A stretch of 36,879 bases of DNA from an uncultured Bacilli bacterium. Its GTDB lineage: Bacteria; Bacillota_I; Bacilli_A; RF39; UBA660. The stretch is from positions 1-36,879 of the forward strand of contig CANQPC010000013.1 of assembly GCA_947625625.1 (NCBI GenBank). Reading direction: 5' to 3'. Shown here one piece after another: positions 1 through 36,879 of this stretch; positions within the stretch are counted from its first letter, which is position 1; each line of letters starts with the position of its first letter. The translations under genes and the position numbers were made by a program. A model generated the notes under the pieces. The model was not told where the DNA came from, searched no databases, and saw only the letters and a list, made by a program, of their open reading frames with translations.

Positions 1-50
1 GAAAAAAACTCTCGTTTTTCCCTTTATTTATAAGGAATTGTGAGAGTTTT
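1..50 (-). terminator. Intrinsic terminator downstream of the coiled-coil membrane protein gene
   Basis: Perfect 9-bp inverted repeat: AAAACTCTC at 5-13 and GAGAGTTTT at 42-50. Read on the minus strand, the second arm runs straight into seven Ts (positions 8 to 2), the layout of a Rho-independent terminator. The 28-nt loop holds a smaller inner pairing (CCTT with AAGG). It lies about 65 nt after the minus-strand gene that stops at 115. The segment 51-114 holds nothing else that I can support. Confidence 0.6.
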
Positions 51-114
51 CGCTTTCTATAACTGACAAACTCAAGAATGTATCTATTTACCTACTAGCT
101 AAATAAATTAATTT

Positions 115-843
115 TTATTTATTTTCTTTTTCAGAATTATTTTCATTCTTATTTATACTATTTTTGATACCTTTATTTACTTCTTCAGTGATAGTTCCTG
201 CTGCTTTTCCAATAGTTGGAGCCATTTTGTCAATTACTTCTTTGGTAATAGGCATATTCTGTTGAATAGTAAATGCTCTTATTTCTCTTTCTTTTGCTAT
301 TAAATATATTCCCATAGATACAATACAGCTTGCAATAATTATAAAAATACCAAATGCATAATATGGTGCATATTTAGTGACATTATTAGATGATTTAAAT
401 GTGTCTTTTTTTACTTCCTCTATCCCTAGATTCATAAGTTCTTTATTGTAATTATAAAGTTCTTCTTGAAGCTTTTTCTCTTCTTGCTCTTTAGTTTTTA
501 TTTCATTATCTTTTTCATAATACCTGTCACTATACCCTTTATCATCAATAAATATTTGTGTTAGTTCTGTTTTTAATTCTGATATTTCTGATTCTATATT
601 GTCTATCTGTGATTGAGTATTATTTATATCAGCTTGTATTTCTTCTTTAGTTCTTAGTTTTTCTTCAACTTGGCTATTATTTTCAACATTTTCTTCTTTA
701 CCGTTTCTTTGTTTTATTGCACCAGTAGCTATTAGAAGTCCTCCTAATAAAATGCCTATTATTAATATTACTAGTGAAATAATAGTAATTTTCTTTTTTA
801 TTTTTAAATAGCTTTCTTCACTTAAATACTCTTTTTGTTCCAT
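115..843 (-). CDS. Two-helix membrane protein with central coiled coil, unknown function
   Basis: A 242-residue protein that I do not recognise. It has a basic N-terminus, a hydrophobic helix at about residues 19-42, and a charged Glu/Lys/Gln-rich segment at about 50-140 with heptad-like spacing expected to form a coiled coil. A second membrane helix follows at about 160-182, then a hydrophilic tail of about 60 residues. Both ends would lie on the same side of the membrane, with the coiled coil on the other side, by inference outside the cell. No catalytic motif is visible. The start is ATG, with GGGAG about 14 nt upstream, which is wider than usual spacing. It lies downstream of an ABC-F gene on the same strand but is separated by about 170 bases with its own possible TATAAT (minus strand, 973-978). 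Coding status is well supported; function is unknown. Confidence 0.75.
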   Translation of the reverse strand: MEQKEYLSEESYLKIKKKITIISLVILIIGILLGGLLIATGAIKQRNGKEENVENNSQVEEKLRTKEEIQADINNTQSQIDNIESEISELKTELTQIFIDDKGYSDRYYEKDNEIKTKEQEEKKLQEELYNYNKELMNLGIEEVKKDTFKSSNNVTKYAPYYAFGIFIIIASCIVSMGIYLIAKEREIRAFTIQQNMPITKEVIDKMAPTIGKAAGTITEEVNKGIKNSINKNENNSEKENK

Positions 844-1014
844 TATAATATAGCAGCTCCCTTCTTAATATAAATATATCAAAATTTTAATTAATTGTAA
901 AGAGCAATGATACGGGCATAAAAGTATCATTTATGACCTACTTCATATATAATTAAATATTTAATTTACCCTATTATAACTTTTATAGTTTATTTAATAA
1001 TATAAAAAACTATT

Positions 1015-2613
1015 TTAGAAATATTTTTTATCATAAAATAAAATTTTACCACTTGGCAACATTATTAATCTATCAATTCCTAAATGATTTATAAATTCTA
1101 GGTTATGTGAAACGACTATCATTGTTCCATCAAAAGTTTTGAAAGCCTCTGCGATTACAACTTGAGTATCTGAATCTAAATGGTTAGTAGGTTCATCTAA
1201 TATTAATAAATTGGCTCCTTTTACAGATAATTTAGCTAAAGCTACTCTACTTCTTTCCCCCGGAGATAATATTGATACTTTTTTAAAGACATCATCTCCA
1301 TAAAATAAAAATCTTCCTAAAACATTTCTAATCTGTTTCTGCGTTAATTGTATGTCCGAAAAATTTTCTATTATACTTTTTTCATTATCTAAAAGCTCAT
1401 GTTCTTGAGCGTAATAACCTAAGTCCGTTTTACTTCCAAATTTAATTGTCCCCAAATCAGGTTTCAACTGGCCTATAATTAATTTTAAAAGAGTCGATTT
1501 ACCAATTCCATTTTCCCCTACTATTAAAAATTTCTCTCCTTTATGAATTTCAAACGACAAGTTTTCAATTATATTAGTTGGCGACTTTTTATCATACTTA
1601 AAATACAAATTACTAACAGTCACTGGGTAATTTGAACTATCTCTCATCTTTTCCATTTTTATTTGCGCTTTTTTGCTTTGAGGAATAACTTCTATTTTAT
1701 TTTCTGTCAATTTTGCTAATTTTTTTTCACGATCTTGTGCCATACGTTTTCTCTTCCCTGAAGAGGACTGATACTTATCGACAATATCTTGTAGTTTCTT
1801 TATTTCCTTTTCTTGACTTTTAGCTTCTCGTAAAATAGCTTTTTCATATTCCTCATTTAATTTTAAAAATCTATTATAATTCCCATCATATAACTTCATT
1901 TTTTTAGTTCTTTTATCTAAAAAAAGTATTTTAGTCGTTATCGCATTTAAAAACTCTATGTCGTGTGAGATAACGTAGACACTACCTTTATATTCTTTTA
2001 AAAATTCCATTATAAATATCTTTGTTTCAAAGTCCAAATGATTAGTTGGCTCATCTAACAAAATAACTTCTGGTTTAGAATATAAAAGCTTGGCAAAAGC
2101 AACCTTTGATTTTTGCCCTCCCGATAATTCATTTAATTTTTTATTTAGCATATCATCAGTTATTCTTAAACCATGTATTATTTTAAGTAACTCTGTATTT
2201 GCACTATCATAGCCCCAGTATTCGAGCTTTTTTTGAATTTTATCGGCACTTTTAAATAATTGACTCTGCCCTTCTAAAGATGTTTCAATACCTATTTTAT
2301 CATAAATTCTTTGTAATTCCTTATTTAGTTTTTCTATCGGTCTTCCAGATAAAAGAAAGTCTAGTACTGTTATCTTCATTGATGGTACTTCATCACTAAT
2401 AATCTGTGGTAACCATTCAATTCTAGAATTATTACTAAACTTTATTGACCCGCTATCGGGGATAACTTGCCCTAATATAACTTTGAAAAAAGTAGTTTTC
2501 CCCGCTCCATTAGCGCCTACTATGCCAACTTTTTCTCCTTCATTTACTATTAAATTAATATCATCAAAAATTTCTTGTACTCCAAAAAATAAAGATAAAT
2601 TTTTAATTTGCAT
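1015..2613 (-). CDS. ABC-F family ATPase (ribosome-associated translation factor or resistance type)
   Basis: A 532-residue protein with two ATP-binding cassettes on one chain and no membrane segments, the ABC-F layout. Domain 1 has Walker A GANGAGKT (33-40), signature LSGGQ (163-167) and Walker B ILLDEPTNHLD (184-194). A charged interdomain linker of roughly 245-325 matches the ABC-F P-site tRNA interaction motif region. Domain 2 has Walker A GENGIGKS (366-373), a variant signature LSPGERSR and LILDEPTNHLD. Family members bind the ribosomal E site and either rescue translation or displace antibiotics. The sequence alone does not say which applies here. The start is ATG with a good AAGGAG site, behind a promoter at 2642-2671. 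Flanking genes are on the same strand but separately spaced, so it is probably transcribed alone. Confidence 0.93.
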   Translation of the reverse strand: MQIKNLSLFFGVQEIFDDINLIVNEGEKVGIVGANGAGKTTFFKVILGQVIPDSGSIKFSNNSRIEWLPQIISDEVPSMKITVLDFLLSGRPIEKLNKELQRIYDKIGIETSLEGQSQLFKSADKIQKKLEYWGYDSANTELLKIIHGLRITDDMLNKKLNELSGGQKSKVAFAKLLYSKPEVILLDEPTNHLDFETKIFIMEFLKEYKGSVYVISHDIEFLNAITTKILFLDKRTKKMKLYDGNYNRFLKLNEEYEKAILREAKSQEKEIKKLQDIVDKYQSSSGKRKRMAQDREKKLAKLTENKIEVIPQSKKAQIKMEKMRDSSNYPVTVSNLYFKYDKKSPTNIIENLSFEIHKGEKFLIVGENGIGKSTLLKLIIGQLKPDLGTIKFGSKTDLGYYAQEHELLDNEKSIIENFSDIQLTQKQIRNVLGRFLFYGDDVFKKVSILSPGERSRVALAKLSVKGANLLILDEPTNHLDSDTQVVIAEAFKTFDGTMIVVSHNLEFINHLGIDRLIMLPSGKILFYDKKYF

Positions 2614-2641
2614 AAAATCAACTCCTTTTTGTCGGAATCTT

Positions 2642-2671
2642 ATAATAATAAACTTTTAAATTTATTGTAAA
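2642..2671 (-). promoter_or_regulatory. SigA-type promoter for the ABC-F gene
   Basis: On the minus strand, TTTACA (2671-2666) and TATTAT (2647-2642) are separated by 18 bp, 29 bases ahead of the ABC-F start. This implies a short leader of about 20 nt. Confidence 0.55.
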
Positions 2672-2727
2672 CTAAAATAAAAGAAAGTCAAGTCTCTTAA
2701 AATTACCCTCGAGAAATGATAATTTAA

Positions 2728-3792
2728 TTATTTCTGACGAACTTTCTTACAATTAGGTTCTTTACTAATTATATATTCTTCCATCGCAGAAAGTAATTTT
2801 GAAATTAAATCTTTATCACTTATATCTATACCAATACTTAAACATATTTCATAAACGCTTTTATCATTATAGTCAAATATATGATTATTTAAGTAAACAA
2901 TAGAATCTAAATCTGAGTATTTTCGAGCTAGAATTGTTAAAAAAGTCCCCAATAGATATTTATAATCATAAGCCATAATTTCTTCGCCAAGTATATATCC
3001 TATTTTTTTAGGATTATCTTCTAAAATATCTTTATTTTCTTCTTCACATTTACTTAATCTTTTACATAAATCAGTACACTCTTTTTCGAAATCTTTTTCA
3101 GAATATTCTGCTTCCTCATTTAGTAAATATTTTTGTAATAAAGTAAATGTCTTACTATCTAAATTACCAAAGCTTAAATAAGCTAATAGAATAATTTCGT
3201 ATTTAAATAAAGAATTAGAATTTCTTCTTATAGCTTTAATTCTATATAGATAATCTATTTCTTCTCTATTTACTCCTTTATCTAGTAGATAGTCAATAGC
3301 ATAAAATTCAAAATAGATAGCTAAAAATTCCGCCAAGTAATTAAAGTTTGTAGAATATTTTTTAGCATTAGTATAATGAATAAACTCGTGTACTAAAAGT
3401 CTTACATCATTATAATTAAATTCTCTACTAATATTAATTAAGGTTTTTACTTCTTGTTTCTGCCTATCATAAGTAATTAAACATTCTGAGCCATCATATT
3501 CATCATCATAACCAAAATCTAATTCCCCATTTGCTATTAATTTATCAAAACTTTCGAGATAACTACTATCAATATGTTCGATAATTTCTCTCGCTAAAAA
3601 ATAAACATCTTCATAAGTTAAATGATTTTGAACTACTTCATTTTCTAGCGAGTAATCATATATGAATCCAAAAAAAGAGTCATTTACTTCACCAATACGA
3701 TATATATTATCTAATAGGAAAGAATCATCTTCATTTAAATAAGAACAAATATCATTCAAATAATAATTTAATTTTTGATATATTTCTTCCAT
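2728..3792 (-). CDS. Putative HExxH zinc metallopeptidase, soluble
   Basis: A 354-residue acidic protein with no signal peptide or membrane helix. Residues 135-139 read HEFIH, a match to the HExxH zinc site, preceded by the hydrophobic run VRLLV. A downstream helix, NYLAEFLAIYFEFY (151-164), carries E155 and E162 as candidate third ligands, as in gluzincin-type peptidases. The spacing of 16 residues from H139 to E155 is on the short side. The rest is Leu/Glu/Tyr-rich, with no domain I can name. The start is ATG with AAAAAGGAG upstream and a near-consensus promoter at 3856-3885. It is divergent from parA. Zinc-peptidase chemistry is inferred from the motif alone, and substrate and family are unknown. 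It shares no obvious similarity beyond HExxH with the membrane protein at 25756. Confidence 0.8.
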   Translation of the reverse strand: MEEIYQKLNYYLNDICSYLNEDDSFLLDNIYRIGEVNDSFFGFIYDYSLENEVVQNHLTYEDVYFLAREIIEHIDSSYLESFDKLIANGELDFGYDDEYDGSECLITYDRQKQEVKTLINISREFNYNDVRLLVHEFIHYTNAKKYSTNFNYLAEFLAIYFEFYAIDYLLDKGVNREEIDYLYRIKAIRRNSNSLFKYEIILLAYLSFGNLDSKTFTLLQKYLLNEEAEYSEKDFEKECTDLCKRLSKCEEENKDILEDNPKKIGYILGEEIMAYDYKYLLGTFLTILARKYSDLDSIVYLNNHIFDYNDKSVYEICLSIGIDISDKDLISKLLSAMEEYIISKEPNCKKVRQK

Positions 3793-3855
3793 TTTATCTC
3801 CTTTTTAACTAATATATTTATTGCTTTTACTAGGGCACTTATTTTCTTGTTAAGT

Positions 3856-3885
3856 ATCATAACACGTATACTTTGAATATGTCAA
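3856..3885 (-). promoter_or_regulatory. Strong SigA-type promoter for the HExxH protein gene
   Basis: On the minus strand a consensus TTGACA (3885-3880) is followed after 18 bp by TATGAT (3861-3856). The start codon at 3792 lies about 57 nt past the predicted transcription start. Confidence 0.65.
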
Positions 3886-3996
3886 TTAATAATCGATAAC
3901 ATCAAAAAAAAATATTAAATTTAGAGACCTTAGACTCTAAATTCTTTTGGAAGACAGCAAGGCTTACAAAAGCCTGAAGCAATGAAATGCGAAAGG
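3882..3996 (+). repeat. Dispersed multi-hairpin element, copy 1 (upstream of parA)
   Basis: Three consecutive hairpins. H1 is AATTTAGAG (3918-3926) pairing with CTCTAAATT (3935-3943), followed by CTTTTG. H2 is AGGCTT (3960-3965), loop ACAA, AAGCCT (3970-3975). H3 is GCA (3979-3981) pairing with TGC (3988-3990), followed by GAAAGGG. The same order of hairpins, with H2 and the following GAAGC identical, recurs at 8890-8976, and H1 alone recurs at 6974-7011. Outside the pairing segments the copies differ, so structure looks better kept than sequence. The element could be a small palindromic mobile element or a structured RNA. I cannot match it to a known riboswitch class. Confidence 0.7.
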
Positions 3997-4037
3997 GAAA
4001 AAGAGAAGAAATATTTTAAAAGACCTTTCTTTTTTTT
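3991..4037 (+). terminator. Possible attenuator or terminator just ahead of parA
   Basis: GAAAGG (3991-3996) can pair with CCTTTC (4024-4029), which runs directly into eight Ts. The loop is large (27 nt), so the hairpin is weak unless the AT-rich loop folds further. If transcription through the upstream hairpin element reaches parA, this would be a premature stop. Alternatively it ends a small RNA made from 3882 onward. Confidence 0.35.
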
Positions 4038-4082
4038 ATATTTTTTGATACAATGGTAATTAAGGAATACAAGGTGACATTT

Positions 4083-4895
4083 ATGGGAAAAATTATTGCA
4101 ATCGTAAACCAAAAGGGGGGCGTAGGGAAGACGACAACCAGTATTAATCTAGCGGCTTCTCTAGGTGTTTTAAATAAAAAAGTTCTCCTTGTCGATTTAG
4201 ATCCTCAAGGTAATGCTACTACAGGAGTTGGAATTGACAAAGGTGATATATCGAGTAGTATTTATGAAGTACTGACAATGAAAAATACTATTCAAAATTC
4301 AATTATAAAGACAAAGAGCAAGAACCTCGATTTACTTCCAGCATATCTCAATCTAGCCGGAGTAGATATGGAACTTATCGAGTTAGAGCGAAAGGCCAAA
4401 AGTGATGGAACTACTTTTAATAGAGTATTAAGATTAAAAGAAGAACTTACTAAAGTAAAAGAAAATTATGACTTTATTTTAATCGATTGTCCTCCATCAT
4501 TAGGAATTCTTACTACCAATGCTCTCGCGGCCGCTAACTCAGTTTTAATTCCCGTACAGTGTGAATACTTTGCATTGGAAGGAATTATGCAACTTATCAA
4601 TACAATTATGCTCGCCCAAAGAAAAGTTAATCCTAATCTCGATATTGAAGGTGTCTTACTTACGATGTTTTCCAATACAAATTTAGGTGTCGAAGTTATC
4701 GAAAGTATTAAAGGTTTCTTCAAGGAAAGAGTTTACGATACAATTATTCCAAGACTCGTAAGACTTGCCGAAGCACCATCACATGGAAAACCAATTCTCG
4801 AATATGAACCAAGAAATAAAGGCACTATTGCCTATTTAAATTTAGCAAAGGAGGTTATAGAAAGAAATGGAACAGAAGAAGAAAGCCCTAGGTAA
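4083..4895 (+). CDS. parA: ParA/Soj chromosome partitioning ATPase
   Basis: A 270-residue deviant-Walker P-loop ATPase of the ParA/MinD family. It binds DNA nonspecifically when ATP-bound, dimerises, and is stimulated by ParB to move or regulate the replication origin region. Visible motifs are KGGVGKTT with the signature lysine (11-18), DLDPQGN (38-44) and the Walker B-like FILIDCPPSLG (131-141). The C-terminal block around LVRLAEAPSHGKPILEY is typical of Soj. An in-frame ATG at 4053 would add ten residues without family similarity. I chose 4083 because AAGGTGA (4071-4077) sits 5 nt before it and the protein then begins right at the first beta strand. The parB start lies inside its 3' end (29-bp overlap), and AAAGGAGG at 4847-4854 serves parB. 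Confidence 0.96.
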   Translation: MGKIIAIVNQKGGVGKTTTSINLAASLGVLNKKVLLVDLDPQGNATTGVGIDKGDISSSIYEVLTMKNTIQNSIIKTKSKNLDLLPAYLNLAGVDMELIELERKAKSDGTTFNRVLRLKEELTKVKENYDFILIDCPPSLGILTTNALAAANSVLIPVQCEYFALEGIMQLINTIMLAQRKVNPNLDIEGVLLTMFSNTNLGVEVIESIKGFFKERVYDTIIPRLVRLAEAPSHGKPILEYEPRNKGTIAYLNLAKEVIERNGTEEESPR

Positions 4896-5751
4896 AGGAC
4901 TAGAGGAATTATTTTCAAGTGAAGTATTAGATTTTGATACCTTTGAAAGTAATATCATGGAAACAGCAACCGAAGATGAAATTAAAGAATTACCAGTATC
5001 TGAAATTAGACCTAATCCTTATCAGCCTCGTAAAACTTTTAATGAAGAAGCATTAAACGAATTAGCGGAATCAATTAAAAATTTTGGCGTTTTTCAACCA
5101 ATTATCGTCAAGAAAGCTATCAAAGGCTACGACCTTATCGCTGGTGAAAGAAGACTAAGAGCTAGTAAGCTTGCCGGTATGGAAACAATCCCCGCAATAG
5201 TTAAGGATTTCACTGACGAAGAAATGCGAGAAATATCCCTTCTCGAGAACATTCAGAGAGAAAATCTTACCGCTATTGAACTTGCTTGGGCCTATAAAGG
5301 TATTATCGATAATTTAGATATTAGGCAAGAAGATTTAGCTCAAAAGATAGGTAAGAGTAGAAGTCATATTACCAATACACTCGGACTTTTAAACTTACCC
5401 GAAGACGTGCAAAAAATGATATTAAATGGTGAAATCTCGATGGGACATGCTCGTGTTTTAAGTAAAATGGAAGACGACCATGAAGTAGAAGAACTAGCAG
5501 ATAAAATCGTCAAAGAAAATATGAGTGTTCATACTCTCGAAGAAATAAGTCAAAACGAAGATATAAAGAAGAGAATCCCCATCACTAGAAGAGAAACACC
5601 TTCTAATTCTAAATATTCACAAGTAGAAAATGAAATGCAAGAAGTATTAGGAACCAAAGTTAAAGTTGACAATAAAAAAATAAATATTTATTTTGAAAAC
5701 ATTAATGATTTAAATAGAATTCTCGAGATAATGGGAATTGAGATTAAATAG
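4867..5751 (+). CDS. parB: ParB/Spo0J chromosome partitioning protein
   Basis: A 294-residue CTP-dependent DNA clamp that loads at parS and partners with ParA. The N-terminus KALGKGLEELF is the conserved ParA-stimulating peptide of Spo0J. The ParB/sulfiredoxin-like CTP-binding core spans about 40-135, with GERRLRAS (93-100) and ENIQREN (127-133). A helix-turn-helix follows at about 155-175 (EDLAQKIGKSRSHITNTL), then GEISMGHARVL, and a C-terminal dimerisation segment at about 245-294. Length is normal for chromosomal ParB. It overlaps parA by 29 bp, with a good AAAGGAGG 12 nt before ATG, so the two are translated from one message. No 16-bp parS-like palindrome containing CACGTG was found in this window. 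Confidence 0.96.
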   Translation: MEQKKKALGKGLEELFSSEVLDFDTFESNIMETATEDEIKELPVSEIRPNPYQPRKTFNEEALNELAESIKNFGVFQPIIVKKAIKGYDLIAGERRLRASKLAGMETIPAIVKDFTDEEMREISLLENIQRENLTAIELAWAYKGIIDNLDIRQEDLAQKIGKSRSHITNTLGLLNLPEDVQKMILNGEISMGHARVLSKMEDDHEVEELADKIVKENMSVHTLEEISQNEDIKKRIPITRRETPSNSKYSQVENEMQEVLGTKVKVDNKKINIYFENINDLNRILEIMGIEIK

Positions 5752-5778
5752 AAAATAACATTTCTATTTTTTTTATTT
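5746..5778 (+). terminator. Terminator of parA-parB
   Basis: AAATAGAAA (5746-5754, including the parB stop codon) pairs perfectly with TTTCTATTT (5761-5769) across a 6-nt loop, followed by a long T run. The stem is AT-rich but the tail is strong. Confidence 0.65.
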
Positions 5779-5851
5779 AGTACACCTGTAGTTAATATTT
5801 TTCATTTAGACATTCTATTTTGCTAGCTTCCAAGTAAGAAAACAATTTAAT

Positions 5852-5891
5852 ATACCGCAGTGGTATTATTTTGTTTGTTTATGATAACCAC
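5852..5891 (+). promoter_or_regulatory. Inverted repeats upstream of the cold-shock gene promoter
   Basis: ATACC-N5-GGTAT (5852-5866) is a perfect short palindrome. GTGGT (5860-5864) can alternatively pair with ACCAC (5887-5891). Both lie 40-75 bp upstream of the -35 box of the csp promoter, in an otherwise featureless 177-bp stretch. They could be an operator or an upstream element; there is no direct support. Confidence 0.25.
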
Positions 5892-5928
5892 ATCAAGAAT
5901 TTTGTCGTTTTTTGTCTTACTTAATTGT

Positions 5929-5958
5929 TTGCAAATCACTAGTGCAGTATACTATAAT
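5929..5958 (+). promoter_or_regulatory. SigA-type promoter for the cold-shock protein gene
   Basis: TTGCAA (5929-5934) and consensus TATAAT (5953-5958) with an 18-bp spacer. Predicted transcription start is about 5965, giving a leader of only about 30 nt. The long thermosensing leader known from E. coli cspA is therefore not evident. Confidence 0.65.
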
Positions 5959-5995
5959 ATTCTTGTAGGGAAGAACAGAAAGGTAAGGTGGTATT

Positions 5996-6208
5996 ATGCA
6001 AGGAAGAGTTAAATGGTTTAACAATGAAAAAGGTTATGGCTTCATTGACTATCCAGAGGGCGAAGATATCTTCGTTCATTATTCTGCAATTAAGCAAGAT
6101 GGATACAAGACATTATCTGAAGGACAAATTGTCGAATTTGATCTCATCGAGACTGCTAAAGGTTTACAGGCAATTAACGTGCTTGCCGTTAATAACGTAA
6201 AAGCATAA
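5996..6208 (+). CDS. csp: Cold-shock protein (CspA/CspB family)
   Basis: A 70-residue single cold-shock domain that binds single-stranded RNA/DNA and acts as an RNA chaperone in the cytoplasm. It starts with the family-typical [15 protein letters not shown], containing RNP1 (KGYGFI, 13-18), followed by RNP2 (DIFVHYSAI). It ends with an acidic/hydrophobic OB-fold strand ([17 protein letters not shown]). Length is standard. ATG is preceded by AAGGTAAGGTGG at short spacing. It is monocistronic: it has its own promoter and a strong terminator at 6217-6247. The specific paralogue (CspA, B, C or D) cannot be assigned. Confidence 0.96.
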
Positions 6209-6216
6209 TTTACAGT

Positions 6217-6247
6217 AAGACAACTTTCTTTTAGTTGTCTTATTTTT
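6217..6247 (+). terminator. Terminator of csp
   Basis: AAGACAACT (6217-6225) pairs perfectly with AGTTGTCTT (6233-6241) across a 7-nt loop, followed by ATTTTTC. Confidence 0.85.
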
Positions 6248-6265
6248 CTATTAATAGAGGTGGAT

Positions 6266-6943
6266 ATGAAGTATTTAAAAAATTTATGGCTTTCTATAAG
6301 AAGTATTTTTGGAATAATGCTTATTCTTTATAGTTTACTTATCTTATCATTTTTTCTTTTTGGTAAAGAAAATGCCACTAAAGGAGCTTATCTATTAGTC
6401 TTATTATTTCAAATTGGATATATTATCTATATATATAGGAAAGAAAAATTTACTATTAAAACTACAGTTAATTATTTTCCATTCATTTTAATTGGTACAT
6501 CTATTGCTATTATTTTTAATATGTTTATTTTTAAAATAGGAATTAAATTCGAAGTCAACTATCATGTATCTCCTTTTACTTATATCATTTCTTCATCAAT
6601 AATTGGTCCTATTTTCGAAGAACTTATCTTTCGGCATAAATTAGTTCCTCGCCTTCGTAAATTTAATTCGAAGATGATGACAATTCTATTATCAGGAATA
6701 ATTTTCAGTTTTTGTCATGCCAATCATATTGTCGGAATATATGCTCTAATAGTGGGCTTTATATTAGCTTATTTTTATCTCAAATATCAAAATATTTTAA
6801 TTCCTATTATTATTCATATATCAGGTAATCTAATTGTCAATCTTCTCTTTGACTATAATACAGTAATTCTTATCTTAGGAATCATCATTCTAATTCTTGG
6901 TATATTTGGAGTAAGAATAGAAAATAAAAAAATAGGGCATTAA
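6266..6943 (+). CDS. CPBP-family intramembrane glutamic protease (Abi/Rce1-like)
   Basis: A 225-residue polytopic membrane protein with about six to eight hydrophobic helices. It carries the CPBP motifs: EELIFRHKL (E118, E119, R123), a histidine in FSFCHANH (H151) and HISGN (H184, N188). These line the intramembrane active site in Rce1-type proteases. Substrates are unknown; in Bacillota such genes often occur beside bacteriocin or stress loci, but none is seen here. I prefer ATG at 6266 over the GTG at 6260 because AGAGGTGG (6256-6263) then acts as a ribosome site, although at short spacing. The stop codon (6941-6943) lies inside a 76-bp repeat that recurs after the next gene. Confidence 0.88.
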   Translation: MKYLKNLWLSIRSIFGIMLILYSLLILSFFLFGKENATKGAYLLVLLFQIGYIIYIYRKEKFTIKTTVNYFPFILIGTSIAIIFNMFIFKIGIKFEVNYHVSPFTYIISSSIIGPIFEELIFRHKLVPRLRKFNSKMMTILLSGIIFSFCHANHIVGIYALIVGFILAYFYLKYQNILIPIIIHISGNLIVNLLFDYNTVILILGIIILILGIFGVRIENKKIGH

Positions 6944-7013
6944 TTATTGCAAACCATATATCTTTATATAATTAAATTTAGAGACTTTTATAGGCTCTAA
7001 ATTTCTTTTTGTA
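6938..7013 (+). repeat. Direct repeat, left copy, bracketing the ABC-F unit (includes terminator)
   Basis: 76 bp matching 8854-8929 at 75 of 76 positions; the only difference is A6958 versus C8874. It includes the stop codon of the CPBP gene and a terminator: AAATTTAGAG (6974-6983) pairs with CTCTAAATTT (6995-7004), followed by CTTTTT. Similarity ends sharply at 7013. The next ten bases, GCTTGCAAGC, are a perfect palindrome, whereas the right copy continues into two further hairpins. Confidence 0.92.
6974..7011 (+). terminator. Terminator of the CPBP gene
   Basis: A 10-bp perfect stem with an 11-nt loop and a CTTTTTG tail. Arms and loop are identical to the terminator at 8890-8927. Confidence 0.75.
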
Positions 7014-7050
7014 GCTTGCAAGCATCTTGAATAAAATACCTGAATTTAAA

Positions 7051-7078
7051 TTGACAATTAAGTAAATTCATATATAAT
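7051..7078 (+). promoter_or_regulatory. Consensus SigA-type promoter for the second ABC-F gene
   Basis: Perfect TTGACA (7051-7056) and TATAAT (7073-7078) hexamers with a 16-bp spacer. The predicted leader to the ABC-F start is about 155 nt. That leader contains a self-complementary AAATATTT pair and no ATG-started leader peptide. Confidence 0.7.
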
Positions 7079-7240
7079 ATAATTTAGAAAAAATATTTTA
7101 GACTTTTCATAAATATTTTAATAATTGGACCATTTATTATTTTCAATAAAACTATAAATCATTAAAGTTCGATTTAGCTAATTATAATATAAAAAAGATT
7201 CAGTGGAAAAAGAAAGAGAACTGTGAGGTGTGTGGTTCCC

Positions 7241-8851
7241 ATGATAGTAAATAATTTAAAAGTATCATTTTCCGACAAAAATGTTTTAAATGGAGTATCA
7301 TTTTCTCTTAATAATAAAGACAAAATTGCTTTAGTTGGCCCTAATGGCAGTGGAAAGTCAACTTTACTAAAATCATTAGCGGGTGAATTAATCGTAGATT
7401 CTGGAAGTATTAAAACATTTGGAGAAACAATAAGTTATTTAAAGCAAGAAATTCCACATGTATTTAATGATTATTCTATTATAGAATTTATAAAGAAAGA
7501 AATAGGCATTGATAAACTTGAAAAACGCTTAAACTATTTAGAAGCAAATTTATCTGAAGAAAACATGAACGAGTATGGAGATATAATAAATAAATTTTTA
7601 GCTCTAGATGGATATAATTTTGAAGATAATTTAAAAATTGTTTTGAGTGGTCTACATTTTGACAATGATTTAGAAACTAAAGTTAGATACTTATCAGGTG
7701 GAGAGAAAATAAAAATATTAATTGCCATACTTCTTTTAAAAAATTCTGATATATTACTTTTAGACGAACCCACTAATAATTTAGATATTGAAGCAATACT
7801 CTGGCTAGAAAATTATTTAAAGCTTTCTAATAAAAAAATGATAATTGTATCTCATGATGAAGAATTTTTAAATAATATTGCTACAAAGATATTTGAATTA
7901 AATGAAGGAAAAATTTCTGAATATAACTTAGGTTATAATGATTACTTGGCAAAAAAAGAAATAGAATATAAAAGACAATTAGATGATTACACTAATGCTA
8001 TAGAAAAAAAAGAAAAGTTGAAAAAACAGTTGACTAAAGCAAATGAATGGGCGAGTAGAGGACTTAATAAAAAAGCACATAGTGATAATGATAAAATTGC
8101 TAATAATTTTGCCAAAGAAAGAACTAATACTGCTAATTTAGGAAAATTATCAAAAGCTTTAAATGAAATTGATATTCCAAATTTCAAAGAAAAAAAGCCA
8201 ATAAACGTAGTATTTGATTTAGATGATTCTAAGGGTAATAAAGATATTATTTTAGATAATTTAGTTTGTGGGTATGATAATTTTAGAACAAAATCAATCA
8301 CTTTATCAATTCCTTTTGGAACAAAAATAAGAATAGATGGTAAAAATGGTAGTGGCAAGACAACTTTCGTCAAAACAATATTATGTGAAATACAACCGAT
8401 AAGTGGAAAAGTTATAATTGGTAAAAATGTTAAAATAGGCTACATTTCTCAAGATACATTAGCCTCAACTGAAAATAATGATACAATACTAAGTTATTTA
8501 ACAAAAGACAAAAATAATATAGATTTGTCACAACTTTTCATCATACTTGATAAGTTTGACATTAGCTACAATGATAAAGATAAATTATATATGTCTTTAT
8601 CTCCGGGAGAAAGAACAAGAGTCAATTTGGCAAAAATGGCTCTAGAAAAAACAAATGTTTTAATTTTAGATGAAGTTACCAATCATCTTGATACAGAAGC
8701 ATTAAATTTAATCTACGAGTTAATAAAAAACTATATAGGAACTATTATCAGTATATCGCATAATCGAAAGTATAATAGTTTGTTAAATACCGATATTATA
8801 TTAGATGTAGAAAAAGGAAAAGTAGAAAATAAATGCTTAATAAAAAAGTAA
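7241..8851 (+). CDS. ABC-F family ATPase, second copy, in a repeat-bracketed unit
   Basis: A 536-residue soluble protein with tandem ATP-binding cassettes and no membrane segments. Domain 1 has Walker A GPNGSGKS (33-40), signature LSGGE and LLLDEPTNNLD. A long Lys-rich linker includes ANEWASRGLNKKAHSDNDK, then domain 2 has GKNGSGKTT (from 367), LSPGER and Walker B LILDEVTNHLD. The usual DEPT is DEVT there (V479), and the switch reads SISHN. The Walker glutamates are kept, so ATPase activity is expected. Antibiotic-protection ABC-F proteins share this layout, but I cannot name a subfamily. A GTG at 7223 is in frame; ATG 7241 is preferred because AGGTG (7226-7230) lies 10 nt before it. It is not close to the ABC-F at 1015-2613. 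Promoter, long leader and flanking direct repeats suggest an autonomous, possibly acquired unit. Confidence 0.93.
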   Translation: MIVNNLKVSFSDKNVLNGVSFSLNNKDKIALVGPNGSGKSTLLKSLAGELIVDSGSIKTFGETISYLKQEIPHVFNDYSIIEFIKKEIGIDKLEKRLNYLEANLSEENMNEYGDIINKFLALDGYNFEDNLKIVLSGLHFDNDLETKVRYLSGGEKIKILIAILLLKNSDILLLDEPTNNLDIEAILWLENYLKLSNKKMIIVSHDEEFLNNIATKIFELNEGKISEYNLGYNDYLAKKEIEYKRQLDDYTNAIEKKEKLKKQLTKANEWASRGLNKKAHSDNDKIANNFAKERTNTANLGKLSKALNEIDIPNFKEKKPINVVFDLDDSKGNKDIILDNLVCGYDNFRTKSITLSIPFGTKIRIDGKNGSGKTTFVKTILCEIQPISGKVIIGKNVKIGYISQDTLASTENNDTILSYLTKDKNNIDLSQLFIILDKFDISYNDKDKLYMSLSPGERTRVNLAKMALEKTNVLILDEVTNHLDTEALNLIYELIKNYIGTIISISHNRKYNSLLNTDIILDVEKGKVENKCLIKK

Positions 8852-8853
8852 GC

Positions 8854-8929
8854 CATTAATTATTGCAAACCATCTATCTTTATATAATTAAATTTAGAGA
8901 CTTTTATAGGCTCTAAATTTCTTTTTGTA
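8854..8929 (+). repeat. Direct repeat, right copy, bracketing the ABC-F unit
   Basis: 75 of 76 positions match 6938-7013. It begins 3 bp after the ABC-F stop codon and contains that gene's terminator. Confidence 0.92.
8890..8927 (+). terminator. Terminator of the second ABC-F gene
   Basis: A 10-bp perfect stem with an 11-nt loop, followed by CTTTTTG. It lies 39 nt after the ABC-F stop codon. Confidence 0.75.
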
Positions 8930-9104
8930 AGACCATAAGGCTTACAAAAGCCTGAAGCTACTTTAGTGCGGAAGGAAAAAATAGTATTTACTAAAACATA
9001 TAAAAGTGATAAAATAGTAAATATTATTGTGTATTAGGTTTATTTTTTTTGCCGTAGTATAATCAAATAAAAAATCATAAAAATAAATAAAGGGAGTCGA
9101 TAAA

Positions 9105-10043
9105 ATGAAAGATAATTCATTGGAAATTGAAACATTATCAAATAATGATATACATTATAAAGCAAAAACAATTGAATCTGATAGTATTAAAATGTATATA
9201 AAAGATATTGAAGAAATACCCTTGTTAACTCCCAAGCAAGAAATAGAGCTAGCTCTCAAAGTATCTCAAGGTGATGAAGAAGCTAGAATAAAATTTATTG
9301 AAAGTAATTTAAAGCTAGTTATATCGATAGCTAATAAATATATTGGCCATGGATTACCCCTTTTAGATTTAATTCAAGAAGGTAATATAGGTTTGATGAC
9401 AGCTTTAGATAAATTCGATGTAAGTAAAGGCTATAGATTTTCAACATATGCCATTTATTGGATTAGGCAAGCCCTCATAAGTGCTATTTATGAAAAGACA
9501 AGAAATATTAAAGTAAGTAAAAATTTGCTTATAAAGTTAAGAAAATATCAGCAAATAGTATATGAATTAGAAATTAAATTAAATAGAATGCCAACTGATG
9601 AAGAAGTAGCTATAGCAATGAATAAATCATTAAAGGAAATTATGGAATTAAAAAAATATCAAGTTGATACTATCAGTATTAATAATAAAGTTGGAGTAGC
9701 CGAAAATACAGAATTGCAAGACTTTATTCAATCAGATGATATTAGTATTGAAGACATGGTAATCTCTAAAACTCTTTTATCAGAAATATTTGAAAAAGAC
9801 TATTTAACCTCTACTGAAAAAGATATTTTAATACAATTATTTGGATTATATGGTCGAAATGCCTCTCCACTTAGAGTAGTGGCCGAAAAATATCATATGA
9901 GCGGAGAATGGGTAAGAAATATTAGAGATATGGCATTAAATAAAATTAGAAAAGAATTTGGTATATCTGTCAATAAAAAAATATGTCACTATAAAAAAAG
10001 GAAAATAAAAACTGTCATAAATAGTAGTTCAAATATTAAATAA
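9105..10043 (+). CDS. Divergent sigma-70 family RNA polymerase sigma factor (group 2-like)
   Basis: A 312-residue sigma factor that would direct RNA polymerase to a promoter set. Region 1.2 is at about 25-55 (SIKMYIKDIEEIPLLTPKQE), region 2 at about 60-130 with FIESNLKLVISIANKYIG and KGYRFSTYAIYWIRQAL, region 3 at about 138-215, and region 4 at about 230-285 with a helix-turn-helix near 253-280. It resembles RpoD/SigA but departs at DNA-contact segments. Region 2.4 and its continuation read SAIYEKTRNIKVSKNL, without the IRIPVH-type sequence of primary sigmas. Region 4.2 reads VVAEKYHMSGEWVRNIRDMAL in place of VTRERIRQIE. The tail is basic (KKICHYKKRKIK). I therefore call it an alternative factor. 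The start is ATG after AAAGGGAGT. A TATAAT at 9058-9063 lies upstream without a good -35. Confidence 0.9.
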   Translation: MKDNSLEIETLSNNDIHYKAKTIESDSIKMYIKDIEEIPLLTPKQEIELALKVSQGDEEARIKFIESNLKLVISIANKYIGHGLPLLDLIQEGNIGLMTALDKFDVSKGYRFSTYAIYWIRQALISAIYEKTRNIKVSKNLLIKLRKYQQIVYELEIKLNRMPTDEEVAIAMNKSLKEIMELKKYQVDTISINNKVGVAENTELQDFIQSDDISIEDMVISKTLLSEIFEKDYLTSTEKDILIQLFGLYGRNASPLRVVAEKYHMSGEWVRNIRDMALNKIRKEFGISVNKKICHYKKRKIKTVINSSSNIK

Positions 10044-10080
10044 TTACCTCTAATAATTAAATTAACATCAATACTTTTTC

Positions 10081-10110
10081 TTTACTTTTATATCTTTTTA
10101 TTATACAATA
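10081..10110 (+). promoter_or_regulatory. Possible promoter of the dnaB-dnaI-dnaE-gmk operon
   Basis: TTTACT (10081-10086) is followed by TATACA (10103-10108, 16-bp spacer) or TACAAT (10105-10110, 18-bp spacer). It is close to the dnaB start, leaving a leader of only about 15 nt. Confidence 0.4.
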
Positions 10111-10130
10111 TGTGTAAGGAATGTGATGCC

Positions 10131-11417
10131 ATGGAGAGATATGAATTAATGCCTGCGGATACATATGTTGTCATTAATAAAACTATTTTACATGACGAAG
10201 ATAGAAAAATTATTACCAATCTATATCTACCAGTTATAGGAATGGAAGCAGTAATGCTATATTTTTCGCTATGGTCGGATTTAGATACTTCAGAGATTGT
10301 CAGCAAAGACTTTTCTCATCAAAAACTCGTGTCTAGTCTTCGAATGACAATTAATGAAATCGAAAGGGCAAGACAGAAATTAGAAGCTATCGGCTTAATC
10401 AAAACTCTCGTTAAGAAAGGGAATATTAACAATTATATATATCAGATGTATTCTCCCGCTAGTGCTTCCGAATTCTTATCACATCCCATTTTAAATATTG
10501 TTTTATATAGTAATGTCGGTAAAAATGAGTATGATAATTTAGTTAAAACTTTTAAATTACCAAGATTTAATACCAGTAATTATATAGATATCACTAAGAG
10601 TTTTAATGATGTTTTTGAGAGTGTATCTTTAACTTCATATGATTTATCACTAGAAGATATAAGAAAATATAACAAATTAAGACTTAATATTAATAGCAAT
10701 TTTGATTTTAATTTCTTAATTAGTTCAATGCCTAAAAATATCGATACCAATAGAGTATTTACCAAAGAAATTAAAGAGCTCATTATTAATTTATCTTTCA
10801 TATATGATATTGATGCAATAAAAATGTCAAATATAATTAAAGGTTGTTTCAATGACAAGGGAACAATAAATAAAGAAGAACTTCGTAAAAGTTCTCGTAA
10901 TTATTATCAATTTGACAATGGAGGAATGCTTCCTACAATTATCGATAATACTCAGCCCGAATACTTGCGAAAGCCAATTGGTGATACTTCCCGAAGAGCT
11001 AAGATGATTTATACTTTTGAAACTATATCTCCTCGTGACCTTCTAATATCTAAAAATAATGGTATCGAACCAACGCGAAGAGACTTAAAACTTATCGAAG
11101 ACTTACTTATCGACTATAAATTAAAACCAGGAGTAGTAAATGTTTTAATCGATTATATACTAAATACAAATGAAAACAAACTGACGAGAGGACTCGTCGA
11201 AACTTTAGCGGGAGAATGGCAAAGATTAGGTATCGAGACAGTAGAAGACGCTATGAACTTAGCAGAAAAAGAACATAAAAAGAGAAAGAAAAGAGACAAT
11301 AATAATATAATTAAAAATGATAAAGTCCCATCTTGGTTTGATAAAGAAATAAAAAAAGAGACACCTGATGAAGATGGAGATAACCAATTAGAAGAATTAT
11401 TAAAGGAGTATAAATAA
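10131..11417 (+). CDS. dnaB: DnaB-type replication initiation protein (Gram-positive DnaB/DnaD family)
   Basis: A 428-residue protein resembling Bacillus DnaB, the primosomal co-loader that recruits the helicase loader DnaI and the replicative helicase at the origin. This is not the helicase called DnaB in E. coli. The N-terminal half has winged-helix character (about 1-110). The C-terminal DnaB_2 domain spans about 318-390 and shows the family pattern LKPGVVNVLIDYIL, then LTRGLVETLAGEWQRLG and VEDAM. It ends with a basic stretch and PSWFDKE, as in other DnaB proteins. An in-frame ATG at 10110 lacks a ribosome site; 10131 follows AAGGA by 10 nt. The stop codon overlaps the dnaI start (TAATG), and the dnaI ribosome site (AAAGGAG) lies inside this gene. 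Confidence 0.88.
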   Translation: MERYELMPADTYVVINKTILHDEDRKIITNLYLPVIGMEAVMLYFSLWSDLDTSEIVSKDFSHQKLVSSLRMTINEIERARQKLEAIGLIKTLVKKGNINNYIYQMYSPASASEFLSHPILNIVLYSNVGKNEYDNLVKTFKLPRFNTSNYIDITKSFNDVFESVSLTSYDLSLEDIRKYNKLRLNINSNFDFNFLISSMPKNIDTNRVFTKEIKELIINLSFIYDIDAIKMSNIIKGCFNDKGTINKEELRKSSRNYYQFDNGGMLPTIIDNTQPEYLRKPIGDTSRRAKMIYTFETISPRDLLISKNNGIEPTRRDLKLIEDLLIDYKLKPGVVNVLIDYILNTNENKLTRGLVETLAGEWQRLGIETVEDAMNLAEKEHKKRKKRDNNNIIKNDKVPSWFDKEIKKETPDEDGDNQLEELLKEYK

Positions 11418-12328
11418 TGAAGAGTACGAATGAAATAATTAATAAAAAATTTACTCTAAATAAATACGAACTAGAAAGACAATTCGAAGAAGCATTAAAT
11501 GATGAAACATTCAAAAAACTAGTTAGTAAAATTAAAGCTCCTAGAAGCGAATTAGTCAAATATACTTCTCATTTTGTTGACTCTGCCGAAAATCTAAAAA
11601 ATTGCGCTCAATGTAAAAATATTATGGAATGTAAAAATATTATTACTGGTTTTGTTTATTACCCTGAAATAGAACATGATAATATTGTATTTTCTTATGT
11701 TCCCTGTAAATATAAAAAGAAATTAGATAAAGAAAATGAATATCAAAATAACATTATGTCGTTCGATATGCCAAGAGAAATACTATCTGCTTCGATGAAA
11801 AATATCTTTACTGATGACAAAAATAGAACTGAAACGATCAGATGGCTAACTACCTTTATAAAAAAATATGAAAATAATGAAAAATGTAAAGGACTATACT
11901 TGACAGGAAATTTTGGATGTGGTAAAACATATTTAGTTGCCGCAAGTTTTAATGAATTAGCAAAAAAAGGCTATAAAGTAGCAATAATATATTATCCCGA
12001 ATTTTTAAGAGAACTAAAAAGTAGTTTTTCTGATGATTTTGGTAATATATTCAATAAAATAAAAAAAGCTGATCTCCTTCTCATAGATGATATCGGTGCC
12101 GAGACAGTTACCAGTTGGAATAGAGATGAAATATTAGGAACTCTTTTACAATATCGAATGCAAGAAGGATTACCAACTTTCTTCACATCAAATTATTCAA
12201 TCGAAGAATTAGAAGAACATCTATCTTCCAACGATAGTGAAGGAAAAGTTAAAGCTCGTCGAATTATTGAAAGAATTAAATATTTAACCGATAATATTAT
12301 AATGATTGCGGAAAACAGAAGAAAGTGA
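11417..12328 (+). CDS. dnaI: Helicase loader DnaI (AAA+ ATPase)
   Basis: A 303-residue AAA+ protein that loads the replicative helicase onto single-stranded DNA at the origin. The N-terminal domain has Cys residues at 63, 66, 72 and 97 (CAQC, ECKN, PCKY), the likely zinc site that binds the helicase. The C-terminal AAA+ domain has Walker A GNFGCGKT (164-171), Walker B LLLIDDIGAE (220-229), sensor TSNYS, and arginines at 281-282 as finger candidates. Length is normal for DnaI. The gene starts in the last base of the dnaB stop and ends in TGA, which shows TGA is a stop in this organism. The next gene follows after 9 nt, so it is translated from the same operon. Confidence 0.94.
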   Translation: MKSTNEIINKKFTLNKYELERQFEEALNDETFKKLVSKIKAPRSELVKYTSHFVDSAENLKNCAQCKNIMECKNIITGFVYYPEIEHDNIVFSYVPCKYKKKLDKENEYQNNIMSFDMPREILSASMKNIFTDDKNRTETIRWLTTFIKKYENNEKCKGLYLTGNFGCGKTYLVAASFNELAKKGYKVAIIYYPEFLRELKSSFSDDFGNIFNKIKKADLLLIDDIGAETVTSWNRDEILGTLLQYRMQEGLPTFFTSNYSIEELEEHLSSNDSEGKVKARRIIERIKYLTDNIIMIAENRRK

Positions 12329-12337
12329 GGGAAAAAA

Positions 12338-12592
12338 ATGGAAAGAACTTTTACTGATAATAATGGTAAATCAAGAATGACAATCGAAGGAAATGATGCT
12401 CCATTAGGTGGTAGACTCGATGAAGGAACTGAAAATTATACTTTAGCAAATAGACCTAATTCTTCGGCAAACAAAATTAAAGGACCTTCAAATATTGGAC
12501 CTGGTAGTAATGGCTTCGCTGGTGTTGCCACATTGGCCGCTATTATAGCCCTAGCGGGTGTTATTATTGCCTATTTGACACTTAGATTTTAA
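12338..12592 (+). CDS. Small C-tail-anchored membrane protein in the replication operon
   Basis: An 84-residue protein that I do not recognise. The first 55 residues are hydrophilic and rich in Gly, Asn and Asp, and look unstructured. One hydrophobic helix (about 60-82, FAGVATLAAIIALAGVIIAYLTL) ends almost at the C-terminus, so the protein would be tail-anchored with its N-terminus in the cytoplasm. ATG is preceded by GTGAGGGA. It is 9 nt after dnaI and 32 nt before dnaE. A role linking replication factors to the membrane is only a guess from position. Confidence 0.72.
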   Translation: MERTFTDNNGKSRMTIEGNDAPLGGRLDEGTENYTLANRPNSSANKIKGPSNIGPGSNGFAGVATLAAIIALAGVIIAYLTLRF

Positions 12593-12624
12593 TTAAAATT
12601 TGTGTTACCAAAGGAGGAATAGTT

Positions 12625-15537
12625 ATGTTTACGGCTTTAGAAGTAAAAAGTAGTTATTCTATTTTAGAAAGTTTAAATAAAATAGATAAACTTTTAGATA
12701 AGGCTAAGGAACTTAACTATTCCTCTTTAGCTATTACTGATACCAATAATATGTTTGGAGTATATGAATTTTATTTAGCATGTAAAAAAAGAGATATAAA
12801 ACCAATTATTGGTATGGAAATCAAAGATCCAAATGACCGATATATTCTTCTTGCTAAAAATAATAATGGGTATAAAAACTTAATTAAAATAGCTACTATT
12901 GTATCAGAAAGAAATATTACTAGGGAAGAACTAACTTCTTTTTCTGATAATATTATTTTAATTATGCCATATTCTTCGTATAATAAAAACATTATAGATA
13001 TCTTTAAAGAACACTATATTGGATACTCGAATACTGATGAGAGAATAGATACCAGCGAAGACGAAGTATTTATTAATGATGTCTCTTATTTACATGAAAA
13101 AGATTATAAATACTTAGATTATCTCTTTATGATAAAAGAAGAAAAAAAATTAGGAGAAATAGAACTCGGTAGATTTAAAGATAAATATTTATTAGATAGA
13201 GAAAAATTTCTCGATTTAACTACTGAAAATGTCCGCTGCAACATGAAAAAAATAGAAGAAGAATGTAACGTGACATTAGAGTATCAAAAAGGTCTCCTTC
13301 CTATTTATGATAAAAATATTGATTCCTTTACCTTTCTTACCAATTTATGTAATAAAGGATTAAAGAAAAGACTTGGCGGAGTAGTTCCCAATAATTATCA
13401 AGAAAGATTAAATTACGAACTTAATGTTATTAAAGAAATGGGCTTTTGTGATTATTTTCTAGTTGTATGGGACTATGTAAAATATGCCAAGTTTAATAAC
13501 ATACTAGTTGGTCCAGGAAGAGGAAGTGCCGCTGGTAGTTTAGCTTCATATGCTATTGGTATTACCGATATCGATCCCATCAAGTATGACTTACTATTCG
13601 AAAGATTTTTAAATCCCGAAAGAGTTACCATGCCCGATATTGATATCGACTTTGACAGTGAAAAAAGAAACTTAGTTGTCGATTACGTTACTCAAAAATA
13701 TGGTGCTAAAAAAGTAGCGGGTATCATTACTTTTAATACCCTAGGAGCTAAACAAGTAATTAGAGATTTAGGAAGGTGCTTCAATATTTCTTTACCTATT
13801 GTCGACGAACTTGCCAAAGCTATTACCAGTAAAGAACTAAAAGATTCCTATATTCCCGAATCCAAGTTTTTTAGATTAATTAATTCTAAAGAAGAATATC
13901 AAAGACTCTATGAAATTGCTCTTGCTTTAGAAGGATTACCAAGACATATTTCCGTTCATGCTGCCGGTATTGTAATGAGTAATATCGATATCGATGAAAT
14001 CATTCCCCTATACAAAAACCCTCTAGGTATTTATACGACAGCTTTCTCCAAAGATTACTTAGAACCTTTAGGTCTACTAAAAATGGATTTTTTAGGATTA
14101 GATAATTTAACTCTTATCAGTAATGTTATCGAAGATATTAAAGAAAAAGAAAAAATTAATATTAGTTTTGACAGAATCCCTTTAGATGATAAAAAAACGC
14201 TTAAAATTTTCTATGATGTCGATACTGATGGTATTTTTCAGTTTGAATCACCCGGTATGAAAAGATTTCTCAAGAAATTAAAAGTAAGCTCTTTTGATGA
14301 TATTGCCCTAGCTCTAGCCCTTTATAGACCCGGTCCAATGGATAATATCGATTCTTTTATTGCTAGAAGAGAAGGAAGAGAAGAAATAGACTACCTTCAT
14401 CCCGATATTCAAGAAATTTTAAAACCAACTTATGGAATCATCATCTATCAGGAACAAATTATGCAAATAGTCCGCAAAATGGCCGGTTATTCTTTTGGTG
14501 AAGCTGATATTCTAAGAAGAGCAATGTCAAAAAAGAAAGAAGAGATTATTTTAAAAGAAAAGCCCAAATTTATTAATGGCTGTCTAGAAAGAGGATACAG
14601 CGAGTCGCTAGCGGTAAGAGTATATGACCTTATTTTAAAATTTGCTAATTATGGATTCAATAAAGCTCATTCCGTTGCTTACTCGATTATTGCCTATAAA
14701 ATGGCTTTTATTAAGACATACTTTTTAAAATATTTTATCGCTGGCCTTCTTTCCAATGTAATTGGTAATAACGAAAAAATGAATATATATTTAAATAGGG
14801 CAAGGCAAGCTAATATAAAAATTCTTCCTCCTGACGTCAATGAAAGCAAAAATCTATACTATGTTAGTGATAGAGGTATAAGATGTCCTCTTTCAATTAT
14901 TAATAGTGTTGGAACCGCTAGTGCTAATGATATTATTAAAGAAAGAGAAAAAGCAAAATTTAAAGGATTTGAAGATTTTGTAATAAGAATGCCATCCCTT
15001 AATAAAAAAGTTATCTTAAATTTAATATATGCCGGAGCTTTTGAATGTTTTGAATACAATAAAAAAACTCTCGTTAATAATATCGATAATATTATTAATT
15101 ATGCTGATATTGCAAGAGACGCAGGCATGATTGAAATTGAAAAACCAGAAATTGATATTACCGAAGAATATACTAAAAAAGAAATGATAAATTTAGAACT
15201 CAAGACAATCGGATTCTTCTTGACAGAACATCCAATAAGTAAATATCGTGGTGAATATTTTGTAAATTCTTCAAATATTGATAAATTTTTCGATAAGAAT
15301 GTTAGTATTATCGTCATGATAAGTAGGATTAGAGAAACCACTACTAAAAATAATGATGTCATGGCCTTTATTACGGGAAATGATGAGTTTGGAGAAATAT
15401 CTTTGACAGTATTTCCAACTACTTATAAAAGATTCAATAATGTTAAAACAGGAAATATCATAAGTATTAATGGAAAAGTAGAAAAAAGATTCGATAAGTA
15501 TCAAGTTGTAGTAAATAATATAAATATTTTAGAGTAA
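12625..15537 (+). CDS. dnaE: DNA polymerase III alpha subunit, DnaE type
   Basis: A 970-residue C-family replicative polymerase, shorter than the roughly 1100 residues of well-known DnaE proteins. An N-terminal PHP-like domain spans about 1-65. The palm has GPGRGSAAGSL (296-306), PDIDIDFD (337-344, catalytic D340 and D342) and KMDFLGLDNLT (third aspartate D488). Then come YRPGPMDNIDSFI, GIIIYQEQ, FNKAHSVAYSIIAY and a C-terminal OB fold near 880-960 (VIVMISRIRETTTKNND). The PHP motifs are degraded: LEVKSSYS replaces the usual HxHS-type start, and AITDTNNM replaces the usual TDH/TDDH, so PHP metal binding is unlikely. In Bacillota DnaE extends primers before PolC takes over. PolC is not in this window. 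AAAGGAGG precedes ATG. Confidence 0.95.
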   Translation: MFTALEVKSSYSILESLNKIDKLLDKAKELNYSSLAITDTNNMFGVYEFYLACKKRDIKPIIGMEIKDPNDRYILLAKNNNGYKNLIKIATIVSERNITREELTSFSDNIILIMPYSSYNKNIIDIFKEHYIGYSNTDERIDTSEDEVFINDVSYLHEKDYKYLDYLFMIKEEKKLGEIELGRFKDKYLLDREKFLDLTTENVRCNMKKIEEECNVTLEYQKGLLPIYDKNIDSFTFLTNLCNKGLKKRLGGVVPNNYQERLNYELNVIKEMGFCDYFLVVWDYVKYAKFNNILVGPGRGSAAGSLASYAIGITDIDPIKYDLLFERFLNPERVTMPDIDIDFDSEKRNLVVDYVTQKYGAKKVAGIITFNTLGAKQVIRDLGRCFNISLPIVDELAKAITSKELKDSYIPESKFFRLINSKEEYQRLYEIALALEGLPRHISVHAAGIVMSNIDIDEIIPLYKNPLGIYTTAFSKDYLEPLGLLKMDFLGLDNLTLISNVIEDIKEKEKINISFDRIPLDDKKTLKIFYDVDTDGIFQFESPGMKRFLKKLKVSSFDDIALALALYRPGPMDNIDSFIARREGREEIDYLHPDIQEILKPTYGIIIYQEQIMQIVRKMAGYSFGEADILRRAMSKKKEEIILKEKPKFINGCLERGYSESLAVRVYDLILKFANYGFNKAHSVAYSIIAYKMAFIKTYFLKYFIAGLLSNVIGNNEKMNIYLNRARQANIKILPPDVNESKNLYYVSDRGIRCPLSIINSVGTASANDIIKEREKAKFKGFEDFVIRMPSLNKKVILNLIYAGAFECFEYNKKTLVNNIDNIINYADIARDAGMIEIEKPEIDITEEYTKKEMINLELKTIGFFLTEHPISKYRGEYFVNSSNIDKFFDKNVSIIVMISRIRETTTKNNDVMAFITGNDEFGEISLTVFPTTYKRFNNVKTGNIISINGKVEKRFDKYQVVVNNINILE

Positions 15538-15550
15538 TGAGGTGAAATAA

Positions 15551-16108
15551 ATGAAAAAAGGCATATTTGTTATTTTATCGGGCCCCTCTGGAGTTGGTAA
15601 AAATGTACTAGTTGATGAACTTGTTAAAGATGGTTATGGAGAATATTCTGTTTCCGTAACAACCCGCAATAAAAGAAAGGGAGAGATTGAAGGTCAAGAT
15701 TATTTTTTCATAAATAAAAGTTTATTTGAAGAGAAAATAAAAGAGGAAGACTTTTTTGAATGGGCTATCTATAATAACAACTATTATGGTACCCCCAAAA
15801 ACTATATCATTGAAAAGACAGAACAAGGAAAGAATGTCATTGCCATAATAGAAGTCCAAGGAACTATGAAAATTAAGAAAGTTTATCCTACCGCTATTAC
15901 AATATTTATCATGCCTCCTAGTATCGAAGAATTAGAAAGACGACTTAAAATGCGAAATACAGATAGTGAAGAAGATATTAATAGGAGATTAAAACGAGCT
16001 AAAGAAGAAGAACTTTATAAAGATAAGTATGACTATGTAGTTATTAATGATGATATTAAAAAAGCTGTATTAGAAATTGAGAAAATTATTCATGATAATG
16101 AGAAATAA
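15551..16108 (+). CDS. gmk: Guanylate kinase
   Basis: A 185-residue cytoplasmic kinase that phosphorylates GMP (and dGMP) to GDP with ATP, supplying the GTP/dGTP pool. The P-loop GPSGVGKN lies near the N-terminus (about 10-17) and has Asn where Ser, Thr or Gly is more usual after the lysine. The GMP-binding block has SVTTRNKRKGEIEGQDYFF (Thr-Thr-Arg and the Arg pair are typical), then EWAIYNNNYYGT. The lid is ERRLKMRNTDSEEDINRRL, and YDYVVIND closes the fold. It is slightly shorter than the usual 200 residues. It follows dnaE after 13 nt with AGGTGA as ribosome site, so it is in the replication operon. Confidence 0.94.
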   Translation: MKKGIFVILSGPSGVGKNVLVDELVKDGYGEYSVSVTTRNKRKGEIEGQDYFFINKSLFEEKIKEEDFFEWAIYNNNYYGTPKNYIIEKTEQGKNVIAIIEVQGTMKIKKVYPTAITIFIMPPSIEELERRLKMRNTDSEEDINRRLKRAKEEELYKDKYDYVVINDDIKKAVLEIEKIIHDNEK

Positions 16109-16137
16109 ATAATTTACTTTGCTATTACTTGCAACTT

Positions 16138-16158
16138 AATTACAAATATATTGTAATT
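16138..16158 (+). promoter_or_regulatory. Hairpin just ahead of the anchored protein gene
   Basis: AATTACAA (16138-16145) pairs perfectly with TTGTAATT (16151-16158). No T run follows, so it is not an obvious terminator. It ends 9 nt before the AAAGGAG ribosome site and could influence translation. Confidence 0.3.
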
Positions 16159-16179
16159 TGAAATGAAAGGAGTATAAAA

Positions 16180-16917
16180 GTGGGAAAGGAAAAAAAGAAT
16201 AATAGTGTAATAGTAATAATTTTATTGGTAATCATAATTTTAATACTACTGGCATTAGGTGTATTATTTGCAACTGGTAAAATTACTTGGAATAGCAATA
16301 ATAACAATGTTAATGATAATGTTGATGATTCAAATATTAATGATAATTCAAATAACAATGATAATGGCATTATTTCTAATAATGAGGCAGAAGAAGTTGT
16401 TAAAAATTTATTCACTAATAATGCAGTAAGAAGAATAATGGATAATGGCTCATTAACATATTGCTCTAGTAGTGATAATAAGATATACACTGAAAAAGAA
16501 TTAGGACTAGATCATACTTGGAATGGTTATTATAAATGTTCTGAATTTAATTCATATGATGAATTAGTAAACTATTTTAAAACTTTCTTTACAGATAGCT
16601 ACTATTCTAATAATTTAGAAAATAAAGTAACAATGACTACTAAATCAATAGTTATGTCAGATGGAACAGTTATGTATAATTATTATGAAAAAGATGGTTC
16701 TTTATATTACGCAAATACTGGAAAAGGAAGCAATATGGCTAAAATCGAATTATCTAACGTTTCTTATAATATTATAAATGTTACCGAAGCAGAAATAGTC
16801 GCTAATATACATGCTACTTGGAAAGATGCAGGTGGCTATCCATACGAAGAAACTATCGACATTACACTAGCAAAAACTGATAAAGGTTGGAAAATAGATC
16901 AGTATGATGTAAAATAA
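16180..16917 (+). CDS. Membrane-anchored extracytoplasmic protein, possibly IseA-like
   Basis: A 245-residue protein with a short basic N-terminus and an uncleaved-looking membrane helix (about 9-34). An Asn/Asp-rich low-complexity spacer (about 38-66) is followed by a soluble domain outside the cell (about 70-245). In that domain, FNSYDELVNYFKTFFTDSYYS, the stretch around VMYNYYEKDGSLYYANTGKGS and the closing KTDKGWKIDQYD recall, from memory, the DL-endopeptidase inhibitor IseA family. I cannot verify this. There are two Cys, in TYCSSS and YKCSEF. The start is GTG, 6 nt after AAAGGAG. It is 71 nt after gmk with a hairpin between, and ends at a very strong terminator. If it is IseA-like it would restrain cell-wall hydrolases. 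Confidence 0.78.
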   Translation: MGKEKKNNSVIVIILLVIIILILLALGVLFATGKITWNSNNNNVNDNVDDSNINDNSNNNDNGIISNNEAEEVVKNLFTNNAVRRIMDNGSLTYCSSSDNKIYTEKELGLDHTWNGYYKCSEFNSYDELVNYFKTFFTDSYYSNNLENKVTMTTKSIVMSDGTVMYNYYEKDGSLYYANTGKGSNMAKIELSNVSYNIINVTEAEIVANIHATWKDAGGYPYEETIDITLAKTDKGWKIDQYDVK

Positions 16918-16959
16918 TTTTACTAATTATAATGATATGGAAATAATAAACATAGTACA

Positions 16960-16998
16960 AAACGAATAATGTTAAAGTCATTATTCGTTTACTTTTTT
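16960..16998 (+). terminator. Strong terminator
   Basis: AAACGAATAATG (16960-16971) pairs perfectly over 12 bp with CATTATTCGTTT (16979-16990) across a 7-nt loop, followed by ACTTTTTTA. It ends the dnaB-to-16917 transcript. Confidence 0.88.
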
Positions 16999-17118
16999 AT
17001 AATATGTATTTTTCATACCATATAACATCATTATCATATAGTATATTTTCCAATTTTTTCTTGTAATATCAAGAGAATTATTTATAAATAGATTAGATTT
17101 ATTTTTATAGTAATTTAC

Positions 17119-17147
17119 TTGAAAAATAAAGAAAATTATTATATACT
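17119..17147 (+). promoter_or_regulatory. SigA-type promoter of the HD-like gene and valS
   Basis: TTGAAA (17119-17124) and TATACT (17142-17147) with a 17-bp spacer. The leader to the start at 17196 is about 42 nt. Confidence 0.55.
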
Positions 17148-17195
17148 TATATTAATTAAATCACGGAATAATTTAATATTTATTAGGAGGTAATT

Positions 17196-17957
17196 ATGAA
17201 GAGTAATAGAATTATGAAAATCTTCGAACAATATGTTAGAAAATATGATATGAATAATATTAATATTAAAGCAATTTATTTTCATAGTTTAAAAGTTATG
17301 GAAATAGCACGAGAATTAGCTAGCGGTCTTGACTTGTTTGATGAAGAAGATGTCGCTCTATGTGAATTTATTGCCTTATTCCATGAAATTGGCTCTTTTT
17401 CAAAAACTCCTAATTACCATATAGATGGCGATAATGAAGATTCATACGAAAAAACAATCGATGTATTATTTAATAAAAAACTTATAAGAGAAGTGACTAA
17501 GGATAAGAAATATGATGAAACTGTTAAGTTGGCTATTTATTCTTATGAAAAAAATGGTTTTCCAGTAGGAATAGATGAAAAAACAAAGCATGTATGTGCG
17601 ATAATTAAAGACGCCCATAACTTAGATTCTTTTAGAGTCTTTGTTAATTACCCTTATGTAGATACTAGAATAAATAGTTATCCTAATACTCTTATTTATG
17701 AAGATTTTAAAAAATTTAAGACTATTAGTCCTAGAATGAGTGAAAATAGTGCTGATAGTGTCGTAATTGTCCTATCAAAAATGTATTCTTTCAATTATAA
17801 ATATTCTTATTATATTTTAAAACAGAAAGGTTATATTGATAAGATAATGGAATTATTGACTTTTGAAGATAAAAAGATTGAGAATTTTTTTATGCAACTT
17901 AAAGTTGTCTTAAATAACTACGTCGATAAAAGATTGGGTGGTATTAATGTTAGATAA
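17196..17957 (+). CDS. HD-domain-like protein with altered metal motif
   Basis: A 253-residue soluble protein resembling HD-superfamily phosphohydrolases. H30 lies in [15 protein letters not shown]. The core motif reads LFHEIGSF (H63-E64) where HD is expected. The helix that normally supplies the last aspartate reads [12 protein letters not shown] (D139, H141, D144). The rest of the fold pattern is recognisable, so this is probably a real family member with unusual or lost metal binding. Substrate is unknown. ATG is preceded by AGGAGG. Its last 11 bp overlap valS, and both share the promoter at 17119-17147, so it is co-expressed with valyl-tRNA synthetase. Confidence 0.82.
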
Positions 17958-20487
17958 GAAATATAATCACTTGGAAGTAGAAAAAGATAAATATCAAAAG
18001 TGGAAAGATAACGGATATTTTACTTCCAATGATTTAAATAAAGAACCTTTTGTAATTGTTATTCCTCCTCCTAATGTTACTGGTAAGTTACATTTAGGTC
18101 ATGCTTGGGATACAACATTACAAGATATTATTATAAGGTATAAAAAAATGTGTGGATTCGATGCATTATGGATTCCAGGAATGGACCATGCTGGTATCGC
18201 AACACAAGCCAAAATTGATAAAAAATTAAAATCTGAAGGTATTGATCCAAGAAGCATGGATAGAGAAGAATGGCTTAAAATTGCTTGGGATTGGAAAAAA
18301 GAATATGCTGAAAGTATTCATCAGCAGTGGGCTAAATTAGGTCTTGCTCTCGACTATTCAAAAGAAAGATTTACTCTAGATGAAGGGCTTTCTAAAGCCG
18401 TCAAAAAAGTATTTGTCGATTTATATAATAAAGGTTTAATTTATAGAGGAGAAAGAATTATTAATTGGGATCCAGCTGCCAGAACAGCATTATCGGCAGA
18501 GGAAGTTATCTATAAAGATGTACCAGGTTTCTTCTATCATATTAAATATTTATTAGAAGATAGTGATGAATATTTAGAAGTTGCCACAACAAGGCCAGAA
18601 ACACTATTCGGTGATACTGCAGTAGCGGTTAATCCTGATGATAATAGATATAAAAAGTATATTGGAAAAAATGTTATATTACCAATTCTTAATAAAAAAA
18701 TTCCCATTATTGCCGACTATCATGCTGATATGGAGTTTGGAACTGGGGTAGTTAAAATTACACCCGCTCATGATCCTAATGATTTTGAAGTTGGTAATAG
18801 ACATAATTTAGATAGAATTATTATAATGAATACTGATGGCACAATGAATGACAATGCAGGTCAATATGCAGGTCTTGATAGATTCGAATGCCGTGATAAA
18901 TTAGTCAAAGAATTAAAAGACAAAGATTTATTAATTAGTGTAGAACCAATTAACCATAACGTTGGTTTTTCCGAAAGAACAGATGTAATGATTGAGCCAT
19001 ATTTATCTAAACAATGGTTTGTTAAAATGAGGCCACTTGCTGACAGGGTATTAGAAAACCAGAAAAATAAAAATACTAAAGTTAACTTTATTCCAAGTAG
19101 ATATGAAAAAATTATGAATCATTGGATGGAAATAACTTACGACTGGTGTATATCTAGACAGTTATGGTGGGGTCATAGAATTCCAGCTTGGTACAAAGAT
19201 AATCAAATATATGTCGGAATGGAGGCACCATCTGAAGAAGGATGGGTACAAGATCCTGATGTTTTAGATACATGGTTTTCAAGTGCCCTATGGCCTTTTA
19301 GTACATTAGGATGGCCTGATGATACAAAATTACTAGAAAGATATTATCCTAATAATATTCTAGTTACAGGCTATGACATTATTCCTTTTTGGGTTAATCG
19401 AATGACTTTCCAAGGATTGGAATTTTTAGGAGAAAGACCTTTTAAAGAATGTTTGATTCATGGACTTATAAGAGACAAGCAAGGAAGAAAAATGAGTAAA
19501 AGTCTTGGAAATGGTATCGATCCAATGGATGTAATAGACAACTATGGAGCCGATTCACTCAGATTCTTTCTCACAACAAATACTGCTTCAGGAATGGATC
19601 AAAGATACGATGAAGAAAAAGTTAAAGCCGCTTGGAATTTTATCAATAAAATTTGGAATGCTTCAAGATTCGTTCTTATGAATATGGATGATTTCAATGC
19701 AGATGATTATTGCTTGGATAATTTAAAAGAGCAAGATAAGTGGATATTAACTAAATTAAATAAAACAATTAAAGAAGTTCGTAAAAATATGGATAAATAT
19801 GATTTTAATTTGGCAGGATCTTCTTTATATAATTTTGTATGGAATGACTTTTGTGATAAATATATTGAATTATCAAAATTTTATCAAGACAATATAACCA
19901 AAAGTGTCTTAATTAAAGTCCTTTCCGATATTCTTAAAATGCTTCATCCATTTATGCCTTTTGTTACCGAAGAAATATATAGTAAGCTTCCTATTCGCGA
20001 AAGTGATTCAATTATACTTTCCAATTATCCTGTTTATAATAAAAAAGAAATTTTTGAAACAAATATCGATACTGTATTAGAATTTATTACAATGTTTAGA
20101 AATAAAAAGTCTGAACTTAATATAGGTAAAGATTTTTCAGTTGTTTTAAATATTCCTAATTCACATGAAAAAGAACTTATTATAAATATGTTAAAATTAG
20201 GTGATAAAGTAACTAATTCTTCTAAAGAAATATCTTATAACATAAAATATAAAGAATTAGAAATTGGACTTATCTATGATAATAGAGATAGTTTGAAGCA
20301 AGAAAAAGAAAAAATTATGAAAGAAAAAGAAACCTTAGAAAGTTCAATTGCCAGAAGAGAAAAATTACTTAATAATACTAATTATACAAGTAAAGCTCCT
20401 AAAGATATAGTAAATAAAGAGAGAGAAAGTTTACTAAAAGAAAAAGAATTACTAAAAAATATTATCGAAAAATTTACAAATTTATAA
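17947..20487 (+). CDS. valS: Valyl-tRNA synthetase
   Basis: An 846-residue class I aminoacyl-tRNA synthetase that charges tRNA-Val in the cytoplasm and edits Thr-tRNA. The Rossmann start [14 protein letters not shown] contains the HIGH motif as HLGH (49-52). The editing domain shows [18 protein letters not shown] and [12 protein letters not shown]. The catalytic part has [14 protein letters not shown] and KMSKS at 515-519. The anticodon-binding domain follows, and a C-terminal coiled-coil arm (about 780-846) is typical of ValRS. A GTG at 17938 is in frame; I chose ATG 17947 because GGGTGG (17936-17941) lies just before it and the family starts there. It overlaps the HD-like gene by 11 bp. No terminator is evident before the TM2 gene 41 nt later. 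Confidence 0.97.
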
Positions 20488-20528
20488 AATTATGATAGAA
20501 TTAAATTGTCAAAAAAGGAGGAGTAAAA

Positions 20529-20879
20529 ATGGCAAAGTTTTGTTCAAACTGTGGTGCAGAGCTTAATGAAAATCAAGATATCTGTTTAAAATGTGGTGTA
20601 AAAGTTAAGAAAGATAATACATCTAGTAATGATGACCCTAATGCTAAATCAAAAATGGCCGCTGGTCTCTTAGGAATATTCCTAGGCACATTTGGAGTTC
20701 ACAATTTTTATTTAGGGTATACTGGTAAAGCAGTAGCTCAACTATTACTAACTTTAATTGGATGGATTATGTGTTTCATTGGTCCAGCCGTAGCAGCTGT
20801 TTGGGGATTAATCGAAGGAATTATGATTCTTTCTGGTAGTATTAATAAAGATGCTAATGGTAATCCATTAAGAGATTAA
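20529..20879 (+). CDS. Zinc-ribbon TM2 domain membrane protein
   Basis: A 116-residue protein. The N-terminal zinc ribbon has CSNCG (5-9) and CLKCG. After a short linker, a TM2 domain of two helices with a conserved turn begins near residue 43 (MAAGLLGIFLGTFGVHNFYLGYTGKAVAQLLLTL), and the second helix is near 80-105. TM2 proteins are small membrane proteins without a settled biochemical role. An excellent AAAAAGGAGGAG precedes ATG. The last base of its stop codon is the first base of the DUF2752 start, so the two are translationally coupled. Confidence 0.92.
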   Translation: MAKFCSNCGAELNENQDICLKCGVKVKKDNTSSNDDPNAKSKMAAGLLGIFLGTFGVHNFYLGYTGKAVAQLLLTLIGWIMCFIGPAVAAVWGLIEGIMILSGSINKDANGNPLRD

Positions 20880-21247
20880 TGAAAAGAGTTTATAATATAC
20901 TTATTATCATTTTTAGTATTTTATTTATAGGTATTGTTACAAGTGGAAGTCTTAATATTGAATGCCTATTAAAAAAAGTATTTAATATTAGTTGTCCGGG
21001 ATGTGGACTTACAAGAAGCTTTATAGCTATTTTCCACTTGAAGTTTTTAGAAGCTTTTAATTATAATATTCTTGGCATACCATTATTTATAGGTTATATA
21101 ATAATTTGTATTTTCTTAATTGTAGATATTATTCTTAACAGACTAAATACCTTACAATTTATCTATAAAATTTTATGTAAATATTATATTGTAATTATTT
21201 TCACTCTAATAATATCAATGATTACTAATAATATAAGAGGTATATAA
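20879..21247 (+). CDS. DUF2752 family membrane protein
   Basis: A 122-residue membrane protein with three hydrophobic helices (about 5-22, 55-80, 96-115). It has the DUF2752 hallmark CPGCGLTRSF (about 39-48) followed by HLKFLEAFNYNILGIPLF. The family has no established function; the Cys pair plus Thr-Arg is its defining feature. It overlaps the TM2 gene by 1 base (TAATG) and has no independent ribosome site, so it is probably made by translational coupling. TM2 and DUF2752 genes are often neighbours in Gram-positive genomes. The hairpin at 21253-21283 follows directly. Confidence 0.9.
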   Translation: MKRVYNILIIIFSILFIGIVTSGSLNIECLLKKVFNISCPGCGLTRSFIAIFHLKFLEAFNYNILGIPLFIGYIIICIFLIVDIILNRLNTLQFIYKILCKYYIVIIFTLIISMITNNIRGI

Positions 21248-21252
21248 TTAAA

Positions 21253-21283
21253 AAAACATCTCATAATATGTATGAGGTGTTTT
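21253..21283 (+). promoter_or_regulatory. Terminator-like hairpin that covers the ribosome site of the next gene
   Basis: AAAACATCTCAT (21253-21264) pairs with ATGAGGTGTTTT (21272-21283): 12 bp with one G-U pair and a 7-nt loop, then CTTATG. The 3' arm contains the GAGGTG Shine-Dalgarno (21274-21279) of the YetF-like gene that starts at 21287. When folded it would act as a weak terminator for the upstream genes and also hide the ribosome site. Confidence 0.7.
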
Positions 21284-21286
21284 CTT

Positions 21287-21997
21287 ATGAATGATTTTAT
21301 TGGAATTGGTTATCGAACAGTTATTGTTTTATTTCTCTTATTTTTAATAGCTAAAATGCTTGGAAAAAAACAAATATCACAACTAAGTTTATTTGACTAT
21401 ATAGTAGGAATAACTATCGGTTCTATAGCAGCCGATATTTCTCTCGATTTAGAAAAAGATTTAATAGCGGGTATTTTTTCTCTTCTTTTATATGGCTTTA
21501 TTGCTTATATAATTTCAATATTAACTATGAAAAGTATCAAGGCGAGAAGATTCCTTACCGGTGTACCAACAGTTCTTGTGGAAAACTCAAAAATTATCGA
21601 ATCTGGACTTAAAAAAGCTAAAATTGATGTTAATCAACTTCTATCGGAAGCTAGAGTAGCAGGTTATTTTAATCTAGATGAAATATCTTATGCTATCATG
21701 GAAATAAATGGTTCAATTAGTTTTCTTCCAAAAGAAAAAGAAAAACCCGCTACTAAAAAAGATATGAAAATTAAAACAGATAAAGATTCCCTTACCGCTA
21801 ATGTAATTATCGATAGCAAATATATGAAAAATAACATGGAATCTTTTGGTAAAGATAAAGAATGGTTAGATCATGAATTAAAAGTACAAGGATATACTGA
21901 CTATAAAAAAATTCTTTTAGCTACTATCGATAGCAAAGATAAAGTTACTGTATACGAAAAAAATGTAAAGCCAGATAAAAATACTGTCTTAGAATAA
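21287..21997 (+). CDS. YetF/DUF421 family membrane protein
   Basis: A 236-residue protein. Three N-terminal membrane helices (about 5-25, 35-52, 58-80) include the family-typical GYRTVIVLFLLFLIAKMLGKKQISQLSLFDYIVGITIGSIA segment. A cytoplasmic DUF421 domain (about 85-230) shows RRFLTGVPTVLVENSKI, LLSEARVAGYFNLDEISYAIMEINGSISFLP and a KPAT stretch. Members in spore formers are linked to spore envelope or germination, but the molecular function is unclear. The in-frame ATG at 21272 would put the ribosome site inside the gene; 21287 lies 7 nt after GAGGTG. It has its own terminator, and its translation may depend on opening the hairpin at 21253-21283. Confidence 0.9.
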   Translation: MNDFIGIGYRTVIVLFLLFLIAKMLGKKQISQLSLFDYIVGITIGSIAADISLDLEKDLIAGIFSLLLYGFIAYIISILTMKSIKARRFLTGVPTVLVENSKIIESGLKKAKIDVNQLLSEARVAGYFNLDEISYAIMEINGSISFLPKEKEKPATKKDMKIKTDKDSLTANVIIDSKYMKNNMESFGKDKEWLDHELKVQGYTDYKKILLATIDSKDKVTVYEKNVKPDKNTVLE

Positions 21998-22021
21998 TAT
22001 CAAATATTGATATTTTTTTTA
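21996..22021 (+). terminator. Terminator of the YetF-like gene
   Basis: AATATCA (21996-22002, overlapping the stop codon) pairs with TGATATT (22008-22014) across a 5-nt loop, followed by a run of Ts. Confidence 0.65.
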
Positions 22022-22062
22022 ATTAAAACATAATTTTTTTGTTTGCTTTTTTCATTATGTGA

Positions 22063-22068
22063 TATAAT
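22063..22068 (+). promoter_or_regulatory. Extended -10 promoter of the polysaccharide deacetylase gene
   Basis: Consensus TATAAT preceded by TGA (TGn extension at 22060-22062). A weak -35, TTGTTT, lies at 22039-22044 with an 18-bp spacer. The leader is about 15-20 nt. Confidence 0.5.
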
Positions 22069-22091
22069 TTTTATAGTAGGATGTGAACGTA

Positions 22092-23474
22092 GTGAAAAAG
22101 CTTAAAATACTATTTTTAATTTTAATATTTATTACTTTTCTTTTACTTTTATACTCAGTACTTTATCCCAATATTGTTATTGATGATAATACTATTGCTT
22201 TTAATAGTGATGAAAAATTTGAATATAAAGCTTTTAACTTATTTACAGATTTAACTAACCGAGTTACTTTTGATGGCAATATCGATAGCGGTGTAGTAGG
22301 TAAACAAACTGTTACTGGAAAAATTAAATATTTATTTTATCATGTCAAAAAAGATTTTTCCATCTATGTTGTCGATAATGAAAAGCCAATAATTACTTTA
22401 AATGGAGAAAAAGATACTAGCGTTTGTCCCAATAAAATATATGAAGAAGAAGGCTTTACAGCATTTGATAATTATGATAAAGATATTACTGATAAAGTAG
22501 TAATATACGAAAAAGATAATAGTATTGTATATACGATAAGTGATAGTTCTGGAAATACTGATATTGTCAGAAGATATATCAAATATGAAGATAAAGATGA
22601 ACCTTTAATTACTTTAAATGGCGAAGAAGAAATGTACGTATATTTAGGTAATAAATTTGTTGATCCTCTGTACATTGCCACTGATAACTGTGATGGTGAC
22701 ATAACCTCTAAAGTTATAGTAACAGGTACTGTCGATACAAGCAAATTAGGTACATACGAAATAAAATATGAAGTTACCGATTCTAGTGAAAACAAAACTG
22801 AAATAAGTAGAAAAGTTATCGTCATAAATAGACCTACTTATAATTACTATGGCAATGGCGTTATCTACTTAACATTTGATGATGGTCCTAGTTATTTGAC
22901 AAGTCAAATACTCGATATTTTAGATGAAGAAAATGTTAAGGCAACATTCTTTGTAACTAGTGCTAACGATTACACGAGAAGAGCTTACAATTCTGGTCAT
23001 ACTATTGCATTACATAGTTATACTCACGATTATGCTTATGTATATTCTAGTATTGATAATTATTTTGAAGATCTTCAAATGGTTAGTGATCGCGTATATA
23101 ACGTAATAGGAATTAGACCGACGATAATTAGGTTTCCGGGAGGAAGTTCTAATACTGTAAGTAGAAATTACAGTAAAGGTATCATGACTTACTTAACTAG
23201 TGAAGTAGTAAAAAGAGGATACAATTATTTTGATTGGAACGTTGACTCCAATGATGCTGGTGGTGATATCTATAATAGCGGTAATATTTATGCTAATGTA
23301 GTAAATAACTTATCACATGGTAAGACTAATGTTGTCCTCATGCATGATTCAGGAAGCCATACTGCTACTGTAAATGCCCTTAGAGATATAATAAGATTTG
23401 GAAAAAATAATGGCTATACCTTTTCAGCTATAACAAATAGTACTCCAGTAGTTAGACATGGTGTCAATAATTAA
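22092..23474 (+). CDS. Membrane-anchored polysaccharide deacetylase with two Ig-like repeats
   Basis: A 460-residue surface enzyme. A signal anchor (about 4-24) is followed by two tandem DUF5011/HYR-like beta domains at about 98-166 and 171-246. Each begins with a Pro-hydrophobic-ITLNGE strand, and each ends with a TxSDSSGN or VTDSSEN turn. The NodB catalytic domain fills 255-450: TFDDG (261-265, D263 base and D264 metal), HSYTH (308-312, metal histidines), RFPGG (347-351), DWNVDSNDAGG and LMHDSGSH. This motif set matches peptidoglycan N-acetylglucosamine or N-acetylmuramic acid deacetylases (PdaA/PgdA-like). The start is GTG 22092, with AGGATG at suitable spacing; a GTG at 22083 is in frame but too close to AGGA. 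It is monocistronic. Confidence 0.92.
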   Translation: MKKLKILFLILIFITFLLLLYSVLYPNIVIDDNTIAFNSDEKFEYKAFNLFTDLTNRVTFDGNIDSGVVGKQTVTGKIKYLFYHVKKDFSIYVVDNEKPIITLNGEKDTSVCPNKIYEEEGFTAFDNYDKDITDKVVIYEKDNSIVYTISDSSGNTDIVRRYIKYEDKDEPLITLNGEEEMYVYLGNKFVDPLYIATDNCDGDITSKVIVTGTVDTSKLGTYEIKYEVTDSSENKTEISRKVIVINRPTYNYYGNGVIYLTFDDGPSYLTSQILDILDEENVKATFFVTSANDYTRRAYNSGHTIALHSYTHDYAYVYSSIDNYFEDLQMVSDRVYNVIGIRPTIIRFPGGSSNTVSRNYSKGIMTYLTSEVVKRGYNYFDWNVDSNDAGGDIYNSGNIYANVVNNLSHGKTNVVLMHDSGSHTATVNALRDIIRFGKNNGYTFSAITNSTPVVRHGVNN

Positions 23475-23507
23475 TAAAAAGAGAGCAAAATTCAATATTA
23501 TTAACTT

Positions 23508-23546
23508 AAGAGAGATTTTAAATTTTAAGCTATCTCTCTTTTTATA
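23508..23546 (+). terminator. Terminator of the deacetylase gene
   Basis: AAGAGAGAT (23508-23516) pairs perfectly with ATCTCTCTT (23532-23540), followed by TTTATAA. The 15-nt loop is AT-rich. Confidence 0.75.
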
Positions 23547-23577
23547 ATACAAATGTTTGTTTTTATAATATTTTTTA

Positions 23578-23606
23578 TTTACTTAGACTAAAAGTTATGC
23601 TATACT
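23578..23606 (+). promoter_or_regulatory. SigA-type promoter of rmuC
   Basis: TTTACT (23578-23583) and TATACT (23601-23606) with a 17-bp spacer. The leader is about 22 nt. Confidence 0.55.
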
Positions 23607-23634
23607 TTATTAAGAAAGATGGTGTTTATTTATT

Positions 23635-24705
23635 ATGATTAATTACGTAATAATAGGATTACTTATCATTGTTATAATATTAGTAATTATAGCAATAATC
23701 AAAAATGTTAACGAAGGAAAAATTACCGAAAGAATTGGCAATTTAGAAACTAATACAGTCAAAGAGCTAGCTAATTTTCAAATCGATATAATGAAGACAA
23801 TGACCGATAACTTTAATGGACTAAATGAAAGAATCGAAAATAAACTCACACAAATTAACAGTAAGGTCAATGAAAGACTTGATGATAATTTTGCCAAAAC
23901 CAATAAAACTTTTACTAATATATTAGAAAGACTTTCAAAGATTGATGAAGCCCAGAAAAAAATTGATACACTTTCCACTGACATTGTATCTTTACAGAGT
24001 ATTTTAACTGATAAAAAAAGTAGAGGAATATTTGGAGAAATTAATCTTAAACACATTTTAGTCAGTATTTTTGGAGAAAGAAATGATAAAGTATATAGAC
24101 TCCAGTATACTTTTCCCAATAGTACTATCGCAGATGCTGTCATCTTTGCTCCTGAACCTTTAGGTACTGTAGCAATCGATTCCAAGTTTCCTTTGGAGCA
24201 CTATCAAAAGATGGTCGATAAAAATCTTTCCCAGTTAGATCGAAATGTAGCAGAAAAAGAATTTAAGGCAGATGTTAAAAAACATATTGATGCTATAAGT
24301 AGTAAATATATTATTCCCGGAATTACATCCGATCAAGCTATCATGTTTTTACCAGCCGAAGCTTTATTTGCGGAAATTAATGCCTATCATAGTGATTTAA
24401 TAGAATACGCTCACAAAAAAAGAGTATGGATATGTTCTCCAACCACTCTTATATCGACATTTACAATTATTGAAGTGTTACTTAAAAATATGGAAAGAGA
24501 TAAATATGCCAGCATAATTCATGAAGAACTTAATAAACTTGGAGTAGAATTTGCAAGATATAGAGAACGTTGGGATAAATTATCTCGAAGTATTGAGACT
24601 GTAAATAAAGATATTGAAAATATTAATGTAACCACTGATAAAATATCTAAAAGATTTGATTCTATTAGTAAAGTAGAAATTGAAGACCGACAAAAAATAG
24701 AATAA
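23635..24705 (+). CDS. rmuC: RmuC family DNA recombination protein
   Basis: A 356-residue protein with an N-terminal membrane helix (about 4-24) and a long coiled coil (about 35-120). The RmuC nuclease-like domain spans about 125-330 and shows SRGIFGEINLKHIL, YTFPNSTIADAVIFAPEP, VAIDSKFPLEHYQ, KHIDAISSKYI, QAIMFLPAEALFAEI and VWICSPTTLISTF. The AIDSKFP block is the family hallmark and fits the PD-(D/E)XK-like fold proposed for it. RmuC limits inversion-type rearrangements, probably by acting on DNA structures near replication. ATG has only a weak GGTG 10 nt upstream. It has its own promoter. Confidence 0.94.
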   Translation: MINYVIIGLLIIVIILVIIAIIKNVNEGKITERIGNLETNTVKELANFQIDIMKTMTDNFNGLNERIENKLTQINSKVNERLDDNFAKTNKTFTNILERLSKIDEAQKKIDTLSTDIVSLQSILTDKKSRGIFGEINLKHILVSIFGERNDKVYRLQYTFPNSTIADAVIFAPEPLGTVAIDSKFPLEHYQKMVDKNLSQLDRNVAEKEFKADVKKHIDAISSKYIIPGITSDQAIMFLPAEALFAEINAYHSDLIEYAHKKRVWICSPTTLISTFTIIEVLLKNMERDKYASIIHEELNKLGVEFARYRERWDKLSRSIETVNKDIENINVTTDKISKRFDSISKVEIEDRQKIE

Positions 24706-24706
24706 T

Positions 24707-24775
24707 AAAAAACTCTTAATAATATTTTCTCGTTCGAATAAATTTTAATGAGGGATGTTATGGTAAGAGTTTTTT
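24707..24775 (+). promoter_or_regulatory. Long-loop inverted repeat spanning the start of the next gene
   Basis: AAAAAACTCTTA (24707-24718) is perfectly complementary to TAAGAGTTTTTT (24764-24775). The loop of 45 nt contains the AGGG ribosome site and the ATG at 24760. The 3' arm is in codons 2-6 of the downstream gene and ends in a T run, so it could terminate rmuC transcription inside the next gene's start. Confidence 0.5.
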
Positions 24776-24981
24776 TCTTTTTACTAGGATTTGGACTTAT
24801 GGTAATTGGATGTAGTTTTATCATATTATATCTTAATCTTATGACAATTGGGTATAATTTTCTTAATTATGTTAATTTTATTAGCAGAAGAATAGAATGT
24901 TACTATAGCATAATTGGCCTTATAATTATGATTTTGTCAATAACTATAAAAGGAGATAAGAAAGATGAATTTTATTTATGA
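24760..24981 (+). CDS. Small two-helix membrane protein, unknown
   Basis: A 73-residue hydrophobic protein with helices at about 3-27 (VFFFLLGFGLMVIGCSFIILYLNL) and about 46-66 (YYSIIGLIIMILSITI), then a charged tail KGDKKDEFYL. I do not recognise a family. ATG 24760 follows AGGG by 5 nt; an in-frame ATG at 24748 lies before that site. Its last 17 bases overlap the next gene, so both are probably co-translated. Confidence 0.72.
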   Translation: MVRVFFFLLGFGLMVIGCSFIILYLNLMTIGYNFLNYVNFISRRIECYYSIIGLIIMILSITIKGDKKDEFYL

Positions 24982-25591
24982 TATCGTTCTCAATTTCAAT
25001 GAAGATTATTATAGTTTTTTTGAGTGGGACAAAAAAGATAATATTATTAATATCAAAAAGATTCCTTTATTTTTAATTGATAAAGATACATTTCAAAATA
25101 TGAAATATAATAAAGTCACCGTATCTAAAGATTTTATTGAAGTAATTAGAGATAGAACTTTTACATATTCTCGGGTAAAAGTAGGGCTAGTAGCTCTTGT
25201 TACTAATGGAAAAGAAGTAATGGGAGTACTCTTTAATGATAAAGGAGTATTAATAAAAAAAAGTAGTCTTCTTTTAGATGAAGAAGAAGAAGTAATCGAT
25301 GAAATTAATTATGATAAAATATATGACATTGATATCATAAAAGTACAAAAGAAAAAAGTAGATGAAACAAATAGAATTGAAAAAGAAAAAAAGAAATTTT
25401 TAATTAAATTTATTAGTAAAGAAACAAATAATATAACTTTAAAATATCTATATTATGATTATTTTGAAGAAGAAGAAGATAATATTGAACTAATTAAAAA
25501 TAAATTAATTAAAGAAATTAAAAACAATTGGAGTAAAAAACTTAATAAATTTTATGATACTGTCAAAATTTTTAATAAAATTATAAATTAA
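24965..25591 (+). CDS. Soluble protein of unknown function (DUF3603-like start)
   Basis: A 208-residue Lys/Glu-rich cytoplasmic protein. The first 40 residues (IYDIVLNFNEDYYSFFEWDKKDNIINIKKIPLF) recall, from memory, the start of DUF3603-type proteins of Bacillota, with an aromatic-Glu-Trp motif followed by a KIPLF strand. I cannot confirm this. A beta-rich middle part (about 70-115) includes VGLVALVTNGKEVMGVLFNDKGVLI, and the C-terminal half is helical and highly charged. The start overlaps the membrane protein gene by 17 bases and has AAAGGAG about 10 nt upstream. An AT-rich hairpin and T run follow. Confidence 0.78.
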   Translation: MNFIYDIVLNFNEDYYSFFEWDKKDNIINIKKIPLFLIDKDTFQNMKYNKVTVSKDFIEVIRDRTFTYSRVKVGLVALVTNGKEVMGVLFNDKGVLIKKSSLLLDEEEEVIDEINYDKIYDIDIIKVQKKKVDETNRIEKEKKKFLIKFISKETNNITLKYLYYDYFEEEEDNIELIKNKLIKEIKNNWSKKLNKFYDTVKIFNKIIN

Positions 25592-25600
25592 ATAAACGTA

Positions 25601-25634
25601 AAATATAGAAATTTAATATTTTTATATTTTTTTT
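25601..25634 (+). terminator. AT-rich terminator
   Basis: AAATATA (25601-25607) pairs with TATATTT (25623-25629), with an inner AAA/TTT pairing, followed by a run of Ts. The stem has no G or C, so it is weak. Confidence 0.45.
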
Positions 25635-25717
25635 ATTAATAACATTGTAAATATAGTAACACAAAGTCTTACTAATCAATTATCAATTTATATGTAGAAA
25701 TTTATAATGATTAGTGT

Positions 25718-25723
25718 TATAAT
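25718..25723 (+). promoter_or_regulatory. Extended -10 promoter of the metallopeptidase-ATPase operon
   Basis: Consensus TATAAT preceded by TGT (TGn extension, 25715-25717). TAGAAA at 25695-25700 gives a partial -35 with a 17-bp spacer. The start codon follows about 26 nt after the predicted transcription start. Confidence 0.5.
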
Positions 25724-25755
25724 TTTTATAGATAATAGATAAAGGAGTTACATAT

Positions 25756-26910
25756 ATGAAATGTATTCACTGCGAGGCAGAAATCGAATCAGATGATAAT
25801 TTTTGTCCTAAATGCGGCCATTGGACTCCTCATGGCTATGACTTTTTAAAAGATCAAACAAATATTGAAATGATAGCTCACGGAGAATCCATTAAACAAA
25901 GTAATAGATTAGTATTATTAATGAGCTTATTTGTAATTGGATGCCTTACTTTTACTATTATGATGTTTATTAGAGGAGAAAGTCTTTTCTTACCTTTTTC
26001 GTATTTAAAAAAGCAATGGAATAATTATATGTATGGCTATAATACTTCCGCTATAAAAACAGATAATAAATACGACAAAATAGAGATAAATACTTATGAA
26101 GATGCCATTTCCTTTATAAAAAAAGATTTTCAAAAACAAACATTTATATGTCGAGAAGATAATGAATTATTTAAAATAGAAGATGAATTAGAAAAAAATT
26201 ATCAAATACCCAATGTCGTATTTTGTGATATGCCGTATGAAGAAGCTAGTAAGATAAAAAAAGTAATAGATAGAATGTATTTCCTTTTTCCTAATATCGA
26301 AGGAGCTCTAACTAATATAACAATTACAAATGCAAGTCATGAATATATTGCTAGATTTCAGCCTATGTATCAATTTGTAAATATAGAAGAAGATATCACA
26401 AAATACAATAAAGTAAATAAGACACAGATACTTCTTAATAGCTATTATTTCTTAAATGAGGAAATGCTAGATAATTCAATTCAAAGTACAGTTGGTGAAA
26501 ATTGGTATGTTGAAGATGCCACTTGGGAATCATCAATAGCTCATGAAATAGGTCATTACATATCTTTTGTATTGTTACTAAAAGAAAATAAGTTAGCTAA
26601 CATAACACTAGTTAATTCTTCTAATTATCAAAGCATCACTAATGTATTAAATTCGTTTGAAAAAGGCAATTATCAACAAGACATTTTAAATACCGCTCTA
26701 AATAATTACAATACAAGATATAATACCAAATTAGATTTAACCGAATTTGCCTTGACAATTTCCCGCTATGCATCTGAAAAAGATGATAATGGAAATTTAA
26801 TATATGATGAAATAATAGCGGAAGCTATACACGATTACTATTTACATGACGATAATATGCAAAGTAGTAGTGCAGAAATTATTAAAATTATTAAGGAAAT
26901 GTTAAAATAA
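25756..26910 (+). CDS. Zinc-ribbon, membrane-anchored HExxH putative metallopeptidase
   Basis: A 384-residue protein. The N-terminal zinc ribbon has CIHC (3-6) and CPKC (17-20), and one membrane helix lies at about 51-72. The large C-terminal part is by inference outside the cell. It carries WESSIAHEIGHYISFVLLL with HEIGH at 263-267, and later ISRYASEKDDNG followed by DEIIAEAIHDYY (352-362). The pair HExxH plus a distal SxYA and AEA-type glutamate helix is a gluzincin-like pattern also seen in lethal-factor-type peptidases; E356 is my candidate third zinc ligand. ATG follows AAAGGAG. It begins a tight operon: the next gene overlaps by 1 base, then a P-type ATPase. Substrate is unknown; a role in envelope or metal homeostasis is inference from neighbours. 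Confidence 0.82.
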   Translation: MKCIHCEAEIESDDNFCPKCGHWTPHGYDFLKDQTNIEMIAHGESIKQSNRLVLLMSLFVIGCLTFTIMMFIRGESLFLPFSYLKKQWNNYMYGYNTSAIKTDNKYDKIEINTYEDAISFIKKDFQKQTFICREDNELFKIEDELEKNYQIPNVVFCDMPYEEASKIKKVIDRMYFLFPNIEGALTNITITNASHEYIARFQPMYQFVNIEEDITKYNKVNKTQILLNSYYFLNEEMLDNSIQSTVGENWYVEDATWESSIAHEIGHYISFVLLLKENKLANITLVNSSNYQSITNVLNSFEKGNYQQDILNTALNNYNTRYNTKLDLTEFALTISRYASEKDDNGNLIYDEIIAEAIHDYYLHDDNMQSSSAEIIKIIKEMLK

Positions 26911-27092
26911 TGAGAAAATGTTTAAATTGTAAAAATGATGTCAGAGATGATGATATTTATTGTCGAAATTGTGGATTTTTAATTCAAAGTAATAGAAATT
27001 ATATAATAGTGAATATATTTATCGTTATTATGGTAATAGGAATTATCTTTTTAATAGCCCTATTTGTGGCTTCTTATATGATAGAAAAGTAG
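26910..27092 (+). CDS. Small zinc-ribbon single-helix membrane protein
   Basis: A 60-residue protein with a zinc ribbon, CLNC (4-7) and CRNC (18-21), followed by one membrane helix (about 32-56). It is like a stand-alone version of the N-terminus of the preceding protein. The start overlaps the upstream stop by 1 base (TAATG) and lies 9 nt before the P-type ATPase gene. It probably acts as a partner or regulator within the operon, but nothing in the sequence shows which. Confidence 0.8.
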   Translation: MRKCLNCKNDVRDDDIYCRNCGFLIQSNRNYIIVNIFIVIMVIGIIFLIALFVASYMIEK

Positions 27093-27101
27093 GAGGAAAT
27101 T

Positions 27102-29717
27102 ATGGAAGAACCAAATAAAATGGAATATAATGAAAAAGTAGAAGAAATATATAAAAGACTAAATACTAGTTTAAATGGTCTTACCGAAGAAGAAGCAAAA
27201 AAAAGATTAGCAAGAGATGGTGAAAATAAATTAACTGAAAGGAAGAAAAAATCAAACATAGCTCTATTTTTAGGACAATTTAATGATTTCATGATTATTC
27301 TTTTAATATTTGCTTCACTATTTTCTTTTGGAATATCTTATGCTCGTCATGAATCATATGTTGATTCAATTATTATAATTATCATAGTTATCATTAATGC
27401 TATACTAAGTTTTATTCAAGAAAAAAAAGCTGATATGGCTATTGAAGAATTAAATAAAATGTTTATAACTAATAACTATGTCATTAGAGATGGAAAAAAA
27501 GTTCAAGTAGATGTTAGAAAAATTGTTGTAGGAGACATTATCGAACTTGAAGCTGGTGACTATGTATCAGCGGATGGTCGAATTATCAGTTCTGACAGTT
27601 TAGAAGTTAACGAATCAACATTGACAGGAGAATCAAAATCTATCAAAAAAGATAACGAAGATATTACTGTTCAAAAAGAATTGTATGAAAGAAAAAATAT
27701 GGTTTATGCTGGATGTAATGTTACTAACGGTCATGCCTTTGTAGTTGTTACTGCTACCGCTATGAATACTGAACTTGGTAAAATAGCTAACAGTTTAATT
27801 AATAAAAAAAGTGATTTAACACCTTTACAAAAGAAAATAAATAAAATTAGTAAAGTTCTAACCTATGTAATACTTGGGATCATTATTCTTATGATGATAA
27901 TTGGACTAGCTATGAAAAACGATTTCTTCGATATTCTAATGCTTTCCATATCACTTGCAGTTGCCGCTATTCCCGAAGGAATGTCTTCCATAATAACTAT
28001 TATTTTATCAGTAGGAATGACAGCAATGGCAAAAAGAAATGTTATCATAAGAAAAATGGCTTCTGTCGAAACCCTTGGTTCTACTGATGTTATATGTTCT
28101 GATAAGACTGGAACTATAACCCAAAATAAAATGCTAGTAAAATGCTTATACGTTAACGATAATTTATATTCTGATAAAGATGAAATAGTTAATGACGACT
28201 TATTAAAATTATGTGCTAGTATGTGTCATAATGTTAAAAAGAATAATGATACTTATATGGGAGATGAAACAGAAGTTGCTATTTATAAATATTTAGAAAA
28301 TAATAAATATGAAGTTTTAAATAGTAAAAGATTAAAAGAATATCCTTTTGATTCTGATAGAAAAATGATGAGTGTCATAAATGAAGTGGAAAATAAAAAA
28401 TATTCTTTTACTAAAGGAAGTTTAGAGAGTGTAATTAACAATTGTTCTAGGTACATAGTTAATGATAATATTTTAGATATAAACGAAAAGTTTAAAAATA
28501 AAATACTCGAAATTGAAAAAGAGTTATCTTTAAAATCACTTCGATTACTTGCTTTTGCTTACAAATATGACGATATTGATAATCCAGAAACAAATATGAT
28601 ATTTATTGGTCTTATTGGAATGATGGATCCCCCTAGAGAAACAGTTCCTAATGCCATTTTAACATGCATAAACTCTGGTATAAAGCCAATAATGATAACA
28701 GGAGATAGTATTAATACTGCAAGGGCTATTGCTAAAGAAGTGGGTATAATTGATGTTGAAGAAAAGGCTATCGAAGGAAAAGTTATCGATAAAATGACTG
28801 ATGATGAATTAAAAGAAGCCGTAAATTATTATCAAGTATATGCTCGAATTTCTCCTAATACCAAGTTGAGAATTGTCGAATCACTTCAAAGTCAAGGCCT
28901 TGTAGTTGCTATGACGGGTGATGGAGTAAATGATGCTCCAGCAATTCAAAAAGCAGATATTGGAATTGGAATGGGTATAACTGGTACAGAAGTAGTTAAA
29001 AAAGTAGCCGATTGCATATTAGTTGACGATAGCTTTTCAACAATTGTCGATGGAGTCGAAGAAGGAAGAAGAATTACTGCCAATATTAAGAAAGTAATAC
29101 TCTATCTTCTCGCTGGAAATATCGTCGAAGTTATTTTAGTCTTTGTATCGATGCTTTTAAATATGGAAATGTTTTCAACTTTACAACTTCTATGGTTAAA
29201 TCTAGTAACTGACTCTATTCCCGCAATAATGCTTGCTTTTGAAAAAGCTGATAAAGATATTATGGATAATACTCCTGCCAATAGATCTAGTACAACCTTT
29301 TTTACTCCTTTTCTATCAGCTAAAATTATTATTAGTGCCATAATTAAATCAGTGATTATGATTGTTCTCTTCGTTTATTATGCTAAGACAAAAGACGCTG
29401 GAATTGCTAGTTCCCTAATGTTTATATATCTAATAGCAAATGAATTATTATTTTCTTTCTCTTGTAGAAATTTAAAGCATTCAGTAATTAATAAACATAT
29501 ATTTAGTAATAAAAAATTATCAATAGGTATAGGAATTATAACTATCATTCAAGTTCTTACTTTGACGACAGGACTTTCAAAATTCTTTATAGTTAAAGGT
29601 CTTTTATTAAAGGATGTAATAATTTGTTTAAACATATGCTTTATAGTATTCATCTGTGGAGAACTTTTAAAACCTATTTATACTAAAATGTTTAAAGATT
29701 ATACGGAGGTAAATTAA
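27102..29717 (+). CDS. P-type cation ATPase, Ca2+-type (P2A-like)
   Basis: An 871-residue membrane pump with the standard P2 order. The cation ATPase N-domain (about 5-70) has LTEEEAKKRLARDGENKL, and the first helices lie near 58-110. The actuator domain has LTGES. PEGM (291-294) stands in the place of the usual PEGL. DKTGT begins at the phosphorylated aspartate D334, the nucleotide domain has FTKGS, and the hinge is MTGDGVNDAP (604-613). Six C-terminal helices follow. The segment NLVTDSIPAIMLAF matches the NxxTDxxP cation site of SERCA/PMCA-type pumps, so Ca2+ (or Mn2+) export is the best guess. GGAGG lies 6 nt before ATG. It is in an operon with two zinc-ribbon membrane proteins upstream and an exported protein downstream (1-base overlap). 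Confidence 0.94.
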   Translation: MEEPNKMEYNEKVEEIYKRLNTSLNGLTEEEAKKRLARDGENKLTERKKKSNIALFLGQFNDFMIILLIFASLFSFGISYARHESYVDSIIIIIIVIINAILSFIQEKKADMAIEELNKMFITNNYVIRDGKKVQVDVRKIVVGDIIELEAGDYVSADGRIISSDSLEVNESTLTGESKSIKKDNEDITVQKELYERKNMVYAGCNVTNGHAFVVVTATAMNTELGKIANSLINKKSDLTPLQKKINKISKVLTYVILGIIILMMIIGLAMKNDFFDILMLSISLAVAAIPEGMSSIITIILSVGMTAMAKRNVIIRKMASVETLGSTDVICSDKTGTITQNKMLVKCLYVNDNLYSDKDEIVNDDLLKLCASMCHNVKKNNDTYMGDETEVAIYKYLENNKYEVLNSKRLKEYPFDSDRKMMSVINEVENKKYSFTKGSLESVINNCSRYIVNDNILDINEKFKNKILEIEKELSLKSLRLLAFAYKYDDIDNPETNMIFIGLIGMMDPPRETVPNAILTCINSGIKPIMITGDSINTARAIAKEVGIIDVEEKAIEGKVIDKMTDDELKEAVNYYQVYARISPNTKLRIVESLQSQGLVVAMTGDGVNDAPAIQKADIGIGMGITGTEVVKKVADCILVDDSFSTIVDGVEEGRRITANIKKVILYLLAGNIVEVILVFVSMLLNMEMFSTLQLLWLNLVTDSIPAIMLAFEKADKDIMDNTPANRSSTTFFTPFLSAKIIISAIIKSVIMIVLFVYYAKTKDAGIASSLMFIYLIANELLFSFSCRNLKHSVINKHIFSNKKLSIGIGIITIIQVLTLTTGLSKFFIVKGLLLKDVIICLNICFIVFICGELLKPIYTKMFKDYTEVN

Positions 29718-30094
29718 TGAAAAATAATAATATGACTACATTTATAATAGTAGCGGGTGTGTTAATTTTAATTATATTTTCAGTAACACTAAGTATTAAT
29801 CTTTTACCAAATTATGAAAGTAATTCCTATTTTGCTAAACCAAGTGATAATATGATAGCTAAAATTGAAAATATTACTGTTGAAAATGGTATAATGACTA
29901 TTACTACTTCTGGTAATCCTACCTATTATTGTGCTAAAGTTACTAGAACTACTCCTAAGCAAAACTCCCTTTGCTGGAAAGAAATAAAAAATAATAAAGT
30001 ATCTGTTTCTATTTTCGAATATAAAAAATATTATATTTGGCTAAAAGATGAGAATGATAATATAAGCAACTATACCAGTTTAAATTTATATTAA
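29717..30094 (+). CDS. Membrane-anchored exported protein in the P-type ATPase operon
   Basis: A 125-residue protein with an N-terminal signal anchor (about 7-29) and a compact beta-rich extracytoplasmic part. Two Cys, in YYCAKV and SLCWKE, could form a disulfide. The end, YYIWLKDENDNISNY, resembles the last strand of Ig-like folds found on surface proteins. I do not recognise a family. The start is the last base of the ATPase stop (TAATG), with GGAGG upstream, so synthesis is coupled to the pump. It ends at a bidirectional terminator. Confidence 0.78.
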   Translation: MKNNNMTTFIIVAGVLILIIFSVTLSINLLPNYESNSYFAKPSDNMIAKIENITVENGIMTITTSGNPTYYCAKVTRTTPKQNSLCWKEIKNNKVSVSIFEYKKYYIWLKDENDNISNYTSLNLY

Positions 30095-30096
30095 TA

Positions 30097-30124
30097 AAAA
30101 AAATGGCTTGATAACCATTTTTTT
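30097..30124. terminator. Bidirectional terminator between convergent genes
   Basis: A run of A plus TGG (30097-30106) pairs perfectly with CCA plus a run of T (30115-30124) across an 8-nt loop. Either strand reads a hairpin with a T tail, so it serves both the ATPase operon and the foldase gene. Confidence 0.75.
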
Positions 30125-31232
30125 ATTTATAATGTTCCATATAAGTATTATATTTTTTTTCTAGAACCGTATCATGAAATTTAATTCCTGCATCTGTACG
30201 CATTTTATCTAAAGCTATATAAGAAATATTTTTATCTTCTTCAGACTTTTTATCTGATAAAGTTTCAATAATTTCTTCTTTAACATCTTCAAGGGAAGGT
30301 TTTGCTTTTTGATCGATACGATATACAATGTGATATCCATATGAAGTTTCAACAGGCTTTTTACTATAACTATCATCCGCTAATTTTTGCATTTCTTCTT
30401 TGTAAGCATCTTCTAAGTTAGCATTGTAAGACTTGTAACCTAATTCTTCATAAGTAATAGAATCTTTATATTCTTCTTTTACTTCATCAAATGTTTTTCC
30501 CTCATTTAATTTAGTAATAATTTCTTCCGCTAACTTTTTAGCTTCTTCTTTTTCTTCGTCAGTAGCGGTATTATTAACTTTAACAAGAATATGTTTCGTA
30601 TTGATATCTCCATATACGTTATCATCATAGTAATCCTGAATTTCATCTTCAGTAATTAAGCTTTTAATATAGTCTTCTACATACTTATTTCTACGATAAT
30701 CTAATCTCAAATATGCAAGAAAAGCAGCTTCACTACCAAAACCATTATTAGCTAAAAATTCTTCTTTACTAGTTCCATACTGATCGTAAATATTATAGTA
30801 ATTTTCGGCTTGACTTTTTACTTCATCTTCCATCTCATCATTTTCTGGATACTTTTCTTCGAGAATTTTATTATCTATCTTTTCAAGTAAAGAGCTTATC
30901 GAATAAATTTGCTTCATATCTTCATATAGATCCTCAGCAGTTATAACTAATCCATCAATTTCTGCAACTGGTTCTTTTCCATCTTCTAATTTAGCTATAC
31001 GATCAGGCCAAATAAGAATAGTAACGAACACACTTACTAATACTCCGCCAATTACTCCATAGATAGCTAATCGATATTTATCAAACCATTCTAACCATTT
31101 TGGCATCTCATTATTTTTCTTTGTTACTTTACTAACTTTTTTTTCTTCTTTTTTTGTTTTAGAACTGCTATTTGCTTTCTTGCTGTCTATTATTTCCTTC
31201 TTATCTTCTTCAATTTTCTTTTTCTTTGGCAC
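30123..31232 (-). CDS. PrsA-like parvulin peptidyl-prolyl isomerase, transmembrane-anchored
   Basis: A 369-residue foldase that would help secreted proteins fold at the outer face of the membrane by cis-trans isomerisation at proline. A very Lys-rich cytoplasmic tail (1-53) is followed by one membrane helix (about 54-75). A SurA/PrsA-type helical chaperone part spans about 88-205. The parvulin domain (about 210-308) begins TKHILVKV and ends TSYGYHIVYR, both family marks. A C-terminal helix closes it. Bacillus PrsA is a lipoprotein; here there is no lipobox, and anchoring is by the helix. The start is GTG with AAAGGAG 8 nt upstream. It is divergent from the YjcZ-like genes. Confidence 0.9.
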   Translation of the reverse strand: MPKKKKIEEDKKEIIDSKKANSSSKTKKEEKKVSKVTKKNNEMPKWLEWFDKYRLAIYGVIGGVLVSVFVTILIWPDRIAKLEDGKEPVAEIDGLVITAEDLYEDMKQIYSISSLLEKIDNKILEEKYPENDEMEDEVKSQAENYYNIYDQYGTSKEEFLANNGFGSEAAFLAYLRLDYRRNKYVEDYIKSLITEDEIQDYYDDNVYGDINTKHILVKVNNTATDEEKEEAKKLAEEIITKLNEGKTFDEVKEEYKDSITYEELGYKSYNANLEDAYKEEMQKLADDSYSKKPVETSYGYHIVYRIDQKAKPSLEDVKEEIIETLSDKKSEEDKNISYIALDKMRTDAGIKFHDTVLEKKYNTYMEHYK

Positions 31233-31360
31233 GTTAATTCTCCTTTCATTAGTCCATTAATATCATAGCAAAAATAAAATAAAATTACAAGTTTATTTTA
31301 TAAATATGGGAAAAATAACATAGTTTTTAATATTTTACTTTTTAACTATATCATAATCCG

Positions 31361-31389
31361 ACACACTTTTTAATTTTTTCCATAAAATA
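31361..31389 (+). promoter_or_regulatory. Candidate sporulation (SigE/SigK-type) promoter for the YjcZ-like genes
   Basis: CATAAAATA (31381-31389) fits the CATANNNTA -10 pattern of mother-cell sigma factors, and AC pairs in ACACAC (31361-31366) give a SigK-like -35 with a spacer near 16 bp. It lies 30 bp before the first YjcZ-like start. In A+T-rich DNA such a match can be accidental. Confidence 0.35.
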
Positions 31390-31418
31390 ATGTGAATAGA
31401 AAAAAGGAGGAATGTGTA

Positions 31419-31508
31419 ATGAGTAACTGCGGAACTGGCGGCTCTTCTGCTGCAATCGTTTTAGTTTTATTTATTCTTTTAATAATTATACTTGGCGCTT
31501 GGATATAG
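31419..31508 (+). CDS. YjcZ-family small hydrophobic protein 1
   Basis: A 29-residue micro-protein: short polar Gly/Ser/Cys head (MSNCGTGGSS), then one hydrophobic helix AAIVLVLFILLIIILGAWI. The LVLFILLIIILG core matches the YjcZ family of tiny proteins annotated in spore formers as sporulation proteins. A perfect AAAGGAGG lies 8 nt before ATG. A second, similar gene follows 17 nt later. The family is linked to spores by expression studies in Bacillus; its molecular role is unknown. Confidence 0.82.
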   Translation: MSNCGTGGSSAAIVLVLFILLIIILGAWI

Positions 31509-31525
31509 TAAAGGGGGTGTAAATA

Positions 31526-31627
31526 ATGTCTGGAAATAGTTCTTGTAACGGAAGTAATGGCTTCTTAATCGTTGTTGTTTTATATATCCTACTTGCTATA
31601 ATAATAGGATCTGCATTTTTATATTAA
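31526..31627 (+). CDS. YjcZ-family small hydrophobic protein 2
   Basis: A 33-residue micro-protein with head MSGNSSCNGSNG and helix FLIVVVLYILLAIIIGSAFLY, the same design as its upstream neighbour. GGGGGTG precedes ATG at 7-8 nt. Both heads hold one Cys, which could allow cross-linking. A UUCG-capped terminator follows at once, so the two genes form a compact transcript. Confidence 0.82.
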   Translation: MSGNSSCNGSNGFLIVVVLYILLAIIIGSAFLY

Positions 31628-31647
31628 AAAAAATATTAATTTTAAAG

Positions 31648-31672
31648 AAACTATCTTCGGATAGTTTTTTTA
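31648..31672 (+). terminator. UUCG-tetraloop terminator of the YjcZ-like pair
   Basis: AAACTATC (31648-31655), loop TTCG, GATAGTTT (31660-31667) and a T run. The C(UUCG)G closure is the very stable tetraloop. Confidence 0.9.
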
Positions 31673-31673
31673 T

Positions 31674-31709
31674 TAAAAAAGTTAATTCTATATCATTTTT
31701 AGAATTAAC
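31674..31709 (-). terminator. Terminator of the HIT gene
   Basis: GTTAATTCT (31681-31689) and AGAATTAAC (31701-31709) form a perfect 9-bp stem. Read on the minus strand it is followed by TTTTTT (31680-31675), six nt after the HIT stop codon. Confidence 0.75.
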
Positions 31710-31714
31710 ATATT

Positions 31715-32071
31715 TTATTTTAATTTATTATATATTTCTTCGACAGATAATTTTTCTTCATTATGATACTTTGGAATAAGATGAAGATGAAAATGTTTTA
31801 CTTCTTGTCCCAAACCATTATTTTGACATAGCGATATTCCATCATAATTTAATCTTTCTTTTAATCTCTTTGCCATATCTCTAGCTATTTTAAGAATATA
31901 GTTCAAAGTTTCTTCATCAATATCAAAAAAATCTTGATAATGTTTTTTTGGAACAATTAAAGTATGTCCGTTATGATTAGGGTTAACATCTAAAAAAACT
32001 TTTACTATCTTATCTTCGTATAGGGTATACGATGGTATTTCATTATTAATAATTTTGCAAAATATATCCAT
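31715..32071 (-). CDS. HIT family nucleotide hydrolase/transferase (HinT-like)
   Basis: A 118-residue histidine triad protein. It starts with the family signature DIFCKIINNEIPSYTLYED, has NPNHNGHTLIVPKKHY in the middle, and ends with the triad HFHLHLIP (H93, H95, H97), where the middle histidine is the nucleophile. Such proteins hydrolyse adenosine phosphoramidates or dinucleoside polyphosphates in the cytoplasm. The length is typical of the Hit/HinT branch. ATG has AGGAGG upstream. It is a single gene with its own terminator, convergent with the YjcZ-like pair and divergent from the nucleotidyltransferase gene. Confidence 0.93.
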   Translation of the reverse strand: MDIFCKIINNEIPSYTLYEDKIVKVFLDVNPNHNGHTLIVPKKHYQDFFDIDEETLNYILKIARDMAKRLKERLNYDGISLCQNNGLGQEVKHFHLHLIPKYHNEEKLSVEEIYNKLK

Positions 32072-32433
32072 AATTTTCCTCCTAGTAAAAGTATAACAAA
32101 AAAAAGAAAATAAATAAATATTTTCTCAAGTGAATATCTGCGAATATTCTAATATAATTTTGTGTAATTTTATTAATTTATATACAAAGTATTAACTTTT
32201 TAAATTTTATTTGTTATAATTTAATTAAGAAAGATAATGTATCTATATAAAAGAAAAATATAAAAGTGAAAGGAGAATGATTAAAAGTAAATAGATTATA
32301 AAGACTAAATCTATATTTATTTTGAAACTTTGACTATAGTTTATATATTTATTATTATTTATGATTTATACTTTAGATTATCTATTTATATTGACTAAAA
32401 AAATTAATATTTAAAATGAAAGGATATTAAAAA
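32072..32433. other. Gene-free stretch between divergent genes, with a long leader
   Basis: 362 bases, extremely A+T rich. Near 32080 is the ribosome site of the HIT gene. A promoter at 32192-32220 points right and would give a leader of about 207 nt. In that leader lie AAAGGAG (32269-32275) not followed by a usable long reading frame, ATAGATT pairing with AATCTAT (around 32292-32315), and AAACT pairing with AGTTT (around 32324-32341). A TTTAGATTATCTATTT segment near 32375-32390 is partly complementary to the first hairpin. No protein-coding gene is seen. Confidence 0.6.
32192..32220 (+). promoter_or_regulatory. Promoter of the nucleotidyltransferase gene
   Basis: TTAACT (32192-32197) and consensus TATAAT (32215-32220) with a 17-bp spacer and a TGn extension (32212-32214). 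Confidence 0.6.
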
Positions 32434-33348
32434 ATGAAAAAAAATATTACATTAGTTGTTTTAGCGGCTGGTATGGGAAGTAGATTTGGAGGTCTTAAGC
32501 AAATAGAGCCAATGGGACCTAACGGAGAGTTTATAATTGACTATTCAATATATGATGCAGTTAAAGCAGGCTTCAATAAAGTTATATTTATTATTAAAAA
32601 AGAAAATTTAGAATTATTTAAAGAAACAATAGGTAAAAGAGTAGAACCTCATATAGAAGTAGAATATGTCTTCCAAAGTAATGAAAATATTCCTACTGGA
32701 TATTCTCTTCCAAGTGATAGAGTTAAACCTTTAGGTACTGCTCATGCTCTATTATGTCTTAAAAACCATATTAACGAACCATTTGCTATGATAAATGCTG
32801 ATGATTTTTACGGCCGAGAATCTTTTGAATTAGCTTATGAATACTTAAGCAATCTAGACTATAATAGTAATAATTATGGAATGATTTCCTATGAAATTGC
32901 TAATACTTTAACAGAAAATGGTTCGGTAAAAAGAGGAGTATGCAAAGTAACTGCTGATGGTTATTTAAGTGATATTACAGAAAGTAAAGTAGAAAAAATA
33001 GATAAAGAAATTGTCGCGACCCCTCTTGATGGAAGTGACCCTTTTGTAGTTTCCTCTAATACAGTTACTAATATGAATTTCTTATTATTTTCTCCCACTC
33101 TCATTAACTATTTAGAAGACCTATTTGCCGAGTTTTTTGAAGAAAATAGTGATAACTTACTAACTTCAGAATTTTTAATACCCACTGCTTTAGACAAATT
33201 AATAAAGAGAAAAATTGTTAAAGTAGCGGTCATTAAAACTAAAGCTTATTGGTATGGTGTTACTTATAAAGAAGATACTTCTTATGTAAAAGATTCAATA
33301 AAAAAATTAGTTGATACAGGAGTATATAACTATAATTTATGGGATTAA
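32434..33348 (+). CDS. Sugar-phosphate nucleotidyltransferase family protein
   Basis: A 304-residue GT-A fold NTP transferase. LVVLAAGMGSRFGGLKQ (7-23) is the nucleotide-binding signature. INADDFYG (120-127) supplies the metal aspartates (D123/D124), and KPLGTAHALL and SKVEKID-type strands are consistent with uridylyl or cytidylyl transfer to a sugar or alcohol phosphate. The presence of GGLKQ and the overall pattern recall GalU/MobA-like proteins, but I cannot tell the substrate. ATG follows AAAGGA by 9 nt. It stands alone behind a long A+T-rich leader. Confidence 0.85.
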   Translation: MKKNITLVVLAAGMGSRFGGLKQIEPMGPNGEFIIDYSIYDAVKAGFNKVIFIIKKENLELFKETIGKRVEPHIEVEYVFQSNENIPTGYSLPSDRVKPLGTAHALLCLKNHINEPFAMINADDFYGRESFELAYEYLSNLDYNSNNYGMISYEIANTLTENGSVKRGVCKVTADGYLSDITESKVEKIDKEIVATPLDGSDPFVVSSNTVTNMNFLLFSPTLINYLEDLFAEFFEENSDNLLTSEFLIPTALDKLIKRKIVKVAVIKTKAYWYGVTYKEDTSYVKDSIKKLVDTGVYNYNLWD

Positions 33349-33403
33349 TTATGTAAAATTATGTTATTTTTATATTTCTATTTTATTCGCAGATTAATTT
33401 TGA

Positions 33404-33409
33404 TATACT
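33404..33409 (+). promoter_or_regulatory. Extended -10 promoter of hpf
   Basis: TATACT preceded by TGA (33401-33403). No clear -35 box is seen at the usual distance. The leader is about 18 nt. Confidence 0.4.
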
Positions 33410-33433
33410 TAATATAAAGAAAGGATGATTTAC

Positions 33434-33964
33434 ATGAAATACAATATTCGAGGAGATAAAATGGTAGTTACAGAGGCCATTAAAAACTATACTGAAGATA
33501 AATTAAAAAGACTTGAAAAATATTTTAAGGATGATGATATTACCGCTAATGTGTTAACGAAAGTTAGAGGAAATTCTCAAATAATTGAGGTTACCATTCC
33601 TACTAGCAAATTTATACTCAGAAGTGAAGAAGAAAACGAAGATTTATATGCTGCTATTGATTTAGTAGCGGACAAACTAGAGAGACAAATTAGAAAAAAT
33701 AAGACGAGATTAAATAAAAATATCAAAGAAAATATTAAAGAATTTAATTTAGATTATGAAATAGAAGAAATCAAAGATGAAGAAGAAGAAAAAATAGTTA
33801 AAAGAAAAAAAATAGAAATGAAACCAATGGATGAGGAAGAAGCCATCTTAGAAATGGAATTATTAGGACATTCATTCTTTGTATACAAAGATATGGATAC
33901 TAATGATATATGTGTTCTTTATAAAAGAAAAGATGGAAATTATGGCCTTATAGAGACAAAGTAA
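33434..33964 (+). CDS. hpf: Ribosome hibernation promoting factor, long form
   Basis: A 176-residue protein that binds idle 30S subunits and pairs two 70S ribosomes into 100S dimers in stationary phase. The N-terminal S30AE domain (1-98) has the YNIRGDKM start, EVTIPT, and DLYAAIDLVADKLERQIRKNKTRL, the hallmark helix. After an acidic linker, the C-terminal dimerisation domain (about 121-176) has KRKKIEMKPMDEEEAILEMELLGHSFFVYKD. ATG 33434 is chosen over 33425 because AAAGGA (33420-33425) overlaps the latter. It lies just before secA, as is common in Bacillota, with a terminator between. Confidence 0.95.
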   Translation: MKYNIRGDKMVVTEAIKNYTEDKLKRLEKYFKDDDITANVLTKVRGNSQIIEVTIPTSKFILRSEEENEDLYAAIDLVADKLERQIRKNKTRLNKNIKENIKEFNLDYEIEEIKDEEEEKIVKRKKIEMKPMDEEEAILEMELLGHSFFVYKDMDTNDICVLYKRKDGNYGLIETK

Positions 33965-33988
33965 ATTAAAAAGAGTAATAAAAAATTT

Positions 33989-34022
33989 AAGTGTTCGTCT
34001 GTTATCATTCGAATACTTTTTT
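33989..34022 (+). terminator. Terminator of hpf
   Basis: AAGTGTTCG (33989-33997) pairs with CGAATACTT (34010-34018), 9 bp with one G-U pair, followed by a T run. Confidence 0.75.
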
Positions 34023-34112
34023 CTATTTTATTGATAAAACTTTCCTTTAAAAAATAAATAATCTATACGAGAATATTTTTAGTTAGTTTGCTATTCAAAG
34101 GAAAATTTACGT

Positions 34113-34139
34113 TTTACTAGTGATTTACTAGTTTTTTTT
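34113..34139 (+). promoter_or_regulatory. Tandem palindromes over the secA -35 box, possible operator
   Basis: TTTACTAGT occurs twice (34113-34121 and 34124-34132), so two self-complementary ACTAGT palindromes lie 11 bp apart, about one helical turn. The second overlaps the -35 box. The two can also fold into a hairpin followed by seven Ts, so a terminator role is an alternative. Confidence 0.4.
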
Positions 34140-34152
34140 ATAAAAATATAGT
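34124..34152 (+). promoter_or_regulatory. SigA-type promoter of secA
   Basis: TTTACT (34124-34129) and TATAGT (34147-34152) with a 17-bp spacer. The leader to 34179 is about 20 nt and contains ATAGTaaaatACTAT, a small hairpin just before the ribosome site. Confidence 0.5.
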
Positions 34153-34178
34153 AAAATACTATGTAGGAGATGATTTTG

Positions 34179-36674
34179 ATGCTTAAAATATTTAAAAAAA
34201 TGTTTGATAATGAATATAAAGAACTTAATAAATTTAGAAGTATTGCTGATAAAATTGATGCATTAGATGAAGAATTTAGCAAACTTAGTGATAAAAAATT
34301 AGCTAGCTATACAGATAAATTTAAAAAGAGATTAGAAGATGGAGAAACATTAGAAGATATATTAGTAGAAGCTTTTGCCGTAGCTAGAGAAGCTGCTTAT
34401 CGATGCACTGGCATGAAGCCTTTCTACTGTCAATTACTAGGTGGTCTTGCTATTCACTATGGTAATATAGCAGAGATGAAAACAGGTGAAGGTAAAACTT
34501 TAACTTGTACCCTTCCAGCATATCTAAATGCTCTTACAGGAAAAGGAGTTCACATAGTTACTGTAAATGAATTCTTATCGACGAGAGACTCTGAATGGAT
34601 GGGAAGCATATTTAGATTTTTAGGATTAACAGTAGGATTAAATCTTAGAGACTTGTCTCCTAAAGAAAAGCAAGAAGCATATAATTGTGATATTTTATAC
34701 AGTACGAATAATGAACTTGGATTTGATTACCTAAGAGATAACATGGTAACAAAAAAAGAAAATAGAGTCCAAAGAGAACTTAATTTTTGTATTGTCGACG
34801 AAGTCGATTCAATTTTAATTGATGAAGCTAGAACTCCCCTTATTATATCTGGTGGAGTTATGCAATCCGCTAATCTATATACAGATGCTGACCGTTTTGT
34901 AAAATCACTAAATGAAAATGAAGACTATATTATTGATGAAAAATCAAAAGCAGTAAGCTTGACTGATGAAGGCAGTAGAAAAGCTGAAGAGAGATTTCAT
35001 CTAAATAATTTATATGATATTTCTAATACAGCATTAGTCCATCATATTAATCAAGCTTTAAAAGCCAATTATGCTATGAGTATCGATATTGACTATGTCG
35101 TACAAGATGGAGCGGTAATTATTGTCGATCAGTTTACTGGTAGACTTATGAAAGGAAGAGCTTTTTCAGAAGGTCTCCATCAGGCTATCGAAGCTAAAGA
35201 AGGAGTTAAAATTCAGCAGGAAACAAAAACCCTTGCCACGATTACTTTTCAAAATTACTTTAGAATGTATAATAAATTATCTGGTATGACTGGTACTGCG
35301 AAAACGGAAGAAGAAGAATTTAGAAATATCTATAATATGTTCGTAATTCAAATTCCTACTAATAAGCCAGTTATAAGAGAAGATGCTACTGATTTACTAT
35401 ATCCAGATAAAGCTGGTAAATATTCCGCTATTGTTAAAGAAATCGAAAGAAGACATAAATTAGGACAACCAGTACTAGTTGGTACTATTGCTATTGAAAC
35501 TTCCGAATTAATTAGTAAGATGCTACAAAAGAAGAAGATACCACACGAAGTACTTAATGCCAAAAACCATGCTAGAGAGGCTGAAATTATTGCTCATGCT
35601 GGTGAAAAGGGAGCGGTTACGATAGCCACTAATATGGCTGGTCGTGGAACAGATATTAAACTTGGAGAAGGTGTTAAAGAACTCGGAGGACTTTGTGTAA
35701 TAGGGACTGAAAGACATGAATCACGAAGAATAGATAATCAGCTTAGAGGACGATCTGGTAGACAAGGAGACCCTGGATTCTCTCAGTTCTATGTTTCTTT
35801 TGAAGATGATTTACTAATTAGATTTGGATCAGATAAATATCGTGGAATGCTTGCTAATTTAGGATTTACTGGAGAACAAGCTATTCAAAATAAAATGTTT
35901 TCCAAAACAGTAGAATCAGCTCAAACAAAAGTTGAAGGTAATAATTTCGATATAAGAAAGCAACTTCTTAACTATGATGATGTTATGGGTAATCAGAGAG
36001 AGATTATCTATGGAAAAAGAAACGAAATACTAGATAATGAATCAATTCACGATACTGTTCTAAATGGATTTCATGACTATATTAGCGATATTGTCAACTC
36101 TCATCTAGTCGATAATAATAAGTTAAAAGAAAACGATTATAGTGAAATACTTGAAGCTAGCAATGAAAATTTACTTAGAAAATATCGTATTAATTTATCA
36201 GAAATAAATGGTAAAAATCCAGAAGAAGTAATCGAGCTTATATATACAAATGCCTTAAAGGATTATGATGAAAAATTAGAAGAAATTCCTGAAGATGTTC
36301 GAAATGAATTTGAAAAGGTTATATCTCTTAGAGTTATAGATAATTATTGGATGGAACATATAAGTACTATGAGTCATTTAAGGGATGGTATTGGCCTTAG
36401 AGGATATGCTAATACTAGCCCACTTCAGGCTTATACAATGGAAGGTTATCAGCTATTTGATGATATGCTTGCTAGAATTAATAAAGATATCAGTATCTAT
36501 TTACTAAAAGCCGAAATTAGGCAAAATATGGAAAGAAAACAAGTGGTAAAAAATACTGTTACTAATGATAGCAAAGATGCTAAAAGGATTCAAAAGAAAA
36601 GTACCAAGATAGGAAGAAATGATCCATGTCCTTGTGGCTCAGGTAAAAAGTATAAAAATTGTTGTGGAAAGTAG
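34179..36674 (+). CDS. secA: SecA preprotein translocase ATPase
   Basis: An 831-residue motor that drives secretory proteins through SecYEG at the cytoplasmic side of the membrane. The DEAD-motor NBD1 has MKTGEGKTL (100-108, Walker A), STNNELGFDYLRDNM and CIVDEVDSILIDEARTPLIISG. The preprotein cross-linking domain follows, then NBD2 with GTIAIETSE, NMAGRGTDIKLG and RRIDNQLRGRSGRQGDPG. The scaffold and wing domains come next. The tail is a SEC-C zinc motif, CPCGSGKKYKNCC (C817, C819, C828, C829), for SecB or lipid contact. Length is normal. ATG 34179 lies 9 nt after TAGGAG; the ATG at 34170 directly abuts that site. Confidence 0.98.
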   Translation: MLKIFKKMFDNEYKELNKFRSIADKIDALDEEFSKLSDKKLASYTDKFKKRLEDGETLEDILVEAFAVAREAAYRCTGMKPFYCQLLGGLAIHYGNIAEMKTGEGKTLTCTLPAYLNALTGKGVHIVTVNEFLSTRDSEWMGSIFRFLGLTVGLNLRDLSPKEKQEAYNCDILYSTNNELGFDYLRDNMVTKKENRVQRELNFCIVDEVDSILIDEARTPLIISGGVMQSANLYTDADRFVKSLNENEDYIIDEKSKAVSLTDEGSRKAEERFHLNNLYDISNTALVHHINQALKANYAMSIDIDYVVQDGAVIIVDQFTGRLMKGRAFSEGLHQAIEAKEGVKIQQETKTLATITFQNYFRMYNKLSGMTGTAKTEEEEFRNIYNMFVIQIPTNKPVIREDATDLLYPDKAGKYSAIVKEIERRHKLGQPVLVGTIAIETSELISKMLQKKKIPHEVLNAKNHAREAEIIAHAGEKGAVTIATNMAGRGTDIKLGEGVKELGGLCVIGTERHESRRIDNQLRGRSGRQGDPGFSQFYVSFEDDLLIRFGSDKYRGMLANLGFTGEQAIQNKMFSKTVESAQTKVEGNNFDIRKQLLNYDDVMGNQREIIYGKRNEILDNESIHDTVLNGFHDYISDIVNSHLVDNNKLKENDYSEILEASNENLLRKYRINLSEINGKNPEEVIELIYTNALKDYDEKLEEIPEDVRNEFEKVISLRVIDNYWMEHISTMSHLRDGIGLRGYANTSPLQAYTMEGYQLFDDMLARINKDISIYLLKAEIRQNMERKQVVKNTVTNDSKDAKRIQKKSTKIGRNDPCPCGSGKKYKNCCGK

Positions 36675-36755
36675 TAGGTTTTATAAGGACTTGCGAGGAT
36701 TTGATAATCAAAAAAAAGTATAAATTAACCATAAAAGCTGAAAATTTTCCTGATT

Positions 36756-36793
36756 TTTTCCTCGCTTTTTTGAAAAAGAGGAAAATTATTTTT
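36756..36793 (+). terminator. Terminator of secA
   Basis: TTTTCCTC (36756-36763) pairs with GAGGAAAA (36778-36785), with a further TTTTT/AAAAA pairing inside, followed by TTATTTTT. Confidence 0.75.
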
Positions 36794-36810
36794 AAAACTG
36801 ATAGGTGCAA

Positions 36811-36879
36811 ATGAAAATAAATTATTCGGATGAAGATGTTGTAAAAGGAGAAAAATCTATATTCTTGGCTGGGCCAACA
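36811..36879 (+). CDS. Start of a nucleoside 2-deoxyribosyltransferase-like protein (cut by window edge)
   Basis: Only 23 codons are present. The visible residues end in KGEKSIFLAGPT. The IFLAGPT motif is the typical first strand and loop of the nucleoside 2-deoxyribosyltransferase-like superfamily, where it binds the nucleoside. ATG follows AGGTG at short spacing. The gene begins 25 nt after the secA terminator. The call rests on one short motif, so it is tentative; the rest of the gene is outside the window. Confidence 0.5.
   Translation, partial: MKINYSDEDVVKGEKSIFLAGPT

Follow-up and report, generated by a model that had tools for sequence, protein, structure and literature searches.

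The ABC-F ATPase gene described here is probably the surviving self-protection gene of an imported operon, and the 76-bp direct repeat around it is probably a recent duplication that arose by way of a dispersed, hairpin-forming element. The window—the whole stretch of 36,879 nt that we analysed—comes from the genome of an uncultured Bacilli bacterium, coded G000; its relatives in the genus are coded G001-G010, and G032 belongs to another genus. We infer the self-protection role, the order of events and the recombination step from the evidence given below.

The direct repeat

A sequence-only reading of this DNA had drawn attention to two 76-bp segments differing at one base, and a position-by-position comparison bears it out: 75 of the 76 positions are identical, the single mismatch being A6958/C8874. 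The copies are also more alike than A+T-rich intergenic DNA should be, as that reading held, since the base composition of the window (27% G+C) leads one to expect about 4e-29 such pairs. The repeat finder extended the pair to 91 nt at 96% identity (6923-7013 and 8839-8929), the extra 15 nt being A-rich and therefore weak evidence. The sharp end of the similarity was likewise correctly noticed: it stops exactly before the palindrome GCTTGCAAGC, and past the right end of the repeat 14 of 47 positions match, the best local alignment being no better than those of shuffled sequences (p 0.18).

As had also been pointed out, the stop codon of the upstream gene, which encodes a CPBP membrane protease, falls within the left copy (TAA, 6941-6943). 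Both copies start only a few bases from where a gene stops—CPBP and ABC-F, respectively—next to the 9-mer AATAAAAAA, of which there are 26 occurrences in the window. The repeat opens with ~36 nt that only this pair shares: they lie outside the dispersed element, and the genome contains no further copy of them. The second half is not private to the locus, related hairpins being found at 3917-3997 in the window and elsewhere in the genome. That the second copy is an assembly artefact from a misjoined metagenome contig is very improbable: although the window is one of the 48 contigs of its genome (92% completeness, 4% contamination) and dispersed elements of relatives are often located where contigs end, usual reads are longer than the repeat, a single base tells its copies apart, and the segment holds a coherent ThiF-ABC-F tail known from relatives.

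Table 1. Features of the ABC-F locus and related hairpin elements in the window.
Feature	Position	Strand	Details
Three-hairpin element, another copy, upstream of parA	3917..3997	+	R1 match 3917-3971, 49 bits
CPBP (Rce1-like) membrane protease gene	6260..6943	+	PF02517; last codon and stop in left repeat copy
Left copy of 76-bp direct repeat	6938..7013	+	~36 nt unique to pair, then hairpin 1 (6974-7004); 75/76 identity, hairpin scan
Left copy, match to model R1	6974-7024	+	36 bits
GCTTGCAAGC palindrome	7014..7023	+	At hairpin 2 position of full element; GAC..GGC loop missing; weak R1 match ends 7024
Consensus sigma-70 promoter TTGACA-N16-TATAAT	7051..7078	+	12/12 match
Remnant of 3' end of MccB-like ThiF gene (..KSLKFDLANYNIKKIQWKKKENCEVCGSHDSK)	7130..7240	+	In-frame stop; tblastn with G032 and G005 enzymes
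Intact ABC-F ATPase gene	7241..8851	+	ATG 7241; PF00005 twice; alignment with two orthologues
Right copy of 76-bp direct repeat	8854..8929	+	Repeat finder, 75/76 identity
Complete three-hairpin element	8890..8975	+	Hairpin 1 8890-8920, hairpin 2 8922-8950, hairpin 3 8951-8975 (hairpin scan); R1 match 8890-8949, 53.8 bits; fold z -3.1
RpoD-like sigma-70 gene	9105..10043	+	PF04542/PF04539; same extra segment between CPBP and dnaB

The ABC-F gene and its promoter

The protein encoded between the repeats belongs to the ABC-F ATPases: two ABC domains, matched by PF00005 in two stretches, stand in one chain with a linker between them, and both Walker A and both signature motifs are present (GPNGSGKST, LSGGEK, GKNGSGKTT and LSPGERTR in the orthologue alignment). 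Its GTG-start form scores 376.2 bits against NF000355, the model of ribosomal-protection ABC-F proteins, which has a curated cut-off of 380. The sequence comparisons indicate that ATG 7241, not GTG 7223, is most likely the start, because the ThiF tail overlaps or abuts the ABC-F start in relatives as well as in the window; GTG 7223 sits inside the remnant of that other gene. A structure prediction from a three-sequence alignment reached a mean pLDDT of 65.9, which is too weak for classifying the linker.

The sequence-only reading was right that a single intact gene with a consensus promoter of its own lies between the repeats; the promoter is found ~160 nt upstream of ATG 7241. It resembles the promoter of the G005 operon (see below) no more than chance would allow: 23 of 300 shuffles did equally well, so the promoter may be local. 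The window carries a second ABC-F gene at 1015-2613 on the minus strand, which scores 414 bits against NF000355, above its cut-off.

A variable junction between CPBP and dnaB

Orthologues of CPBP occupy the same place in nine of the ten genus relatives, with the neighbourhood parB-csp-CPBP conserved; the locus is not covered in G008. The next gene, recognised by eye, is dnaB in G002, G004, G005, G006 and G009 and an ORF6N-like gene in G001, G003, G007 and G010. No ABC-F gene lies between CPBP and dnaB in any of the nine relatives showing the locus. Since the locus is found there without the ABC-F or the sigma gene, both genes are additions in G000, in line with the earlier suggestion that ABC-F was inserted. 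The sigma-70 gene (312 aa) has no close orthologue in the genus, its best match (46%) being to a section of an open frame of 534 aa in G008. The junction as a whole (6944-10109 in the window) is a variable spot in the genus, being empty, or filled either by the ORF6N-like gene or by ABC-F and sigma. Elsewhere in the window, the cspA-like gene at 5851-6246 matches the Rfam cspA thermoregulator below threshold (43.5 bits, gathering score 78), and a 354-aa ORF at 2728-3792 on the minus strand has no Pfam or NCBIfam match.

A decayed peptide-ThiF-ABC-F operon

Among the 60 genomes searched (the window's own and relatives), close forms of this ABC-F protein occur in two others only, G032 (64%) and G005 (59%), the remaining full-length matches reaching at most ~39%. 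For scale, the ParB proteins of G000 and G005 are 90% identical. The ABC-F of G000 is thus nearer to that of another genus than to that of its own, which does not follow the species tree and points to horizontal transfer; a horizontal origin is strongly supported by these sequence comparisons.

In G032 and G005, the genes follow the same order: a gene for a 21-residue peptide, a MccB-like ThiF gene and, directly after it, ABC-F, an operon that rests on two contigs only, both from metagenome assemblies and one of them 3.4 kb long. The ThiF-family proteins (PF00899; 341 and 343 aa, respectively) are 57% identical to each other, and among solved relatives MccB comes closest to the enzyme (E 9e-32), the match extending into the N-terminal part of MccB. 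The peptides, translated by eye, are MKFTIKKLNTTKFACHVDQNC in G032 and MRFGVKKLRVVKFACHVDQNC in G005, sharing the ending KFACHVDQNC. A pattern search with their shared C-terminal codons across 385 genomes of the order found these two genomes only, and a pattern-based scan of 84,980 species genomes returned the two clusters, one distant ThiF and nothing more. Viral carriage of the cluster was rejected, since viral contigs contained neither ThiF nor the peptide and phages contained no ThiF; plasmids searched for ThiF gave distant matches only. The papers covered by our literature search described no ThiF and ABC-F cluster and no matching repeat family.

The three genomes hold ABC-F in three places: between CPBP and dnaB in G000, beside a tRNA-Cys gene just beyond it in G005, and beside a resolvase gene starting ~345 nt past it in G032. 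The proposal that the gene is movable agrees with such a patchy and mobile family, in which the two relatives with a close form carry it at different places, one of them next to a resolvase gene.

What the window retains of the ThiF gene is its last ~37 codons, in frame just before the intact ABC-F gene, with ..KSLKFDLANYNIKKIQWKKKENCEVCGSHDSK immediately preceding the ABC-F start. By tblastn against a small subject of 357 nt, this stretch matches the C-terminus of the G032 enzyme at 20 of 43 positions with an in-frame stop (E 4e-9) and that of the G005 enzyme at 13 of 32 (E 2e-7). The other ThiF-like match in G000 is weak, and the pattern search found no peptide gene in this genome; the window therefore holds no intact peptide-modifying operon of the MccB/ThiF type. 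As far as these sequences tell, the window ABC-F appears to be the orphan of a horizontally acquired peptide-ThiF-ABC-F cluster, and the clean promoter-gene-terminator unit initially pictured has to be replaced by a decayed operon with a ThiF remnant before ABC-F.

The remnant also bears on another possible history, in which homologous recombination brought a circular or linear unit, bearing ABC-F and a single repeat, into an existing repeat between CPBP and sigma, and the unit could leave in the same way. Such a unit would suit direct repeats of 76 bp, 99% identical, around exactly one intact gene that arrived recently in a variable junction. We consider it unlikely, however: the order CPBP, one repeat, sigma without ABC-F, which the sequence-only reading had proposed to look for, was found in no genome, the sigma gene being missing there as well; the ThiF remnant speaks for a decayed operon and not a tidy unit; and the ~36 bp of the repeat outside the element lack a third copy from elsewhere in the genome.

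A dispersed three-hairpin element

The right copy of the repeat forms the 5' part of a three-hairpin element, running on into hairpins 2 and 3. In the left copy, hairpin 1 is intact, hairpin 2 is broken inside and lacks its loop, and hairpin 3 is absent. An element of this kind also stands upstream of parA in G000, G003, G005, G009 and G010, and not in G001, G002 and G006. Each hairpin ends in GAC-N-GGC, with an A.G mismatch below a C-G pair; a search of the window for stems of at least five pairs that carry this loop returned the element hairpins and two weak five-pair stems only. R1, a covariance model of hairpins 1 and 2, was built from a six-sequence seed (MAFFT misaligned hairpin 2 in two larger alignments). 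It matches all 11 genus genomes, 1 to 42 times each with opposite-strand palindrome echoes included, which corresponds to ~1 to 35 real copies; in the 116 genomes searched from the family's other genera, it has no match at E 1e-5.

The stems of the element covary very strongly. In an alignment of 61 matches, which was fitted to R1 so that the figures lean towards the model, 98.2% of cells form standard pairs, against 76% in shuffled data; two-sided changes affect 17 of 20 pairs and 217 cells, the latter against 42 shuffled (none of 500 shuffles as high); and pairing falls to 63% or less when the partner column is slid by one. An independent scan recovered a 10-pair stem in hairpin 1 and a 9-pair stem in hairpin 2 in most copies, their sequences differing.

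The copies are intergenic, lie in either orientation and are flanked by gene pairs in all four arrangements, on which grounds a riboswitch or a fixed leader was rejected. The two-hairpin type faces the 3' end of an opposing gene in 26 of 35 cases (p 0.006; types assigned by eye, neighbours by a simple ORF rule). An intrinsic terminator was rejected too, with none found in 6850-9120 and the hairpin stems being A+T-rich. Thus, from the earlier idea of a dispersed terminator repeat, the dispersal stands, with copies across the genome and the genus, and the terminator falls, there being no terminator match and the hairpin being part of a multi-hairpin element. REP elements with a RAYT transposase were rejected as well: the Y1-type transposase PF01797 is missing in most element carriers, being found in G003 only and not in G000, G009 and eight others. 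Viral carriage of the element was dismissed on five exact pattern matches, none of which showed a second motif hairpin by eye. Scanning the window with Rfam gave no match at gathering score and none on the element by E-value; the family is previously uncatalogued, genus-specific and matches no Rfam family. The element might function as RNA or as single-stranded DNA.

No transposon ends were found at recent copies, and those of G008 and G003 were duplicated together with neighbouring gene ends. Three copies in G008 (L080, L087 and L095) share a long identical upstream stretch that reaches the start region of the neighbouring genes, so the elements spread with segmental duplications. A three-hairpin element also lies upstream of an RNase J-like gene (named by eye) in both G000 and G008 (L094 and L091).

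Origin of the repeat and proposed history

Since hairpin 1 and its flank are still identical at 75 of 76 positions, the left copy has not simply decayed, which argues for recent copying or joining that broke off within hairpin 2. The initial ~36 nt, outside the element and without a third copy, argue in turn that more was involved than recombination between two dispersed elements.

One might suppose that the duplication came later than the insertion and had nothing to do with it, the right intergenic stretch having been copied leftward by gene conversion or replication error, possibly helped by A-rich microhomology. The complete element in the right copy only, and the start of both copies near a gene end beside the frequent 9-mer, would fit such an event; yet no intermediate was seen, and a 76-bp conversion tract between sites with little homology would be unusual, so that we find this even less probable than the integrating unit.

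Overall, we favour a history in which ABC-F arrived as the self-protection gene of a horizontally acquired operon for a precursor peptide, a MccB/ThiF-like peptide-modifying enzyme and ABC-F. The gene would have reached the variable CPBP-dnaB junction in company with a foreign sigma-factor gene or adjacent to one. Before or after this arrival, the peptide gene and most of the enzyme gene would have been lost, bringing the promoter close in front of ABC-F. The repeat would have formed recently, when intergenic DNA reaching as far as hairpin 1 of the dispersed element was duplicated, and the break inside the left hairpin 2 points to recombination or template switching at the element as the duplicating event. 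As an origin of the gene, self-protection against a peptide encoded by the cluster is no less likely than antibiotic protection. It is tempting to go further, although here we are tentative and rather doubtful, and to see two novelties at once: a genus-specific class of tandem-hairpin elements, with covarying stems of fixed length and a GAC..GGC loop that never changes, which a protein would bind in RNA or single-stranded DNA form and which would serve here as a recombination point, and a new type of peptide cluster with ABC-F self-protection.

Comparison with known systems

Like the antibiotic-resistance or ribosomal-protection ABC-F proteins (NF000355; Vga, Lsa, Msr), the window protein has two ABC domains, and its linker is likewise predicted to contain long helices in the moderate-confidence model mentioned above. 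It falls just under the NF000355 cut-off and far below that of every named subfamily, and differs in its partners, its relatives sitting with a peptide and a ThiF enzyme.

The clusters of G032 and G005 resemble microcin C-type and other ThiF/TLAT RiPP clusters (MccB, PaaA, GrcB, EnfB; PMC12250964) in having a short precursor gene beside a MccB-like adenylyltransferase, whereas the window keeps ABC-F alone as an intact gene; the term ABC-F is absent from that review. MccB modifies Asn at the end of its precursor (PMC12250964), whereas the G032 and G005 precursors end in Cys, so that McC-type chemistry is not implied. A thiolactone, as in the GrcA peptide (PMC12250964), is by analogy one possible candidate for the product.

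Measured against REP/BIME and other stem-loop repeat families as PMC2817692 and PMC2267715 describe them, our element is similarly short, intergenic, palindromic and dispersed in either orientation. It differs from what is described there in having two or three tandem hairpins in one orientation, in being restricted to one genus, and in combining fixed stems (10 and 9 bp) of free but covarying sequence with a fixed GAC..GGC loop; no Y1/RAYT transposase was found in the element carriers G000 or G009.

If our account is true, it reveals how a resistance-type ABC-F gene may come to stand alone: brought in to give immunity within a peptide cluster, the protector outlasts the decay of that cluster. 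It would also expose a small precursor-MccB-ABC-F operon in uncultured gut Bacilli, together with a strongly covarying dispersed element outside all Rfam families.
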